Assembly (NCBI GenBank): GCA_903901915.1
Contig: CAIUSV010000049.1
Location: forward strand, 1 to 64,000
Origin: an uncultured Rhodospirillaceae bacterium
Lineage (GTDB): Bacteria > Pseudomonadota > Alphaproteobacteria > Rhodospirillales > Magnetospirillaceae
Length of the DNA: 64,000 nt
Reading direction: 5' to 3'
Position 1 is the stretch's first letter; every line of letters starts with the position of its first letter. Positions 1-64,000 of this stretch are shown piece after piece. Below the pieces are notes generated by a model. That model was not told where the DNA came from. It ran no database searches and was given only the letters and a program-made list of their open reading frames with translations. The translations under genes and the position numbers were made by a program.

Positions 1-53
1 ACCAGAATCTCTCGACCGGTCGGCGTCAGAACGGCATTCTGGTGGATGCCCAT
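1..53 (-). CDS. IS481-family transposase, N-terminal fragment cut by window edge
   Basis: Only the first 17 codons are visible, on the minus strand. They read MGIHQNAVLTPTGREIL, which resembles the conserved start of IS481-family DDE transposases (pattern M-x-I-H-x-N-A-x-L-T-P-x-G-R-E). The ATG is at 53-51 and is preceded by a GGGAGAG ribosome-binding site five bases upstream. The gene continues off the left edge, so whether the transposase is intact cannot be judged. The family assignment rests on this short peptide plus the IS-like end at position 136. Confidence 0.75.
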   Translation of the reverse strand, partial: MGIHQNAVLTPTGREIL

Positions 54-136
54 TCGATCTCTCCCTGGATAGCCAAAGTCTCGCAACTTCAGCTTCCTCG
101 CTTCAGATCGAGTGGGCAACCTCCTGAGACTTCACA
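1..136 (-). mobile_element. IS481-type insertion sequence, one end
   Basis: Outside the transposase start there is a leader ending in TGTGAAGTCTCAGGAGGTTG (read on the minus strand from 136), the usual style of an IS481 terminal repeat (TGTGAAG...). It abuts TCTAGA at 137-142. IS481 elements are known to prefer and duplicate a CTAG-containing target, so 136/137 is the probable element boundary. The other end lies outside the window. Confidence 0.7.
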
Positions 137-267
137 TCTAGAGTATCAGCTTCAAGCTGAACTCTAGAATTCTGGTTGTACGAAAAAGCTGCGCTTTTTC
201 ATGGCTCAAACGCCGCTCCGGCTCAAGAGTTTCCCGATTTTCCGTTTCAGCTTAAATGCGGGAAACT
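137..267. other. Non-coding spacer with three stem-loops
   Basis: No gene is visible. 137-168 is an imperfect palindrome (TCTAGAGT-a-TCAGCTT, one-base loop, AAGCTGAACTCTAGA) into which the insertion sequence appears to have jumped. 182-200 is GAAAAAGC-TGC-GCTTTTTC. The third stem-loop, 226-269, is described with the glucosaminidase terminator. Confidence 0.6.
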
Positions 268-269
268 CT
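182..269 (-). terminator. Candidate terminator region of the Bax-like gene
   Basis: Two hairpins follow the minus-strand gene ending at 268. The first has 11-base arms AGAGTTTCCCG (226-236) and CGGGAAACTCT (259-269) and overlaps the stop codon. The second is GAAAAAGC/GCTTTTTC (182-200), whose minus-strand 3' arm ends in five T residues. Either could end transcription; no long T-tract follows. Confidence 0.45.
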
Positions 270-1203
270 AATTGGCCATCGCCATTTGGCCCGGCAGGGC
301 ACGGCCCAGGCGGGCGCGGTCGAGGCCGTTCAGATCGTTACGCCGGATCAGCGAGCGAATGGTGCTGACATAAGCGTCGCCCCGCTCGGAATAGCTTCGC
401 AGCGACGCGGCCAGGGCGTGGCCGTCGGGGGCGAGGCCGCGGGCGCGGGCCTGGGCACGGGCGCGGCGCAGTTCGTCGTAGGCCTTGTGGGTATTGAGGT
501 TGTGGACATAGGCCCGCACCGCCTCGTACAGCGTGCCGAAATTGCGCATGGCGGTTTCGTCGGCGCCGACTTCGACGGTGTGGCCGAACAGGTTCTGGCT
601 GCGGCGCACCAGCTTGGAGGTGCCCCAGCCCGATTCCTCGGCCGATTGGGCCAGCGCCAGTGACGGCGGCACCACATCGACGCGGATCAGCAGTTTGCGC
701 AGGTTGCCGTCCTCGACCTCGTAGCGCTTGGCCAGTCCGGACAGCCAGACGTCGTCGCGGACGGGCAGCAATTGCCCGGCCATCTTGCGGGCGGCGATGT
801 CGAGCAGGCGGGCGCGGTCGGCGGCGATCTCCTCGTCCACCGCCAGCACCAGCGGCAGCATGACGCGCAGGAACACCGCCTTTTTGGTGTCGATGTCGGG
901 AAGTTCGTCGAGATCGCCGGGCACCTGGGTCAGGAACAGCGGCGGCACCTCGACGACACCGTCGCGGACGTTGTCCAGGCGATAGCCCATGCGCTGGAAG
1001 GCGCGATCGAGCCGGGCGGCGCTGGCGGTGTCGGCGCGACTCAGGGCCGAGGTTTCCGCCACCGACGGTGCCGGGCGCGGGGAAACCTGAACCGGCGGAC
1101 GGGCGCCCTTCAGAGCCATCGTATAGAGCCCGCCCACCCCGCCGATGACGGCGACAAGACTGACGGCGCGGAATAGTCTGGATCCGATCGACCCGGCTGC
1201 CAT
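268..1203 (-). CDS. Bax-like glucosaminidase-domain protein
   Basis: A 311-residue protein starting at MAAGSIGSRLFRAV. The ATG at 1203 has a GAGGTG ribosome-binding site six bases upstream; an upstream ATG at 1278 has none. An N-terminal membrane segment (about residues 12-30) is followed by a proline-rich linker. The C-terminal half carries the glucosaminidase/Bax signature SAEESGWGTSKLVRRSQNLF, which contains the expected catalytic Glu. Family knowledge suggests a periplasmic, membrane-anchored peptidoglycan hydrolase acting on N-acetylglucosaminyl bonds. It stands alone: nfu upstream has its own terminator. Substrate and role are inferred only from the domain. Confidence 0.75.
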   Translation of the reverse strand: MAAGSIGSRLFRAVSLVAVIGGVGGLYTMALKGARPPVQVSPRPAPSVAETSALSRADTASAARLDRAFQRMGYRLDNVRDGVVEVPPLFLTQVPGDLDELPDIDTKKAVFLRVMLPLVLAVDEEIAADRARLLDIAARKMAGQLLPVRDDVWLSGLAKRYEVEDGNLRKLLIRVDVVPPSLALAQSAEESGWGTSKLVRRSQNLFGHTVEVGADETAMRNFGTLYEAVRAYVHNLNTHKAYDELRRARAQARARGLAPDGHALAASLRSYSERGDAYVSTIRSLIRRNDLNGLDRARLGRALPGQMAMAN

Positions 1204-1299
1204 GCGGCCCACCTCACTTTTGTTGCAGTGCAATATCCTGTGGACAAGGTACCGGCTCGCCCCGCCCATTGCAACCAAAAACGCCCCCCGACGAGAACA

Positions 1300-1337
1300 A
1301 AAAGAAAACGCACCCTGGGGCGGTTACCCAGGGTGCG
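1300..1337 (-). terminator. Rho-independent terminator of nfu
   Basis: Perfect 11-bp stem, CGCACCCTGGG (1309-1319) with CCCAGGGTGCG (1327-1337) and a 7-base loop. On the minus strand it is followed by TTTTCTTTTTG. It lies 26 bases past the nfu stop and isolates nfu from the Bax-like gene. Confidence 0.9.
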
Positions 1338-1363
1338 TTGGAAATTAAAGCGATTTCAGTGGG

Positions 1364-1912
1364 TTAATCGACCGACTGCACCGCCATTACCTCGGGGACG
1401 TAATATTTCAGCATGTTCTCGATGCCGTGCTTCAGGGTGGCGCTGGAGCTGGGGCAGCCGGAACAGGCGCCCTGGAGGTGCAGATAGACGATGCCGTCCT
1501 CGAAGCTGCGGAAGATGATGTCGCCGCCGTCCTGGGCCACCGCCGGGCGCACCCGGGTTTCGATCAGTTCCTTGATCTGCATGACGATGCCGTCGTCGCT
1601 GCCGGTGGAAGCCTGGTCCTCGGCGCCCAGATCGACCACCGGCTGGCCGGAGGCGAAATGGTCCATGATGGCGGCCAGCACCTGGGGCTTGACCACCTGC
1701 CAGTCGCTGCCGTCGGTCTTGGCCACGGTGATGAAATCCGAGCCGAGAAACACGCCGGTGACGCCGTCGATGGCGAACAGCCGGGTGGCGAGTGGCGAGC
1801 GGGCGGCGCCGGTGGCGTCGGTGAAATCGGCGGTCCCCCGGCCCATGACGTCGATGCCGGGCAGGAACTTGAGGGTCGCGGGATTGGGAGTCGGTTCGGT
1901 CTGGATGAACAT
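1364..1912 (-). CDS. Nfu-type iron-sulfur cluster carrier (NifU-like)
   Basis: A 182-residue protein with the two-domain Nfu layout. The N-terminal Nfu domain (about residues 1-88) begins MFIQTEPTPNPATLKFLPG, typical of alphaproteobacterial and mitochondrial NFU1 proteins. A short linker leads to the C-terminal NifU domain (about 108-176), with the cluster-binding CxxC at Cys150-Cys153 (ACSGCPSS). The family receives and delivers [4Fe-4S] clusters to client enzymes in the cytoplasm. It is monocistronic by layout, with its own promoter-like sequence (1951-1979) and terminator (1309-1337). A palindrome overlaps the expected transcription start and may be an operator. Confidence 0.92.
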   Translation of the reverse strand: MFIQTEPTPNPATLKFLPGIDVMGRGTADFTDATGAARSPLATRLFAIDGVTGVFLGSDFITVAKTDGSDWQVVKPQVLAAIMDHFASGQPVVDLGAEDQASTGSDDGIVMQIKELIETRVRPAVAQDGGDIIFRSFEDGIVYLHLQGACSGCPSSSATLKHGIENMLKYYVPEVMAVQSVD

Positions 1913-1933
1913 GGCGGTCCTTATGGTCGAGCG

Positions 1934-1979
1934 CTTGAACTCAGCTCAAGTAGATGGACATCGCCCCCGCCCGAGTCAA
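1934..1979 (-). promoter_or_regulatory. nfu promoter with palindrome over the start point
   Basis: Minus strand: TTGACT (1979-1974), 17 bases, CATCTA (1956-1951). The near-palindrome CTTGAGC-TGA-GTTCAAG (1950-1934; one mismatch per arm) spans the predicted +1. Its position fits a repressor or iron-responsive operator, but the protein that would bind is not identifiable from sequence. Confidence 0.4.
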
Positions 1980-2061
1980 GCGGTTGTGACGTCGCTTTCC
2001 GGGCAACGGCAAACGGGGCGCGGCGACCATGCCCGTCGAGGGGGCCGACAACGCGGGGCTC

Positions 2062-2529
2062 CTAGGTAATGGCGTCGATCTGCCCATCGGTCAGGCTGCC
2101 GGGGACGATGGTTACCGGCACCCGCAGCCGGCCGACATACTTGCCGGTGAGGGCGGTGACCAGCGGTCCCGGACCACCGGGGCCGGGATCGGCGGCCAGC
2201 ACCAGAACCGAAATCGAGGGTTCTTCGGCGATCACGCCCAGCAGTTCCTCGCGCGGCTTGCCTTCGCGGACATAGAGTACCGGCAGATGGCCGGAAACGG
2301 CATTGACCTCGCCCGCCAGACGATCGAGCAGGTCCTCGGCGTCCTGGCGGGCCTCGGCCCGCATTAGTTCGCCGATGGTGGCGAAGTGCTGCGGTTCGGC
2401 CGGCTCGATCACCCGAAGCAGCGCTACCCGGCCGCCCGAGGACCGCGCCCGCCGGCAGGCGAAGCGAAGCGCCGCCCGCATCTCGGGCGAGTCGTCGACC
2501 ACCACCAGAAAGACGCGGGCAGGTGGCAT
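2062..2529 (-). CDS. Universal stress protein, UspA family
   Basis: A 155-residue single-domain Usp protein. It starts with the family beta-strand and Asp (FLVVVDDSPE, residues 7-16) and ends with a glycine-rich stretch around residues 115-125 (DPGPGGPGPL) then VPVTIVPGS. This is related to the G-x2-G-x9-G-S nucleotide-binding motif, but the spacing is not canonical, so ATP binding is uncertain. It is probably cytoplasmic. It sits 13 bases downstream of the TIGR02186 gene, so it is likely the last gene of the murJ-trpS operon. Its partner and stimulus are unknown. Confidence 0.85.
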   Translation of the reverse strand: MPPARVFLVVVDDSPEMRAALRFACRRARSSGGRVALLRVIEPAEPQHFATIGELMRAEARQDAEDLLDRLAGEVNAVSGHLPVLYVREGKPREELLGVIAEEPSISVLVLAADPGPGGPGPLVTALTGKYVGRLRVPVTIVPGSLTDGQIDAIT

Positions 2530-2542
2530 GGCGTGGACTCCC

Positions 2543-3322
2543 TCAGACTTTCCTGAACGCCACGGCGGCGGTCCAGCCGCCGGCGGCGGCGAGCAGGATG
2601 GCGATGATACCGTAGATGGCGGCGTGGCTATGGGCGAAATCGTATATAGCGGCGCCGACCCCCGCCTTGCGGACGGTCAACGGCGTGGTGCGGAAGCTGA
2701 TTACCTTGCCGTTGGCGATCAGGTAGACCTCGACCGCGTAGGTTCCCACCGGCACGTTGGCGGGAAAGTGGACGTCGGTACGGAACAGCCGGTGGCTCAA
2801 CATGCCGATGTCGTAGACATGGTCGCCGTAAAGGCCGCGCTGTTGCATCAGCCGCAGCAGCGCCCGGCGAAAGGCGCCGGAATCGCCACCCGGCTCCTTG
2901 ACCCGCACGGCGAGGTCGAGATGGTCCAGGCCGATCTGATGGCGTCGCAGGATCGCGGGTGGTGCCACTTCATCCAGCGGCCGGGTCGCCGCCACCCGGT
3001 AGAACGAGGGGGCGTCATCGATCAACGCGGCGCCGGAATTGACCCAGATGCCGCCGCTGCGCGCCTTGTGCCGCAGCGTCTCGCTCCGCTTCGGGCCGCG
3101 CACCACCACTACCACGTCGCCGGCCTTGCCGCCGTCCAGTTCCTCGATGGCGCCGAACAGCAGCAGGTCGGTGCCGGCGAAGCCGGTGGTGATGGCGATA
3201 AGATGACTGGACAGATCGGCCACCAGCGGCTCGACCGCCCAGGCCGCCCGACCGCACAGCAGCGACAGCGCGACGACGGCGACCGCCGGCAGAAGGCTGC
3301 CGCGGCGCCGTCCCGCCACCAT
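2543..3322 (-). CDS. TIGR02186-type membrane-anchored protein
   Basis: A 259-residue protein. The start is taken as the ATG at 3322-3320, which overlaps the upstream stop (TGATG); a further-upstream ATG inside the previous gene is ignored. It has an N-terminal signal peptide (residues about 8-26, ending AAWA), a long beta-rich extracytoplasmic part, and one C-terminal membrane helix (about 232-253, AAIYGIIAILLAAAGGW). This matches the alphaproteobacterial putative transmembrane family TIGR02186 (Alph_Pro_TM), whose function is unknown and which is often found near sulfite exporter-like genes. No such exporter is seen here. Confidence 0.75.
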   Translation of the reverse strand: MVAGRRRGSLLPAVAVVALSLLCGRAAWAVEPLVADLSSHLIAITTGFAGTDLLLFGAIEELDGGKAGDVVVVVRGPKRSETLRHKARSGGIWVNSGAALIDDAPSFYRVAATRPLDEVAPPAILRRHQIGLDHLDLAVRVKEPGGDSGAFRRALLRLMQQRGLYGDHVYDIGMLSHRLFRTDVHFPANVPVGTYAVEVYLIANGKVISFRTTPLTVRKAGVGAAIYDFAHSHAAIYGIIAILLAAAGGWTAAVAFRKV

Positions 3323-4302
3323 CAGCGCAGCGCCGTCAGCAGTTCGGCCGCCTGCATCCGTGCCCGTAGCGCCAGATAGCCCTGCGACGCCAGATGGTTG
3401 GGCAGGAACGACGAGTCCGGAACGGCGCTCCACACCATCCACGGCCGCAGGCGGGCGGCGGCGGCCAGTTGCTCGACCATGCGGCCCCAGGCTTCGGCCT
3501 GATGGCGGTCGGCCAACACCTTGTCGAAGTCGCGGCCCAATTCGCGCAGCACGATGGACTGGGCGTAAAGCCGGCCCTTGTTGCCGTAGAACACCCCATC
3601 GACGGTGAAATCCAGCAGAACCGAGCGGCCCTCGGCGAGATGGTGGTCGATGGCGCCGGTGACGTCGTCGAGGTCGCGCAACAGCGCCTCCAGCACCGCC
3701 GCCAGCGCCGGCGCGCCGCGATCGAAGCCGGAGCTGCCGGCGGCGACGTGGTCGTTGTAGCGATCAAGCGAGCGTTGGGCGTTGCGGTACTGCTTCTCGG
3801 CCGAGGCGGTGGGCAGCCACGAGGTCCGGGTGTCGAACTTCCACACCGTGCCGGGATATTTCAGCAGGCCGGCGGCGTGGTTGAGGTCGATGTCGGGGCC
3901 GTTGACGCCCGAACCGGCCCCCTTATCCCCCGCCAGGGCGGCGCTGAGGCGCGCCAAACCGCCGACCAGCCCGAGCTGGAACGCCGGCATGTCGCGGAGC
4001 CAGCCGCCGGGCAGGAAGAACGGATCGTTGGCCCGCCACTTGTTGACGTCCAGTTCGCGCCCGATCAGCGCCGCCGCTGCGGCGACGCCGCGCGACTTGC
4101 CCGCCGCCACGGTGCCGGGACCGAACTCGGGGTTGTCGTCGATCTTGGCGATGATCAGCATCGCCACCGGGAAGACCAGCAGCACCACCACCGCCAGCGC
4201 CCACAGGACGAAACGGCGCGACGGGTGGCGCAACACCGCCGCCAGCGCCGACAGCGCGGCGGCCAGGACGTTCAGCGCGGTTTCGACGGTCGGGCGGGTC
4301 AC
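3322..4302 (-). CDS. DUF2333 family inner-membrane protein
   Basis: A 326-residue protein with a GTG start at 4302-4300 that overlaps the trpS stop (GTGA). One N-terminal membrane helix (about residues 32-54) precedes a soluble region containing [20 protein letters not shown] (about 85-104), characteristic of the DUF2333 family of Proteobacteria. No catalytic motif is recognised. The 4-base overlap with trpS and the 1-base overlap with the TIGR02186 gene show it is translated as part of the same operon. The molecular function is unknown. Confidence 0.75.
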
Positions 4303-5297
4303 GGCCGGAGGAACCCGACGATGTCATAGACCTCCTTGAGGATCGGTCGGGCGATGGCGTCGGCGCGGTCGGCGCCCGAGCGCAGCACCGCGTCGATATG
4401 GCCGGGGTCGGCCATCAGCCGCTTCATCTCGGCATTGATCGGCCCCAGCACCGACACCGCCAGATCGACCAGGTCCTTCTTGAATTCCGAGAATTGCCGG
4501 CCGGCGAACTGGGAGACCACCTCGGCCTTCTCCTTGTCCGACAGCGCGGCGTAGATGCCCAACAGGTTCGACGCCTCGGGCCGGCCTTCCAGCCCGTCGA
4601 GGGTGGCGGGCAGCGGCTCGAGGTCGGTCTTGGCCTTGCGGATCTTCAGCGCGATGGCGTCGGCATCGTCTTGCATGTTGATGCGCGAATAGTCGGATTC
4701 ATCGGACTTGCTCATCTTCTTGGTGCCGTCGCGCAGGCTCATGATACGGGCGGCGGTGCCGAAGATCAGCGGTTCGGGCAGCGGGAAGAACTCGACGCCG
4801 TAGTCGCCGTTGAATTTCTGGGCGGTGTCGCGCGCCAGTTCCAGGTGCTGCTTCTGGTCCTCGCCCACCGGCACATGGGTGGCGCGGTAGGCCAGGATGT
4901 CGGCGCTCATCAGGTTGGGATAGGCGAACAGCCCGACCGAGGCGTTCTCCTTATGCTTGCCCGCCTTGTCCTTGAACTGGGTCATGCGGTTGAGCCAGCC
5001 CATGCGCGCGACGCAGTTGAAGATCCAGGCCAGTTGGGCGTGCGCCGGTACGGTGGACTGGTTGAAGACGATGTGCTTCGAGGCGTCGACGCCGGCGGCG
5101 ATCATGCCGGCGGTCACCTCGCGGGTATTCCGGACCAGTTCCTTGGGGTCCTGCCACAGGGTGATGGCGTGCATGTCGACGATGCAGAAGATGCACTCGT
5201 ACTCGTGCTGGAGCCGTACCCAGTTGCGGATGGCTCCCAGATAGTTGCCGAGATGAAGATTTCCGGTGGGCTGGACGCCGGAAAAAATGCGCTTCAT
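4299..5297 (-). CDS. trpS: Tryptophanyl-tRNA synthetase
   Basis: A 332-residue class I aminoacyl-tRNA synthetase of normal length. It charges tRNA-Trp in the cytoplasm. The HIGH-type motif appears as [11 protein letters not shown] (residues 11-21) and the KMSKS loop is exact at 194-198 ([10 protein letters not shown]). It lies 60 bases after murJ on the same strand and overlaps the DUF2333 gene by four bases. Confidence 0.97.
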
Positions 5298-5357
5298 GGC
5301 TGATCGTCACTCCGGGAAGGAACCGAACGCCTCTCGTATACCCGCCCGCCGCCATGG

Positions 5358-6899
5358 TCAAGAACGCCGCAGCATTCCTTTGATCTCGGCGAATTTCGCC
5401 GCGCCCAGCACATGGGCGGCGACGGCGAAGGCGACCAGGCCCGTCGCCACCATGGCCGCCAGCATCGCCACCGCCATCAACTGGCCCTGGGCCAGCGGCC
5501 ACAGCAGGGTCTGGGCGCCCCACAGCGCCGCCGCCATCACCAGGGTGGCGGCGATCAGGCGCGGCGCCTTGGCGCGCAGGCGGGAATCGGTGGTGAAGAA
5601 GCCGCGGCGGCGCAGCAACACCGCCAGGACGGCGACGTTGAACCAGGCGGCGATGGCGGTGGACAGCGCCATGCCGACATGGGCCAGCGGCCCCGCCAGG
5701 GCGAGGTTGAGGCCGATGTTGAGCGCCATGGTGGCGCCGGCCACCCGCACCGGGGTGGCGGTATCCTCGCGGGCGAAGAAGCCCGGTGTCAGCACCTTGA
5801 CCAGGACATAGGCCGGCAGGCCGGCGGCGAACGCCACCAGGGCGCTCGCGGTGGCGGCGGTCTCGGCGGGGCCGAAGCTGCCGCGCTCGAACAGCACCCG
5901 GATCACCGGCTGGGCGATGACCATCAGCGCCGCCGCCGCCGGCAGCGTCAGCAGCAACCCGACCTCCATCGCCCGGTTCTGGCTGGCCATCGCCGCCTCG
6001 GCCTCGCCGGCCTTCAACTGGCGCGACAGCAACGGCAGCAGGGCGGTGCCGATGGCGATGCCCACCACCCCCAGCGGCAACTGGTTCACCCGGTCGGCGT
6101 AGTTCAGGTAGCTGACGGCGCCGTCGGCCACCGTCGAGGCGATCATGGTGTTGATCACCAGATTGAGCTGATAGACCCCGGCGCCCACCGCCCCGGGAAC
6201 GATGCGCCGGAACAGCAGCCGCACCTCCGGCGTCAGCTTCGGCCGCACCCAGCGCAGCCCCATGCCCGCCTTGCGCACCGAGAACACCAGCCAGGCGAAC
6301 TGGGCGATGCCGGCGGCGAAGGTGCCCCAGGCCATGGCGTGGCCGGCGGTGGGGGTGAAGGGGACCAGCGCCCACAGTCCGGCCATGGACACCAGATTGA
6401 GCAGCACCGGCGTGCCGGCGGCGGCGGCGAAGCGACCCAGCGAGTTCAGCACCCCGGCCTGCAGCGAGGTCAGCGAGATGAACAGCAGATAGGGAAAGCA
6501 GATGCGCGAGAATTCGACCGCCAGCGTCATCTTGCCCGGTGTCGCCTCGAAGCCGGGAGCCAGGCCGTAGATCGCCCACGGCATCGCCAGTTCCATCGCC
6601 GCCACGAACACCGCCAGCGTCACCGCCAGCACCGCCAGGGCGCGCTCGGCGAACAACCGGGCCTCTTCCCGGCCCTCGGTGGTCAGCCGGCCGGTGAACA
6701 GCGGCACGAAGGCGGCGTTGAACGCGCCTTCGGCGAACAGCGAGCGGAACAGATTGGGAAAACGGAAGGCGACGAAAAAGGCGTCGGCCACCGATCCCGC
6801 CCCCAGGAAGTGGGCGATCATCATTTCGCGCAGCAGGCCGGTCACGCGCGAAGCCATGGTGAAGCCGCCGACGGTGGCGATGGAGCGGAACAGGCTCAT
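5358..6899 (-). CDS. murJ: Lipid II flippase MurJ
   Basis: A 513-residue polytopic protein of the MVF/MurJ family (MOP superfamily) with about 14 hydrophobic helices. The N-terminus MSLFRSIATVGGFTMASRV and the segment RFPNLFRSLFAEGAFNAAFV are hallmarks of MurJ. It flips undecaprenyl-linked lipid II across the inner membrane, the step that follows MraY/MurG, both encoded further along this window. It heads the minus-strand operon murJ-trpS-DUF2333-TIGR02186-usp. A 193-base spacer separates it from the divergent nuclease gene. Confidence 0.96.
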   Translation of the reverse strand: MSLFRSIATVGGFTMASRVTGLLREMMIAHFLGAGSVADAFFVAFRFPNLFRSLFAEGAFNAAFVPLFTGRLTTEGREEARLFAERALAVLAVTLAVFVAAMELAMPWAIYGLAPGFEATPGKMTLAVEFSRICFPYLLFISLTSLQAGVLNSLGRFAAAAGTPVLLNLVSMAGLWALVPFTPTAGHAMAWGTFAAGIAQFAWLVFSVRKAGMGLRWVRPKLTPEVRLLFRRIVPGAVGAGVYQLNLVINTMIASTVADGAVSYLNYADRVNQLPLGVVGIAIGTALLPLLSRQLKAGEAEAAMASQNRAMEVGLLLTLPAAAALMVIAQPVIRVLFERGSFGPAETAATASALVAFAAGLPAYVLVKVLTPGFFAREDTATPVRVAGATMALNIGLNLALAGPLAHVGMALSTAIAAWFNVAVLAVLLRRRGFFTTDSRLRAKAPRLIAATLVMAAALWGAQTLLWPLAQGQLMAVAMLAAMVATGLVAFAVAAHVLGAAKFAEIKGMLRRS

Positions 6900-7092
6900 G
6901 TCCGCCTTTGTAGCCGAGAAGCCGTCCGGGCGTAAGACCCCTGCCCCGATTTCGCCCGAAAGCCGCCATCGCCATGCCGGGTTGGGCGGCGATCATCATC
7001 GGGGTTTGGGGGATGCCGCATCCTAACCGTTGTTTTTTATTCGGATAATCGGCAACTTTAGGCATGTTTTATGGCCTATACCCTGGTGCGAT

Positions 7093-8124
7093 ATGATAAA
7101 TGAATATGCAAAAAAGCTATTAATAAGTGTTGCCTCCACGATTATCGCGCTGGCGATGACGGGCGCTGCCGTGGCGCAACCCCTGGCCTGCAAGGGCCAA
7201 GGCGACGCAATGGAACTGCCATACGATTCGGCGGTGCCGGCGGGTTACGACCACGACCGCTTCGACACCGAGCCCAAAAGCCTGATGTTCCGTTACGGTC
7301 CTTTCGCCAGTTCCTACGAGACTGCCGCCGACGACCGCGCCGACTCGCCCTACAGGGGGGTGCCGAAATGGGTCGCCTACGAGATGCATGCCCTGTTGGG
7401 GCCGGGCGGGCGGCCGATCCATCCCCAGGGAGCCAAGCGGCCGGGCAAGTGGTACGAACTGCGCGAGACCGCCTTTCTGTGGGCCGACAAGCCCGAGGTA
7501 TCGCGCCACGGCATCGATCCGTCCTATCGCGGTTTCGCCGCCGTGTGGAATCGCGGCCACATGGCGGCCCGCGCCCATGCCAACCGCATCTCGTGGCAGG
7601 AGGGCTGCAACACCCACGTCTTCGTCAACGCCCTGCCGCAATACGCCGACATGAACCAGGGCGACTGGCTGGCGCTGGAGAATTACGCCATCGCCGCCGC
7701 CAACAAGTACGGCAAGGTCTGGACCATCGCCGGCCCGGTGTTCGAGCCCGGCCGCGAGATCGATTTCATCGGCGCGCCGGGAACGGTGCCGGTGGCGATT
7801 CCCCATGCCCTGTTCAAGATCCTGGCCATCGAGGTGGGCGGCCGGGTCGAGGCCCGCGCCTTTCTCTTTCCCCAGGCCGACGAGGACCAGCGCGGTCTGT
7901 ATCGCAAATGCGCCGGCACCCCCCAGGCCAGCTACGACCTGTCGGCGTATGCCACCACCGTTTCGGCGCTGGAGGTGGCCACCGGCCTGCGCTTTTTCCA
8001 GAAGCTGGCTCCGGCCGAGCGCCGGGCGCTGGATGTCCGCTCGGGCGCCGGGCCGTGGCCGGTGGAGACGCGCTTCTACGACGACCGCTGCGGTGGCCGG
8101 GGCGGTGGTGGCGAGGATGGCTGA
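7093..8124 (+). CDS. Secreted DNA/RNA non-specific endonuclease (NUC1 family)
   Basis: A 343-residue protein from the ATG at 7093, which begins a clear signal peptide (MINEYAKKLLISV..., cleavage likely after GAAVA). An in-frame ATG at 7030 would add 21 residues ahead of the signal sequence and is less likely. The mature part matches the NUC1/EndoG endonuclease domain. The catalytic-His motif is WNRGHMAA (His156), with Asn replacing the Asp of the canonical DRGH, and downstream NALPQYADMNQG supplies the Asn/Gln metal-site block. It is likely a periplasmic or secreted metal-dependent nuclease. The first codons are A/T-rich compared with the rest. Confidence 0.85.
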   Translation: MINEYAKKLLISVASTIIALAMTGAAVAQPLACKGQGDAMELPYDSAVPAGYDHDRFDTEPKSLMFRYGPFASSYETAADDRADSPYRGVPKWVAYEMHALLGPGGRPIHPQGAKRPGKWYELRETAFLWADKPEVSRHGIDPSYRGFAAVWNRGHMAARAHANRISWQEGCNTHVFVNALPQYADMNQGDWLALENYAIAAANKYGKVWTIAGPVFEPGREIDFIGAPGTVPVAIPHALFKILAIEVGGRVEARAFLFPQADEDQRGLYRKCAGTPQASYDLSAYATTVSALEVATGLRFFQKLAPAERRALDVRSGAGPWPVETRFYDDRCGGRGGGGEDG

Positions 8125-8191
8125 CCGGATGCCCGCTTCCGTGCTTTACTGCCCGCCGATGGAGGGTTGAACAAAAAGCAGGGGGCATCCC

Positions 8192-9328
8192 ATGTGCGTC
8201 GAGCGGGCGAGTTGCATCGGTGATCTGGCGAAACAGGCGCATCGCCGTGTTCCCGCCTTCGCCTGGGGCTTTCTCGACGGTGGTTCGGGCGACGAGGGCG
8301 GCCTGCGGCGCAACCGCGAGCGCCTGGAGGCGGTGACGCTGAAGCCGCGCTTTTGCACCGGCGTGCAACCCGATACCTCGGCCGTCCTGTTTGGCCACCG
8401 CTATGCCCAGCCGTTCGGCACCGCCCCGGTGGGCATGGGCAACCTGCTGTGGCCGGGCGCCGATCTGGCCATTGCCGCCCAGGCCCGGGCCACCGGTGTT
8501 CCGGTGGTGATCAGCACGGTGGCTTCCACCACCATCGAGGCCATGGCCGCGGCCGCGGCCGGCAACGCCTGGTTCCAGCTTTATTACTCGCGCCGGCCCG
8601 ACATCAACCGCGACCTGCTGCGCCGCGCCTGGGAGGCCGGCATCCGGGTGCTGGCGGTGACGGTGGATGTGCCGCTGGCCGGCGACCGCCGCCGCGACGT
8701 GCGCAACCGGTTCGTCCTGCCATTCCGGCCCGGCGTCCGTTTCGTGCTCGACGTGGCGACTCATCCCGCCTGGGCGCTGGCCACCCTGCGGGCGGGGTCG
8801 CCCGGTTTTCCCAATCTGGCGCCCTATGTCGGCGAGGTCGATGGCCAGACCCTGGCCGGCTTCATCACCTCGCAGATCAAGGACGACCTGACCTGGGACG
8901 ACATTCGCGGCCTGCGCCAGATGTGGCAGGGCAAGCTGCTGGTCAAGGGCCTGCTCGCTCCCGAGGACGCCGCCCGCGCCCTGGATGCCGGCGCCGACGG
9001 CGTGTGGGTGTCCAACCATGGTGGCCGCCAGCTTGATGCCGCCCCCGCCGCCATCGATGCCCTGGCCGCCATCCGTGCCGAAGTCGGCGGCGATGCCGTG
9101 GTGGTGATGGATGGCGGTATCCGTTCGGGCGAGGACATGGTGAGGGCGCGGGTGATGGGCGCCGATTTCGTGTTCGGCGGCCGTGCGTTCTATTACGGCG
9201 CGGCGGCCGGTGGCGCCGCCGGGGCGGCGCGGGCGGTCGAACTGCTGGCGGCCGACCTCCGGCGCACCCTGATTCAGATCGGCTGTCCGTCCTGGTCGGC
9301 GCTGGATCGGGGATGGCTGTGGCGCTGA
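8192..9328 (+). CDS. FMN-dependent alpha-hydroxy-acid oxidase/dehydrogenase (LldD-like)
   Basis: A 378-residue protein of the FMN-dependent 2-hydroxyacid oxidase family (L-lactate dehydrogenase, glycolate oxidase). The active-site block SNHGGRQLD carries the catalytic His276. DGGIRSGEDMVRARVMGAD is the phosphate/FMN-binding segment near the end, and early in the protein PVGMGNLLWPGAD follows the family pattern. The start has an AGGGGG ribosome-binding site. It overlaps pxpB by 16 bases, so it is probably cotranscribed with the 5-oxoprolinase genes. The true substrate (lactate, glycolate, mandelate or another) cannot be read from sequence. Confidence 0.88.
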   Translation: MCVERASCIGDLAKQAHRRVPAFAWGFLDGGSGDEGGLRRNRERLEAVTLKPRFCTGVQPDTSAVLFGHRYAQPFGTAPVGMGNLLWPGADLAIAAQARATGVPVVISTVASTTIEAMAAAAAGNAWFQLYYSRRPDINRDLLRRAWEAGIRVLAVTVDVPLAGDRRRDVRNRFVLPFRPGVRFVLDVATHPAWALATLRAGSPGFPNLAPYVGEVDGQTLAGFITSQIKDDLTWDDIRGLRQMWQGKLLVKGLLAPEDAARALDAGADGVWVSNHGGRQLDAAPAAIDALAAIRAEVGGDAVVVMDGGIRSGEDMVRARVMGADFVFGGRAFYYGAAAGGAAGAARAVELLAADLRRTLIQIGCPSWSALDRGWLWR

Positions 9329-10053
9329 GCCCGCCGCTTCGCCTGACCGATTTGGGCGATACCGCCTTCAATGTCGAGTTCGGCGACGGCATCGACCGCG
9401 CCACCAACGCCCGGGTGACCGCCCTGGCCGCCGCCATCCGCCATCGCCCGCCGGCCGGTCTGGTCGAGGTGGTTCCCACCTTCCGCTCGCTGCTGGTGTC
9501 CTATGATCCGCTGGCCACCTGTCGGGCGGTGATCGAGGCCGAGGTGATGGCCCTGGCGGCCGGATGCGACGAAGCCCCGGCGGCGACGGGGCGAAGCTGG
9601 CGCATTCCGGTGTGCTACGACGACGATCTCGGTCCCGATCTGGCCGAAATCCGCCGCGCGACCGGTCTGTCGCGGGCCGAGGTGATCGCGCTGCACGCCG
9701 GTACCGGCTATTTCGTCTACATGCTGGGTTTCATGCCGGGATTCGCCTATCTGGGCGATACCCCGCCGGCTTTGCGGCTGCCACGCCGCGATACTCCCAG
9801 GGTCAAGGTTCCCGCCGGCTCGGTGGCCATCGCCGACGCCATGGGCGCGGTCTATCCCTGGGACAGCCCCGGCGGCTGGCATCTGTTGGGGCGTACGCCG
9901 GCGGTGATGTTCGACCTGGGGCGCGATCCGCCGTCGCTGCTGGCGGCGGGCGATCGTGTCGCCTTCGTTCCCGTCGGCCGCGACGAGTACGAGGCGGCGT
10001 GCCGCGATCCCGGCCGGATGGCGCCCGCGCGCCTGCTGGTGGGGGATTGCTGA
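9313..10053 (+). CDS. pxpB: 5-oxoprolinase subunit PxpB (KipI-like)
   Basis: A 246-residue protein of the allophanate-hydrolase subunit 1/KipI family. The signature GYFVYMLGFMPGFAYLG lies near residue 137, and PRVKVPAGSVAIAD follows. PxpA, PxpB and PxpC together cleave 5-oxoproline (pyroglutamate) to glutamate with ATP. The ATG at 9313 lies inside the preceding oxidase gene; a GTG at 9319 is an alternative start with a GGGGA-type site upstream. pxpC begins directly after its stop codon. Confidence 0.93.
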   Translation: MAVALSPPLRLTDLGDTAFNVEFGDGIDRATNARVTALAAAIRHRPPAGLVEVVPTFRSLLVSYDPLATCRAVIEAEVMALAAGCDEAPAATGRSWRIPVCYDDDLGPDLAEIRRATGLSRAEVIALHAGTGYFVYMLGFMPGFAYLGDTPPALRLPRRDTPRVKVPAGSVAIADAMGAVYPWDSPGGWHLLGRTPAVMFDLGRDPPSLLAAGDRVAFVPVGRDEYEAACRDPGRMAPARLLVGDC

Positions 10054-11097
10054 ATGCCCGCCGGCCTTGAAGTCCTTCAACCCGGCCTGCATACCACGGT
10101 GCAGGATCTTGGCCGTTTCGGCTTCCAGGCGCTGGGGGTGCCGGTGGCCGGGGCGCTGGATTTCGTCGGCCTGCGTCTGGCCAATGCCCTGGTCGGCAAC
10201 CGGCCGGGCGAGGCCTGCCTGGAAATCAGCTATTTCGGCCCGACGCTACGCGTGACGGTGCAAGCGGCGCGCATCGCCGTGTGCGGCCCGGCGCGGCTGT
10301 GGCGGACCGGCGCGAGCGGCGGCGAACCGGAGACGTTGGCGCCGGACCGGTCCCACCGGCTTGAACGCGGCGATGTCCTGGCGATCGGCGCGGTGTCGGG
10401 CGCCTCGGTGGCTTATCTGGCGGTGGCGGGCGGCTTCGATCTGGCCCCGCTGATGGGCAGCCTCTCCACCTATGTCCGTGCCGGGCTGGGGCCGCTGGGC
10501 GGCGGTCCGGTGACGGCCGGCGCTCTTTTGCCGTTGTGCGCGGGTGCCGCCGTGGATGGCGGCGCTCTGGCCCTGCCGGGACCGATGGATTACGGCGGTG
10601 GCCCGGTCCGGGTGGTGCCGGGGCCGCAGGCCGACGGTTTCACCGACGAGGCGATGGCGACCCTGCTGTCGGCGGACTATGTCGTCACCCGCGAGGCCGA
10701 CCGCATGGGGTTGCGGCTGGAAGGCCCGCCGCTCGGCCACCGCCGCGGTGCCGACATCGTTTCCGACGGCGTGGTCAGCGGCTGTATCCAGGTTCCCGGA
10801 AACGGCAACCCGATCATTCTGCTGGCCGATCACCAGACCACCGGCGGCTATGCCAAGATCGCCACGGTGGTTTCGGCCGACCTGCCCCGAGTCGGTCGCA
10901 TGGTGCCGGGAACCCGGCTGAGCTTCGCCGCGGTGTCGGTGGAACAGGCCGAAGCCTTGCGCCGGAGGCTGGAACTGGAGATCGCGCGGCAGGTCGGCGG
11001 CTTGCGCGCGGTCGACGCCGGGCTTGACCTGACGGCGCTGTATCGCGCCGATCTGGTGTCGGGCATGGTCGATGCCCTGAAAAACGATGACGGATGA
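10054..11097 (+). CDS. pxpC: 5-oxoprolinase subunit PxpC (KipA-like)
   Basis: A 347-residue protein of the biotin-dependent carboxyltransferase/KipA family. It opens with GLEVLQPGLHTTVQDLGRFG (residues 3-22), the family signature, and contains NPIILLADHQTTGGY around residue 250. It acts with PxpA and PxpB in ATP-dependent 5-oxoproline hydrolysis in the cytoplasm. The start codon is immediately adjacent to the pxpB stop, indicating tight cotranslation. No biotin-attachment site is seen, as expected for this subfamily. Confidence 0.93.
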   Translation: MPAGLEVLQPGLHTTVQDLGRFGFQALGVPVAGALDFVGLRLANALVGNRPGEACLEISYFGPTLRVTVQAARIAVCGPARLWRTGASGGEPETLAPDRSHRLERGDVLAIGAVSGASVAYLAVAGGFDLAPLMGSLSTYVRAGLGPLGGGPVTAGALLPLCAGAAVDGGALALPGPMDYGGGPVRVVPGPQADGFTDEAMATLLSADYVVTREADRMGLRLEGPPLGHRRGADIVSDGVVSGCIQVPGNGNPIILLADHQTTGGYAKIATVVSADLPRVGRMVPGTRLSFAAVSVEQAEALRRRLELEIARQVGGLRAVDAGLDLTALYRADLVSGMVDALKNDDG

Positions 11098-11104
11098 TAG
11101 TGCC

Positions 11105-11887
11105 ATGACCCTTCAAATCAACCTGAATTCCGACCTGGGCGAAGCCTTCGGGGCGTGGCCCATGGGTGATGACGAGGCCATGCTTGATCTGGTCGCCACG
11201 GCCAACATCGCCTGCGGCTTCCATGCCGGCGACCCCCTGGTGATGACCCGCACCGTCCGTGCCGCCCTGGCCAAGGGGGTCGGCATCGGTGCCCATCCCG
11301 GCTATCCCGACCTTCAGGGCTTCGGCCGCCGCCCCATGACCCTGTCGGCCGAGGAAATCGAGGCGATCATCGTCTATCAGGTCGGTGCCCTGGCCGGCAT
11401 CGCCGGCGCCTGCGGCGGCCGGGTCGGTCACGTCAAGCCGCACGGCGCCCTGAACAATCTGGCGGCGGTGGACCACGATGCCGCACTGGCGGTGGCGCGG
11501 GCGGTGGCGCGGTCGGCCGGGGCGGCCGGTGGCGGGCTGGTCCTGCTGGCGCCCGCCGGGTCGGCCATGGTCGCCGCCGGGCGGGCGCTGGGCCTGACCG
11601 TCGCCGAAGAGGTCTATGCCGACCGCGCCTATGACGACGACGCTAATCTGGTGCCGCGCTCGCATCCCCGGGCGATGATCGGCGATGCCGCCGAAGCCGC
11701 CGCCAACGTGTTGCGGATGGTGAAGGCCGGAACCTTGCGGTCGATCAACGGCAAGGAGATCGCCTGCCGCGTCCAGTCGGTCTCGGTCCACGGCGACGAT
11801 CCCGATGCCGTCGCCCTGGCGCGATCCCTGCGGGGAGGGCTGGCGGCCGCCGGGGTGGCGGTGGTGCCGTTGGCCGCCATGGTATAG
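11105..11887 (+). CDS. pxpA: 5-oxoprolinase subunit PxpA (LamB/YcsF family)
   Basis: A 260-residue protein. The start is taken at 11105 because family members begin near M-x-x-I-D-L-N-x-D-L-G-E, matched by MTLQINLNSDLGEAFG; an ATG at 11087 overlapping the pxpC stop would add six residues. Conserved blocks include ANIACGFHAGDP, IGAHPGYPD and VKPHGALNN. Together with PxpB/PxpC it converts 5-oxoproline to glutamate. The order B-C-A, following an FMN hydroxyacid oxidase, suggests a small catabolic or metabolite-salvage operon. Confidence 0.93.
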   Translation: MTLQINLNSDLGEAFGAWPMGDDEAMLDLVATANIACGFHAGDPLVMTRTVRAALAKGVGIGAHPGYPDLQGFGRRPMTLSAEEIEAIIVYQVGALAGIAGACGGRVGHVKPHGALNNLAAVDHDAALAVARAVARSAGAAGGGLVLLAPAGSAMVAAGRALGLTVAEEVYADRAYDDDANLVPRSHPRAMIGDAAEAAANVLRMVKAGTLRSINGKEIACRVQSVSVHGDDPDAVALARSLRGGLAAAGVAVVPLAAMV

Positions 11888-11907
11888 GGAGTTCGGCAGC
11901 CCGCCCG

Positions 11908-11937
11908 TTGGCATTATCGGCTCCGCCGTGCTAGCGT
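11908..11937 (+). promoter_or_regulatory. Promoter candidate for the molybdopterin oxidoreductase
   Basis: TTGGCA (11908-11913), 18-base spacer, TAGCGT (11932-11937), in the gap after pxpA. The predicted start near 11944 would leave a 20- or 62-base leader depending on the start codon used. Confidence 0.4.
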
Positions 11938-12005
11938 GCCGCCGGTTCGAGACCCGGTCCGGAATGCCTCCGAGCTACGGTGCCGCCAATCACAGGACGT
12001 CCCCC

Positions 12006-14048
12006 TTGACCATCGCAAGCCTTCCCTCGGTCTGTCCCCACGACTGCGCCAGCGCCTGCGCCCTGACGGTGGAACGTCCGTCCGGCGAGCGCATCGGTCG
12101 GGTTCGCGGCGGTGCCATGCCCTATACCGACGGCATCGTCTGCGCCAAGGTCGCCCGTTATGCCGAGCGGGTCCATCATCCCGACCGGCTGACCCGGCCG
12201 TTGCGCCGGATCGGCGCCAAGGGCGAGGGGCGTTTCGAGCCGGTCTCGTGGGATGCGGCGCTGGACGAGGTCGCCGAACGGCTGTCGGCCGCCGCCGCCC
12301 GCCTGGGGCCGGAGGCGGTGTGGCCCTATTGCTATGCCGGCACCATGGGCCATGTGCAACTGTCGGGGCTCAACCGGCTGCGGCGGGTGATGGGCTACAG
12401 CGGTCAGCTGAAGACCATCTGCGCCGGGACCGCCGGGGCAGGCTGGGCGGCGGGGGTCGGGTTCAAGTGGGGCGTCGATCCGCGCGAGATCCCGGACTCC
12501 GACCTGATCGTGGTCTGGGGCTCCAACCCGGCCGCCACCCAGGTTCACCTGATGGGACTGATCGGCCGGGCGCGCAAGGGGCGCGGCGCCAAACTGGTGG
12601 TGATCGACCCGTGCCGCACCGCCACCGCCGACAAGGCCGATCTGCATCTGATGCCGCGTCCCGGCACCGATGGCGCCCTGGCGTGCGCGGTGATGCATGT
12701 GCTGTTTCGCGACGGTCTGGCCGACCGCGACTATCTGGCGCGCTACACCGATTGCCCCGAGCGGCTGGAACGCCACCTGGAGTCCCGCACTCCCGCCTGG
12801 GCGGCCGCCATCACCGGGCTGGAACCGTCCGAAATCGAGGCTTTCGCCCGGCTTTACGGCGGTGTCCGCAACAGTTATCTCCGCCTGGGATACGGCTTCA
12901 CCCGCTCGCGCAATGGCGCCGCCAACCTGCACGCGGTCAGTTGCCTGCCGGCGGTGACCGGGGCATGGCGGCACCGGGGCGGCGGCGCGGTGCAAAGCAC
13001 CAGCGGCCTATTCCCTCTGAGCCGGACCTTGCTGGACGGCCTCGATGGCCCCGAGTCCGGGGCGCGCATCCTCGATATGAGCCGTATCGGCCCGGTGCTG
13101 GCCGGCGACCCCCGCGACCTCGGCACCGGCCCCCAGGTCGCCGCCATGCTGGTGCAGAACTCCAATCCGGCGGCGGTGGCCCCCGACAGCGGCTTGGTGC
13201 GGCGGGGGTTGGCTCGTGACGACCTGTTTCTGGCGGTGCACGAACAGTTTCTCACCGCCACCGCCCGCTTCGCCGACATCGTGCTGCCCGCGACCACCAG
13301 CATGGAACATGCCGACCTTTACAGCAGCTACGGCCACACCTTTCTCCAGGTCGCCAAGCCGGTGATTCCGCCGGTCGGCGAGGCCCGCTCCAACCATCGG
13401 GTGGTTTGCGACCTGGCCCGCCGGCTGGGGGCGGTTCATCCCGGCTTCGACATGGACGAGTGGGAGATGATCGACCAGGTGCTGGCCGCCTCGGACCTGC
13501 CCGACGCCGAGACGTTGCATGCCAAGGGTTGGCTCGATATGGCCAAGCCGTTCGAGGACGCCCACTTCCTGTCCGGCTTCGGCTTCGACGACGGTCGCTT
13601 CCGCTTTGCCCCCGAGTGGGGGAATCCGGCGCTGCCGCCGCTGCCCGATCATTTCGCGGTGATCGACGAGGCCGATGCCGCCCATCCGTTCCGCCTGATC
13701 ACGCCGCCGTCGCACCACTTCCTCAACACCAGCTTCACCGAGACGCCGTCCTCGCGCCGGCTGGCGGTCCGCCCCACCGCCCTGCTGCACCCCGAGCATT
13801 GCGCCGCCATGGGGCTGGCCGAGGGCGATGGCGTGCGTCTCGGCAACGCCAAGGGCTCGGTGGTGGTCCATCTGCGTCCCGACGACGGTATCGCCAGGGG
13901 CGTGGTCGCGGTCGAGGGGATCTGGCCGGACGAGTGCTTCGCCGAGGGGCGCGGTATCAATCACCTGACCAGCGCCGACGCCGCTCCGCCCGCCGGCGGC
14001 GCGGTCTTTCACGACACCAAGGTCTGGATCGAAAAGGAAATCCGATGA
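12006..14048 (+). CDS. Molybdopterin oxidoreductase with N-terminal [4Fe-4S] motif
   Basis: About 680 residues of the DMSO-reductase superfamily. The N-terminus SVCPHDCASAC...GIVCAKV supplies four cysteines in the C-x3-C-x3-C-xn-C arrangement that binds a [4Fe-4S] cluster. WGSNPAATQVH and VVIDPCRTATADKAD are cofactor-domain segments, and the C-terminal molydopterin dinucleotide-binding domain follows residue about 560. The TTG at 12006 is preferred (AGGA upstream, fits family start); an ATG at 11964 is an alternative. There is no Tat signal, so it is likely cytoplasmic. Its substrate is unknown. Molybdenum-cofactor genes lie just downstream. The stop overlaps mipZ (ATGA). Confidence 0.88.
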   Translation: MTIASLPSVCPHDCASACALTVERPSGERIGRVRGGAMPYTDGIVCAKVARYAERVHHPDRLTRPLRRIGAKGEGRFEPVSWDAALDEVAERLSAAAARLGPEAVWPYCYAGTMGHVQLSGLNRLRRVMGYSGQLKTICAGTAGAGWAAGVGFKWGVDPREIPDSDLIVVWGSNPAATQVHLMGLIGRARKGRGAKLVVIDPCRTATADKADLHLMPRPGTDGALACAVMHVLFRDGLADRDYLARYTDCPERLERHLESRTPAWAAAITGLEPSEIEAFARLYGGVRNSYLRLGYGFTRSRNGAANLHAVSCLPAVTGAWRHRGGGAVQSTSGLFPLSRTLLDGLDGPESGARILDMSRIGPVLAGDPRDLGTGPQVAAMLVQNSNPAAVAPDSGLVRRGLARDDLFLAVHEQFLTATARFADIVLPATTSMEHADLYSSYGHTFLQVAKPVIPPVGEARSNHRVVCDLARRLGAVHPGFDMDEWEMIDQVLAASDLPDAETLHAKGWLDMAKPFEDAHFLSGFGFDDGRFRFAPEWGNPALPPLPDHFAVIDEADAAHPFRLITPPSHHFLNTSFTETPSSRRLAVRPTALLHPEHCAAMGLAEGDGVRLGNAKGSVVVHLRPDDGIARGVVAVEGIWPDECFAEGRGINHLTSADAAPPAGGAVFHDTKVWIEKEIR

Positions 14049-14848
14049 CCCGGCGCGCCCACATCATCGTTGTCGGCAACGAGAAGGGAGGCACCGGCAA
14101 ATCGACGGTGTCCATGCACCTGATCGTCAGTCTGCTCGAACAGGGCCTGTCGGTGGGCAGCATCGACATCGATGCCCGCCAGGCGACGCTGACCCGCTAC
14201 ATCCGTAACCGCGAGGCCCGCAAGGATCTGGCCGAACTGGGCCTGAAGCTGCCCGAGCATGTGGCGCTGCCGCCCACCCATGACCGGGGCGCCGACGAAG
14301 CCCGACTGGTCGAGACCTTCGAGCGCCTTGCCGCCCGCCATGACGTGGTGGTGATCGATACCCCCGGTTCCGACCACTACCTGTCGCTGCTCGGTCATTC
14401 CTTCGCCGACACCCTGGTGACACCGCTCAACGACAGCCTGATCGATCTGGACGTGCTGGCCCAGGTCGAGCCCGGCACCATGAAGATCCGACGCCCCAGC
14501 CATTATGCCGAGATGGTGTGGGAGACCAAGAAGGCCCGCGCCATGCGGGGCGAGAAGGCGGTGGTGGACTGGATCGTGCTGCGCAACCGGCTGTCGAACC
14601 TGGACGCCCGCAACAAGCGCGATATGGAAAAGCTGTTGGCCGAATTGGCCAAGCGGGTGGGTTTTCGCGTCATTCCCGGTCTGGGCGAGCGGGTGATCTA
14701 TCGCTCGATGTTCCTGGAGGGGCTGACGCTGCTGGACCTGCGCCATAACATCCTGGGCTTCGAGTTCAACCTGAGCCACGTCGCCGCCCGCCAGGAGCTG
14801 CGTACCCTGGTCGAGGCCATCGGACTGGTCCGACCCTCGGGTCCGTGA
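14045..14848 (+). CDS. mipZ: Division-plane positioning ATPase MipZ
   Basis: A 267-residue ParA/MinD-type ATPase. The N-terminus HIIVVGNEKGGTGKST contains the deviant Walker A (signature Lys14, Lys19), and VVIDTPGSD is Walker B. The block LAKRVGFRVIPGLGERVIYR and the tail LTLLDL...VAARQELR closely follow Caulobacter MipZ. In Caulobacter MipZ forms gradients from ParB-bound origins and inhibits FtsZ assembly near the poles. The ATG overlaps the oxidoreductase stop by four bases, so the two appear cotranslated. ftsZ itself lies about 3.5 kb away on the other strand. Confidence 0.92.
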   Translation: MTRRAHIIVVGNEKGGTGKSTVSMHLIVSLLEQGLSVGSIDIDARQATLTRYIRNREARKDLAELGLKLPEHVALPPTHDRGADEARLVETFERLAARHDVVVIDTPGSDHYLSLLGHSFADTLVTPLNDSLIDLDVLAQVEPGTMKIRRPSHYAEMVWETKKARAMRGEKAVVDWIVLRNRLSNLDARNKRDMEKLLAELAKRVGFRVIPGLGERVIYRSMFLEGLTLLDLRHNILGFEFNLSHVAARQELRTLVEAIGLVRPSGP

Positions 14849-14873
14849 CAGGGTGGAAAATCCAAGCTAGTAT
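14845..14873 (+). promoter_or_regulatory. Promoter candidate for pgsA, possibly leaderless
   Basis: GTGACA (14845-14850), 17 bases, TAGTAT (14868-14873). The -10 ends only seven bases before the pgsA ATG, so the predicted start point falls on or next to the A of the ATG. There is no clear ribosome-binding site. Confidence 0.45.
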
Positions 14874-14880
14874 CCCGGCC

Positions 14881-15462
14881 ATGCTGACAAGTCTGCCCAA
14901 TCTGCTGACGCTCTCGCGCATCGTGGTGATTCCGATGGTGGTCGGGCTGTTCTATATCGATGGTTCGTCCGCGCGCTGGCTGTCGTGTGCCCTGTTCATC
15001 GCCGCCGCCATCACCGATTGGTTCGACGGCTATGTGGCTCGGTCGCGCAATCAGGTTTCCACCTTCGGCCGTTTCCTCGACCCCATCGCCGACAAGCTGC
15101 TGGTGGTGGCGGTGCTGTTCATGATGGTGGCGTTCGACCGGCTCGGCCCGGTGTCGTTTCTGCCGGCGCTGGTGATCGTGCTGCGCGAGATCCTGGTGTC
15201 CGGTCTGCGCGAGTTCCTCGCCGAGGTTCGGGTCGGCCTTCCGGTCAGCCGGCTGGCCAAGTGGAAGACCGGCATCCAGATGATCGCCATTCCGGTGCTG
15301 CTGGTTGGTGATGCCGCCACCTTCATGCCGACCCGCCTGATCGGCGAGGCCGGATTGTGGGTTGCCGCGCTGCTGACCCTGGTGACCGGCTGGGATTATC
15401 TGCAATCGGGTATCCGCCACATTCGCGCCAACCCGGTGCCGCCGCCGAGTCCCCCGCCGTGA
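14881..15462 (+). CDS. pgsA: CDP-diacylglycerol-glycerol-3-phosphate phosphatidyltransferase
   Basis: A 193-residue membrane protein with about five helices. The CDP-alcohol phosphotransferase motif D-x2-D-G-x2-A-R-x8-G-x3-D-x3-D is complete: DWFDGYVAR (Asp46, Asp49), then Gly63, Asp67 and Asp71. It makes phosphatidylglycerol-phosphate, the committed step to phosphatidylglycerol and cardiolipin, at the inner membrane. The start at 14881 fits the family N-terminus MLTSLPNLLTLSRI. Its stop overlaps mobB (GTGA), linking it to the cofactor genes. A CDP-alcohol transferase of other specificity is possible but less likely. Confidence 0.92.
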   Translation: MLTSLPNLLTLSRIVVIPMVVGLFYIDGSSARWLSCALFIAAAITDWFDGYVARSRNQVSTFGRFLDPIADKLLVVAVLFMMVAFDRLGPVSFLPALVIVLREILVSGLREFLAEVRVGLPVSRLAKWKTGIQMIAIPVLLVGDAATFMPTRLIGEAGLWVAALLTLVTGWDYLQSGIRHIRANPVPPPSPPP

Positions 15463-15953
15463 GGCTGTTCGGTGTCACCGGACGCTCGGGCAGCGGCAAG
15501 ACCACTCTTTTGATCCGCCTGCTCCCCTGGTTGAGGGCGCGGGGGCTTACCATATCCACGGTCAAGCAGGCGCATGAGGGCTTTGACGTGGACAAGCCGG
15601 GCAAGGATTCGTACGAGCACCGGCAGGCCGGCGCCCGCGAGGTGATGATTGCCTCGGCGCGGCGTTGGGCGTTGATGCACGAGTACCGCGATCAGCCGGA
15701 ACTCACCATGGACCAGTTGCTGGCGCGCATGACCCCGGTCGATCTGGTGCTGGTCGAGGGCTTTCGCCGTTGGGACCATCCCCGCATCGAGGTATGGCGT
15801 GCCCAGGTGGCGAAACCGCCGTGTTTCCCGGAAGATCCGCTGGTGACGGCGGTCGCCAGCGACGGCGCGGTGCCCGACTGTCCGCTGCCGGTGATGGCGC
15901 TGGACGACATCGCGGCCATCGGTCGCCTGATCGTGGAAAGGAGCGGGCTTTGA
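15459..15953 (+). CDS. mobB: Molybdopterin-guanine dinucleotide biosynthesis adaptor MobB
   Basis: A 164-residue P-loop GTPase from a GTG start at 15459 that overlaps the pgsA stop. The Walker A is GVTGRSGSGKTTL (residues 4-16), followed by the family segment STVKQAHEGFDVDKPGKDS and DLVLVEGFR. MobB assists MobA in attaching GMP to molybdopterin. It is followed by moeA through another 4-base overlap, so the cofactor genes form one translation unit. Confidence 0.93.
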   Translation: MRLFGVTGRSGSGKTTLLIRLLPWLRARGLTISTVKQAHEGFDVDKPGKDSYEHRQAGAREVMIASARRWALMHEYRDQPELTMDQLLARMTPVDLVLVEGFRRWDHPRIEVWRAQVAKPPCFPEDPLVTAVASDGAVPDCPLPVMALDDIAAIGRLIVERSGL

Positions 15954-17203
15954 GCGAGGTGTCGGCTGAACGCGGGCGCTTTGCCGCCGGCGATGCGTTG
16001 ATGCCCATCGATCGGGCGTTGGCCGAACTGGATGCCCGGCTGACGCCGGTAACGGGAATCGAAACCGTGCCGGTGCGCCAGGCGCTGTTTCGCATCCTGG
16101 CCGAGGATGTGACCGCGCCGGTCAACGTGCCGGGTCACGACAACTCGGCCATGGACGGGTGGGCATTCCGCCTCGCCGACCTGCCGTCCGACGGTCGCTT
16201 GCCGGTGGTGGGACGGGTGGCCGCCGGCCATCCTTTCGACGGCGACCTGCCCGCGGGCGGTGCCGTGCGCATCTTCACCGGCGCCCCGCTGCCGTCCGGG
16301 GCCGATACCGTGGCGATGCAAGAGGACTGCCGCGCCGAAGCTGACTGCGTCGTCTTGCCGACGACGCTGAAGCGGGGCGACAACACCCGCAAGGCCGGCG
16401 AGGATGTAGCCCTGGGCAGCATGGTGCTGGTTGCCGGTACCCGTCTGCGACCGCAGGAACTGGGGATCGCCGCCGCCGTCGGCCGTGCCGAACTGGCGGT
16501 GCGCCGGCCCCTGCGGGTGGCGGTATTCTCCACCGGCGACGAGGTGCGCGAACCGGGAACGGCACTGCCGCCGGGCTGCATCTTCGACACCAACCGCATC
16601 ACCGCCGGCGCCCTGCTGCGGACCCTGGGCGCCGAGGTCTCCGACCTGGGCATCCTGCCCGACCGCCAGGACGTCATCCGCGCCGCCCTGCGCGAGGCGA
16701 CGCAGGACCACGACATGATCCTGACCTCGGGTGGCGTCTCGCTCGGCGAGGAGGATCACGTCAAGGCCGCCGTCGCCGCCCTGGGCTCGCTTCATTTCTG
16801 GCGGTTGGCGATCAAGCCCGGCAAGCCGGTGGCGTTGGGCGAGGTCGCCGGCGTTCCCTTTGTCGGCCTGCCCGGCAATCCGGTGGCGGTGATGGTCACC
16901 TTCATGCTGATCGCGCGGCCGATGGCGTTGCGCCTGATGGGCGCCAGCGTCTCGCCGCCGCCGCGTTTTCCGGTGCAAGCCGGTTTCGCCTTCCGGCACC
17001 GGCCCGGCCGACGCGAATTTCCCCGCGCCCGGCTGGCTTGGGTGGATGGACGGTTGGTGGCGGAAAAATTTCCCTCGGACAGCTCCGGGGTTCTGACCTC
17101 CATGGTGTGGTCGGACGGGCTGCTGGAGATTGCCGAGGATGTGGGCGACATCGCTCCCGGCGACATCGTCGATTTCCTACCCTATGCCGAGATGATGCGA
17201 TGA
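15950..17203 (+). CDS. moeA: Molybdopterin molybdenumtransferase MoeA
   Basis: A 417-residue protein. The start is a TTG at 15950 overlapping the mobB stop (TTGA), with a strong AAGGAG site seven bases upstream; an internal ATG at 16001 would cut off the N-terminus. Signatures are PGHDNSAMDGWA, GAPLPSGADTV and the MogA-like block SGGVSLGEEDHV...GLPGNPVA. It inserts molybdate into adenylylated molybdopterin in the cytoplasm. The short overlap with moaD continues the coupled chain. Confidence 0.95.
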   Translation: MSEVSAERGRFAAGDALMPIDRALAELDARLTPVTGIETVPVRQALFRILAEDVTAPVNVPGHDNSAMDGWAFRLADLPSDGRLPVVGRVAAGHPFDGDLPAGGAVRIFTGAPLPSGADTVAMQEDCRAEADCVVLPTTLKRGDNTRKAGEDVALGSMVLVAGTRLRPQELGIAAAVGRAELAVRRPLRVAVFSTGDEVREPGTALPPGCIFDTNRITAGALLRTLGAEVSDLGILPDRQDVIRAALREATQDHDMILTSGGVSLGEEDHVKAAVAALGSLHFWRLAIKPGKPVALGEVAGVPFVGLPGNPVAVMVTFMLIARPMALRLMGASVSPPPRFPVQAGFAFRHRPGRREFPRARLAWVDGRLVAEKFPSDSSGVLTSMVWSDGLLEIAEDVGDIAPGDIVDFLPYAEMMR

Positions 17204-17451
17204 AGGTGCTGTACTTCGCCTGGCTGAGAAGCAAAACCGGCGTCGGCGAGGAAACCATCGACCCGCCGCCCGGGGTTGATACCGTCGCCGACCTGATCGC
17301 CCACCTCAGGGGCCGTTCGCCCGGCCATGCCGCCGCATTCGCGACGCTGGACGTGGTCCGTGTCGCCGTCAACCAGGACTATGGCGGCCTCGACACCCCG
17401 GTCAAGCCGGGGGACGAGGTGGCGTTCTTCCCGCCCGTCACCGGCGGCTGA
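17200..17451 (+). CDS. moaD: Molybdopterin synthase sulfur carrier subunit MoaD
   Basis: An 83-residue beta-grasp (ubiquitin-like) protein that begins KVLYFAWLRSKTG and ends in the Gly-Gly tail (VTGG) that is adenylylated and thiocarboxylated. It donates sulfur to the pterin precursor as part of molybdopterin synthase with MoaE, which is not in this window. The ATG at 17200 overlaps the moeA stop (ATGA). It is the last gene of the plus-strand run that begins at 12006. Confidence 0.95.
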   Translation: MKVLYFAWLRSKTGVGEETIDPPPGVDTVADLIAHLRGRSPGHAAAFATLDVVRVAVNQDYGGLDTPVKPGDEVAFFPPVTGG

Positions 17452-17461
17452 TTCCAAGATC

Positions 17462-17485
17462 CCGCTGATCGTGACCGATCAGCGG
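17462..17485. terminator. Hairpin between convergent moaD and enoyl-CoA hydratase genes
   Basis: Perfect 10-bp stem CCGCTGATCG / CGATCAGCGG with loop TGAC, in the 27-base gap between converging genes; the right arm covers the stop of the minus-strand gene. There is no T-tract on either side, so factor-independent termination is uncertain. Confidence 0.5.
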
Positions 17486-18243
17486 CACTTGGAGAAGTCG
17501 GGGGGGCGCTTGTCGCGGAAGGCGGCCACCGCCTCCTTGAGTTCGGGGCGCTTCAGGCACTGATCGAACAGGGCGGCCTCGCGGTCGAGCCGTGCCGCCA
17601 TGGGTTCGGCCGGCGTGCGCATCAGCGCCTTGATCTTCAGCAGGGTGTCGCGCGGCTTGGCCGCCAGCTTGGCCGCCGCCGCCAGGGCGACGGGTTCGAC
17701 CTCGTCATCGGCGATTACGGCGTTGATCAGCCCCACCGCCAGCGCGGTCTCGACGCCGAACGGCTCGCCCAGCATCAGCATCTCGGCGGCGCGGCGATGC
17801 CCGGCCAGCAGCGGCATGGTCATGCTGGAGCCGGCCTCGGGTACGATGCCGAGATTGATGAACGGCATGTGAAAGCGGGTCGCCGGCGCGGCGTAGACCA
17901 GATCGCAATGGGGCAGCATGGTGGCGCCGATGCCGATGGCCGCTCCCCGCACCGCCGCCACCACCGGCTTCCTGGCTCCGGCGACGGCACGGATGAAGCG
18001 ATCCGCCGGCGAGCCGGTCAGCCGGTCCCAGGTCAGGAAATCGCCAAGATCATTGCCTGCGGAAAAATCGGTTCGGCTGCCGGCGAACAGCAGGACGCCG
18101 ACCCCGTCGTCGGCCTCGGCCCCGGCGACGGCTTCGGCCAGACCGTCGTACATCTCGGCGATCAGCGCGTTCTTCTTGTCGGGCCGGTTCATGCGGATTA
18201 GCTGCACGCCGCCGTCCACATGGCTTTGAACCAGTTCGGTCAT
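17479..18243 (-). CDS. Enoyl-CoA hydratase/isomerase family protein
   Basis: A 254-residue crotonase-fold protein. The start at 18243 (MTELVQS) has an AAGGGGA site; a 17-residue upstream extension has no support. The oxyanion-hole segments are FSAGNDLGDF and AAVRGAAIGIGATML, and IVPEAGSS holds the position of the second acid. It probably hydrates or isomerises an acyl-CoA. The exact reaction is not readable, and no beta-oxidation partner genes lie nearby. It is transcribed alone, just beyond the ftsZ terminator. Confidence 0.88.
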   Translation of the reverse strand: MTELVQSHVDGGVQLIRMNRPDKKNALIAEMYDGLAEAVAGAEADDGVGVLLFAGSRTDFSAGNDLGDFLTWDRLTGSPADRFIRAVAGARKPVVAAVRGAAIGIGATMLPHCDLVYAAPATRFHMPFINLGIVPEAGSSMTMPLLAGHRRAAEMLMLGEPFGVETALAVGLINAVIADDEVEPVALAAAAKLAAKPRDTLLKIKALMRTPAEPMAARLDREAALFDQCLKRPELKEAVAAFRDKRPPDFSKCR

Positions 18244-18292
18244 GGTCGTTCCCCTTCGCAAATCCGGTGCAGGGTGCCATGTTTCGCCGCGC

Positions 18293-18330
18293 AAAAAAAT
18301 AGGCCCAACCGGAAAAACCGGTCGGGCCTT
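18293..18330 (-). terminator. Rho-independent terminator after ftsZ
   Basis: 12-base arms AGGCCCAACCGG (18301-18312) and CCGGTCGGGCCT (18318-18329) with a five-base loop; on the minus strand the stem is followed by ATTTTTTT. It ends the 19-kb dcw transcript. Confidence 0.92.
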
Positions 18331-18344
18331 TAAAGTCAGCGCGG

Positions 18345-18362
18345 GCGGGGGCGAACCCCCGC
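18345..18362. other. GC-rich stem-loop between the ftsZ stop and its terminator
   Basis: Perfect 7-bp stem GCGGGGG / CCCCCGC with a CGAA loop. It could protect the 3' end of the dcw mRNA. No T-run follows. Confidence 0.5.
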
Positions 18363-18378
18363 GGTCTCGATCAATGCG

Positions 18379-20055
18379 TCAGTTGGCCTGACGGCGCAGG
18401 AAGGCGGGGATGTCCAGGTCTTCGCCTGCCCGGGGCGCCGTGGTTTCGCGGCGGGCTTCCATGCGCGGCGCCGGCGGTTCGGGAGTGCGGGCGGCAGGCG
18501 TCGGGGCCGAGGAGCGGCCGCGATTGACCAGCCGGTCGATCAGTCCGCCGACCCGCCGGGTTTCCGGCTGGGGCTGTGCCGCCAGGGCCGGGCCGGTATC
18601 GGCGATGTCGCTGACGGCACGGTGCATGGCGCTCATGTCGTGCCGGTCGGACGCGGCATAGCGTTGCTGCTGGGGATGGCCCAACGACGGCTCGGCCCGC
18701 ACCTCGGGTTCGATCCGTTCCTGCTGCTCGGTCCGCATCTGGGGTTCGGGTCGCATCTGAGGTTCGGGGCGCATCTGGGGCTCGGGCTGGCGGATGTCCA
18801 ACTCGGGCTCGCGCATTGTCCGCTGGGCGGTGGCGGCGGCGCCTTGATGGTGGGCCTGGTGATGCGGAGCCGCATGTGGGCGGGGCTGCATCGCCGCCGC
18901 CGGCATCTGGGGCTGGAGTTGGGGCTGCGCCGGGGCGACGGTGGCCGCGGGCTGTGGCCGGAAGGCGGGCTGTGGCGGCGCGGCTTGGGGTGCCGGTGCC
19001 TGGGCCGCTGCCGGCGGTGCCACGGTGGGGCGGGCGGCGGGCGGCTGATTGCCGACCAGCGAGATCACGGTGGGCCTCGCCTGGGTAGCGGCTTCATGGG
19101 CGATACCGGTGGCGACCACGGAAACCCGCATCTTGCCGTTCAGCTTCTCGTCGAAGGTCGAGCCGAAGATGATGTTGGCCTCGGGATCGACCTCGTCGCG
19201 GATACGGTTGGCGGCCTCGTCCACCTCGAACAGGGTCATGTCCATGCCGCCGGTGATGTTGATCAGCACCCCCTTGGCGCCCTTCATCGAGGTGTCGTCC
19301 AGCAGCGGATTGGAGATGGCGGCCTCGGCGGCGTCGGTGGCGCGCTTGTCGCCCTCGGCCTCGCCGGTGCCCATCATCGCCTTGCCCATCTCGCTCATCA
19401 CGGTACGGATATCGGCGAAGTCCAGGTTGATCAGGCCGGGCATGATCATCAGGTCGGTAACGCCGCGCACGCCGGAATAGAGCACGTCGTCGGCCATCTT
19501 GAAGGCGTCGGCGAAGGTGGTGCGCTCGGTGGCGACGCGGAACAGGTTCTGATTGGGGATGATGATCAGGGTATCGACGAACTGCTGCAGTTCCTCGATG
19601 CCGGCCTCGGCGGTGCGCATGCGGTGCGCGCCCTCGAAGTGGAACGGCTTGGTCACCACGCCGACGGTCAGGATGCCCTGTTCGCGGGCGGCGCGGGCGA
19701 TGACCGGGGCGGCGCCGGTGCCGGTGCCGCCGCCCATGCCGGCGGTGATGAACACCATGTTGGCCGAGCCGATCTGGGTCAGAATCTCGTCAAGGCTTTC
19801 CTCGGCGGCGGCGCGGCCGACATCGGGACGCGAACCGGCGCCCAGCCCCTGGGTGACCTGATTGCCCAGCTGGATGCGCCGTTCGGTACGGCTTTGGCCC
19901 AGCGATTGCGAATCGGTGTTGGCGACGATGAATTCGACGCCTTCAAGGCGGGACAGGATCATGTTGTTGACGGCATTGCCGCCGGCACCACCGACGCCGA
20001 CGACGGTGATTCGAGGCTTGAGCTCCTGGTTGGCTCCTGGCAGGAAAGTCAGCAT
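18379..20055 (-). CDS. ftsZ: Cell division GTPase FtsZ, with long linker
   Basis: A 558-residue tubulin homologue. The GTP-binding signature [10 protein letters not shown] is at residues 108-117 and the T7 loop [11 protein letters not shown] at 210-220. The core ends near residue 335. A long Pro/Gln/Ala/His-rich linker (about 335-545) follows, including three PEPQMR-type repeats. The C-terminal peptide [13 protein letters not shown] is the FtsA/partner-binding tail. At 558 residues it is much longer than E. coli FtsZ (383), as in other alphaproteobacteria. It is the last gene of the dcw cluster, 64 bases after ftsA, and is followed by a strong terminator. Confidence 0.98.
18734..18787 (-). 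repeat. Three 18-bp tandem repeats within the ftsZ linker
   Basis: Units at 18734-18751, 18752-18769 and 18770-18787 share the core CGCATCTGxGGxTCGGG on the plus strand and encode PEPQMR-type repeats. It is an in-frame minisatellite likely to vary in copy number between strains. Confidence 0.85.
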
Positions 20056-20119
20056 GTGAAGGTCCTCCGCGCTGTGTCGGGCCGCCTGACCGGCGGACCC
20101 TTGTTGAAACCTTGAAAAA

Positions 20120-21367
20120 TCAGAAATTACGTTTCAGCCAGCTTCCCAGCCGGCCGAGGCTGCCGCCGCCCTCGTCGCCGCTTCGCCCCGACCGCCGCCC
20201 GCGCGTCGGCGCGGGAACGTGGATCAGGGCATAGCGGATCAGGCCGGCGCAGGTGGAAAAGGCGGGGCCGTTGGTGGCCTCGGGCAGTCCTTGCAGGCCG
20301 ACCGGGCGCCCCAGCCTGACCTGCTTGTCCAGCACCAGTCCGGCGAGATCGCGCGCGCCCTGCATCTGGCTGGCGCCGCCGGTGAGCACCACCCGCCGCC
20401 CCGCCAGCTTGTCGAAGCCGCTCTGCTCCAGGTGGGAGCGCACCAGTTCAAAAGTCTCCTCGATGCGGGGCTGGATGATCTGCACCAGCATGGAGCGCGG
20501 CACCTGGTTGGAAGCGCCGTCCTCGTCCTCGCCGACCAGGGGCACCTTCAAGATCTCGCGGTCGTCCGACGGGCTGGGAATGGCGGAGCCGTACAGCGTC
20601 TTCATGCGCTCGGCATGGACCAGCGGCGTGGACAGGCCGCGGGCGATGTCGCTGGTGACATGGGCGCCACCCACCGGAATGACGTCGGTGTGAACCAGCT
20701 GCCCCCCCAGGAATACCGCGATCGAGGTGGTGCCGCCGCCCATGTCGATGCAGGTGACGCCCAGTTCACGCTCGTCATCCACCAGGCAGGCCAGTCCGGC
20801 GGCATAGGGGCTGACGACGCGGGCTTCGATGTCCAGATGGCAGCGGTTGACCACGGTGACGAGATTGCGCACCGGCCCCACCCCTGCCGAAATCACATGG
20901 ATGGCGACGCCCAGGCGGTCGCCGTACATGCCGCGCGGGTCCTTGATGCCTTCGTTGCCGTCGATGGTGTAATCCACCGGAATGGCGTGGATCAGCTCGC
21001 GGTCGGCGCTTTCATGGTGGGCGCGGCCGTGGTCGAGCATGCGGCGGATGTCGGCCTCGTTGACCGGATGGCCGTTCATGGCGACTTCGACCTTGACGTT
21101 GGCCGAGCCGGGATGTCCGCCCGAGACGTTGATGGCCACCGTCCGCACCCGCTCGCCGGCCATCTCCTCGGCGGCGTCCACTGCGGCGCGGATCGAGGTT
21201 TCCAGCTCCTCCATGTCGACCACGGCGCCGTTGCGCATGCCGCGCGCCAACTGGTGGCCGATGCCGACGATACGGGGGGCGCCGTCGTCCTGGACGCGGG
21301 CGATGAAGCAGCACACCTTGGCGGTGCCCACGTCCAACCCGGCGATCAGTCCGTTGCGAGGCGCCAT
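20120..21367 (-). CDS. ftsA: Cell division protein FtsA
   Basis: A 415-residue actin-fold ATPase that tethers FtsZ to the membrane. It starts [20 protein letters not shown] (phosphate-1 loop), and [14 protein letters not shown] and [16 protein letters not shown] are the phosphate-2 and adenosine motifs. The C-terminus ends in a basic/amphipathic stretch ([14 protein letters not shown]), the membrane-targeting sequence. The start codon lies one base after the ftsQ stop with an AAGGAGG site, so it is coupled to ftsQ. Confidence 0.98.
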
Positions 21368-21368
21368 T

Positions 21369-22319
21369 TCAGTCCTCCTTCCTCGGTCCGGTGGCGGGGA
21401 CGGTGGCGGCGGTCTGGCCGGAATCGCGTTCGGTCTTCAGCACCAGACGATCAGGCACCCTAAGATCGATCATGGTGATCTGCCGGGCGGTGAGGCCGCG
21501 ATTCCCTTCCAGCTCGGCGAGGCGATGCCAGGCGGCCTCGGTATCGAGTTCGGGCAGCCGCGCCTCCAGGCCGCGCTCGACGTCGTCGAGCTTGAGATTC
21601 CAGCGGCGGTTGCCGACGCGGGTGGCGGCCTTGACCCGGGCGGCTAGGTCGGGTTCGGTGGCCAGCAGGGCGAACAGTTCATCGGTGCGCTGGGGCGCGC
21701 CGTCACCCACCACCAACGGCAGGTCCTCGAAGCCCTCGATGGCGCCGGGGATCTGGTGGCCGTCGCGATCGACCAGGACGAAGCGCCCCTCGGTCTGCCA
21801 CAGCGCCACCGGCTGGCGCTCGGACAGCGACAGATGGATGGCGCCGGGCAGGCGGCGTTCGACGGCGGCGGCGCGCACGCTGGGCAGCGCCTCCAGCCGG
21901 GCCTTGGCGGCGTCGATGTCCAGCCCCAGGATGGCGTCGCCATAGCGGGCGGCCAATGCCGTCACGATCTGGTCGGTGGGGGTGCGGCGGCGTCCGGCCA
22001 CGGTGATGTCGGCGATGCGCAGGCCCGCCTGGGCGGTACCGTCGAGAACGGCGGCGGTGGCGGCGCGGGCGAGGCGCTGCGGCGCGCCCGAGTACCACAG
22101 CACGGCACCGCTCACCAGAATGGCGGTGGCCAGCACGCCGCCGGCCGCCATCTTCTGCAACGGAGTGAAGTCCAAGCGCAGGCGCGACGGCTTGCGCTTG
22201 GGCTTGGCGCGCGGCGCGGTCGAGCGCGGCCGTTCGGCCGGGCCGTCGCGGCGCGGCCGCGCCACCCCGGGGCGGTCGTCGGCGGTGATGATGATATCGG
22301 TGGCGCTCAGCCGTCGCAT
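21369..22319 (-). CDS. ftsQ: Cell division protein FtsQ
   Basis: 316 residues from the ATG at 22319, which has a strong GGAGGAGG site inside the end of ddl; the open frame continues upstream but is shadow sequence. A basic, Pro/Arg-rich cytoplasmic tail (about 1-55) is followed by one membrane helix (about 58-78) and a periplasmic part with a POTRA domain (RIADITVAGRRRTPTDQIV...) and the FtsQ beta domain. It links early and late divisome components. It overlaps ddl by 13 bases. Confidence 0.95.
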   Translation of the reverse strand: MRRLSATDIIITADDRPGVARPRRDGPAERPRSTAPRAKPKRKPSRLRLDFTPLQKMAAGGVLATAILVSGAVLWYSGAPQRLARAATAAVLDGTAQAGLRIADITVAGRRRTPTDQIVTALAARYGDAILGLDIDAAKARLEALPSVRAAAVERRLPGAIHLSLSERQPVALWQTEGRFVLVDRDGHQIPGAIEGFEDLPLVVGDGAPQRTDELFALLATEPDLAARVKAATRVGNRRWNLKLDDVERGLEARLPELDTEAAWHRLAELEGNRGLTARQITMIDLRVPDRLVLKTERDSGQTAATVPATGPRKED

Positions 22320-23236
22320 CTGGCCTCCTCCACCATCCGGCGCACCAGCTCGGGAAAGCCGATCCCGGCATGGGCGGCGATTTCGGGAACCAGCGAGGTG
22401 GCGGTCATCCCCGGCTGGGTGTTGACCTCCAGCATCACCAGCCGGGGCTTGGCGCCGACGACGGTGTCGTCGTAGCGCAGATCGGCGCGCGACACTCCCC
22501 GGCAGCCCAACGCCCGGTGGGCGGCCACCGCCAGCCGGCAAGCCTCGGCGTAGTCCTCGGGCGGCAGCGGCGCCGGCATGACATGGCGCGATCCGCCGGG
22601 GGCATACTTGGCCTCGTAGTCGTAGAAGCCGCGTTCGGAGGTGATTTCCAGCACCCCCAGCGCCCGGTCGCCCATCACCGCCACCGTCAGCTCGCGGCCG
22701 GGGACGAACTCCTCGACCAACACCTCGTCGGACTCGAACGGCCAGTCGGCCAGCGGGGTGCGGTTGTCGCCGGCTTTCAGGATGTAGACCCCCACCGACG
22801 ACCCCTCGTTGAGCGGCTTGACCACGTAGGGCAGCGGCAGCGGCGACGGCTCGCCCCGGCGCACCACCGCTCCGGCCGCCACCGGAATGCCGGCATCGGC
22901 GAACAGGCGGCGGGAAAACGCCTTGTCCATGGCCGCCGCCGAGGCCAGCAGGCCGGAATGGGTGTAGGGCAGCCCCAGCAGGTTCAGCACCCCCTGGACG
23001 CAGCCGTCCTCGCCGAAGCGGCCGTGCAGGGCGTTGAACACCACGTCGGGGCGGCTTTCGGTGACGAATTGCACCAACGCCGCCGGATCACGGCCGACAT
23101 CGACCAGGGCAACGGCATAGCCTGCCTCCTCCAGCGCCTTGGCGGCGGCGGCTCCCGATCGCAACGACACCTCCCGCTCGGCCGAGGCGCCTCCCATCAG
23201 GACGGTGACGCGCTTGGCTTCGGCTCGCTCGCTCAT
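22307..23236 (-). CDS. ddl: D-alanine-D-alanine ligase
   Basis: A 309-residue ATP-grasp enzyme that makes D-Ala-D-Ala for the MurF step. The start at 23236 overlaps the murB stop (ATGA) and has a GGTGAG site. Motifs include VLMGGASAEREVSLRSG (residues 12-28), the glycine-rich segment KPLNEGSSVGVY and the C-terminal LEVNTQPGMT metal/phosphate site. It is a normal-length DdlB type, placed between murB and ftsQ as in many proteobacteria. Confidence 0.97.
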   Translation of the reverse strand: MSERAEAKRVTVLMGGASAEREVSLRSGAAAAKALEEAGYAVALVDVGRDPAALVQFVTESRPDVVFNALHGRFGEDGCVQGVLNLLGLPYTHSGLLASAAAMDKAFSRRLFADAGIPVAAGAVVRRGEPSPLPLPYVVKPLNEGSSVGVYILKAGDNRTPLADWPFESDEVLVEEFVPGRELTVAVMGDRALGVLEITSERGFYDYEAKYAPGGSRHVMPAPLPPEDYAEACRLAVAAHRALGCRGVSRADLRYDDTVVGAKPRLVMLEVNTQPGMTATSLVPEIAAHAGIGFPELVRRMVEEARCDG

Positions 23237-24153
23237 GTTCTCACCCCGATGCGGCGGATTTCCCAATGGAGGTCGATGCCGCTGGTCTCATGCACCCGGC
23301 GGCGGACGTCCTCGCCCAGATCCTCGATGTCGGCGGCGGTGGCGCCGCCCAGGTTGAGCAGGAAGTTGCAATGCTTCTCCGACACCTGGGCGCCACCCCG
23401 GCGCAGGCCCCGGCAGCCGGCGGCGTCGATCAGCTTCCAGGCGCTGTGGCCCGGCGGATTGGCGAAGGTCGATCCGCCGGTGCGCACCCGGGTCGGTTGG
23501 GAGTCTTCGCGGGTGGCGCGGATCTCGGCCATGCGCGCGGCGATGGCCTTGGCGTCGCCCGGTCGGCCCTCAAGGGTGGCGGACAGGAAGATCAGGTCGT
23601 GGGGCAGCGCGCATTGGCGGTAGCCGAAGCCCAGTTCGGCCGGGTCGACGCCGCGGACATGGCCGGAGCGGTCCATCACCTCGGCGGCGACGACGATGTC
23701 CTTCATCTCGGCGCCAAAGGCACCGGCGTTCATGCGCAGCGCACCGCCGATGGTGCCGGGAATGCCCGACAGGAATTCCAGGCCGGCGATGCCATGGTCC
23801 CGCGCCACTCGCGCCACGGTAAGGTCAAGCGCCCCGGCGCCGGCGATGATGGCGGTTCCCGTCGCCTCGATGGCGGCGAACGGGCCGGTCGGCTTGATGA
23901 CCACGCCGGGGATGCCGCCGTCGCGCACCAGCAGGTTGGAGCCAACCCCGATCACCGTCAGCGGCACCTCGGCCGGCAACCCGGCGAGAAAAGCCAGCAG
24001 GTCTTCCTGATCGGCGGGGCGGAACAGCACCTCGGCGGTACCGCCGACCCGAAACCAGGTGAACGGCGCCATGGCGGCGTCGAAGCTCATCCGTCCCCGT
24101 ACCTTGGGCAGCGAATCCCGCCAGTCATGAGTGATGCGACGTGCCGCCATCAT
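23233..24153 (-). CDS. murB: UDP-N-acetylenolpyruvoylglucosamine reductase MurB
   Basis: A 306-residue FAD enzyme reducing UDP-GlcNAc-enolpyruvate to UDP-MurNAc. [15 protein letters not shown] is the FAD-domain signature, [17 protein letters not shown] the second, and [20 protein letters not shown] lies in the substrate domain with the active-site Ser. It overlaps murC and ddl by four bases each. It is the type I-like length for alphaproteobacteria. Confidence 0.97.
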
Positions 24154-25577
24154 GTCTTGTCCTTCCCGTCCGCGCCTATCGCCGCCAGTTCGCCCGGCAG
24201 GGCGTGGGCCCAGCCGGTGATGTTGCCGGCGCCCAGGCAGACCACCATGTCGCCGGGCTTGGCGATGGATTTGACCAGCGCGGCCAACTGTCCGGGATCG
24301 GGCAGCGGCACCGCGTGGCGATGACCGTGGTCCTGCAGGCCCTTGACCAGACCGGCCTTGTCGATGCCGGGGATCGGGGCTTCGCCGGCGGCATAGACAT
24401 CGGCGACGATCACCGTGTCGGCGTCGTTGAAGCAGGTGCAGAATTCGGCGAACAGGTTGGACAGGCGGGTGTAACGATGGGGCTGAACCACCGCGATCAC
24501 CGAACCGGCGGTGGCGCTGCGCGCCGCTCTCAACACGGCGGCGATCTCCACCGGGTGGTGGCCGTAATCGTCGATCACCGTCACGCCGCCGACCTGGCCG
24601 GTGCGGGTGAAGCGGCGCTTGACCCCGGAGAACGATCCCAACGCCTTGCGGACCACGTCGTTGGCCAGGCCCAGTTCGATGGCCACCGCCACCGCGGCCA
24701 GCGAATTCAACACGTTGTGCTCGCCGTACATGGGCAGATGCAGGTCGTCGATCGTCCGCGTCTGCTCGGTGACCCGGTCGGTGACCACCACGTCATAGCG
24801 GGCGCCGTCGGCGCCGAAGCGGAGATTGGCGGCGCGGACCTGCGCCTGGGGGGAAAAACCATAGGTGACGATCTTGCGGTCGGGCACCTTGGCGATCAGC
24901 GCCTGGACCTCGGGATGGTCGATGCACAGGGCGGCGAAGCCATAGAACGGGATGTTCTCGACGAAGGTACGGAAGGCCTCGCGGAGACGGTCGAAAGTGC
25001 CGTAATGGTCCATGTGTTCGGGGTCGATGTTGGTCACCACCACGGCGGTCGACGGCAGTTTGATGAAACTGCCGTCGGATTCGTCGGCTTCGACCACCAT
25101 CCAGTCGCTGGCGCCCAGGCGGGCGTTGGTGCCGTAGGCGTTGATGATGCCGCCGTTGATGACGGTGGGGTCCATGTGGGCGGCATCCATCAGCGCGGCG
25201 ATCATGCTGGTGGTGGTGGTCTTGCCGTGGGTGCCGCCGATGGCGATGGCGTTCTTCAGCCGCATCAGCTCGGCCAGCATCTCGGCCCGGCGCACCACCG
25301 GCACCAGCTTGGATCGCGCCGCCAGCACTTCCGGGTTGTCGGGCTTGACCGCCGACGACACCACCACGACGCGGGCGTTGCCCAACGCCTCGGCGGCATG
25401 GCCGATATGAATCCGGATGCCCTTCTTGCGCAGGCGCTCGACGTTGTGGTTGTCGGCGATGTCACTGCCCTGGACCGTATAGCCCAGGTTATGCAGGATC
25501 TCGGCGATACCGGACATGCCGATGCCGCCGATGCCGACGAAATGGATGGTGCCGATGGAAAGCGGCATGGTCCGCAT
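24150..25577 (-). CDS. murC: UDP-N-acetylmuramate-L-alanine ligase MurC
   Basis: A 475-residue Mur ligase adding L-Ala to UDP-MurNAc. The N-terminal Rossmann motif is [15 protein letters not shown], the ATP P-loop [12 protein letters not shown], and [12 protein letters not shown] is the MurC-specific block. The start at 25577 (MRTMPLS) has a GAGGACC site; an ATG nine bases in is possible. It lies five bases after murG. Confidence 0.97.
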
Positions 25578-25581
25578 GGCG

Positions 25582-26700
25582 TCAGGTCCTCTTCTCGGCG
25601 GGGATCAGGCCGACCACCAGATCGGCCAGACGTCCCGCCGCATCGGCGCGACCGGCGCGGGCGGCGCAGAGCGCGGTGCGGCTCAGGGTTTCGGGATGGG
25701 CGAACAGGGAGTCCAGCCGCGCCGCCAGCGTATCGGCGGTGAATGCGTCTTGGGGCATCAGCCAGGCGCCGCCGCCATCCTCGACCGCATGGGCGTTGGC
25801 GGTCTGATGGTCGTCGATGGCGTGGGGATAGGGCACCAGGATGGCGGGACGGCCCAGCGCGGTCAGCTCGGCCACCGTCGAGGCACCGGCCCGGCCGATC
25901 ACCAGATGGGCGGCAGCAAGGCGTTCGGGGACATCGGCGAAGAAGCTGTCCAGGGTGGCGGCGATGCCGGAGCCGTCATAGACGGCGCGCACCGCGTCCA
26001 AATCCTCGGGGCGGCACTGCTGGGCGATGCGGATCCGTCGGCGCAGGGGTTCGGGCAGGCGCGTCAGCGCCGCCGGCACCACCTCGGACAGCACCCGCGC
26101 CCCCTGGCTGCCGCCCAGCACCAGCAGGTCGATGGCGCCGTCGCCGTCCAGGGCGGGATAAGGCACGTCGCGCAGAGCGGCGATGGCGGCGCGCACCGGC
26201 ATGCCGGTATGCACCAGTTTGGGGGTCAGACGGGGTTCCACATGGCTGACCTCGGCGAACGAGGTGGCGATGCGCCCGACCCGGCCGGCCATCAGCCGGT
26301 TGGCGCGGCCCAGAACCGCGTTCTGTTCGTGGATGGCGGTGGGAATGCCGGCCATCACCGCCGCGACCACCCCCGGTACCGAGGCGTAGCCGCCGAAGCC
26401 AACCACCACGGCGGGGGCGATGCGCCGGAGCAGGCCGCGCGCCTGGAAGATACCAAGCCCCAGCTCGACGGCGGCGCGCAGCGTCGCCAGCTTGCCGCGT
26501 CCGGCCAGTCCGCCCGCGGCGACGCGATGGGTGTCGAGCCGACCCAGGGTGCCGCCATAGGCGGCGCCGCGCCGGTCGGTCACCAATGCCAGGCGGTAGC
26601 CGCGTTCCAGCAGCGCGGCGGCCAGAGCCTCGGCGGGGAAGACATGGCCGCCGGTGCCACCCGCCGCCAGGGCGATCAAGGGCTGGGTGGAGAGGCTCAT
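25582..26700 (-). CDS. murG: UDP-N-acetylglucosamine transferase MurG
   Basis: A 372-residue GT28 glycosyltransferase converting lipid I to lipid II at the cytoplasmic face of the membrane. It has the N-terminal G-loop [17 protein letters not shown], the second [11 protein letters not shown] loop, and [13 protein letters not shown] plus [17 protein letters not shown] in the donor-binding domain. Its ATG overlaps the ftsW stop by four bases. Confidence 0.97.
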
Positions 26701-27827
26701 GCGTCCAGCCCCTCCCGTCCATAGCGGGTGCGGGTCAGCGCCAGCACCATGCCCATGCCCAAGGCCAGCGCCACCATGGACGAACCGCCATACGAGATGA
26801 ATGGCAGCGTCATGCCCTTGGCCGGCATCAGCCGCAGTGTCGAGGCCATGTTGACGATGGCCTGAAGGCCGAACTGCACCAGCAGCCCGGCGGTGGCCAG
26901 CACCACGAACAGATTGTCCTCCTTGAGGATGCGCGAGAAGCCGCGCAGCACCACGAAGGCGAACAGCGCCACCACGAACAGGCAGAGCAGGACACCGAAT
27001 TCCTCGCCGCCCACCGCCAGGATGAAATCGGTATGGGCGTCGGGCAGCACCAGCTTGACCCGGCCTTCGCCGGGACCCTTGCCGAACAGGCCGCCGTTCT
27101 TGAGGGCGTTGAGGGCGGTGGTCACCTGATAGCCGCCGTTGCCGGTCGGATCGAGGAACTTGTCCACCCGCGACGAGACGTGGGGGAAGATGTAATAGGC
27201 CGCCACCGCCCCCATGGGCGCCGCCAACCCCAATCCCAGCACGAACACCAGCGGCAGACCGGCCAGGAAGAACTGGGTGCCCCAGATGGCGGTCAGGATG
27301 GCGGTCTGGCCGACGTCGGGCTGGATCAGCAACAAAAGCGCGACCAGGGCAAAAAGCGCGAAGGCGACGAGGCGGCCGGGAAAGCCCGGCTCCAGCCGGG
27401 CCGAGGCGAACATCCAGGCGGACACCACCGCGAACATCGGCTTGACGAATTCGGAAGGCTGGATCGATACCCCGACGATGGTCAGCCAGCGCTTGGCGCC
27501 CTTGACTTCGGCCCCCAGCAGCGGCACCAGCACCAGCAGCGCCACCGCCCCCACCAGGCCGATCACCGCCAGCCGCCGCACCTTACGCGGCGTCAGCAAC
27601 GACACCGCCAGCATGATCGCCAGCGACGGCACCAGGAACATGAACTGGCGCCGGACGAAGTGAAACGACTGCACGCCGATGCGTTCGGCCACCGCCGGGC
27701 TGGCCGCCATGGTCAACAGCGCGCCGACGCCGACCAGCAGAAACAGCGCCGCGATGGTCCAGCGGTCCACCGTCCACCACCAGCGGCCCAGCGTCGAGGT
27801 ATCGGTGCGGCCGAAGGTGATGGTCAT
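26697..27827 (-). CDS. ftsW: SEDS peptidoglycan polymerase FtsW
   Basis: A 376-residue SEDS-family membrane protein with about ten helices, the divisome glycan polymerase that works with FtsI. Conserved blocks are AKRWLTIVGVSIQPSEFVKP, PDAHTDFILAVGGEEFG (with the SEDS Asp) and GMTLPFISYGGSSM. The start overlaps, by ATGA, the stop of a 40-codon ORF that separates it from murD. Confidence 0.97.
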   Translation of the reverse strand: MTITFGRTDTSTLGRWWWTVDRWTIAALFLLVGVGALLTMAASPAVAERIGVQSFHFVRRQFMFLVPSLAIMLAVSLLTPRKVRRLAVIGLVGAVALLVLVPLLGAEVKGAKRWLTIVGVSIQPSEFVKPMFAVVSAWMFASARLEPGFPGRLVAFALFALVALLLLIQPDVGQTAILTAIWGTQFFLAGLPLVFVLGLGLAAPMGAVAAYYIFPHVSSRVDKFLDPTGNGGYQVTTALNALKNGGLFGKGPGEGRVKLVLPDAHTDFILAVGGEEFGVLLCLFVVALFAFVVLRGFSRILKEDNLFVVLATAGLLVQFGLQAIVNMASTLRLMPAKGMTLPFISYGGSSMVALALGMGMVLALTRTRYGREGLDA

Positions 27828-27946
27828 TGTTCAGCCCTCAAGCGCCGGGCGTTCGCTCCGCTCACGGGGCGTACCTCCGTGGCGGTTCCCTCGCGGGCCA
27901 CTCCGGGGGCCTCGATGGCCCAGGGGCTAAGGATGGGCGCGGCCAT
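27824..27946 (-). CDS. 40-codon coupling ORF within the dcw repeat (murD/ftsW junction)
   Basis: The ORF starts MAAPILSPWAIEAPG and ends ARRLRAEQ. Its ATG overlaps the murD stop (TGATG) and its own stop overlaps the ftsW start (ATGA), so ribosomes could pass murD-ORF-ftsW without release. It is encoded by repeat copy C. No domain is recognised, and it may serve only to keep translation coupled. That the peptide is functional is not shown. Confidence 0.5.
   Translation of the reverse strand: MAAPILSPWAIEAPGVAREGTATEVRPVSGANARRLRAEQ
27834..27946 (-). repeat. dcw junction repeat, copy C (murD/ftsW)
   Basis: On the plus strand the copy opens GCCCTCAAGCGCCGGGCGTT and is nearly identical to copies A and B for about 30 bases (through CGCTCCGCTC). 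It then carries about 15-20 extra bases, then realigns at ACTCCGGGGGCCTCGATGG. The central hairpin GGGCC-TCGAT-GGCCC is at 27907-27921. Confidence 0.75.
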
Positions 27947-29304
27947 CAGGCGAACCCCTTGACCAGATCGCGGAAGGTGTCGCCGCGATGCTCGAACGAT
28001 TTGAACTGATCCCACGAGGCCGAGGCCGGCGACAACAGCACCACCGCACCGGGAATGGCGTCGGACACCGCCAGGCTGCGCGCCGCCGCCACCGCGTTGG
28101 CCAGGGTGCCCGAGCGGGTGTAGCGAACCTTGCCCTCCAGGGTGGCGGCGAAGGCGTCCGTCGCCTCGCCGATCAGGAAGGCGTGTTCGATGCGGCCGAA
28201 ATTCTTCTCCAGCGCGGCGATGCCGCCTTCCTTGGCCTGACCGCCGAGAATCCAGTAGACGTGGTCGTAGCACACCAGCGCCTTTTCAACCGCGTCGGCG
28301 TTGGTGGCCTTGGAATCGTTGATCCAGGCGATGCCGTCGCTGACGGCGACCAACTCCTGGCGGTGGGCGAGGCCGGGGTAACTTTCCAGCGCCTTGACGA
28401 TGGTCTTGGCGTCGATGCCCTCGGCCCGGGCGGCGGCGTAGGCGGCGCAGGCGTTCTGCCAGTTGTGGCGGCCGGGCAGGCGGGGGAAATCCTTCAGGTC
28501 GCAGACCCGCCGCCCTTGGTCCAGCAGCACGCCGTCGGGGGCGGAAACGCCGTTGTCCAGCGCCTTGTCCACCGACACCGGCACCACCCGCAGCCCCAGG
28601 CGCGACAGTTCGGCCGCCATGGCGCGGCAGGGACCGTCATCGACGCCGATCACCACCGCGCCGCCGGGGGTGACCAGATCGAACAGGCGGCGCTTGGCGG
28701 CGATATAGCCCGCCATGCCGCCATGACGGCCGAGATGGTCGGGAGTGATGTTGAGCAGGATGGCGACACCGACCTTCAGGCTTCGCACCAGTTCCAACTG
28801 ATAGGACGACAGTTCCAGCACATAGCGGCCGTCGCCGGGCAGTTCGGGCAGGTCCAGCGCGGCGGTCCCCAGGTTGCCGCCGGCGGCGGCGGCGATGCCG
28901 GCGTGATCCAGCACATGGGCCAGCAGGGTGGTGGTGGTGGATTTGCCGTTGGTGCCGGTCACCGCCAGGACGCGCTGGTCGGGCTTGGCGCGGGCCAGCA
29001 GTTCGATGTCGCACACCACCGGTACCTTGGCGGCGGCGGCCTTCTCGGCCACCGGATGGGGCTGGGGGTGGGTGTGGGGAATGCCGGGGCTCCATACCAC
29101 CAGTTCGGCCTTGGCCAGGTTGATCGCCATGGGATCGCCGATGGGAATGCCGGCCTCGGCGGCGATGCGCCGGGCGCCCTCGTTGTCGTCCCACGCCATC
29201 ACCCCGGCGCCGCTGGCGAGCAGGGCCTTGGCGGTGGCGGTGCCGGAGCGGCCCAGACCCATCACCGCGACGCGCTTACCCTTGAGGAAAGAGACCGGGA
29301 TCAT
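27946..29304 (-). CDS. murD: UDP-N-acetylmuramoylalanine-D-glutamate ligase MurD
   Basis: A 452-residue Mur ligase adding D-Glu. The N-terminal MGLGRSGTATAKAL is a nucleotide-sugar binding site, VTGTNGKSTTTTL is the ATP P-loop, and NDSKATNADAVEKAL and GGQAKEGG are further MurD blocks. It starts eight bases after the mraY stop. Its stop overlaps the small ORF in repeat copy C. Confidence 0.97.
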   Translation of the reverse strand: MIPVSFLKGKRVAVMGLGRSGTATAKALLASGAGVMAWDDNEGARRIAAEAGIPIGDPMAINLAKAELVVWSPGIPHTHPQPHPVAEKAAAAKVPVVCDIELLARAKPDQRVLAVTGTNGKSTTTTLLAHVLDHAGIAAAAGGNLGTAALDLPELPGDGRYVLELSSYQLELVRSLKVGVAILLNITPDHLGRHGGMAGYIAAKRRLFDLVTPGGAVVIGVDDGPCRAMAAELSRLGLRVVPVSVDKALDNGVSAPDGVLLDQGRRVCDLKDFPRLPGRHNWQNACAAYAAARAEGIDAKTIVKALESYPGLAHRQELVAVSDGIAWINDSKATNADAVEKALVCYDHVYWILGGQAKEGGIAALEKNFGRIEHAFLIGEATDAFAATLEGKVRYTRSGTLANAVAAARSLAVSDAIPGAVVLLSPASASWDQFKSFEHRGDTFRDLVKGFA

Positions 29305-29311
29305 GATCGCC

Positions 29312-30400
29312 TCACCGCAGCTTCAAGGTGGCAAGACCGGCCAGCGCCAGGATGGTGGCGATGATCCAGAAGCGGATGACCACGGTGGGTTCGGCCCAGC
29401 CCTTTTTTTCAAAGTGATGGTGCAGCGGCGCCATGCGGAACACCCTTTTCCCGGTCAGCTTGAACGAGGCGACCTGGACGATCACCGAGACCGTCTCCAG
29501 CACGAACAGGCCGCCGACGATGCCCAGCACCAGTTCGTGCTTGGTCACCACCGAGATCGCCCCCAGGGCGCCGCCCATGGCGAGGCTGCCGGTGTCGCCC
29601 ATGAACACCATGGCCGGCGGGGCGTTGAACCACAGGAAGCCCAGCCCGGCGCCGACCAGCGCGCCGCAGAACACCGCCAGCTCGCCCGAGCCGCTGACGT
29701 AGTGGAGCTGAAGATAGTTGGCGAAGACGGCGTGGCCGACCACATAGGCGATGATGGCGAACACCCCCGATGCGATCATCACCGGCACGATGGCCAGCCC
29801 GTCGAGGCCGTCGGTCAGGTTCACCGCGTTGCCGGCGCCGACGATGATGAACACCGCGAACGGCAGATAAAGCCAGGACAGTTGCACCAGCACGGTCTTG
29901 AAGAACGGCAGCGCCAGCGCGCCGGCCAGCGGCTCGCGCTGCAGCGCCATCACCCAGGCGGCGGCCAGCAGGGCGATGGCGATTTCGGCCACCAGTTTGG
30001 TCTTGCCCGGCAGTCCCTTGGGATTCTTCTTCGAGACCTTGAGATAGTCGTCGAAGAAGCCGATCAGGCCATAGCCCAACGTCACCAACAGGACGATCCA
30101 GGTGTATTGCGAGCGCAGATCCGCCCACAGCAGGGTCGAGATCGACAGCGCGAACAGAATCAGGATGCCGCCCATGGTGGGCGTACCCTTCTTGGTCAGC
30201 AGATGGCTTTCCGGCCCGTCGGCGCGGATGGGCTGGCCCTGCTTCTGCCACTGGCGCAGCCAGGCGATGACCCGCGGTCCCAGCAGGAACGAGACGATCA
30301 GCGCCGTCAGTACCGCGCCGCCGGTCCTGAAGGTCAGGTACTTGAATAGATTGAAGACGCCGATCTGGTCCGCCAGCGGGTATAGGAGATTGTACAGCAT
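29312..30400 (-). CDS. mraY: Phospho-N-acetylmuramoyl-pentapeptide transferase MraY
   Basis: A 362-residue ten-helix enzyme that forms lipid I from UDP-MurNAc-pentapeptide and undecaprenyl phosphate. The signatures are [21 protein letters not shown] (aspartate pair), [13 protein letters not shown], and the HHHFEKKGW loop near the C-terminus ([13 protein letters not shown]). It lies eight bases after murF and the same distance before murD. Confidence 0.98.
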
Positions 30401-30407
30401 CGCTTTC

Positions 30408-31901
30408 CTACGACCCCTCTGTCAGCGATTGAACCACCCGGCCCATGCGGCTGCCGGCCGAGCCCTTGACCATCACCACGTCGCCGGCCCGGACCGCCCG
30501 TCCCACCAGCGGCGCCAGCGCCTCGGAATTGGCGGCATGGCCGCCCCGGCGGGACTCGGGCAGGGCCCGGAACAGGTTTTCCATCAGCGGGCCGGCGGTG
30601 AACACGGTATCGATACCCCAGCTTTCCACCGCCTCGGCCAAAGTGGCGTGCAGCGCCGCCGAGCGGTCGCCCAGTTCCAGCATGTCGCCCAGCACGGCGA
30701 TGCGCCGACCGCCCGCTTCCGGCCGGGCCGAGGCCAGGGTGGCAAGGGCGGCGCGCATGGAGACCGGCGAGGCGTTGTAGCTTTCGTCGATCAGCAGCAG
30801 GGTGCCGCCATCGACGGCGATGGCTCGGCGCTCGCCCCGGCCCTTGGGGGCGGACATGCCGGCCAGCGCCTCGGCGGCTGCGGCGGCGTCACCCCCCAGC
30901 GCCTGAACGATCAACAGCACCGCCAGCGAATTCATCGCCCAATGCAGGCCGGGGATGCCGATGCGGTACGACATCTCGCGGTCGCGCAGCAGCGTCAGCA
31001 CGGCGGTGGCGTCGGGATCGATGCGGCAATCCATCAGTCTGGCCGACGATTCGATGTGATTGCCGAACGACAGGATGGAGCCCACCGCCGCCGCCCCGGC
31101 CGCCGCCGCCAGCCGGCGGAAGTGGGGGTTGTCGCGCGGCAGCACGACGGTCCCGGCAGGTTCCAGCCCGGCGAAGATCTCGGCCTTGGCGTCGGCGATC
31201 TCGTCGGTGGAGCCGAAGAACTCCATATGCACCGCCTCGACGGTGGTGATGGCCGCCACATGGGGCCGCACCAGCCGGGCAAGCGGCGTCAGTTCGCCGG
31301 CATGGTTCATGCCCAGCTCGAACACGGCGAAGCGGACGTCGCGCGGCATGCGCGCCAGACTGAGCGGCACGCCCCAGTGATTGTTGAAGCTGCCGACGCT
31401 GGCGTGGGTCGGCCCCTGTTGCGACAGCACCAGACGCAGCATCTCCTTGGTGCCGGTCTTGCCGACGCTGCCGGTGACGGCGGCGATGCGCGCCGTGCTG
31501 CGGGCGCGGGCGGCGCGACCCAAATCCTGCAACGCCGCCATGGTGTCCTTGACCAGCACGATCGGCGCGTCGGCGGCGACGTCGGCCGGGCGGCGATGGA
31601 CCAGGGCGGCGGCGGCCCCCGCCGCCAGGGCGGCGGCAACGTGGTCGTGACCGTCGTTGTTGGGGCCTTCCAGGGCGATGAACAGGTCTTCCGGCTGCAC
31701 CGTGCGGCTGTCGATGGAGACCCCGGCCGCCATCCATTCGGGCCCCGAGGCGACGCCTGCGGTGGCGGCGACGGCTTCGGCGGAGGTCCACAGCGGCTTG
31801 GTGCTGATGCCCTCAAGCGCGGGGCGTTTGCTCCGCTCTCTTGGCTCCTCCGTCGACGCTCCGGGGCGCTCGATGCGCCCGCGCTCGCGATGCTCGCTCA
31901 T
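30408..31901 (-). CDS. murF: UDP-MurNAc-tripeptide-D-Ala-D-Ala ligase MurF, with repeat-encoded N-terminal tail
   Basis: A 497-residue Mur ligase adding D-Ala-D-Ala. The ATP loop is [14 protein letters not shown], preceded by [16 protein letters not shown]. The usual MurF N-terminus begins at [10 protein letters not shown] (residue 36). The first 33 or so residues ([14 protein letters not shown]..., charged and Arg/Glu-rich) are encoded by repeat copy B and are absent from ordinary MurF. The ATG at 31901 overlaps the murE stop (ATGA). Translation from inside the element is the simplest reading, as no good start lies at the beginning of the canonical domain. Confidence 0.95.
31809..31901 (-). 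repeat. dcw junction repeat, copy B (murE/murF, in frame)
   Basis: On the plus strand it begins GCCCTCAAGCGCGGGGCGTT and ends at the murF ATG. The hairpin GGGCGC-TCGAT-GCGCCC is at 31864-31880. It aligns along its length with copy A, with one base of length difference, and is read in frame as the N-terminus of MurF. Confidence 0.8.
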
Positions 31902-33352
31902 GACGCCCCCCCGTCGGCCAGCGCGACCGCGTCGCGCGCTTCCACGGCGTCGTCGAACGGCAGCACGGCCGAACCGACGATCTGGCCGCGTTCGTGCCCC
32001 TTGCCGGCGATTACCAGCAGATCGCCCCTTTGCAGGCCGGCGACGGCGGTGCGGATGGCGTCGCGGCGGTCGGCGATTTCGATGCCGCCGGGGCAGGAGC
32101 CGCGCACGGCGGCGCGGATGGCGGCGGGGTCCTCGCCGCGCGGGTTGTCGTCGGTGACGATCATGGCGTCGGCCAGACGGCAGGCGATGGCCCCCATCTG
32201 CGGTCGCTTGCCGGGGTCGCGATCGCCGCCGCAGCCGAACACCACCACCAGCCGGCGGGCGGCATGGGGCTTCAGCGCCTTCAGCACCGTCAGCAGGGCG
32301 TCGGGGGTATGGGCGTAATCGACATAGACCGAGGCGCCGTTGGCCCGTGTCGCCACTTTTTGCAAGCGGCCGGGAACGCCGTCAAGCCGTTCCAGCGCCG
32401 CGACGACCTTATCCCGGTCGGCGCCGACGGCCAGCGCCAGCCCCAGGGCGGCCAGGGCGTTGTAGGCCTGGAACAGCCCGGCCAGCGGCAACTTGACGGT
32501 GACGGCGGCGCCCAATACCTCCAGTCGCAGGGTCTGGCCGGCGGACGAGGGAACCGCCTCGATCAACCGGATGTCGGCGGCGTCGCGGCCATAGCCGATC
32601 ACCTTTATGCCCCGCCGGACGCAGGTCTCGACCACCGTCGCCGCCATGCTGGACTCGGCGTTGACCACGGCGGTCCCGTCCTCGGGCAGCAGTTCGTCGA
32701 ACAGGCGCAGCTTGGCGGCGGCGTAGGCCTCCATGTCGCGGTGGTAGTCCAGGTGGTCGCGGGTGAGGTTGGTGAAGGCGGCCGCCCGCAGCCGGACGCC
32801 GTCGAGGCGATACTGGTCGAGGCCGTGGCTGGACGCCTCCATGCAGGCGTGGCCGACGCCCATGGCTGCCAGCCGGGCCAGCGACTGATGCAGCAGGGCG
32901 GGATCGGGGGTGGTCAGGCCGCCGGTGTTGTCCCAGCCTTCGGCGATGATGCCCAAGGTACCGATGGCGGCGGCCTTCTCGCCCAGCGCGGCCATGATCT
33001 GGCGGTAGAAGCTGGCGGTCGAGGTCTTGCCGTTGGTGCCGGTGACCGCCACCATGGTCGCCGGTTGAAGGCCGTGGAAGGCGGCGGCCATCTTGGCGAA
33101 GCGCCGGCGCGGGTTGGCGTCGGTGACCAGGGCGATGCCGGCGGGCAGGTCCAGGCGGCTACCCTCGGGCGCCAGGATGGCGCTGGCGCCGGCGGCCAGG
33201 GCGGCGGGCACGAAGGCGCGGCCGTCGGCCCGGCTTCCAGGCAGGGCGGCGAACAGGAAGCCGCGCCCGACCGCCCGTGAATCGGCGGTCAGGCCGGTGA
33301 TCTCGACATCGTTGGCGAGGGGCGTTCCCATCAGCTCAGTCAACCGCCGCAA
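31898..33352 (-). CDS. murE: UDP-MurNAc-Ala-Glu-diaminopimelate ligase MurE
   Basis: A 484-residue Mur ligase adding meso-diaminopimelate. The N-terminal VEITGLTADSRAVGRGFLF binds UDP, VTGTNGKTSTASF is the P-loop, and the DAP-specific DDNPRGEDP is present, so the substrate is DAP rather than lysine. The start is a TTG at 33352 inside the end of ftsI (family-like LRRLTELMG); an ATG at 33331 is an alternative. Its stop overlaps murF. Confidence 0.96.
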   Translation of the reverse strand: MRRLTELMGTPLANDVEITGLTADSRAVGRGFLFAALPGSRADGRAFVPAALAAGASAILAPEGSRLDLPAGIALVTDANPRRRFAKMAAAFHGLQPATMVAVTGTNGKTSTASFYRQIMAALGEKAAAIGTLGIIAEGWDNTGGLTTPDPALLHQSLARLAAMGVGHACMEASSHGLDQYRLDGVRLRAAAFTNLTRDHLDYHRDMEAYAAAKLRLFDELLPEDGTAVVNAESSMAATVVETCVRRGIKVIGYGRDAADIRLIEAVPSSAGQTLRLEVLGAAVTVKLPLAGLFQAYNALAALGLALAVGADRDKVVAALERLDGVPGRLQKVATRANGASVYVDYAHTPDALLTVLKALKPHAARRLVVVFGCGGDRDPGKRPQMGAIACRLADAMIVTDDNPRGEDPAAIRAAVRGSCPGGIEIADRRDAIRTAVAGLQRGDLLVIAGKGHERGQIVGSAVLPFDDAVEARDAVALADGGAS

Positions 33353-35096
33353 GTTCCTTGCCCCCCCCGGTGTTGACGATGCCCTTGCCGCCGGGGGAAG
33401 GGGACGGCGGCAGAGTCTTCGGCATCAGGCCCATCAGCGGCGCGATCTGGGCGATCACCCGCCCGGCGGCCGGTGCCGCCGTCCATCCCGCCGTGATGAA
33501 GCCATAGGTCTCCTTGGTCGCCTGCGGCTCGTCGATCATCATCAGCACGGCATAGCGCGGGGCATCGCAGGGAAACACCGCTACGAACGACGACAGCACC
33601 GCCTTCTTGCGATAGCCGCCGTGGCCGACCTTCTCGGCGGTGCCGGTCTTGCCGCCGACCTCGTAGCCGGGGACGTCGGCCTTCTTGCCGGTACCTTCGG
33701 TGACCACCATGCGCATCAGGGCGCGGATTTGTTCCGAGGTCTTGGGCTTGATGATGCGGATGGCGGGGGAGGCGTCGTCGGGGGCGCGGGCCAGCAGGGT
33801 GGGAGAGTGATATTCGCCGCCGTTGACCAGGGTGGCGACGCCCGACAGCAATTGCAGCGGCGTCACCGACAGGCCGTGACCGAAGGCGATGGTGACGGTG
33901 TTGATCTCGCGCCAGGGATTGGGTACCAGCGGCGCTCCCACCTCGGGCAGTTCCACCGCCGGCGGCGCCAGCATGCCGATCTTGGCCATGAAGGCGCGCT
34001 GAGTCTCGGTGCCGGCCTCCAGCGCCATGCGGGCCGAGCCGATGTTGGACGAATGGATCAGGATCTCGGGCACCGTCAGCCAACGATTGAGGGCGTGATC
34101 GTCGTGGATGGTGTGGTTGGCATAGACCAGCGGCCGGGTGGCATCGAAACTGGAGTTGAGGGTGATGCGGCCCGAGTCCAGTGCCATGGCGGTGTTGAAC
34201 AGCTTGAAGGTCGAGCCCATCTCGTAGGCGCCCTTGGTGGCGCGGTTGAACATGGCCGGGTCGGTGGCCGGCGGCGGGTCGTTGGGGTCGAAATCGGGCA
34301 GGCTGACCATGGCCAGCAACTCGCCGGTCCGCACGTCCATCACCATGCCGGTGCCGCCGATGGCGGAGAATTCCTCGACCGAACGGGCCAGTTCGTTGCG
34401 CACGATGGTCTGGATCCGGATATCGACCGACAGTCCCAGCGGTTCGCGGCTTTCCTTCAGGGCGTTGTCGAACCGCCGCTCGATGCCGGCGACCCCCTTG
34501 TTGTCCACGTCGGTCATGCCGACCACATGCGACAGCAGGTTGCCGTGGGGATAGACCCGGCGCTCGCCCTTCTCGAACTGAAGTCCGGGGATGCCCAGCG
34601 CGTTGACGTCGTATTGCTGGCGCGGCGTCAGGTTGCGCTTGAGGTAGACGAACTGGCGGCCCGATCCCAGCCGCTCGGCGGTCTCTTCCAGATCGAGGTC
34701 GGGAAGGACCGCCGTCAGCTTGGCGGCGGCCTGTTCCACATCGACCTTGGCTGCCCTGAGGTCGTCGGGATGGGCGAACAGCGACATGGTAGGAAGCGAC
34801 GATGCCAGCAACACTCCCGAACGGTCGGAGATGTCGGCGCGCTCCATCTCCAACCCGTCGGCGCGGGCCTGGATCGCCGGTCCCGGCTTGGCCGGGCTGA
34901 ACACCGCGACGTTGAGCATGCGAACCGAGATGCCGCCGAAGGCAAGCACGAACACCAGGGCGGTGACCAGCAGGCGGGTACGTCCGGTCTCCAACGCCTG
35001 GACCCGAACGCCGTCGAGCCGCAACGCGGCACCGGCCTGGAGGTCGTCTCCGGCGTGAAAGCCGGGCTGGGGACGGCGGGCGGCGAACAGGCTCAT
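33336..35096 (-). CDS. ftsI: Division-specific transpeptidase FtsI (PBP3)
   Basis: 586 residues from the ATG at 35096 (MSLFAARRPQPG). One membrane helix (about 44-63), a PBP dimerisation domain, then the transpeptidase with Ser295-x2-Lys298 (GSTFK), Ser349-x-Asn351 (HSSNIG) and Lys483-Thr-Gly (GGKTGTAE). It cross-links septal peptidoglycan with FtsW. The open frame runs upstream through repeat copy A, but the ATG overlapping the small upstream ORF is the likely start. It overlaps murE by 17 bases. Confidence 0.96.
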   Translation of the reverse strand: MSLFAARRPQPGFHAGDDLQAGAALRLDGVRVQALETGRTRLLVTALVFVLAFGGISVRMLNVAVFSPAKPGPAIQARADGLEMERADISDRSGVLLASSLPTMSLFAHPDDLRAAKVDVEQAAAKLTAVLPDLDLEETAERLGSGRQFVYLKRNLTPRQQYDVNALGIPGLQFEKGERRVYPHGNLLSHVVGMTDVDNKGVAGIERRFDNALKESREPLGLSVDIRIQTIVRNELARSVEEFSAIGGTGMVMDVRTGELLAMVSLPDFDPNDPPPATDPAMFNRATKGAYEMGSTFKLFNTAMALDSGRITLNSSFDATRPLVYANHTIHDDHALNRWLTVPEILIHSSNIGSARMALEAGTETQRAFMAKIGMLAPPAVELPEVGAPLVPNPWREINTVTIAFGHGLSVTPLQLLSGVATLVNGGEYHSPTLLARAPDDASPAIRIIKPKTSEQIRALMRMVVTEGTGKKADVPGYEVGGKTGTAEKVGHGGYRKKAVLSSFVAVFPCDAPRYAVLMMIDEPQATKETYGFITAGWTAAPAAGRVIAQIAPLMGLMPKTLPPSPSPGGKGIVNTGGGKELAAVD

Positions 35097-35194
35097 GGGG
35101 CGGCCCTCCGGCGCCGGGCGGTCGCTCCGCTCCCTGGGCTCCTTCGCCTCGCTCCGGGACGCTCGACGTGCCCGCGCTTCCTTCGGTCGCTCAT
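35093..35194 (-). CDS. 33-codon coupling ORF within the dcw repeat (ftsL/ftsI junction)
   Basis: The ORF reads [15 protein letters not shown]... and ends RRRAAP. Its ATG overlaps the ftsL stop (ATGA) and its stop overlaps the ftsI ATG (ATGA). Its first half matches the MurF tail encoded by copy B (ERPGA), while a one-base difference shifts the second half out of frame, turning EPRERS-type sequence into an Arg-rich tail. It may act in coupling only. The product is not known. Confidence 0.5.
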   Translation of the reverse strand: MSDRRKRGHVERPGARRRSPGSGATARRRRAAP

Positions 35195-35195
35195 T
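35102..35195 (-). repeat. dcw junction repeat, copy A (ftsL/ftsI)
   Basis: On the plus strand it begins GCCCTCCGGCGCCGGGCGGT and ends just past the ftsL stop. An imperfect hairpin GGGACGC-TCGAC-GTGCCC is at 35156-35173. By eye it is about three-quarters identical to copy B over its length. Confidence 0.8.
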
Positions 35196-35814
35196 GGTCG
35201 GCCTCCCCCTGGGCCAGGGCCGGGGAACGAATGACGATGCTCCGGCCGCCCCGGACTGGGGTGGTGGCCGGAGCGGTCGCCAGCTTCGCCGATGGTGGTG
35301 GCGTGGTGACCGGAGGCGGCGGGGTAGCCTTGGCCATGGTGGTGGTGGTCTTGGGTGGCGTCGGTCGTGGCGCCGGCTTGCCGGTGTCGGCGGGTTTGGG
35401 CTTGGGTTGATTGGCCGCCAGCTTGGTGGGGGCCGGCGGCGGCGTCGGATCGACCGGGCGGGCCGCGGTGACGGGCGGCGACGGGCGTTGCGGACGGGCG
35501 GCGAACGCCACCTGGGAGCCACCGGCGGGCAGGCCGTTCTTCAGCACGCCATCCAGGGTCGCCACCTGGGCCGGCGACACCGGATGCATGCCGAGATGTT
35601 TTTCCGACAGGGCGCGCAGGCGGATGGGATCGTTGAGGTAGCTCCATTCGGCGCGCAGCACATGGATGGTTTCCTGATTGCGCTGGATCTCCCCGGTCAG
35701 TGCCGCCAGCCGCCGTTCCTGGTCCTTGACCTCGTGCTTGACGAAGAACAGGCCGACACCGATGACGGCAGCCAGGCAGGCCCACAGGACGGTTCCCAGG
35801 ATGCCGCGCCTCAT
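35191..35814 (-). CDS. ftsL: Cell division protein FtsL
   Basis: A 207-residue bitopic protein. A short cytoplasmic N-terminus leads to one membrane helix (about 6-25) and a coiled coil ([19 protein letters not shown]...), then the block [17 protein letters not shown] typical of alphaproteobacterial FtsL. The C-terminal half is a long Pro/Thr/Ala-rich tail, longer than in E. coli FtsL (121 residues). It forms the FtsQLB complex that activates FtsWI. The start overlaps the rsmH stop by four bases. Confidence 0.9.
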
Positions 35815-36764
35815 GGTTGCCCCTCCCAGGCCGGGGCCTCGGTGCGGGTGGCGGCGCGCAGGCGGGCCGAGCGGGCGCGGGGATTGCGCGCCTCCTCGTC
35901 GGCGCCGGGACGCACGGCGCGGCGGTGGAGCAGGGTGAAGGTCGGTGCCGGGCCGCGACCGGCGTGGGGCTGGTGGCGGGACGGCCGGGCGGCCTCGCCG
36001 CTGCGGTCGCGCAGGAAGCTCTTGACGACCCGGTCCTCCAGCGAGTGGAAGGTCACCACCGCCAGCCGCCCGCCCGGGGCAAGCAGGCGTTCGGCGGCGG
36101 CAAGGCCGCGTTCCAGTTCGCCCAGTTCGTCGTTGACGGCGATGCGCAGCGCCTGAAAGGTGCGCGTCGCCGGATCGATGCCGTCGGGATGGCGCGGCAC
36201 CACCCGGCGCACCACGGTGGCCAGCTCGCCGGTGCGCTCGAACCGCTTTTCCTTGCGTGCCGTCACGATGGCTTTGGCGACCCGGCGCGACAGACGCTCT
36301 TCGCCATAGCGATAGATGATGTCGGCCAATTCGGTCTCGCCGGTCTGGTTGACCAGTTCGGCTGCGCCGGGACCGGCCTGCTCCATGCGCATGTCGAGCG
36401 GACCGTCCTTGGCGAACGAGAAGCCGCGTCCGGCATCGTCGATCTGCATGGACGACACGCCGATGTCCAGGGCGACGCCGTCTACCTGGTTGACACCGCG
36501 GTCACGCAACAACGCGTCCATGTCGCCGAAACGGCCGTCGATCATGGTAAAGCGTCCGCCGCGGTCTTGCTCCATGGCGCGGCCGCGCGCCACCGCCGAG
36601 GGGTCGCGGTCGATGGCGTAGACCGAGCAACCGGGGGTTTCCAGCACCGCCATGGAGTAGCCGCCGGCGCCGAAGGTGCCGTCGACATAGATGCCGCCGC
36701 CGCGAGGAGCCAGCGCCGCGAGAACTTCGGCGAGCAGGACGGGAACATGGGGCGAGGTGGTCAT
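35811..36764 (-). CDS. rsmH: 16S rRNA (cytosine-N4)-methyltransferase RsmH
   Basis: A 317-residue SAM-dependent enzyme (MraW) methylating C1402 of 16S rRNA. The N-terminus [13 protein letters not shown], the SAM motif [12 protein letters not shown] and [16 protein letters not shown] are all present, with [15 protein letters not shown] near the end. It starts three bases after the mraZ stop and overlaps ftsL by four bases. Confidence 0.98.
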
Positions 36765-36767
36765 GAT

Positions 36768-37235
36768 TCAGCCCCCCACCGGCGGTTTGGGACGCAGCGG
36801 CAGGGTCGGACGGGACTGGAGGGCGCGGGCGCGGATCTCGGCCTCGACGACCTTGTAGGCCTCGGGTTCCCAGATCTGGAAGGTCTGGCCCTTGCCGACG
36901 AAGGCCACCGTCTCGGTGATTCCGGCATGGGCCAGGATGTCCTCGGGCAGGACGATGCGTCCCTCGGGGTCCCAGGGCAACTGGCGGGCGTCGGCGAAGA
37001 TCAGGGACGACAGGTTTTCCTGTTCCGGGCTGAAGGCGTCCAGGGTCTGGGCGCCGTCGGACAGGCGCTCCATGAAGTCCATGCCGCAGCCTTCGATGCA
37101 GGCGCCGGTGAACGAGCGGTAGGCGACGATACCGGGGAACGACTGGCCGGCCAGGGCGGCACGAAAGGTCGCCGGCACCGACGCCCGACCCTTCTTGTCT
37201 ACCCTGTTGACAAATGTGGAGAGGAACAGCGCCAC
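36768..37235 (-). CDS. mraZ: Transcriptional regulator MraZ
   Basis: 155 residues from a GTG at 37235, which fits the family start (VALFLSTFVNRVDKKGRASV); the ATG at 37295 would add 20 unsupported residues. It has two SpoVT/AbrB-like DNA-binding repeats, and the second contains DPEGRIVLPEDI. MraZ is a ring-forming protein that represses its own operon by binding TGGG-type direct repeats upstream, and exactly such an array is seen at 37311-37355. It is the first gene of the dcw cluster. Confidence 0.95.
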   Translation of the reverse strand: MALFLSTFVNRVDKKGRASVPATFRAALAGQSFPGIVAYRSFTGACIEGCGMDFMERLSDGAQTLDAFSPEQENLSSLIFADARQLPWDPEGRIVLPEDILAHAGITETVAFVGKGQTFQIWEPEAYKVVEAEIRARALQSRPTLPLRPKPPVGG

Positions 37236-37310
37236 CCTTGCCCGCCTTGTTCCGAATTGCCCGAACCCGTTTCCCACCCATTCGACGCAATACACCCAGG
37301 GCGCCGATTG

Positions 37311-37355
37311 GTGGGTTTTAGTGGGATAACATGGGTAAATATGGGAGTCAATGGA
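37311..37355 (-). promoter_or_regulatory. MraZ-box array upstream of mraZ
   Basis: On the plus strand: GTGGG (37311), GTGGG (37321), ATGGG (37331), ATGGG (37341) and the degenerate ATGGA (37351), all starting exactly ten bases apart with five-base AT-rich spacers. In E. coli, MraZ is known to bind TGGGN repeats separated by five bases, so this fits an autoregulatory operator. It overlaps the predicted promoter and lies 76-120 bases before the mraZ GTG. Confidence 0.88.
37323..37351 (-). promoter_or_regulatory. Promoter candidate for the dcw operon
   Basis: Minus strand: TTGACT (37351-37346), 17 bases, TATCCC (37328-37323). The elements lie inside the MraZ-box array, so MraZ binding would block polymerase. 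The rest of the spacer between 37236 and 37563 is AT-richer than its surroundings and shows no gene. Confidence 0.55.
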
Positions 37356-37563
37356 TTCGGATAGTAAAACCGTGGGGCGGAGAGTGATTGCCTCAATCTC
37401 GCGAAGTTTTTACCAAAGTACTATAGGAAATTGACGCAATATCTTGATTCTTCGCGATCTTTCTTCGGATGGCCCGTCGGGGCAGGTGAGTTTGTTCCTG
37501 GACCATACCAAGAACATCGCCGTTGCCGCGCCGGATTGGCGAATTGGGAGTGCATGGGAAAGG

Positions 37564-37957
<394 letters not shown>

Positions 37958-37964
37958 AGGGTGC

Positions 37965-37993
37965 ACTGTAGCAACAAGGAGCGACGCTGTCTC
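37965..37993 (-). promoter_or_regulatory. rnpB promoter
   Basis: Minus strand: GAGACA (37993-37988), 17 bases, TACAGT (37970-37965). The spacing to the P1-defined 5' end at about 37957 is what a real start would give. Confidence 0.65.
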
Positions 37994-38021
37994 CCCCTCC
38001 CTGACGGTGGGGGGATTGGTG

Positions 38022-38063
38022 GGGCAAGAACAGATCGGGTGAATGCCCGATGGTTACTTGCCC
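38022..38063. terminator. Nested hairpin after cheZ
   Basis: GGGCAAG (38022-38028) pairs with CTTGCCC (38057-38063), enclosing ATCGGG (38034-38039) with CCCGAT (38046-38051). It lies just past the cheZ stop and before the rnpB promoter. No T-tract follows, so termination is a suggestion. Confidence 0.45.
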
Positions 38064-38071
38064 GTTGTTCT

Positions 38072-38800
38072 TCAGCCGAACAGGCTGTCGATTTCGGCCT
38101 GACTGATTCCTTGGTTTTCCAGCGCCGGGCCGTTGAGCAGCTTGGAATCGTCGTCGCGGTGTTCGTCGAAGATCTTGGGCGAGACATCGGCGATGTTCTC
38201 CGGCCCCCAGATCTCGATCATGGACATGATGCGCTCTTCCACATACTTCAGGGTTTTGACCACCTTGGTGATGCGCTGGCCGGTAATGTCCTGGAAGTTG
38301 CAGGCCTCGAAGATGCTGCCGATGGTGTCGGTGATATCGGCGACCAGGCGACTGACATAGCCGTCGGCGGCGTGGGCCTGGATTTCGGTGCTGATGGCTT
38401 CGATTTTTTCCGCCGCTTCGAGAATCTGTTCGGTGGCGCGTTCGGTGGACGACACGATGGCATCCAGCTCGAAGGCGACGGTGACCAGGCGGTCTTCCTC
38501 GGTCTCGCGCGGCTTCAAGGCGGCGATCTCGGCCTTGGTGTGTTCGATGCAGACCGCCAGGGCGCGCAGCTCGGTCTTGAGCATGGCGACTTCGGCGGCC
38601 TTTTGCGGCATGGAGTCTTCGATGGACGGTTCGGCCGGCGGCGGCTGATCGCCGCGGACAAGCGTGGCGACCGCCTTGACCTCGTCCCGAAGTTCCCGGA
38701 TCGCCTTGAGCACTTCGCTGTTGGAGGCGGACGGACCGCCTTCGCTGCGTTGCTGCAAGCGCTTGATTTCGGCGGTGAACAACTTGCGCTCGGTCATCAT
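38072..38800 (-). CDS. cheZ: Chemotaxis phosphatase CheZ
   Basis: 242 residues from the ATG at 38800, which overlaps the hemerythrin stop (ATGA). It is largely helical. NFQDITGQRITKV carries Asp171 and Gln175, equivalents of the catalytic Asp143/Gln147 of E. coli CheZ, and the C-terminus QAEIDSLFG matches the CheY-binding peptide after a flexible linker. It dephosphorylates CheY-P to reset flagellar switching. No other che genes lie in the window, so it is isolated apart from its coupling to bacteriohemerythrin, an oxygen-binding protein. Confidence 0.9.
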   Translation of the reverse strand: MMTERKLFTAEIKRLQQRSEGGPSASNSEVLKAIRELRDEVKAVATLVRGDQPPPAEPSIEDSMPQKAAEVAMLKTELRALAVCIEHTKAEIAALKPRETEEDRLVTVAFELDAIVSSTERATEQILEAAEKIEAISTEIQAHAADGYVSRLVADITDTIGSIFEACNFQDITGQRITKVVKTLKYVEERIMSMIEIWGPENIADVSPKIFDEHRDDDSKLLNGPALENQGISQAEIDSLFG

Positions 38801-39252
38801 GATTGACTGTCGTCCCTTCTCGCCTGCGGCGACAATTCCACCCTGCCGTTCGCCCGCCCTACCCACGGTTCATAGGATTTATCCGCAACCAGGATATGTT
38901 CGGTCAACCACTTCTTCAAAAAAGCCAGAACATCGGAGCCGAGGGCGTCCCGCTCGCCCGCCCGGTAACCTGCGCTGATGGCCGTCACCTGCCCGGCCAT
39001 CCGGCGATGTTCGTCGCGGTGACCGTCCAGGCCGGGATAGCCGGCCGCCGCCATCGCCTGTTCTTCGCGCCTGAAATGGTGGCCGGCATATTCGGCAAGT
39101 ACGGCGATCACGCTGCCGACCACATCCCGGCTTTGGCCGGTGTCCACGGTGTCGTGCAATTGCGCCAGCAGATCGAAAAGAATGCGGTGATCCGAATCCA
39201 GCGCGGCATCGCCGACGCCATACGATTCGTTCCACGCCGCCCAGGTACCCAC
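38797..39252 (-). CDS. Bacteriohemerythrin
   Basis: A 151-residue four-helix protein with a GTG start at 39252. All the di-iron ligands are in place: His22 (DSDH), His59-x3-Glu63 (HHFRREE), His78-x3-His82 (HRDEHRRM), and His119-x4-Asp124 (HILVAD). It reversibly binds oxygen at a non-heme di-iron site. It is cotranslated with cheZ through a 4-base overlap, which suggests an aerotaxis-related role, though that is inference. It is transcribed from one of two divergent promoters in the spacer shared with the EEP gene. Confidence 0.93.
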   Translation of the reverse strand: MGTWAAWNESYGVGDAALDSDHRILFDLLAQLHDTVDTGQSRDVVGSVIAVLAEYAGHHFRREEQAMAAAGYPGLDGHRDEHRRMAGQVTAISAGYRAGERDALGSDVLAFLKKWLTEHILVADKSYEPWVGRANGRVELSPQARRDDSQS

Positions 39253-39288
39253 CAGCCCCCGCCCCCCGACAGACCTCTCCCCGCCGCC

Positions 39289-39316
39289 ACTATACGCCAG
39301 CCGCGATGGGGTACAA
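39289..39316 (-). promoter_or_regulatory. Promoter of the hemerythrin-cheZ pair
   Basis: Minus strand: TTGTAC (39316-39311), 16 bases, TATAGT (39294-39289). The predicted start near 39282 gives a 30-base leader. Confidence 0.55.
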
Positions 39317-39319
39317 GCA

Positions 39320-39347
39320 TTGCCGGGTCATTCAGGGGCAGTATAGA
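39320..39347 (+). promoter_or_regulatory. Promoter of the EEP-family gene
   Basis: TTGCCG (39320-39325), 16 bases, TATAGA (39342-39347). Its -35 sits four bases from the divergent -35, so the two promoters face away from a common point. Confidence 0.55.
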
Positions 39348-39390
39348 CTTCTGTTTGGGAGTGGGCGTCGTCCGGGGGAATTCCTGCGTG

Positions 39391-40401
39391 ATGCGGTTGC
39401 GAATTGCCACCTTCAACCTGGAAAATCTCGACGACCGTCCCCAGGGCGCCATCGATTTCGACGACCGCGTCGCCGTGCTCCGGCCGCAGTTCCAGCGTTT
39501 GCGCGCCGATGTGCTGTGCCTTCAGGAGGTCAATGCCCACCCCACCATCAAGGGGGGGCCGCGCCTGTTCACCGCGCTGGACCGGGTGCTGGCCGGCACC
39601 GAGTACGAGCACTGGCATCGGGTGGTCAGTCTCAATCGCGGCGGCCAGCGTCCGGCGGACAAGCATAATCTGGCCATCGTGTCCCGGTTTCCGGTCATTT
39701 CGCACCGTCAGGTCTGGCACGATCTGGTGGAGCCTTGCCGGTGGCGGCCGACGCTGGCGACACCCCGCCCGGAAACTGCCGAAGCGGTCGAATGGGACCG
39801 CCCCCTCCTGCTCGCGGTGCTGCTTCTGCCCGACGGGCGGGCCCTGCATGTGATCAACGTCCATCTGCGGGCGCCTCGGGCGGTGTGGCTGTCGGGACAG
39901 AAGGAAAGGTTCGGCCGCTGGCTGTCGGTGGGAGGCTGGGCCGAGGGTTTCTTCCTCGCCAGCGTCAAGCAGGCGGGCCAGGCCCTCGAGGCCCGTCTGC
40001 TGGTCGACGGCATCCTGGACGCCGAGCCGGACGCCCTGATCGCGGTGTGCGGCGACTTCAACGCCACCGACCGTGAAGCCAGCCTGCGCATCGTCCGCGG
40101 CGACGAGGAGGATACCGGCAACGGCCATCTTGCCTCGCGGATGCTGGTGCCGTTGGAACGCACCCTACCCGAAACCCTGCGGTTCTCGGTCATCCACCAT
40201 GGCCATCCCACCATGCTCGATCATATCTTGGTGTCGCGCCCGTTGCTGGGCTGGTACCGCGGGTCCGAGGTCCATAACGAGACCCTGGGAGACGAACTGA
40301 TGTCGCCGCTGGCGGTGCAGGGCACGCCGGAAAGCTACCATGCCCCCGTGGTGGCCGAGTTCGCTCCGCCCGGCAAGGGCGAAAACCCGGGTTCCGCCTA
40401 G
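39391..40401 (+). CDS. Endonuclease/exonuclease/phosphatase (EEP) family protein
   Basis: A 336-residue protein of the DNase I-like fold. The family motifs appear in order: RIATFNLENLDD at the N-terminus, the metal-binding Glu in LCLQEVNAHP, INVHLRAPR, VCGDFNATD, and the C-terminal HPTMLDHILVSR with an Asp-His pair, closing with SYHAPVVAEF. No signal peptide is seen. The substrate (nucleic acid, phospholipid head group or inositol phosphate) cannot be decided. It is preceded by its own promoter, divergent from hemerythrin. Confidence 0.88.
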   Translation: MRLRIATFNLENLDDRPQGAIDFDDRVAVLRPQFQRLRADVLCLQEVNAHPTIKGGPRLFTALDRVLAGTEYEHWHRVVSLNRGGQRPADKHNLAIVSRFPVISHRQVWHDLVEPCRWRPTLATPRPETAEAVEWDRPLLLAVLLLPDGRALHVINVHLRAPRAVWLSGQKERFGRWLSVGGWAEGFFLASVKQAGQALEARLLVDGILDAEPDALIAVCGDFNATDREASLRIVRGDEEDTGNGHLASRMLVPLERTLPETLRFSVIHHGHPTMLDHILVSRPLLGWYRGSEVHNETLGDELMSPLAVQGTPESYHAPVVAEFAPPGKGENPGSA

Positions 40402-40420
40402 CGGTGGGCAAGGCTATAGT
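40392..40420 (+). promoter_or_regulatory. Promoter candidate of the cyclic-nucleotide-gated channel
   Basis: TTCCGC (40392-40397), 17 bases, TATAGT (40415-40420), overlapping the end of the EEP gene. An AAGGGG ribosome-binding site follows at 40431-40436. Confidence 0.5.
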
Positions 40421-40443
40421 ATCGCTCGCCAAGGGGAACGCCG

Positions 40444-41628
40444 ATGACCGAGTGGTTGAAGGGACTGACTGTCGATACACCGTTTCCACCCCGGCGGGCG
40501 GTGGTCTATCGTACCACCTTGGTATTGTGCACCGTGGTGTCCACCGCCTTGTCCATCATCGACACGGTCCCGGACGCCTGGGGCGACTACCTGCCGGCGG
40601 TCAACGCCCTCGGTGCCGTGCTGCTGACGGTTCTGGGTCTCGACTATGTTCTACGGCTTTTGATCGCCCGTCTCGGGCGGGCCGAGGACGAATCGGCGCT
40701 CGGCGCCATGTGGCGCTATGCCATCAGCCCCTATGGCGTGTTCGATTTCCTGGCGGTGGTGCCGTTCCTGGTGGGCCAGGCGTTCAACCTGCCCCATGAT
40801 GTCGAGACATTGTTCGGCATCCTGCGCTTTCTCAAGCTGGCGCGCTATTCCCCGGCGTTGGAAACCCTGGGGGTGGTGGTGCTGCACGAATTGCGGCCGT
40901 TGACCGCGGCGCTGTTCATCATGCTGCTGCTGGCCATCTCGGCCTCGACCCTGCTCTACTTCGCCGAGCGCAGCGTCAATCCCGGTTTCATTTCGGTGCC
41001 CAACGCCATGTGGTGGGCCATCGTCACCCTGTCCACCGTCGGCTATGGCGACGTCACCCCGATCACGGCGGTGGGCAAGATGCTGGGAAGCGTGGTGGCG
41101 GTGATGGGGCTGTGCATGTTCGCCCTGCCGGCATCGATTCTGGCCACCGGTTTCGCCGAGGAGATGCGGCGGCAGAATTTCGTCTCTACTTGGCATCTGG
41201 TGGCCAAGGTACCGTTCTTCACCCGGTTGCAGGCCAACCAGATCGCCGAGATCGCCGGCCTTTTGAAACTCAGCCGCGCCATCAAGGGCGAAGTGCTGAT
41301 GCGCGAAGGCGATACCGGCGAATGCATGTATTTCATCGTCAACGGTCAGGTCGAGGTCAAGGGCAAGGGCGGTACCTTCATCTTGAAGAACGGCGACTTC
41401 TTCGGCGAGATCGCCCTGGTCGAGCGGTGTCGGCGCACCGCCACGGTCAAGGCGCTGACCCGCCTGCAACTGCTGATTCTCGATGCCCGGGATTTCCACA
41501 AGTTCGTCGCCCACGACCATGCCCTGCTGGAGATGATCGGGGAAACCGCGCGCCAGCGCATGGCCATGGACCATATCGTGCCCGAGGTGCCCGACCACAA
41601 GCCCTCCGGCCCCGAGCTGGGGCCTTGA
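40444..41628 (+). CDS. Cyclic-nucleotide-gated potassium channel (MloK1-like)
   Basis: A 394-residue membrane protein. A voltage-sensor-like S1-S4 region (about 20-150; S4 LRFLKLARY has few positive charges) leads to the pore helix and selectivity filter TVGYGD at 198-203, S6 (about 209-232), a short linker, and a cyclic-nucleotide-binding domain (about 256-380). The phosphate-binding cassette is FGEIALVERCRRTATV, with Glu322 and the Arg-Thr pair near 331. The layout matches MlotiK1 of Mesorhizobium, a cAMP-gated K+ channel. Its stop overlaps the DUF1491 gene (TTGA). Confidence 0.9.
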   Translation: MTEWLKGLTVDTPFPPRRAVVYRTTLVLCTVVSTALSIIDTVPDAWGDYLPAVNALGAVLLTVLGLDYVLRLLIARLGRAEDESALGAMWRYAISPYGVFDFLAVVPFLVGQAFNLPHDVETLFGILRFLKLARYSPALETLGVVVLHELRPLTAALFIMLLLAISASTLLYFAERSVNPGFISVPNAMWWAIVTLSTVGYGDVTPITAVGKMLGSVVAVMGLCMFALPASILATGFAEEMRRQNFVSTWHLVAKVPFFTRLQANQIAEIAGLLKLSRAIKGEVLMREGDTGECMYFIVNGQVEVKGKGGTFILKNGDFFGEIALVERCRRTATVKALTRLQLLILDARDFHKFVAHDHALLEMIGETARQRMAMDHIVPEVPDHKPSGPELGP

Positions 41629-41969
41629 GCGAACCCCGTCTGAAAGCGCGGCTGTGGGTTCACGCCGCGATCCGCCAGTGCAGCGTCCTCGGCATCCCGG
41701 CGGTGGTGGTGCGCAAGGGCGACGACGATGCCGGGGCGGTGCTGGTCAAGCTCAATCGCGGCGCCGCCGGCTGCGAGGTGTTCAGTCAGGTCAGGGACGG
41801 GCTCGGCCAGCCGGCATGGTTGCGCGCCACCGGACCCGAACCGGTGGCCGAGGACCGTGCCGACGCCTACATCGCCCGCCAGCGCGACAACGACTATGAT
41901 CTGTGGGTGCTGGAAGTCGAGGATCGCGACGGCCGGGCGCCGTTTCTCGACCGCATCCTGAACGGTTGA
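41625..41969 (+). CDS. DUF1491 family protein
   Basis: 114 residues from a TTG at 41625 (LSEPRLKARLWVHAAIRQC), overlapping the channel stop by three bases. The pattern KARLWVHA...VVRKGDDDAGAVLVKLN matches the alphaproteobacterial DUF1491 family of small soluble proteins. The function is unknown. The overlap indicates cotranslation with the channel gene, but no functional tie is established. Confidence 0.8.
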   Translation: MSEPRLKARLWVHAAIRQCSVLGIPAVVVRKGDDDAGAVLVKLNRGAAGCEVFSQVRDGLGQPAWLRATGPEPVAEDRADAYIARQRDNDYDLWVLEVEDRDGRAPFLDRILNG

Positions 41970-41973
41970 GGTT

Positions 41974-42001
41974 TTGCCGCGTGGGCCAGATGCGCTATGA
42001 A
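41974..42001 (+). promoter_or_regulatory. Promoter candidate of the RidA-like gene
   Basis: TTGCCG (41974-41979), 16 bases, TATGAA (41996-42001). An AGAGGA ribosome-binding site follows before the ATG at 42038. Confidence 0.45.
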
Positions 42002-42037
42002 GCGTGTCTTGCGATTTCATCAGACAGAGGATTGACC

Positions 42038-42412
42038 ATGACCCGTCGCCTGATTTCCTCCGGTTCCTCGTTCGAGGAGGTTGCCGGCTATTCCCGCGCC
42101 GTCCAGCAGGACCCCTGGGTATTCGTGTCCGGCACCTCCGGCTTCAAGGACGGCCAGATCGCCGACGGCGTCGTCGCCCAGGCCGAACAGTGCATCGCCA
42201 CCATCGCCGCGGCGCTGGAACAGGCCGGCAGCTCGTTGGGCGATGTGGTCCGGGTCAAGGCCTACATTACCGAGGCGGGGTTCTTCGAGGCCATCGCCCC
42301 GGTCCTGGGCAAGGCATTCAAGGGGATCCGCCCGGCCAACACCACCATCGTCTGCGGTCTGGTCGATCCCCGCATGAAGGTCGAGATCGAGGTCACGGCG
42401 CTGAAGCGGTAG
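42038..42412 (+). CDS. RidA/YjgF/UK114 family protein
   Basis: 124 residues from the ATG at 42038 (AGAGGA site upstream). The family pattern VFVSGTSGFKDG...DVVRVKAYITEAGFFEAIAPV...VEIEVTALKR is clear, with the C-terminal VEIEVTA strand. Classic RidA deaminates reactive enamine/imine intermediates and carries an Arg in R-x-T/C near residue 100; here the region reads IRPANTTIVCGLVDPRMKVEIE, so the Arg of DPRMKVE is the candidate. It may belong to a non-canonical subgroup. It lies ten bases before the SDR gene. Confidence 0.85.
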   Translation: MTRRLISSGSSFEEVAGYSRAVQQDPWVFVSGTSGFKDGQIADGVVAQAEQCIATIAAALEQAGSSLGDVVRVKAYITEAGFFEAIAPVLGKAFKGIRPANTTIVCGLVDPRMKVEIEVTALKR

Positions 42413-42422
42413 GAGCCCTCCC

Positions 42423-43091
42423 ATGCCCACCGTCCTGATCGTCGGCGCCAGCCGGGGCCTTGGCCTCGAATTCGTCCGTCAGTACGCCGCCGGCGGCTGG
42501 CGGGTGCTGGCCACCGTGCGCGATCCGGCCGGGGGCAGGGTGGTGTCGGAGGCCGGGGCCGAGGTCTATGTCTGCGATGTCGGCGATCCGGCCTCGATCG
42601 CCCGGCTGGCGGCGTCGATGGGTGACACCCGGCTTGATCTTCTGCTCCACAATGCCGGCATCTATGGCGAGCGGCAGCAGTTCGGCGCGGTGGATGGCGA
42701 CGGCTTCCTGCGGGTGATGCGCGTCGATGCCCTGGCCCCGCTCAAGATGGCCGAATCCTTCGCCGACCGTATTGTCGAGGGCGGCATCTTCGCCGCGGTG
42801 TCGTCCAAGATGGGGGCGATGTCGGACAACACCAGCGGCGGCGCCTATGCCTATCGGGCCGCCAAGGCGGCGCTCAACATGGTGATCAAGGGGCTGTCGG
42901 TGGACCTGGCGGCACGCGGCATCTTGACGGTGGCGCTGTCGCCCGGTTGGGTCCGTACCGACATGGGCGGTCCCGACGCACCGTTGGAACCGCCCGAGGC
43001 GGTGGCGGGCATGCGCCGGGTGCTGGCGGGCCTTACCGCCGCCGACAGCGGCGGCTTCATTCACTACGACGGCGAACGGCTGGCCTGGTAG
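42423..43091 (+). CDS. SDR family oxidoreductase
   Basis: A 222-residue short-chain dehydrogenase/reductase. The NAD(P)-binding loop is GASRGLGLEF (residues 8-17) and the NAG motif is HNAGIYG. The active site has Ser (AAVSSKMGAM) and the Y-x3-K pattern in YAYRAAKAALN. The C-terminal LSPGWVRTDMGG follows the common SDR form. The substrate is unknown. It is probably cotranscribed with the RidA-like gene and the next isomerase, suggesting small-molecule or xenobiotic processing. Confidence 0.88.
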   Translation: MPTVLIVGASRGLGLEFVRQYAAGGWRVLATVRDPAGGRVVSEAGAEVYVCDVGDPASIARLAASMGDTRLDLLLHNAGIYGERQQFGAVDGDGFLRVMRVDALAPLKMAESFADRIVEGGIFAAVSSKMGAMSDNTSGGAYAYRAAKAALNMVIKGLSVDLAARGILTVALSPGWVRTDMGGPDAPLEPPEAVAGMRRVLAGLTAADSGGFIHYDGERLAW

Positions 43092-43107
43092 CCGGCAAGG
43101 AGGAAAG

Positions 43108-43710
43108 ATGGGCGAAGCGATCCGGTTCTACTTCGACTTCTCGTCACCCTACAGCTATTTCGCCAGTATCCAGATCGACGAGATCGGCGCCCGCTTCGGC
43201 CGCGAGGTCGAGTGGAAGCCGATCATGATCGGCACGGCGTTCAAGGCGTCGGGCAACCGGCCGCTGGTGGACCAGCCGCTCAAGGGCGACTACTCCCGCC
43301 ATGACTGGGAGCGCATGGCGCGGATGCTGGCGGTACCCTATCGCTTTCCCGATCGCTTTCCGGTGCCGGCTTTGGCGCCGTCGCGGGCGTTCTGGTGGCT
43401 GAACGGGCAGGACAAGGCGCTTGCCCGGCGCTATGCCGGGGCGGTGTTTAACGCCTATTTCGCCGAGAACCGCGATATTTCCGAGGTGGCGGTGGCGACC
43501 GAGCTGGCCGGACGGCTGGGGATCGACGCGGGCGCGCTGGAAGCCGCCATCCAGGACCCGGTGTGGAAGCAGCGCCTGAAGGACGAGACCGATGCCGCCA
43601 TCGCCGTCGGGGTGTTCGGCGCGCCGTTCTTCGTCGTCGACGGCGAGGGCTTCTGGGGCGCCGACCGTCTGGGAATGATCGAGGCGTGGCTGAAGCGTGG
43701 CGGCTGGTGA
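43108..43710 (+). CDS. 2-hydroxychromene-2-carboxylate isomerase-like protein (DsbA/kappa-GST fold)
   Basis: A 200-residue protein. It opens with IRFYFDFSSPYSYFAS (residues 5-20), the glutathione-binding start typical of HCCA isomerases (catalytic Ser in SPYSY), and has FGAPFFVVDGEGFWGADRL near the end. The family acts in aromatic degradation (naphthalene) and as kappa-class GST-like enzymes. It lies 16 bases after the SDR gene. No aromatic-ring dioxygenase genes are visible, so its substrate is open. Confidence 0.85.
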   Translation: MGEAIRFYFDFSSPYSYFASIQIDEIGARFGREVEWKPIMIGTAFKASGNRPLVDQPLKGDYSRHDWERMARMLAVPYRFPDRFPVPALAPSRAFWWLNGQDKALARRYAGAVFNAYFAENRDISEVAVATELAGRLGIDAGALEAAIQDPVWKQRLKDETDAAIAVGVFGAPFFVVDGEGFWGADRLGMIEAWLKRGGW

Positions 43711-43834
43711 GGGGCGTCCGCCACCCGGCAAAACCTGCCCAGTTGACCCTGCCGGCCGGGTCTGGCGAAATAGCGCCTATCGTTGTCCGACGCCCTGGGC
43801 GTAGGATGGCGCGCCATATTCAGGCCGGGACCCC

Positions 43835-44266
43835 ATGAAGATTTCCGGGATCGGCTCCAAGGGCACCGTAGGCGGTGCCCGCAGGACCGAAAAAAGCGAA
43901 GGCAAGGGCGAGTTCAAGCGGGCGCTCATCGATTCCATGGATTCGATGGAGGAGGCGCATGCCGTCGAGGCGCCCACCGGCATGACCGGCGTCGATGCCC
44001 TGTTGCTGGTGCAGCAGGTCGATGGCTCGGTCGAGCGCGAGGCGCGGCGCCGCCTGGTGTCGCGCGGCGAGGAACTGCTTGACGGGCTGGAAGACCTGCG
44101 CCATGGCCTGCTGATGGGCGAAATTCCCAGGGACAAGATGATGGCGCTGGCCCAGACGGTCCGCTCGCGCCGCGAGACCTGCGGCGATCCCCGGTTGGGC
44201 GCCCTGCTCGACGAAATCGAGCTGCGGGTCGAGGTCGAACTGGCCAAGTTGTCGCCCCGAGCCTGA
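43835..44266 (+). CDS. fliX: Flagellar assembly regulator FliX
   Basis: A 143-residue protein starting MKISGIGSKGTVGG. The segments TGMTGVDALLLVQQVDG and RRRLVSRGEELLDGLEDLRHGLLMGEIP are the conserved FliX core. In Caulobacter FliX is a trans-acting factor that ties assembly of the class II flagellar structures to class III/IV gene expression through FlbD. Here it is not in a flagellar operon: an isomerase precedes it and dksA follows. Confidence 0.88.
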   Translation: MKISGIGSKGTVGGARRTEKSEGKGEFKRALIDSMDSMEEAHAVEAPTGMTGVDALLLVQQVDGSVEREARRRLVSRGEELLDGLEDLRHGLLMGEIPRDKMMALAQTVRSRRETCGDPRLGALLDEIELRVEVELAKLSPRA

Positions 44267-44294
44267 TCCATTTGCCATCGGTCGAAGACGGCGC

Positions 44295-44323
44295 TTGCGG
44301 GGGTGCGTCCCGATCCATATATT
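44295..44323 (+). promoter_or_regulatory. dksA promoter
   Basis: TTGCGG (44295-44300), 17 bases, TATATT (44318-44323), one of the best sigma-70 matches in the window. The predicted start near 44330 gives a 34-base leader with GAGGGA before the ATG. Confidence 0.65.
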
Positions 44324-44363
44324 GCGCAGCGACTTAAGACAGTCCGAGATTTCGAGGGATCGG

Positions 44364-44780
44364 ATGACCGTCACGTTGCCCAAGGATTACCGTCCGTCCG
44401 AGAATGAGACCTTCATGAACGAAACCATGAAGGAGTATTTCCGTATGAAGCTGCTGCGGTGGCGTGCCGAACTCCTGCGCGAGTCCGACGAAACCTTGCA
44501 GCATCTTCAGGAAGGCGGCTTGCAGGAACCCGATATCGCCGATCGCGCCTCCGCCGAGGCCGACCGTGCCCTTGAGTTGCGCACCCGCGACCGCGAGCGC
44601 AAGCTGATCGCCAAGATCGACGCCGCCATGCTGCGCATTCAGGACGGCAGCTACGGTTTCTGCGAGGAGACTGGCGAACCCATCAGCATCCGGCGTCTCG
44701 AAGCGCGCCCCATCGCCACGCTCTCCATCGAGGCCCAGGAGCGTCACGAGCGCCTGGAACGCACCCACCGCGAAGACTGA
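44364..44780 (+). CDS. dksA: RNA polymerase-binding transcription factor DksA, one-cysteine variant
   Basis: 138 residues from the ATG at 44364 (GAGGGA site). Residues about 25-85 form the DksA coiled coil with aspartates near the tip (ASAEADRALELRTRDRERK). The C-terminal zinc-finger region reads GFCEETGEPISIRRLEARP. It keeps only Cys100 of the usual four, a variant known from alphaproteobacterial DksA proteins. The family binds the RNA polymerase secondary channel and works with ppGpp. Confidence 0.92.
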   Translation: MTVTLPKDYRPSENETFMNETMKEYFRMKLLRWRAELLRESDETLQHLQEGGLQEPDIADRASAEADRALELRTRDRERKLIAKIDAAMLRIQDGSYGFCEETGEPISIRRLEARPIATLSIEAQERHERLERTHRED

Positions 44781-44807
44781 GACTTTCCTGCCCTCGATCG
44801 CCGGCTC

Positions 44808-44823
44808 GTCCCCAAACGGGGAC
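44808..44823. terminator. Small hairpin after dksA
   Basis: GTCCCC-AAAC-GGGGAC, 28 bases past the dksA stop. There is no T-run, so it is a weak terminator at best. Confidence 0.35.
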
Positions 44824-44849
44824 TGCGCCCGCGCCCCATGTCGCGGATG

Positions 44850-44865
44850 ATTGACCACGGTCAAT
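44850..44865. promoter_or_regulatory. FNR/FixK-like palindrome upstream of a small membrane protein
   Basis: Perfect palindrome ATTGACC-AC-GGTCAAT, that is TTGAC-N4-GTCAA, one base off the TTGAT-N4-ATCAA consensus in each arm. It ends 27 bases before the ATG at 44893. It could be an operator for a CRP/FNR-family regulator; the binding protein is not in the window. Confidence 0.45.
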
Positions 44866-44892
44866 ATCGACGCCTCGATTGGGGAGAGGAAA

Positions 44893-45072
44893 ATGAGCAA
44901 CCATTCGGTAGCGAAGGCATTCATGGCCGGAACCGCCGTCGGAATCACCGGCGCGGCCACGGTGGCCGTGACGACGGGGGCGGGTGCCGTGACCACCGCG
45001 GTTGCTCCGGTGGTTGCCCTGGCGGCGGTCGGCTACGGCCTTTACCGGTTGATGGCGCGGCTCAGGGGATGA
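44893..45072 (+). CDS. Small hydrophobic protein, unknown function
   Basis: 59 residues from the ATG at 44893 with a strong GGGAGAGGAA site. It starts MSNHSVAKAFMAGTAVG, followed by an almost continuous Ala/Val/Gly/Thr hydrophobic stretch with glycine spacing (GTAVGITGAATVAV...) and ends YRLMARLRG. One hairpin or two short membrane helices are likely. No family is recognised. A FNR-like palindrome just upstream suggests redox- or nitrogen-oxide-linked control. It is too short for confident comparison, but the codon usage and ribosome-binding site support a real gene. Confidence 0.7.
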   Translation: MSNHSVAKAFMAGTAVGITGAATVAVTTGAGAVTTAVAPVVALAAVGYGLYRLMARLRG

Positions 45073-45259
45073 TGGATACGCCAGTCCGGGTGGGCTCCCT
45101 TCCGCAACGCGCCCGGCGGGACGGGCCGCCTCCCCCTTCTTGAGTCCAAGATACCCCTACACTTATTGAGGGCTGGTCAGTCCGCGCGGTCCGCATATAC
45201 AATCCCGCGGTTTCGCGATCAAAATCCGGCGAGCGTCTCGGGCGGGGGGGACATTCCGT

Positions 45260-50518
<5,259 letters not shown>

Positions 50519-50636
50519 GGCGACTTTGTTTCACGGGCGCCGCCGCGGTGTAACATTTGGCAATAATGATTGATTTGAGGGCTGGACGGCGGGCTGGTAG
50601 ACCTAACAGCGTGAAAAGCGAGGCTCGCGAGGCGCC

Positions 50637-51668
50637 ATGAGGACTTCCGGCGCCGACGGGCAAGAGCAAAGGGGTTTCGCGTTGAACCAGATCGTCGCCG
50701 CCATGCTTCCCGGACCCAGCCCTCTCGCCATCGACAATTCCGCCGTTCGCTGCCGCACCCTCAAGACCAGCATCGGCTGCACCGGTGTCGGCCTGCATTC
50801 CGGCGCCAAGGTTACCATGGTTCTGCATCCGGCCGAGGCCGGTACCGGCATCCGGTTTCGCCGCGTCGATATCAGCGGCGGTGGCGCCATCGTTCCCGCC
50901 CATTGGTCCGCGGTGCACGACACCCGGATGAATTCCTGCCTGCGCAATGACGATGGCGTCGTCGTCGGTACCGTCGAGCACCTGATGGCCGCCCTGGCCG
51001 GGATGCAAATCGACAACTGCCTGATCGAGATCAACGGGCCGGAAGTGCCGGTGATGGACGGTTCGGCCGCCCCCTTCCTGTTCCTGATCGAATGTGCCGG
51101 TGTGGTCGAGCAGGCCACTCCCCGTCAGGCCATCAAGGTGTTGAAGCGGGTGACGGTCCAGGACGGCGACCGGATCGCCTCGCTGACCCCGTCCTCGGGT
51201 TTCTCGGTCCGCTTCGAGATCGATTTTGCCAGTTCCGCCATCTCGCGCCAGGAGTTCTTCGTCAACCTGTCGCGCGGGACCTTCAAGTCGGAAATCTCAC
51301 GCGCCCGCACCTTCGGGTTCGAGCAGGACGTGGCGGCGTTGCGGGCCCATGGTCTGGCACGCGGTGGTTCACTCGATAACGCGGTGGTGATCGACTCCAC
51401 CGGGACCCGCGTACTCAACGACGACGGCCTGCGCTACGGCGACGAGTTCGTGCGCCACAAGGTGCTGGACGCGGTGGGCGACCTCTATTTGGCCGGCGCC
51501 CCGCTCATCGGACATTTTCACGGCGTTCGCTCCGGTCATGCGCTCAACAACCAGCTGCTGCGCGCCCTGTTCGCCGACCAGACCGCCTGGACGCTGACCA
51601 CCGTTCAGCCGGGTTCGGCCGCCGCACCGTTCACGGCCGCACCGCTGCGGATGGTCGCCAACGGCTGA
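50637..51668 (+). CDS. lpxC: UDP-3-O-acyl-N-acetylglucosamine deacetylase LpxC
   Basis: A 343-residue zinc enzyme, the committed step of lipid A synthesis. The canonical N-terminus [18 protein letters not shown] begins near residue 39, so about 38 residues precede it. The ATG at 50637 has GAGG upstream; a TTG near 50681 with AAAGGGG is an alternative start. Metal ligands lie in [10 protein letters not shown] and [10 protein letters not shown], and the active-site His in [14 protein letters not shown]. It heads lpxC-bamD-recN-ligA and ends in a strong terminator. Confidence 0.97.
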
Positions 51669-51694
51669 TCGCACGGGTTCACGACCCCAACCAC

Positions 51695-51723
51695 CCTCTC
51701 CGCTCCGGCGGAGAGGTTTTTTT
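51695..51723 (+). terminator. Rho-independent terminator after lpxC
   Basis: CCTCTCCGC-TCCG-GCGGAGAGG followed by TTTTTTT (51717-51723), 26 bases past the stop. It separates lpxC from bamD, which has a TATAGT -10 element at 51791-51796. Confidence 0.93.
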
Positions 51724-51835
51724 GCTTGGTGGCGCAATCGGGGGGGCGGTCGCGCCGCCACGCGACTCTTCCCCTTGCCCTCGGGCGTGCTATAGTTCGC
51801 CTCCTTTCGGAATGGCCTCACCCCGACGAGTCTCC

Positions 51836-52762
51836 ATGATCCTGTCCGCCCAAATCTTCCGTTCCCCGCCGCTGAAGGTGCTGGCCGTTACCGTTCTGGT
51901 CGCGCTCGGCGCCTGCGCCGACAAGAGGGACGAGTATACCGAGCGGTCGGTCGAAGACCTTTACAACAACGCCATGGATATGCTGGACGACAACCAGTAC
52001 TACAAGGCGGCGCAGCTTTTCGACGAGGTCGATCGCCAGCATCCCTATTCGGTGTGGGCGACCAAGGCGCAGTTGATGGGGGGCTATGCGCTTTACGAGC
52101 GTAATAAATATGACGAGGCCATTATCGGGCTTGAGCGCTTCATCCAACTCCACCCCGGAAACAAGGATGCAGCCTACGCCTATTACCTCAAGGCCCTGTG
52201 CTATTACGAGCAGATAACCGATGTCGCCCGTGATCAGAAGATGACGGCGCTGGCGCTGAAAAGCCTGCAGGAAGTGATGGATCGCTTCCCCACCAGCACC
52301 TATGCCCGTGATGCCCGGCTGAAGATCGATCTGGCCCGCGACCACATGGCCGGCAAGGAGATGGCCATCGGCCGCTACTATCTGGTCGTCAAGCAGTATC
52401 TGGCGGCGGTCAATCGCTTCAAACTGGTGGCCGAGCAGTACCAGACCACCACCCATGTGCCCGAGGCGTTGCATCGCATGGTCGAGATCTACACCACGTT
52501 GGGCCTGGACGCCGAGGCGCAGCGCGCCGCCGCCGTGCTGGGGCACAATTATCCCGGCAGCGACTGGTACCAGGACAGTTACGCCATCGTCGAGCATGGG
52601 CTGACCGACCCGTCGCGCCGCAGGGAGCGCGAGAAAAGCTGGGTCGATTCCCTAACCTTCTGGTCCGGTGACGACAAGCCGGCCGCGCCGCCGCCGCCGG
52701 CAAAGAAGGACGATCCCGCCAAGACCAGCGGGGGTTGGTTCAACTGGGCCAAGTTCTGGTAG
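51836..52762 (+). CDS. bamD: Outer-membrane assembly lipoprotein BamD
   Basis: A 308-residue lipoprotein of the BAM complex that folds outer-membrane beta-barrels. The signal sequence ends in a lipobox LGAC with Cys27. Five TPR-like repeats follow, including DLYNNAMDMLDDNQYYKAAQ and YDEAIIGLERFIQLHPGNKDA. The start at 51836 is preferred because the TATAGT at 51791 predicts transcription from about 51803; an ATG at 51812 lies just past that point. recN follows after three bases. The C-terminal tail is Pro/Lys-rich. Confidence 0.93.
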   Translation: MILSAQIFRSPPLKVLAVTVLVALGACADKRDEYTERSVEDLYNNAMDMLDDNQYYKAAQLFDEVDRQHPYSVWATKAQLMGGYALYERNKYDEAIIGLERFIQLHPGNKDAAYAYYLKALCYYEQITDVARDQKMTALALKSLQEVMDRFPTSTYARDARLKIDLARDHMAGKEMAIGRYYLVVKQYLAAVNRFKLVAEQYQTTTHVPEALHRMVEIYTTLGLDAEAQRAAAVLGHNYPGSDWYQDSYAIVEHGLTDPSRRREREKSWVDSLTFWSGDDKPAAPPPPAKKDDPAKTSGGWFNWAKFW

Positions 52763-52765
52763 GCC

Positions 52766-56511
<3,746 letters not shown>

Positions 56512-56561
56512 GGGGCCATGTTTCTTGCCGTTCCCGCCACTCTCCCGTATACGGTTGAGGC

Positions 56562-58133
56562 ATGGCGGACGATAAGGACAAGCAGGCGGAGCGGCTGAAG
56601 CGCGCGCGCGAGCTGATGGCTCAGCGGGGCGGTGACTTGCCCGTGCCGGTGGCTGCTCCCGCCGTCCCGGCGCCGACGGCCGCCGCCGCCGCACCGCCGC
56701 CCCACGGCGATGCCGGGGGCAATCGCTGGGCGGGTCTGCTGGACATCCTGACCAATCTGTTGAAGCCCAAGCCGGTGGCGCCACCCGCGCCGGTACAGTC
56801 GGCTACCGGCGTCGAGCCGCCGCCCTTTACCGTGGTGGTGGCGGCCCTGGGCGGTGATGCCGACGGTGCCGCCGCCACCTTCCTCAACCGGACCCTGACC
56901 GAGCGTCCGGCGCTGAAGGTCAAGGCGCTGGGGCGGGTGTTCCAACTCGACACCCTGGAGGACCCCTCGCTGGTATCCTCGGTGGTGCTCAATACCCGTC
57001 ACGCCGTGGCCGAGGAAAATGCCGATCTGCTGATCTGGGGCGATGTCGGCAGGGATGGCTACCGCCTGCGGTTGGCCACCGTCAATGCCGATGAGGAACG
57101 CACCGCCGCCTTCGGCGCCACCACCCGGATCGAACTGCCGGCCGAGTTCGGCGAGCCGGTGGCGAATCTGCTGTTCGCCGCCATCCTGACCGCCATCGAT
57201 CCCGCGTCCGATGCGCAGAAGGTGGCGATCAAGCGCCTGCTTCCCGCCGCCGCCACCACCGCCGAGGTTCTGGCGTCGCGGCCGCCGGTGCAGATGACCA
57301 TGCCGCAGCAGCGGTCGATCCAACTGGTCTTCGGCCATGTCGCCACCGCCACGGCGCTGGCCGGTCCCGCCGACCAGATGGTTCCGTGGTTCGACAAGGC
57401 GGTCAACGCCTATCGCCAGGCACAACGGCGGCTGGGCCGTACCGATCCGAGCTGGGAAGCCGGCCTGTTGCACAAGCATCTCGCTGCCGTCTTCGCCGCC
57501 CGTGCCGAGCGCGACACGGAGCCGGCGCCGCTGTGGGAGGAAGCCATCAAGGAATGGCGATCGGCCGCCGAGGTGCTGCCGCGCGCCCTGATGCCGCAGG
57601 AATGGGCCGCCGCCCAGGTCCGGTTGGGGGTGGCGCTGTATCGTCTCGACCTGCTGACCGGCCAGACCGAACTGCTGCGCGAAGCGGTGCAGGCGCTCCA
57701 GGCGGCCATGCAGGTCTATTCCCGCACCGAGACGCCGCAGCGCTGGGCCGAGGTCATGCACAACGTCGCCCAGGTGCTGGAGGTCTATGGCGATCAGTTG
57801 AAAAGCGCCGAGGTGCTGAAGCGCGCCATCGACGCCTGCCGCGCCGTGCTGGATATCCGTACCCGCGAACGCGGCCCCCTGGCCTGGGCGACTACCCAGA
57901 ACACGTTGGGGTCGGCGCTGTTCATGCTGGACCGCCATACCAACGGCGCCAGCCATCTGGAGGAGGCGCAGGAGGTGTTGGCGGCGGCGCTGGAGGTCTT
58001 CCAGGCCCATGGCGCCAAGGGGCCGGCCAAGGTGGCGTCCAAGAACCTCAGCCATGTGCGCCGCCTGATCGAAACCCATAAAAGCCGTAAGGTCGCCGAT
58101 CCTCACTGGCTCGACGAGCCCGAGGGCAAGTAG
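56562..58133 (+). CDS. TPR-like repeat protein of unknown function
   Basis: A 523-residue protein. A charged N-terminus leads to a Pro/Ala-rich linker (about 25-55), then a segment FTVVVAALGGDADG... (about 89-210) that looks like a soluble alpha/beta domain. The C-terminal half (about 290-500) has repeated helices with W-A-x2-Q-x-x-L-G-x-A-L motifs (WAAAQVRLGVALYRLD, WAEVMHNVAQVLEVYG, WATTQNTLGSALFMLD), typical of TPR-like repeats. No signal peptide is visible. No name can be given. It sits alone between ligA and lepA. Confidence 0.75.
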   Translation: MADDKDKQAERLKRARELMAQRGGDLPVPVAAPAVPAPTAAAAAPPPHGDAGGNRWAGLLDILTNLLKPKPVAPPAPVQSATGVEPPPFTVVVAALGGDADGAAATFLNRTLTERPALKVKALGRVFQLDTLEDPSLVSSVVLNTRHAVAEENADLLIWGDVGRDGYRLRLATVNADEERTAAFGATTRIELPAEFGEPVANLLFAAILTAIDPASDAQKVAIKRLLPAAATTAEVLASRPPVQMTMPQQRSIQLVFGHVATATALAGPADQMVPWFDKAVNAYRQAQRRLGRTDPSWEAGLLHKHLAAVFAARAERDTEPAPLWEEAIKEWRSAAEVLPRALMPQEWAAAQVRLGVALYRLDLLTGQTELLREAVQALQAAMQVYSRTETPQRWAEVMHNVAQVLEVYGDQLKSAEVLKRAIDACRAVLDIRTRERGPLAWATTQNTLGSALFMLDRHTNGASHLEEAQEVLAAALEVFQAHGAKGPAKVASKNLSHVRRLIETHKSRKVADPHWLDEPEGK

Positions 58134-58199
58134 GCGGCGCTTCCCAAACCGGTCGCCCCGCATTATGGTCCGCCAGCCCCTCAACATCGCGAATCCCCG

Positions 58200-60002
<1,803 letters not shown>

Positions 60003-60035
60003 GCATCGGCGGTGGCGTGGCCCGAGAGGGCCGCG

Positions 60036-60494
60036 TCACTCCTCCTCGTCGCGATTGCTCAGTGCCTTGGCCAGGTCGTAGATGCGTCGCCGCACGTCTG
60101 GATCGGTGATGCTGTAGTAGTTGCGCACCAGCTCCAGGGTCTCGCGCCGCAGCCGGGGATCGGCTTCGGCGGCGGGGGGTTCCTCGACCGGGGGTTCGCG
60201 CACCATCTGGACCGGACTCAAGGCCCTGACCTCGTCGGTCATATCATCAAAGAAATAGGACACAGGTACGTCGAGCACGCGCGACAGGTCGAACAGCCGC
60301 GAACAGCTGACGCGGTTGGCGCCACGTTCGTACTTCTGCACCTGCTGAAACGTCAGGCCGATCTGCTCGCCCAGCCTCTCCTGGCTCAATCCCAGCAGCG
60401 TCCGGCGAAGCCGCATGCGCGACCCCACATGAACATCCACCGGATTGGGTGCACCGGCAGGGGTGCGACCGCGGTTGGCCTTTCTACGCGCCAT
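60036..60494 (-). CDS. XRE family transcriptional regulator
   Basis: A 152-residue protein with an HTH_3 domain at about 21-75 (RMRLRRTLLGLSQERLGEQI...QKYERGANRV). This is the form widespread in alphaproteobacteria (PNPVDVHVGSRMRLRRTLLG...FDLSRVLDVPVSYFFDDM), with an acidic C-terminal helix region. The DNA target is unknown. Its start has a GAGGGA site. It is convergent with lepA (34 bases between stops) and divergent from the argB operon across an AT-rich spacer. Confidence 0.9.
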   Translation of the reverse strand: MARRKANRGRTPAGAPNPVDVHVGSRMRLRRTLLGLSQERLGEQIGLTFQQVQKYERGANRVSCSRLFDLSRVLDVPVSYFFDDMTDEVRALSPVQMVREPPVEEPPAAEADPRLRRETLELVRNYYSITDPDVRRRIYDLAKALSNRDEEE

Positions 60495-60873
60495 TTTTCC
60501 CTCGTTTTCGTGAACCGCCCAATACTTGACCTAGTAGTTTTACAAACGCAAGAGAGAAAGAACGCCCGAAAAAAGGGAAAAACTAACGACAAAGAGGACG
60601 GCTCACGGCCATAAATTCAAACTATATATTCTGAACAATCGCTTGGCTGACGGCACGGGTATTGAACACATCTCGTCACAACCGCTCCGTCGCCGCCTCG
60701 ACACCGCTGCTGGGTATATAACTAAAGAATAGTGTGCCGCGAGCCCTATTTGACGACGCAACCCTCTCCTTGGCCCGGAGCGGGCCTTGCCCGAGTCGTC
60801 CGGCCATGACCAAGGGCGGCGCACCCATGGATGGGTGCGCCCGAGGTCCGCGAGCAAGAGAGGGAAGGAGCGG
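60495..60873. other. AT-rich spacer between the XRE gene and argB
   Basis: About 380 bases with no supported gene. The part from roughly 60530 to 60740 is conspicuously A/T-rich for this genome (for example AACTATATATTCTG and GTATATAACTAAAG), as in a promoter region, a small-RNA gene or transferred DNA. The end nearest argB holds the inverted repeat described separately. Confidence 0.5.
60762..60864. repeat. Large imperfect inverted repeat next to argB
   Basis: Outer arms CCCTCTCCTTG (60762-60772) and CAAGAGAGGG (60855-60864) pair with one bulge. Inside are GGCCCG-GAG-CGGGCC (60772-60786) and GGCGCACCCAT-GG-ATGGGTGCGCC (60818-60841, perfect). The compact 103-base structure ten bases past the argB stop could be a mobile REP/MITE-type repeat or an mRNA-end structure. 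No T-tract is present. Confidence 0.55.
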
Positions 60874-61788
60874 TCAGCCGGCCTTGATCAGGGTGCCGAC
60901 ACCGTGCGGGGTGAACAGTTCCAGCAGCACGGCGTGGGGGACGCGGCCGTCCAGGATGACGGCGGCATCGACCCCCTTGTCCACCGCCTCCAGGCAGGTC
61001 TCGACCTTGGGGATCATGCCGCCGGAAATGGTGCCGTCGGCGATGTAGCCCTTGACCTGCGAGGCGGTCATCTCCGGGATCAGGTTGCCCGACTTGTCGA
61101 GCACGCCGGCCACGTCGGTCAGCATCAACAGGCGCCGGGCGCCGGTAGCGGCGGCGATGGCGCCGGCGGCGGTATCGGCGTTGATGTTGTAGGTCTCGCC
61201 GGCCGGTCCCATGCCCACCGGGGCGATCACCGGGATGATGTCCGATTGGCGGAAGAAGGTCAGGATATGGGGCGTGATCTCGGCCGGCTCGCCGACGAAG
61301 CCCAGGTCCAGCACCCGTTCGATGTTGGAATCGGGGTCCTTCTTGGTGCGGCGCAGCTTGCGTGCCCGGATCAGGTGACCGTCCTTGCCCGACAGGCCGA
61401 CGGCGAAGCCCCCGGCCTCGTTGATGGCCGAGACGATCTGCTTGTTGATCTTGCCGGCCAGGATCATCTCGACCACCTCGACGGTGGCCTCGTCGGTGTA
61501 GCGCAGGCCATCGACCCTGGGGGTCTCGATGCTCAGGCGCTTGAGCATGTGATCGATCTGCGGGCCGCCGCCGTGGACCACCACCGGGTTGATGCCGACT
61601 TGGCGCAACAGGACCACGTCGCGGGCGAACAGCCGCGCCAAGTCGTCGGATTCCATGGCGTGGCCGCCGAACTTGATCACCAGGGTCTGGTCGGAGAACT
61701 GGCGCATGAACGGCAGGGCCTCGGACAGGGTCTTGGCGCGGTCCAGCCAGGATTGACGGTCGTCGGCTCGGGTGTCGGGGGAGGTCAT
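60874..61788 (-). CDS. argB: Acetylglutamate kinase
   Basis: 304 residues from the ATG at 61788, which overlaps the engB stop (ATGA). It is an amino-acid kinase fold: VIKFGGHAM and [13 protein letters not shown] near the N-terminus, and [12 protein letters not shown] and [18 protein letters not shown] further on. The enzyme phosphorylates N-acetylglutamate in arginine synthesis. The N-terminal helix is of the length found in arginine-sensitive enzymes, suggesting feedback inhibition (inference). Confidence 0.96.
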
Positions 61789-62450
61789 GGCCGCGGCTCT
61801 CCTTCGGCAAGGGTGGTCAGCTCGGCGCGCAGCTCGGCGATGCCGAGTCCCTCTTGCGAGCTGGTGACGATCAGGGTGGGGTGGGCGGCGACGCGGCTTT
61901 TGATCTCTTCCAGGGTGCTGGCGCGTACGGCGTCGAGTTCGGCGGCCTTGATCTTGTCCGCCTTGGTCAGCACGACCTGATAGACCACGGCGGCCTGATC
62001 GAGCATCTTCATCATGTCGCGGTCGCTGTCCTTGAGGCCGTGGCGGGAATCCACCAGCACCACGGCGCGGCGCAGTACGGCGCGGCCCTTGAGGTAGCCG
62101 TTGACCAGGCGGGTCCAGCGCTCGACCATGCCCTTGGGAGCCTGGGCGAAGCCGTAGCCCGGCATGTCCACCAGCATCAGCCGGCGGCCCAGGTCGAAGA
62201 AGTTCAACTCCTGGGTCCGCCCCGGCGTGTTGGAGGTGCGCGCCAGGGTGTTGCGCCCGGTCAGCGCGTTGATCAGGCTTGACTTGCCGACGTTGGAGCG
62301 CCCGGCGAAGGCGATTTCGGGCAGACCGGCGGGCGGCAGCCCGTCCAGCGCGGCGACGCCCCGCAGGAAGGTGCATTCACGGGCGAACAGCAGGCGGCCG
62401 GCCTCGATCAGGCCAGCGGCCGCCGCGTCGCCGTCGGGAGACTCCGTCAG
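61785..62450 (-). CDS. engB: Ribosome biogenesis GTPase EngB (YihA/YsxC), apparent CTG start
   Basis: About 221 residues. The GTPase motifs are [19 protein letters not shown] (G1), SNTPGRTQ (G2), DMPGYGFA (G3) and LTKADK (G4). It assists assembly of the 50S subunit. No ATG lies near the start. The best-placed initiator is a CTG at 62450 that overlaps the yidC stop (CTGA) and has GGCGGAGG about eight bases upstream; the in-frame GTG at 62483 has no such site. It is coupled to yidC and argB by overlaps on both sides. Confidence 0.9.
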
Positions 62451-64000
62451 GGCTTGGCCTCCGCCCGGCGCATGATCACCCACTGTTGCAGGATCGACAG
62501 CGAATTGCTCCACGCCCAGTAGATCACCAGACCGGAGGCGAAGTTGGCCAGCAGGAAGGTGAAGACGAAAGGCAGGAACTGGAACATCTTCGCCTGCACC
62601 GGGTCGGCCGGCTGCGGGTTCAGCTTCTGCTGCAGGAACATGGTGACGCCCATGATGATCGGCCAGATGCCCAGTTGGAACATGCTGGGCGGATCCCACG
62701 GGATGGCGCCGAACAGGGTGAAGATGTTGGTGGGGTCCTGGGCCGACAGATCGTGAATCCAGCCATAGAACGGCGCGTGCCGCATCTCGATGGTGACGAA
62801 CAGCACCTTGTACAGAGCGAAGAACACCGGAATCTGCACCATGACCGGCAGGCAGCCCGAGACCGGATTGACCTTCTGACCCTTGTAGAGCGCCATCATC
62901 TCTTGTTGCAGGCGCATCTTGTCGTCGCCATAGCGGGCCTGCAGCGCCTGGATCTCGGGCTGAAGCTTCTTCATCTTGCTCATGGAGACGTAGGACTTGT
63001 TGGCCAGCGGGAACATGGCCAGCTTGATCAACACGGTCAGCGCCAGGATGGCGAGGCCCATGTTGCCCAGCGTGCTGTGCAGGATCTGCAGCAGATAGAA
63101 GAACGGCTTGGTCAGGAAGTAGAACCAGCCGAAATCGATGGCCAGATCGAAACGGTCGATTCCCAGCTTCTCGGCATAGGCGTCCAGCAGGCTGACCTGC
63201 TTGGCGCCGGCGAACAGGTGGAAATCGGCTTCGTCGGACTTGCCGGGTTCGATGGTGCGGGCCGGCGCCAGATAATCGACCTGATAGCGGTCGGAACTGT
63301 CCACCCGCTGATGGATGAAGCGCCCGGCGACCTCGGTCTTGGCCGGCGGCACCAGGGCGGTCAGCCAGTACTTGTCGGTGATGCCGGCCCAGCCGCCCTC
63401 GGATTTGTAGCGGGCGGTCCCCTCCTTCTTCAGGTCGTCGTACTTGACTTCCTTCAAGGTGCGGTCGAACACGCCCAACGGCCCCTCGTGCAGGATGTAC
63501 ATGCCGGCGACCTTGGGGGTGCCGGTGCGGGCCAACAGGGCGTAGGGGTGCAGCGCCACCGCCTTGGGCCCGTAATTTTCCACCCGTTGCGTCACCGCGA
63601 ACATGTAGTTCTCGTCGATGGTGTAGGTCCGCACGAACCTGAGACCCTCGCCGTTGTCCCAGGTCAGCACCAGCGACGACGACGGGGTCAGCGGGCCGCC
63701 CGATAGCACCGACCACACCGTGTCGGGGGCGGGCACCTTGACGGCGGTGTCGCCGGGGACCCAGCCGAACTCGGCCCAATAGGGCTCGGGCGAGCCGGCC
63801 GGCGACAGCAGGTCGATCTCCGGGCTGGCGCCATCGGGGGTCTCGCGGTACTTGGCCAGGGTCAGATCGTCGATGCGCGCCCCGGTCAGGGCGATGGAGC
63901 CGTGCAGCGACGGGGTATTGATGGCGATGCGCCGGCTTTTGGCCAGGGCGTCCGGACGCGACGTCGCCGACGCGGCGGCAGCGGCGCTGGCGGGACCCTG
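62447..64000 (-). CDS. yidC: Membrane protein insertase YidC, N-terminus beyond the window
   Basis: The last 517 codons are visible. The upstream part (from 64000 down) encodes the periplasmic YidC domain ([20 protein letters not shown]... and [13 protein letters not shown]), and the C-terminal part the conserved insertase helices, with [20 protein letters not shown] and [21 protein letters not shown]. It inserts and folds inner-membrane proteins with or without SecYEG. The reading frame is open to the window edge, so the first part is missing only because of the cut. Its stop overlaps engB. Confidence 0.97.

Follow-up and report, generated by a model that had tools for sequence, protein, structure and literature searches.

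A MIRU-like repeat family at coupled gene starts in an alphaproteobacterial genus

Introduction

Several families of small repeats offer a comparison for short elements found between bacterial genes. REP/BIME sequences and RAYT-linked repeats are short, GC-rich, hairpin-bearing and dispersed, and they have no transposase of their own. Rickettsia palindromic elements are palindromic and can end up translated. The target of MIRUs is worded as a DTGA start codon. These mycobacterial interspersed repetitive units are said to go back to Supply et al. in 1997.

In the accessible parts of two articles, a MIRU is described as a small ORF overlapping the contiguous ORFs at its two ends and sharing their orientation (PMC4473831, PMC12548453), and in the latter also as located at a start codon, with a -4 spacing and a coupling-preserving behaviour. 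The accessible text of PMC4473831 says that MIRUs have no dyad symmetries, and that of PMC4213456 reports that the MIRUs separating senX3 from regX3 have promoter activity. In the open-licence literature, searches for interspersed repetitive with translational coupling returned PMC12548453 only; none was found for MIRU with translational coupling plus transposition, nor for Magnetospirillum repeats in connection with MIRU or repetitive extragenic palindromic. Among the matches listed, all papers printing the MIRU core were unrelated.

Results

The window is the whole stretch of DNA analysed, 64,000 nt of contig CAIUSV010000049.1. A preliminary description had recognised in its dcw cluster three copies of a repeat, A, B and C, in the same orientation at ftsL/ftsI, murE/murF and murD/ftsW, each exactly between a stop and a start and keeping translation coupled. 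All three were recovered in the sequence, on the minus strand, and this placement holds at A to C and recurs at the held-out sites presented below. Copy A (35097..35194, minus strand; 79.2 bits with the profile model) is an insert of 98 nt at ftsL/ftsI that runs from the first ATGA up to the base preceding the ftsI ATG. Its mini-ORF (35093..35194, minus strand; 33 codons plus TGA) has ATGA overlaps with the ftsL stop and the ftsI start, and a GAGGG seen in the sequence 7 nt upstream of the ftsI ATG (35104..35108, minus strand) is the presumed ribosome-binding site.

Copy B (31810..31901, minus strand; 84.7 bits with the profile model), at murE/murF, has lost the second start codon (ATCAGC is found there); it is in frame with murF and forms its N-terminal ~31 codons. 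The MurF proteins of relatives could be aligned only from residue 30-37 of the window MurF (15 of 16 genomes) or from residue 52 (one of 16); therefore, the first ~31 residues of the window MurF are the element. Copy C (27828..27946, minus strand) is a strongly diverged 119-nt insert at murD/ftsW, found by blastn and by comparison with relatives. It scored 24.2 bits with the profile model (E 0.007) and is outside the 39 genome-wide matches; the final ~42 nt, however, remain well conserved (88% in blastn, E 1.8e-8). By its ORF coordinates, the mini-ORF of copy C (27824..27946, minus strand; 40 codons plus TGA) overlaps murD by TGATG and ftsW by ATGA. A Pfam search with the three element peptides (A, B and C) gave no match, and an Rfam search of positions 27500-35500 of the window gave 0 matches at E<=1.

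In the carrier genome (G000), from a probable Magnetospirillum relative, blastn gave 42 matches at E<=1, of which 30 had E values below 1e-10; the similarity of the copies is therefore beyond chance. Copies A and B are members of a dispersed repeat family of the genus, about 100 bases long. The profile model matched 39 times at E<=0.001 in this genome and 15, 18 and 4 times in three others, and blastn detected the repeat in 15 of the 17 genus genomes, including one (G003) with a single weak match. Among the genomes drawn, strong copies were confined to one alphaproteobacterial family: in a further 384 genomes sampled from the class, no model match reached E<=1e-8 under strict filters. Many weaker model matches in other genera sit in spacers, distant from starts.

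Gene contexts were read at a discovery set and a held-out set of sites, with genes called from codon usage by a program of our own, for which 11 genes of the window served as training set, rather than taken from annotation. The held-out set consists of 40 regions of eight genomes taken down the ranked model list, not every listed match, and picked before their context was read; it includes the already known G005 ftsW copy (L174), two duplicates (L175, L176) and one region cut by a contig end (L188). One site, G000:C19:2, was left out of the discovery set, since its beginning coincides with a contig end and the DTGA there is no genuine head. Sites lacking a DTGA head (9/42 discovery and 7/40 held-out, that is 16/82, or 17 with the dropped site) and three discovery sites that run off contigs were left out of the linkage counts.

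Most strong copies lie at a DTGA start codon, usually a stop/start overlap, and are co-oriented with both genes. At the held-out sites, the upstream gene was co-oriented in 40/40 cases and the downstream gene in all 39 called; an oppositely oriented downstream gene was observed at 1/39 discovery and 0/39 held-out sites. The upstream stop was inside the DTGA head at 25 of the 33 held-out sites that have such a head. The background of 4-nt overlaps was 11/50 co-oriented gene pairs in the window alone, and 24/154 in the 69 fetched loci, element junctions included. Linkage of both neighbours through the element was found at 30/33 held-out sites (25 end exactly in the downstream ATGA and five are in-frame fusions) and at 28/29 testable discovery sites (24 and four; 25 and four of 30 if G000:C19:2 is counted), in counts whose sites are not independent because copies share ancestry. 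Unlinked sites numbered three in the held-out set and one in the discovery set. In-frame fusions amounted to 9/62 testable sites (4/29 discovery, 5/33 held-out), all at gene starts. At G000:C54 and L197 the called upstream gene continues through the element, and at the discovery site G000:C68 the genes are oriented the other way.

Despite varying lengths, single-unit inserts were 2 modulo 3 in 45/46 cases (held-out 25/25, discovery 20/21). Taken alone, the element part leaves 1 or 2 modulo 3, a difference made good by the length of the spacer. Shuffled element interiors were open in 71.5% of cases; openness alone is thus weak evidence, and it is the frame rule that carries weight. The element tail translates in two different frames, and for this reason the peptide itself is probably not the conserved feature. 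Different length classes have in common the second ATGA and the GAGGG, both of which are part of the element; across the family, GAGGG is usually 7, 9 or 10 nt from the downstream ATG.

The two hairpins of the element covary. Hairpin 1, which in copy A is GGGCAC-GTCGA-GCGTCC with one mismatch and one G-U (35157..35173, minus strand) and in copy B, from sequence and covariation, GGGCGC-ATCGA-GCGCCC (31864..31880, minus strand), was 91.9% paired over 78 distinct units, compared with 68.8% for shuffled partners. Hairpin 2, in copy A GGGAGC-GGA-GCGACC with inner G.A/A.G pairs (35120..35134, minus strand), was 91.7% paired over 64 distinct units, compared with 69.2%. Folding of the single copies A, B and C against shuffles revealed no significant stability (z 1.34, -0.38 and -0.67), so the hairpins are visible only in comparative data. 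Mobilisation by a RAYT was considered and rejected, as a Y1 transposase (PF01797) is present in 4/17 genus genomes and absent from the other 13, the carrier included.

At ftsL/ftsI, the insert was absent from 14 of 15 other readable genomes, and G016 carried another variant; at murE/murF, none of the 13 other genomes having separate murE and murF had an insert. Five junctions have repeat-free ATGA alleles in relatives (ftsL/ftsI, murE/murF, murD/ftsW, rluB and one more), filled and empty species are scattered across the tree, and several junctions have partial copies only. When filled and empty alleles are compared, insertion at a DTGA start is seen to leave -4 coupling to either neighbour. 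At L037 and L034 the element head recurs in the downstream gene, over 18 nt and 27 nt respectively, and the start of a greB-like gene shares 12 nt with it at L199. A simple long target duplication was not retained, because at L037 and L034 the gene start differs from that of the orthologues in relatives. The preliminary description had named two outcomes that would speak for chance or ancient spacer conservation, a genome with no further copies and the same sequence in all relatives; many further copies were found genome-wide, and repeat-free alleles exist.

Discussion

We conclude that the copies are very probably a MIRU-like, structured and probably mobile small element of the genus, which itself rebuilds coupling. 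Two options had been offered at the outset, that the element spreads only where coupling is preserved or that it creates the coupling itself, and the second is the better fit to the DTGA head, the open 2-modulo-3 frame and the GAGGG. The element, which has no transposase of its own, occupies DTGA starts, in most cases ATGA stop/start overlaps within operons, and is flanked by a DTGA at either side. Between the two lie an open mini-ORF, the two hairpins that covary and, towards the end, GAGGG at ribosome-binding distance from the downstream ATG. Ribosomes finishing the upstream gene would restart on the mini-ORF, and then from the mini-ORF on the downstream gene; this chain of restarts is possible because the insert is 2 modulo 3, usually with no in-frame stop. 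Loss of the second ATG would turn the mini-ORF into an N-terminal extension of the gene, as in copy B. Coupling would thus be rebuilt by the element, not broken.

The strong hairpins would also suit a neutral palindromic repeat of the REP/MITE type that inserts anywhere, with only coupling-preserving insertions at overlaps surviving selection; purging of insertions inside genes is expected, and the many weaker matches of other genera in spacers, off starts, agree with it. However, such a repeat predicts many strong copies in convergent and long spacers, the DNA that tolerates insertions best, yet an oppositely oriented downstream gene was seen at only 1/39 and 0/39 sites; moreover, the GAGGG, the second ATGA and the frame are the element's own, shared by different length classes, which makes this explanation quite improbable. 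It is also unlikely that the element is kept for host benefit, as a translational tuner, a promoter or an mRNA-stabilising structure between operon genes. Patchy presence at one junction among close relatives and the junctions with only partial copies argue against it, whereas covariation across very different stems, the promoter activity of senX3/regX3 MIRUs (accessible part of PMC4213456) and some sites that look shared between species, judged on flank lengths and bases and not on alignment (before 432/426-nt genes in G006 and G010, before 1074-nt genes in G006 and G011), would favour it.

A true MIRU homologue, through either inheritance or transfer between Actinomycetota and Alphaproteobacteria, would account for the common length rule and coupling. 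Also in its favour is a similarity that is short and local, a 19-nt stretch CGAAGCGA..GGAGGAGC with two mismatches; in 200 shuffles its score was reached 3 times for one MIRU unit and 5 times for another. As the profile model gave 0 MIRU matches at E<0.01 in 40 of 117 mycobacterial stretches, the 384 other class genomes had no match at their threshold, and unit length and hairpins differ, homology seems improbable. Insertions that add peptide segments to proteins, in the manner of Rickettsia palindromic elements, would explain copy B and the other in-frame fusions, but these are a small minority confined to gene starts and the tail is translated in two frames; the position data mostly refute this explanation, to which we give hardly any credence.

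We tentatively consider an independent origin of start-codon-targeted, self-coupling elements in two phyla, with a common insertion process that would recognise DTGA starts and yield such elements, perhaps by way of single-stranded hairpin DNA, microhomology at ATGAGCGA or a phage-borne route. If so, elements of this class may be common but overlooked, making operons longer while leaving translation intact. Given a second such family, with compensated frames and covarying hairpins, translational coupling would be not only an operon property but a target exploitable by repeats. Reinitiation can be measured on dozens of naturally filled junctions; relatives have empty alleles at several of them, and cell-division and cell-wall genes (ftsI, murF, ftsW) are included. 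The element also accounts for short ORFs and extended N-termini, which annotation pipelines might take for genes.

Of the earlier interpretation, the dispersed, coupling-preserving family stands; the view that no named element behaves so does not, since the accessible text of PMC12548453 describes MIRUs as behaving this way. Rickettsia palindromic elements, then proposed as the nearest idea, resemble the element in being palindromic and possibly becoming translated, but are a poorer comparison, as it lies between genes and fuses in frame only in a minority (4/29, 5/33). It is like REP/BIME sequences in being short, GC-rich, hairpin-bearing, dispersed and devoid of its own transposase, and differs from them by its location at gene starts and the absence of a Y1 transposase from most genomes. 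In contrast to MIRUs, the family is found in Alphaproteobacteria, a different phylum from mycobacteria, its inserts are mostly 98-104 nt rather than 53, and it has covarying hairpins where the accessible text of PMC4473831 denies dyad symmetries to MIRUs; the mycobacterial copies themselves show complementary ends. In the literature examined, as far as its accessible parts go, MIRUs are regarded as mycobacterial, and the element would be a second family, of the same grammar but from another phylum: like the MIRUs of these sources, it occurs both dispersed and as tandem units, sits at start codons in the orientation of both genes, and has a small internal ORF that overlaps either contiguous ORF by 4 nt, and it shares with them an insert length of 2 modulo 3, found in 67/100 mycobacterial copies.

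A repeat family dispersed through the genome

Copies A (ftsL/ftsI), B (murE/murF) and C (murD/ftsW) of the dcw cluster are present as in the preliminary description, on the minus strand. The window spans positions 1-64,000 of contig C49 in a 4.1 Mb draft genome (G000, 93 contigs). A search of this whole genome with blastn, using another copy as query, gave 42 matches with E≤1, 30 of them below 1e-10; the repeat is genuine and spread genome-wide. A covariance model (R1), built from 19 of the G000 copies, had 39 matches with E≤0.001 in G000 (copy C not included), and 15, 18 and 4 in three other genomes of the genus (G006, G010 and G011, respectively). Tandem arrays were also present, repeating every 99 to 134 nt. 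The starts or ends of G000 contigs C14, C19, C38, C49, C66 and C79 fall inside copies or arrays and, as the draft assembly is broken there, true arrays may exceed their visible length. In some array units (loci L077/L174, L102 and L103), ATAAGC or TGGAGC takes the place of the initial ATGAGC and the period is 99 nt, which allows such an array to be read as one frame with no restart per unit.

A typical unit starts with a DTGA head (a start codon, often a stop/start overlap) overlapping GAGCGA, followed by a variable mini-stem, hairpin 1 and a linker around GGAGCGNAGCGGAGGAGCC; it ends with hairpin 2, CGCCCGGCG, GAGGG and, usually after 7 to 10 nt, the ATG of the next gene. In the R1 alignment of 19 copies, 7 of the 19 predicted pairs showed double-sided changes, two of these seven being in the mini-stem. 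Among 81 distinct units from 11 genomes, pairing in hairpin 1 (placeable in 78 units) was 91.9%, compared with 68.8% when partners were shuffled (500 shuffles, maximum 77.6%), and pairing in hairpin 2 (placeable in 64 units) was 91.7%, compared with 69.2% (maximum 75.0%); the relatedness of the units survives such shuffling, though stem diversity is large. One stem position holds forms as unlike as GCCTGC/GCAGGC, GGGTTT/AAACCC and GCCGCC/GGCGGC, and a GGGAGC/GCGACC class, with tandem G.A pairs, was seen repeatedly in both hairpins. Folding of single copies revealed nothing special, and an Rfam search gave no match.

Position at start codons and reading-frame linkage

Genes were called with a simple codon-usage caller, which recovered the dcw genes. 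Relative to these genes we placed 42 discovery sites from four genomes including G000 (E<1e-6, with each array merged) and, from eight further genomes, 40 held-out sites. The gene upstream was co-oriented with the element at 37/39 discovery and 40/40 held-out sites, and the gene downstream at 38/39 and 39/39. A DTGA head was found at 33/42 and 33/40 sites, and the upstream stop lay within it at 25/31 and 25/33. Four-nucleotide overlaps occur in 11 of the 50 co-oriented gene pairs of the window, and the excess over this background gave Fisher p values of 2e-7 (discovery) and 1e-6 (held-out), sites being treated as independent. Heads without an overlapping stop also occur (for example in G000:C89 and at the divergent site G010:558441), which makes the start codon the common denominator. 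In G000:C54 and at locus L197, the called upstream gene continues through the element.

At 24 of 29 testable discovery sites, the frame read from the head (mini-ORF) stopped precisely on the TGA within the downstream ATGA (twice via an intermediate ATGA); it was fused in frame at four and was unlinked at one. Three further sites ran off contig ends and one false head was dropped. Among the held-out sites, the figures were 25, 5 and 3 of 33; in all these counts the copies share ancestry. The length of single-unit inserts was 2 modulo 3 at 20/21 discovery and 25/25 held-out sites, the lone exception being an in-frame fusion, and lengths of 92, 98, 101, 104, 107, 110, 125, 128 and 140 nt were seen (119 for copy C). 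These inserts were open up to the overlap at 19/21 and 24/25 sites; openness alone proves little, because 71.5% of shuffled interiors are open. The element part measures 2 modulo 3 ahead of a 9-nt spacer and 1 modulo 3 ahead of a spacer of 7, 10 or 13 nt, so that the two lengths compensate, and the element tail, as read from the sequence, is translated in two frames. Compensating lengths and a two-frame tail argue that linkage, not the peptide, is under constraint.

Filled and empty junctions in relatives

Repeat-free alleles, which the preliminary description had looked to relatives for, are present. Among 17 genomes of the genus, murD/ftsW has a plain ATGA overlap in eight, an insert of the element family in six (including G000) and a variant or remnants in three distant ones. 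At ftsL/ftsI, which was readable in all genomes but G014, inserts of different variants are found in G000 and G016; the remaining 14 genomes lack one, 13 of them showing a 4-nt overlap and G013 a short gap. The murE/murF insert is restricted to G000 among the 14 genomes in which these genes are separate; in G002, G003 and G009, outside this count, murE and murF form one continuous frame (dcw clusters L078-L080). The start of an rluB-like gene carries the element family in G000 and G006, another variant in G016 and G013, and partial copies in G004, G005 and G012; none was seen in the other 10 genomes within the approximately 230 nt viewed. Longer or differently built variants, ending in the shared CGCCCGGCG..TGAGGG tail, occupy the rluB-like junction in G016 and G013 (L321, L325) and murD/ftsW in G004 and G002 (L073, L078). 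Of these genomes, G002 is early-branching and has almost no main-type copies.

In a tree built from five concatenated proteins, with weak nodes (support 0.11 for the placement of G000), the ftsW inserts are scattered, and empty sister species adjoin G004, G014 and G007. Independent gains would be the simplest reading of this scatter; precise losses are a possible alternative.

Spread beyond the genus and putative mechanism

A sample of 248 genomes from the order contained 29 that had a match with E≤1e-6: 13 of the 15 drawn from the genus, 10 of 22 others of the family and 6 of the remaining 211, all six at E 1.7e-7 or weaker. With strict filters, G000 was the sole genome to score E≤1e-8 in a sample of 385 from the class. 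Outside the genus, a co-oriented gene start lay 6 to 9 nt past the tail at 5 of 22 sites, a sixth (L144) being cut; most weaker matches sit in spacers and possibly belong to a different repeat. Weak model matches from other genera (L148-L154, L157) end in TGAGGG and are located in spacers, at a distance from gene starts; they perhaps represent a related spacer repeat ancestral to the start-codon type.

One copy lies between tail genes of a prophage-like region, after a tail-assembly chaperone gene and a short ORF and before the tape-measure gene; its mini-ORF is interrupted after codon 16. Its presence in three species of two genera (L200, L144, L145) and in an IMG/VR viral contig (L338:9767-9861) suggests that prophages can carry the element between species.

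Insertion at a start codon would leave DTGA on each side, and the frame and ribosome-binding site would come from the element, so that the gene chain could stay translated; translation through the mini-ORF and movement of the element are predicted from sequence. The form of copy B would result from loss of the second ATG. A search for a transposase link, confined to the Y1 family, found none. In three cases the element head and the start of the gene after it have 12 to 27 nt in common, a hint of possible recombination via ATGAGCGA microhomology; in two of these, element sequence could alternatively have overwritten the gene start.

Comparison with mycobacterial MIRUs

The preliminary description knew of no named element with this behaviour. 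Mycobacterial interspersed repetitive units (MIRUs) are, however, described in a J. Bacteriol. review as apparently mobile, inserting at start codons, with an internal ORF coupled to the gene with -4 spacing (PMC12548453, citing Supply et al. 1997). Another source gives overlap at both ends, the same orientation and an absence of dyad symmetry (PMC4473831). MIRUs of the senX3-regX3 spacer can drive expression and are ascribed to M. leprae and the tuberculosis complex only (PMC4213456).

For comparison, genomes were scanned with a MIRU core as query, which gave at least 117 stretches (L202-L318); the 80 titles among the matches listed were Mycobacterium or Mycolicibacterium, except two actinobacterial metagenome bins. 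The range of mycobacterial species with MIRUs is far wider than PMC4213456 gives for the senX3-regX3 type. The two ends of a MIRU complement each other (GCGCCG/CGGCGC), and the compensated versions GCACCG/CGGTGC and GTGTCG/CGACAC occur as well; end pairing was 73%, compared with 66% for shuffled partners (maximum 71%; 35 distinct pairs), which is hard to square with the lack of dyad symmetry stated in PMC4473831.

R1, run on 40 of the at least 117 MIRU loci, found nothing with E below 0.01, and the best local similarity between element and MIRU was 19 nt, with a score that 3 or 5 shuffles out of 200 also reached. The element is not classed as a MIRU, because two features stated for MIRUs are lacking. 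Among 100 listed MIRU copies flanked on each side by DTGA, the insert is 53 nt long in 53 and its length is 2 modulo 3 in 67, of which 65 are open to the overlap; the other 33 break the length rule, some perhaps through the choice of the nearest DTGA. MIRUs follow the same length and frame rule as the alphaproteobacterial element, which, by this analogy, works like a MIRU.
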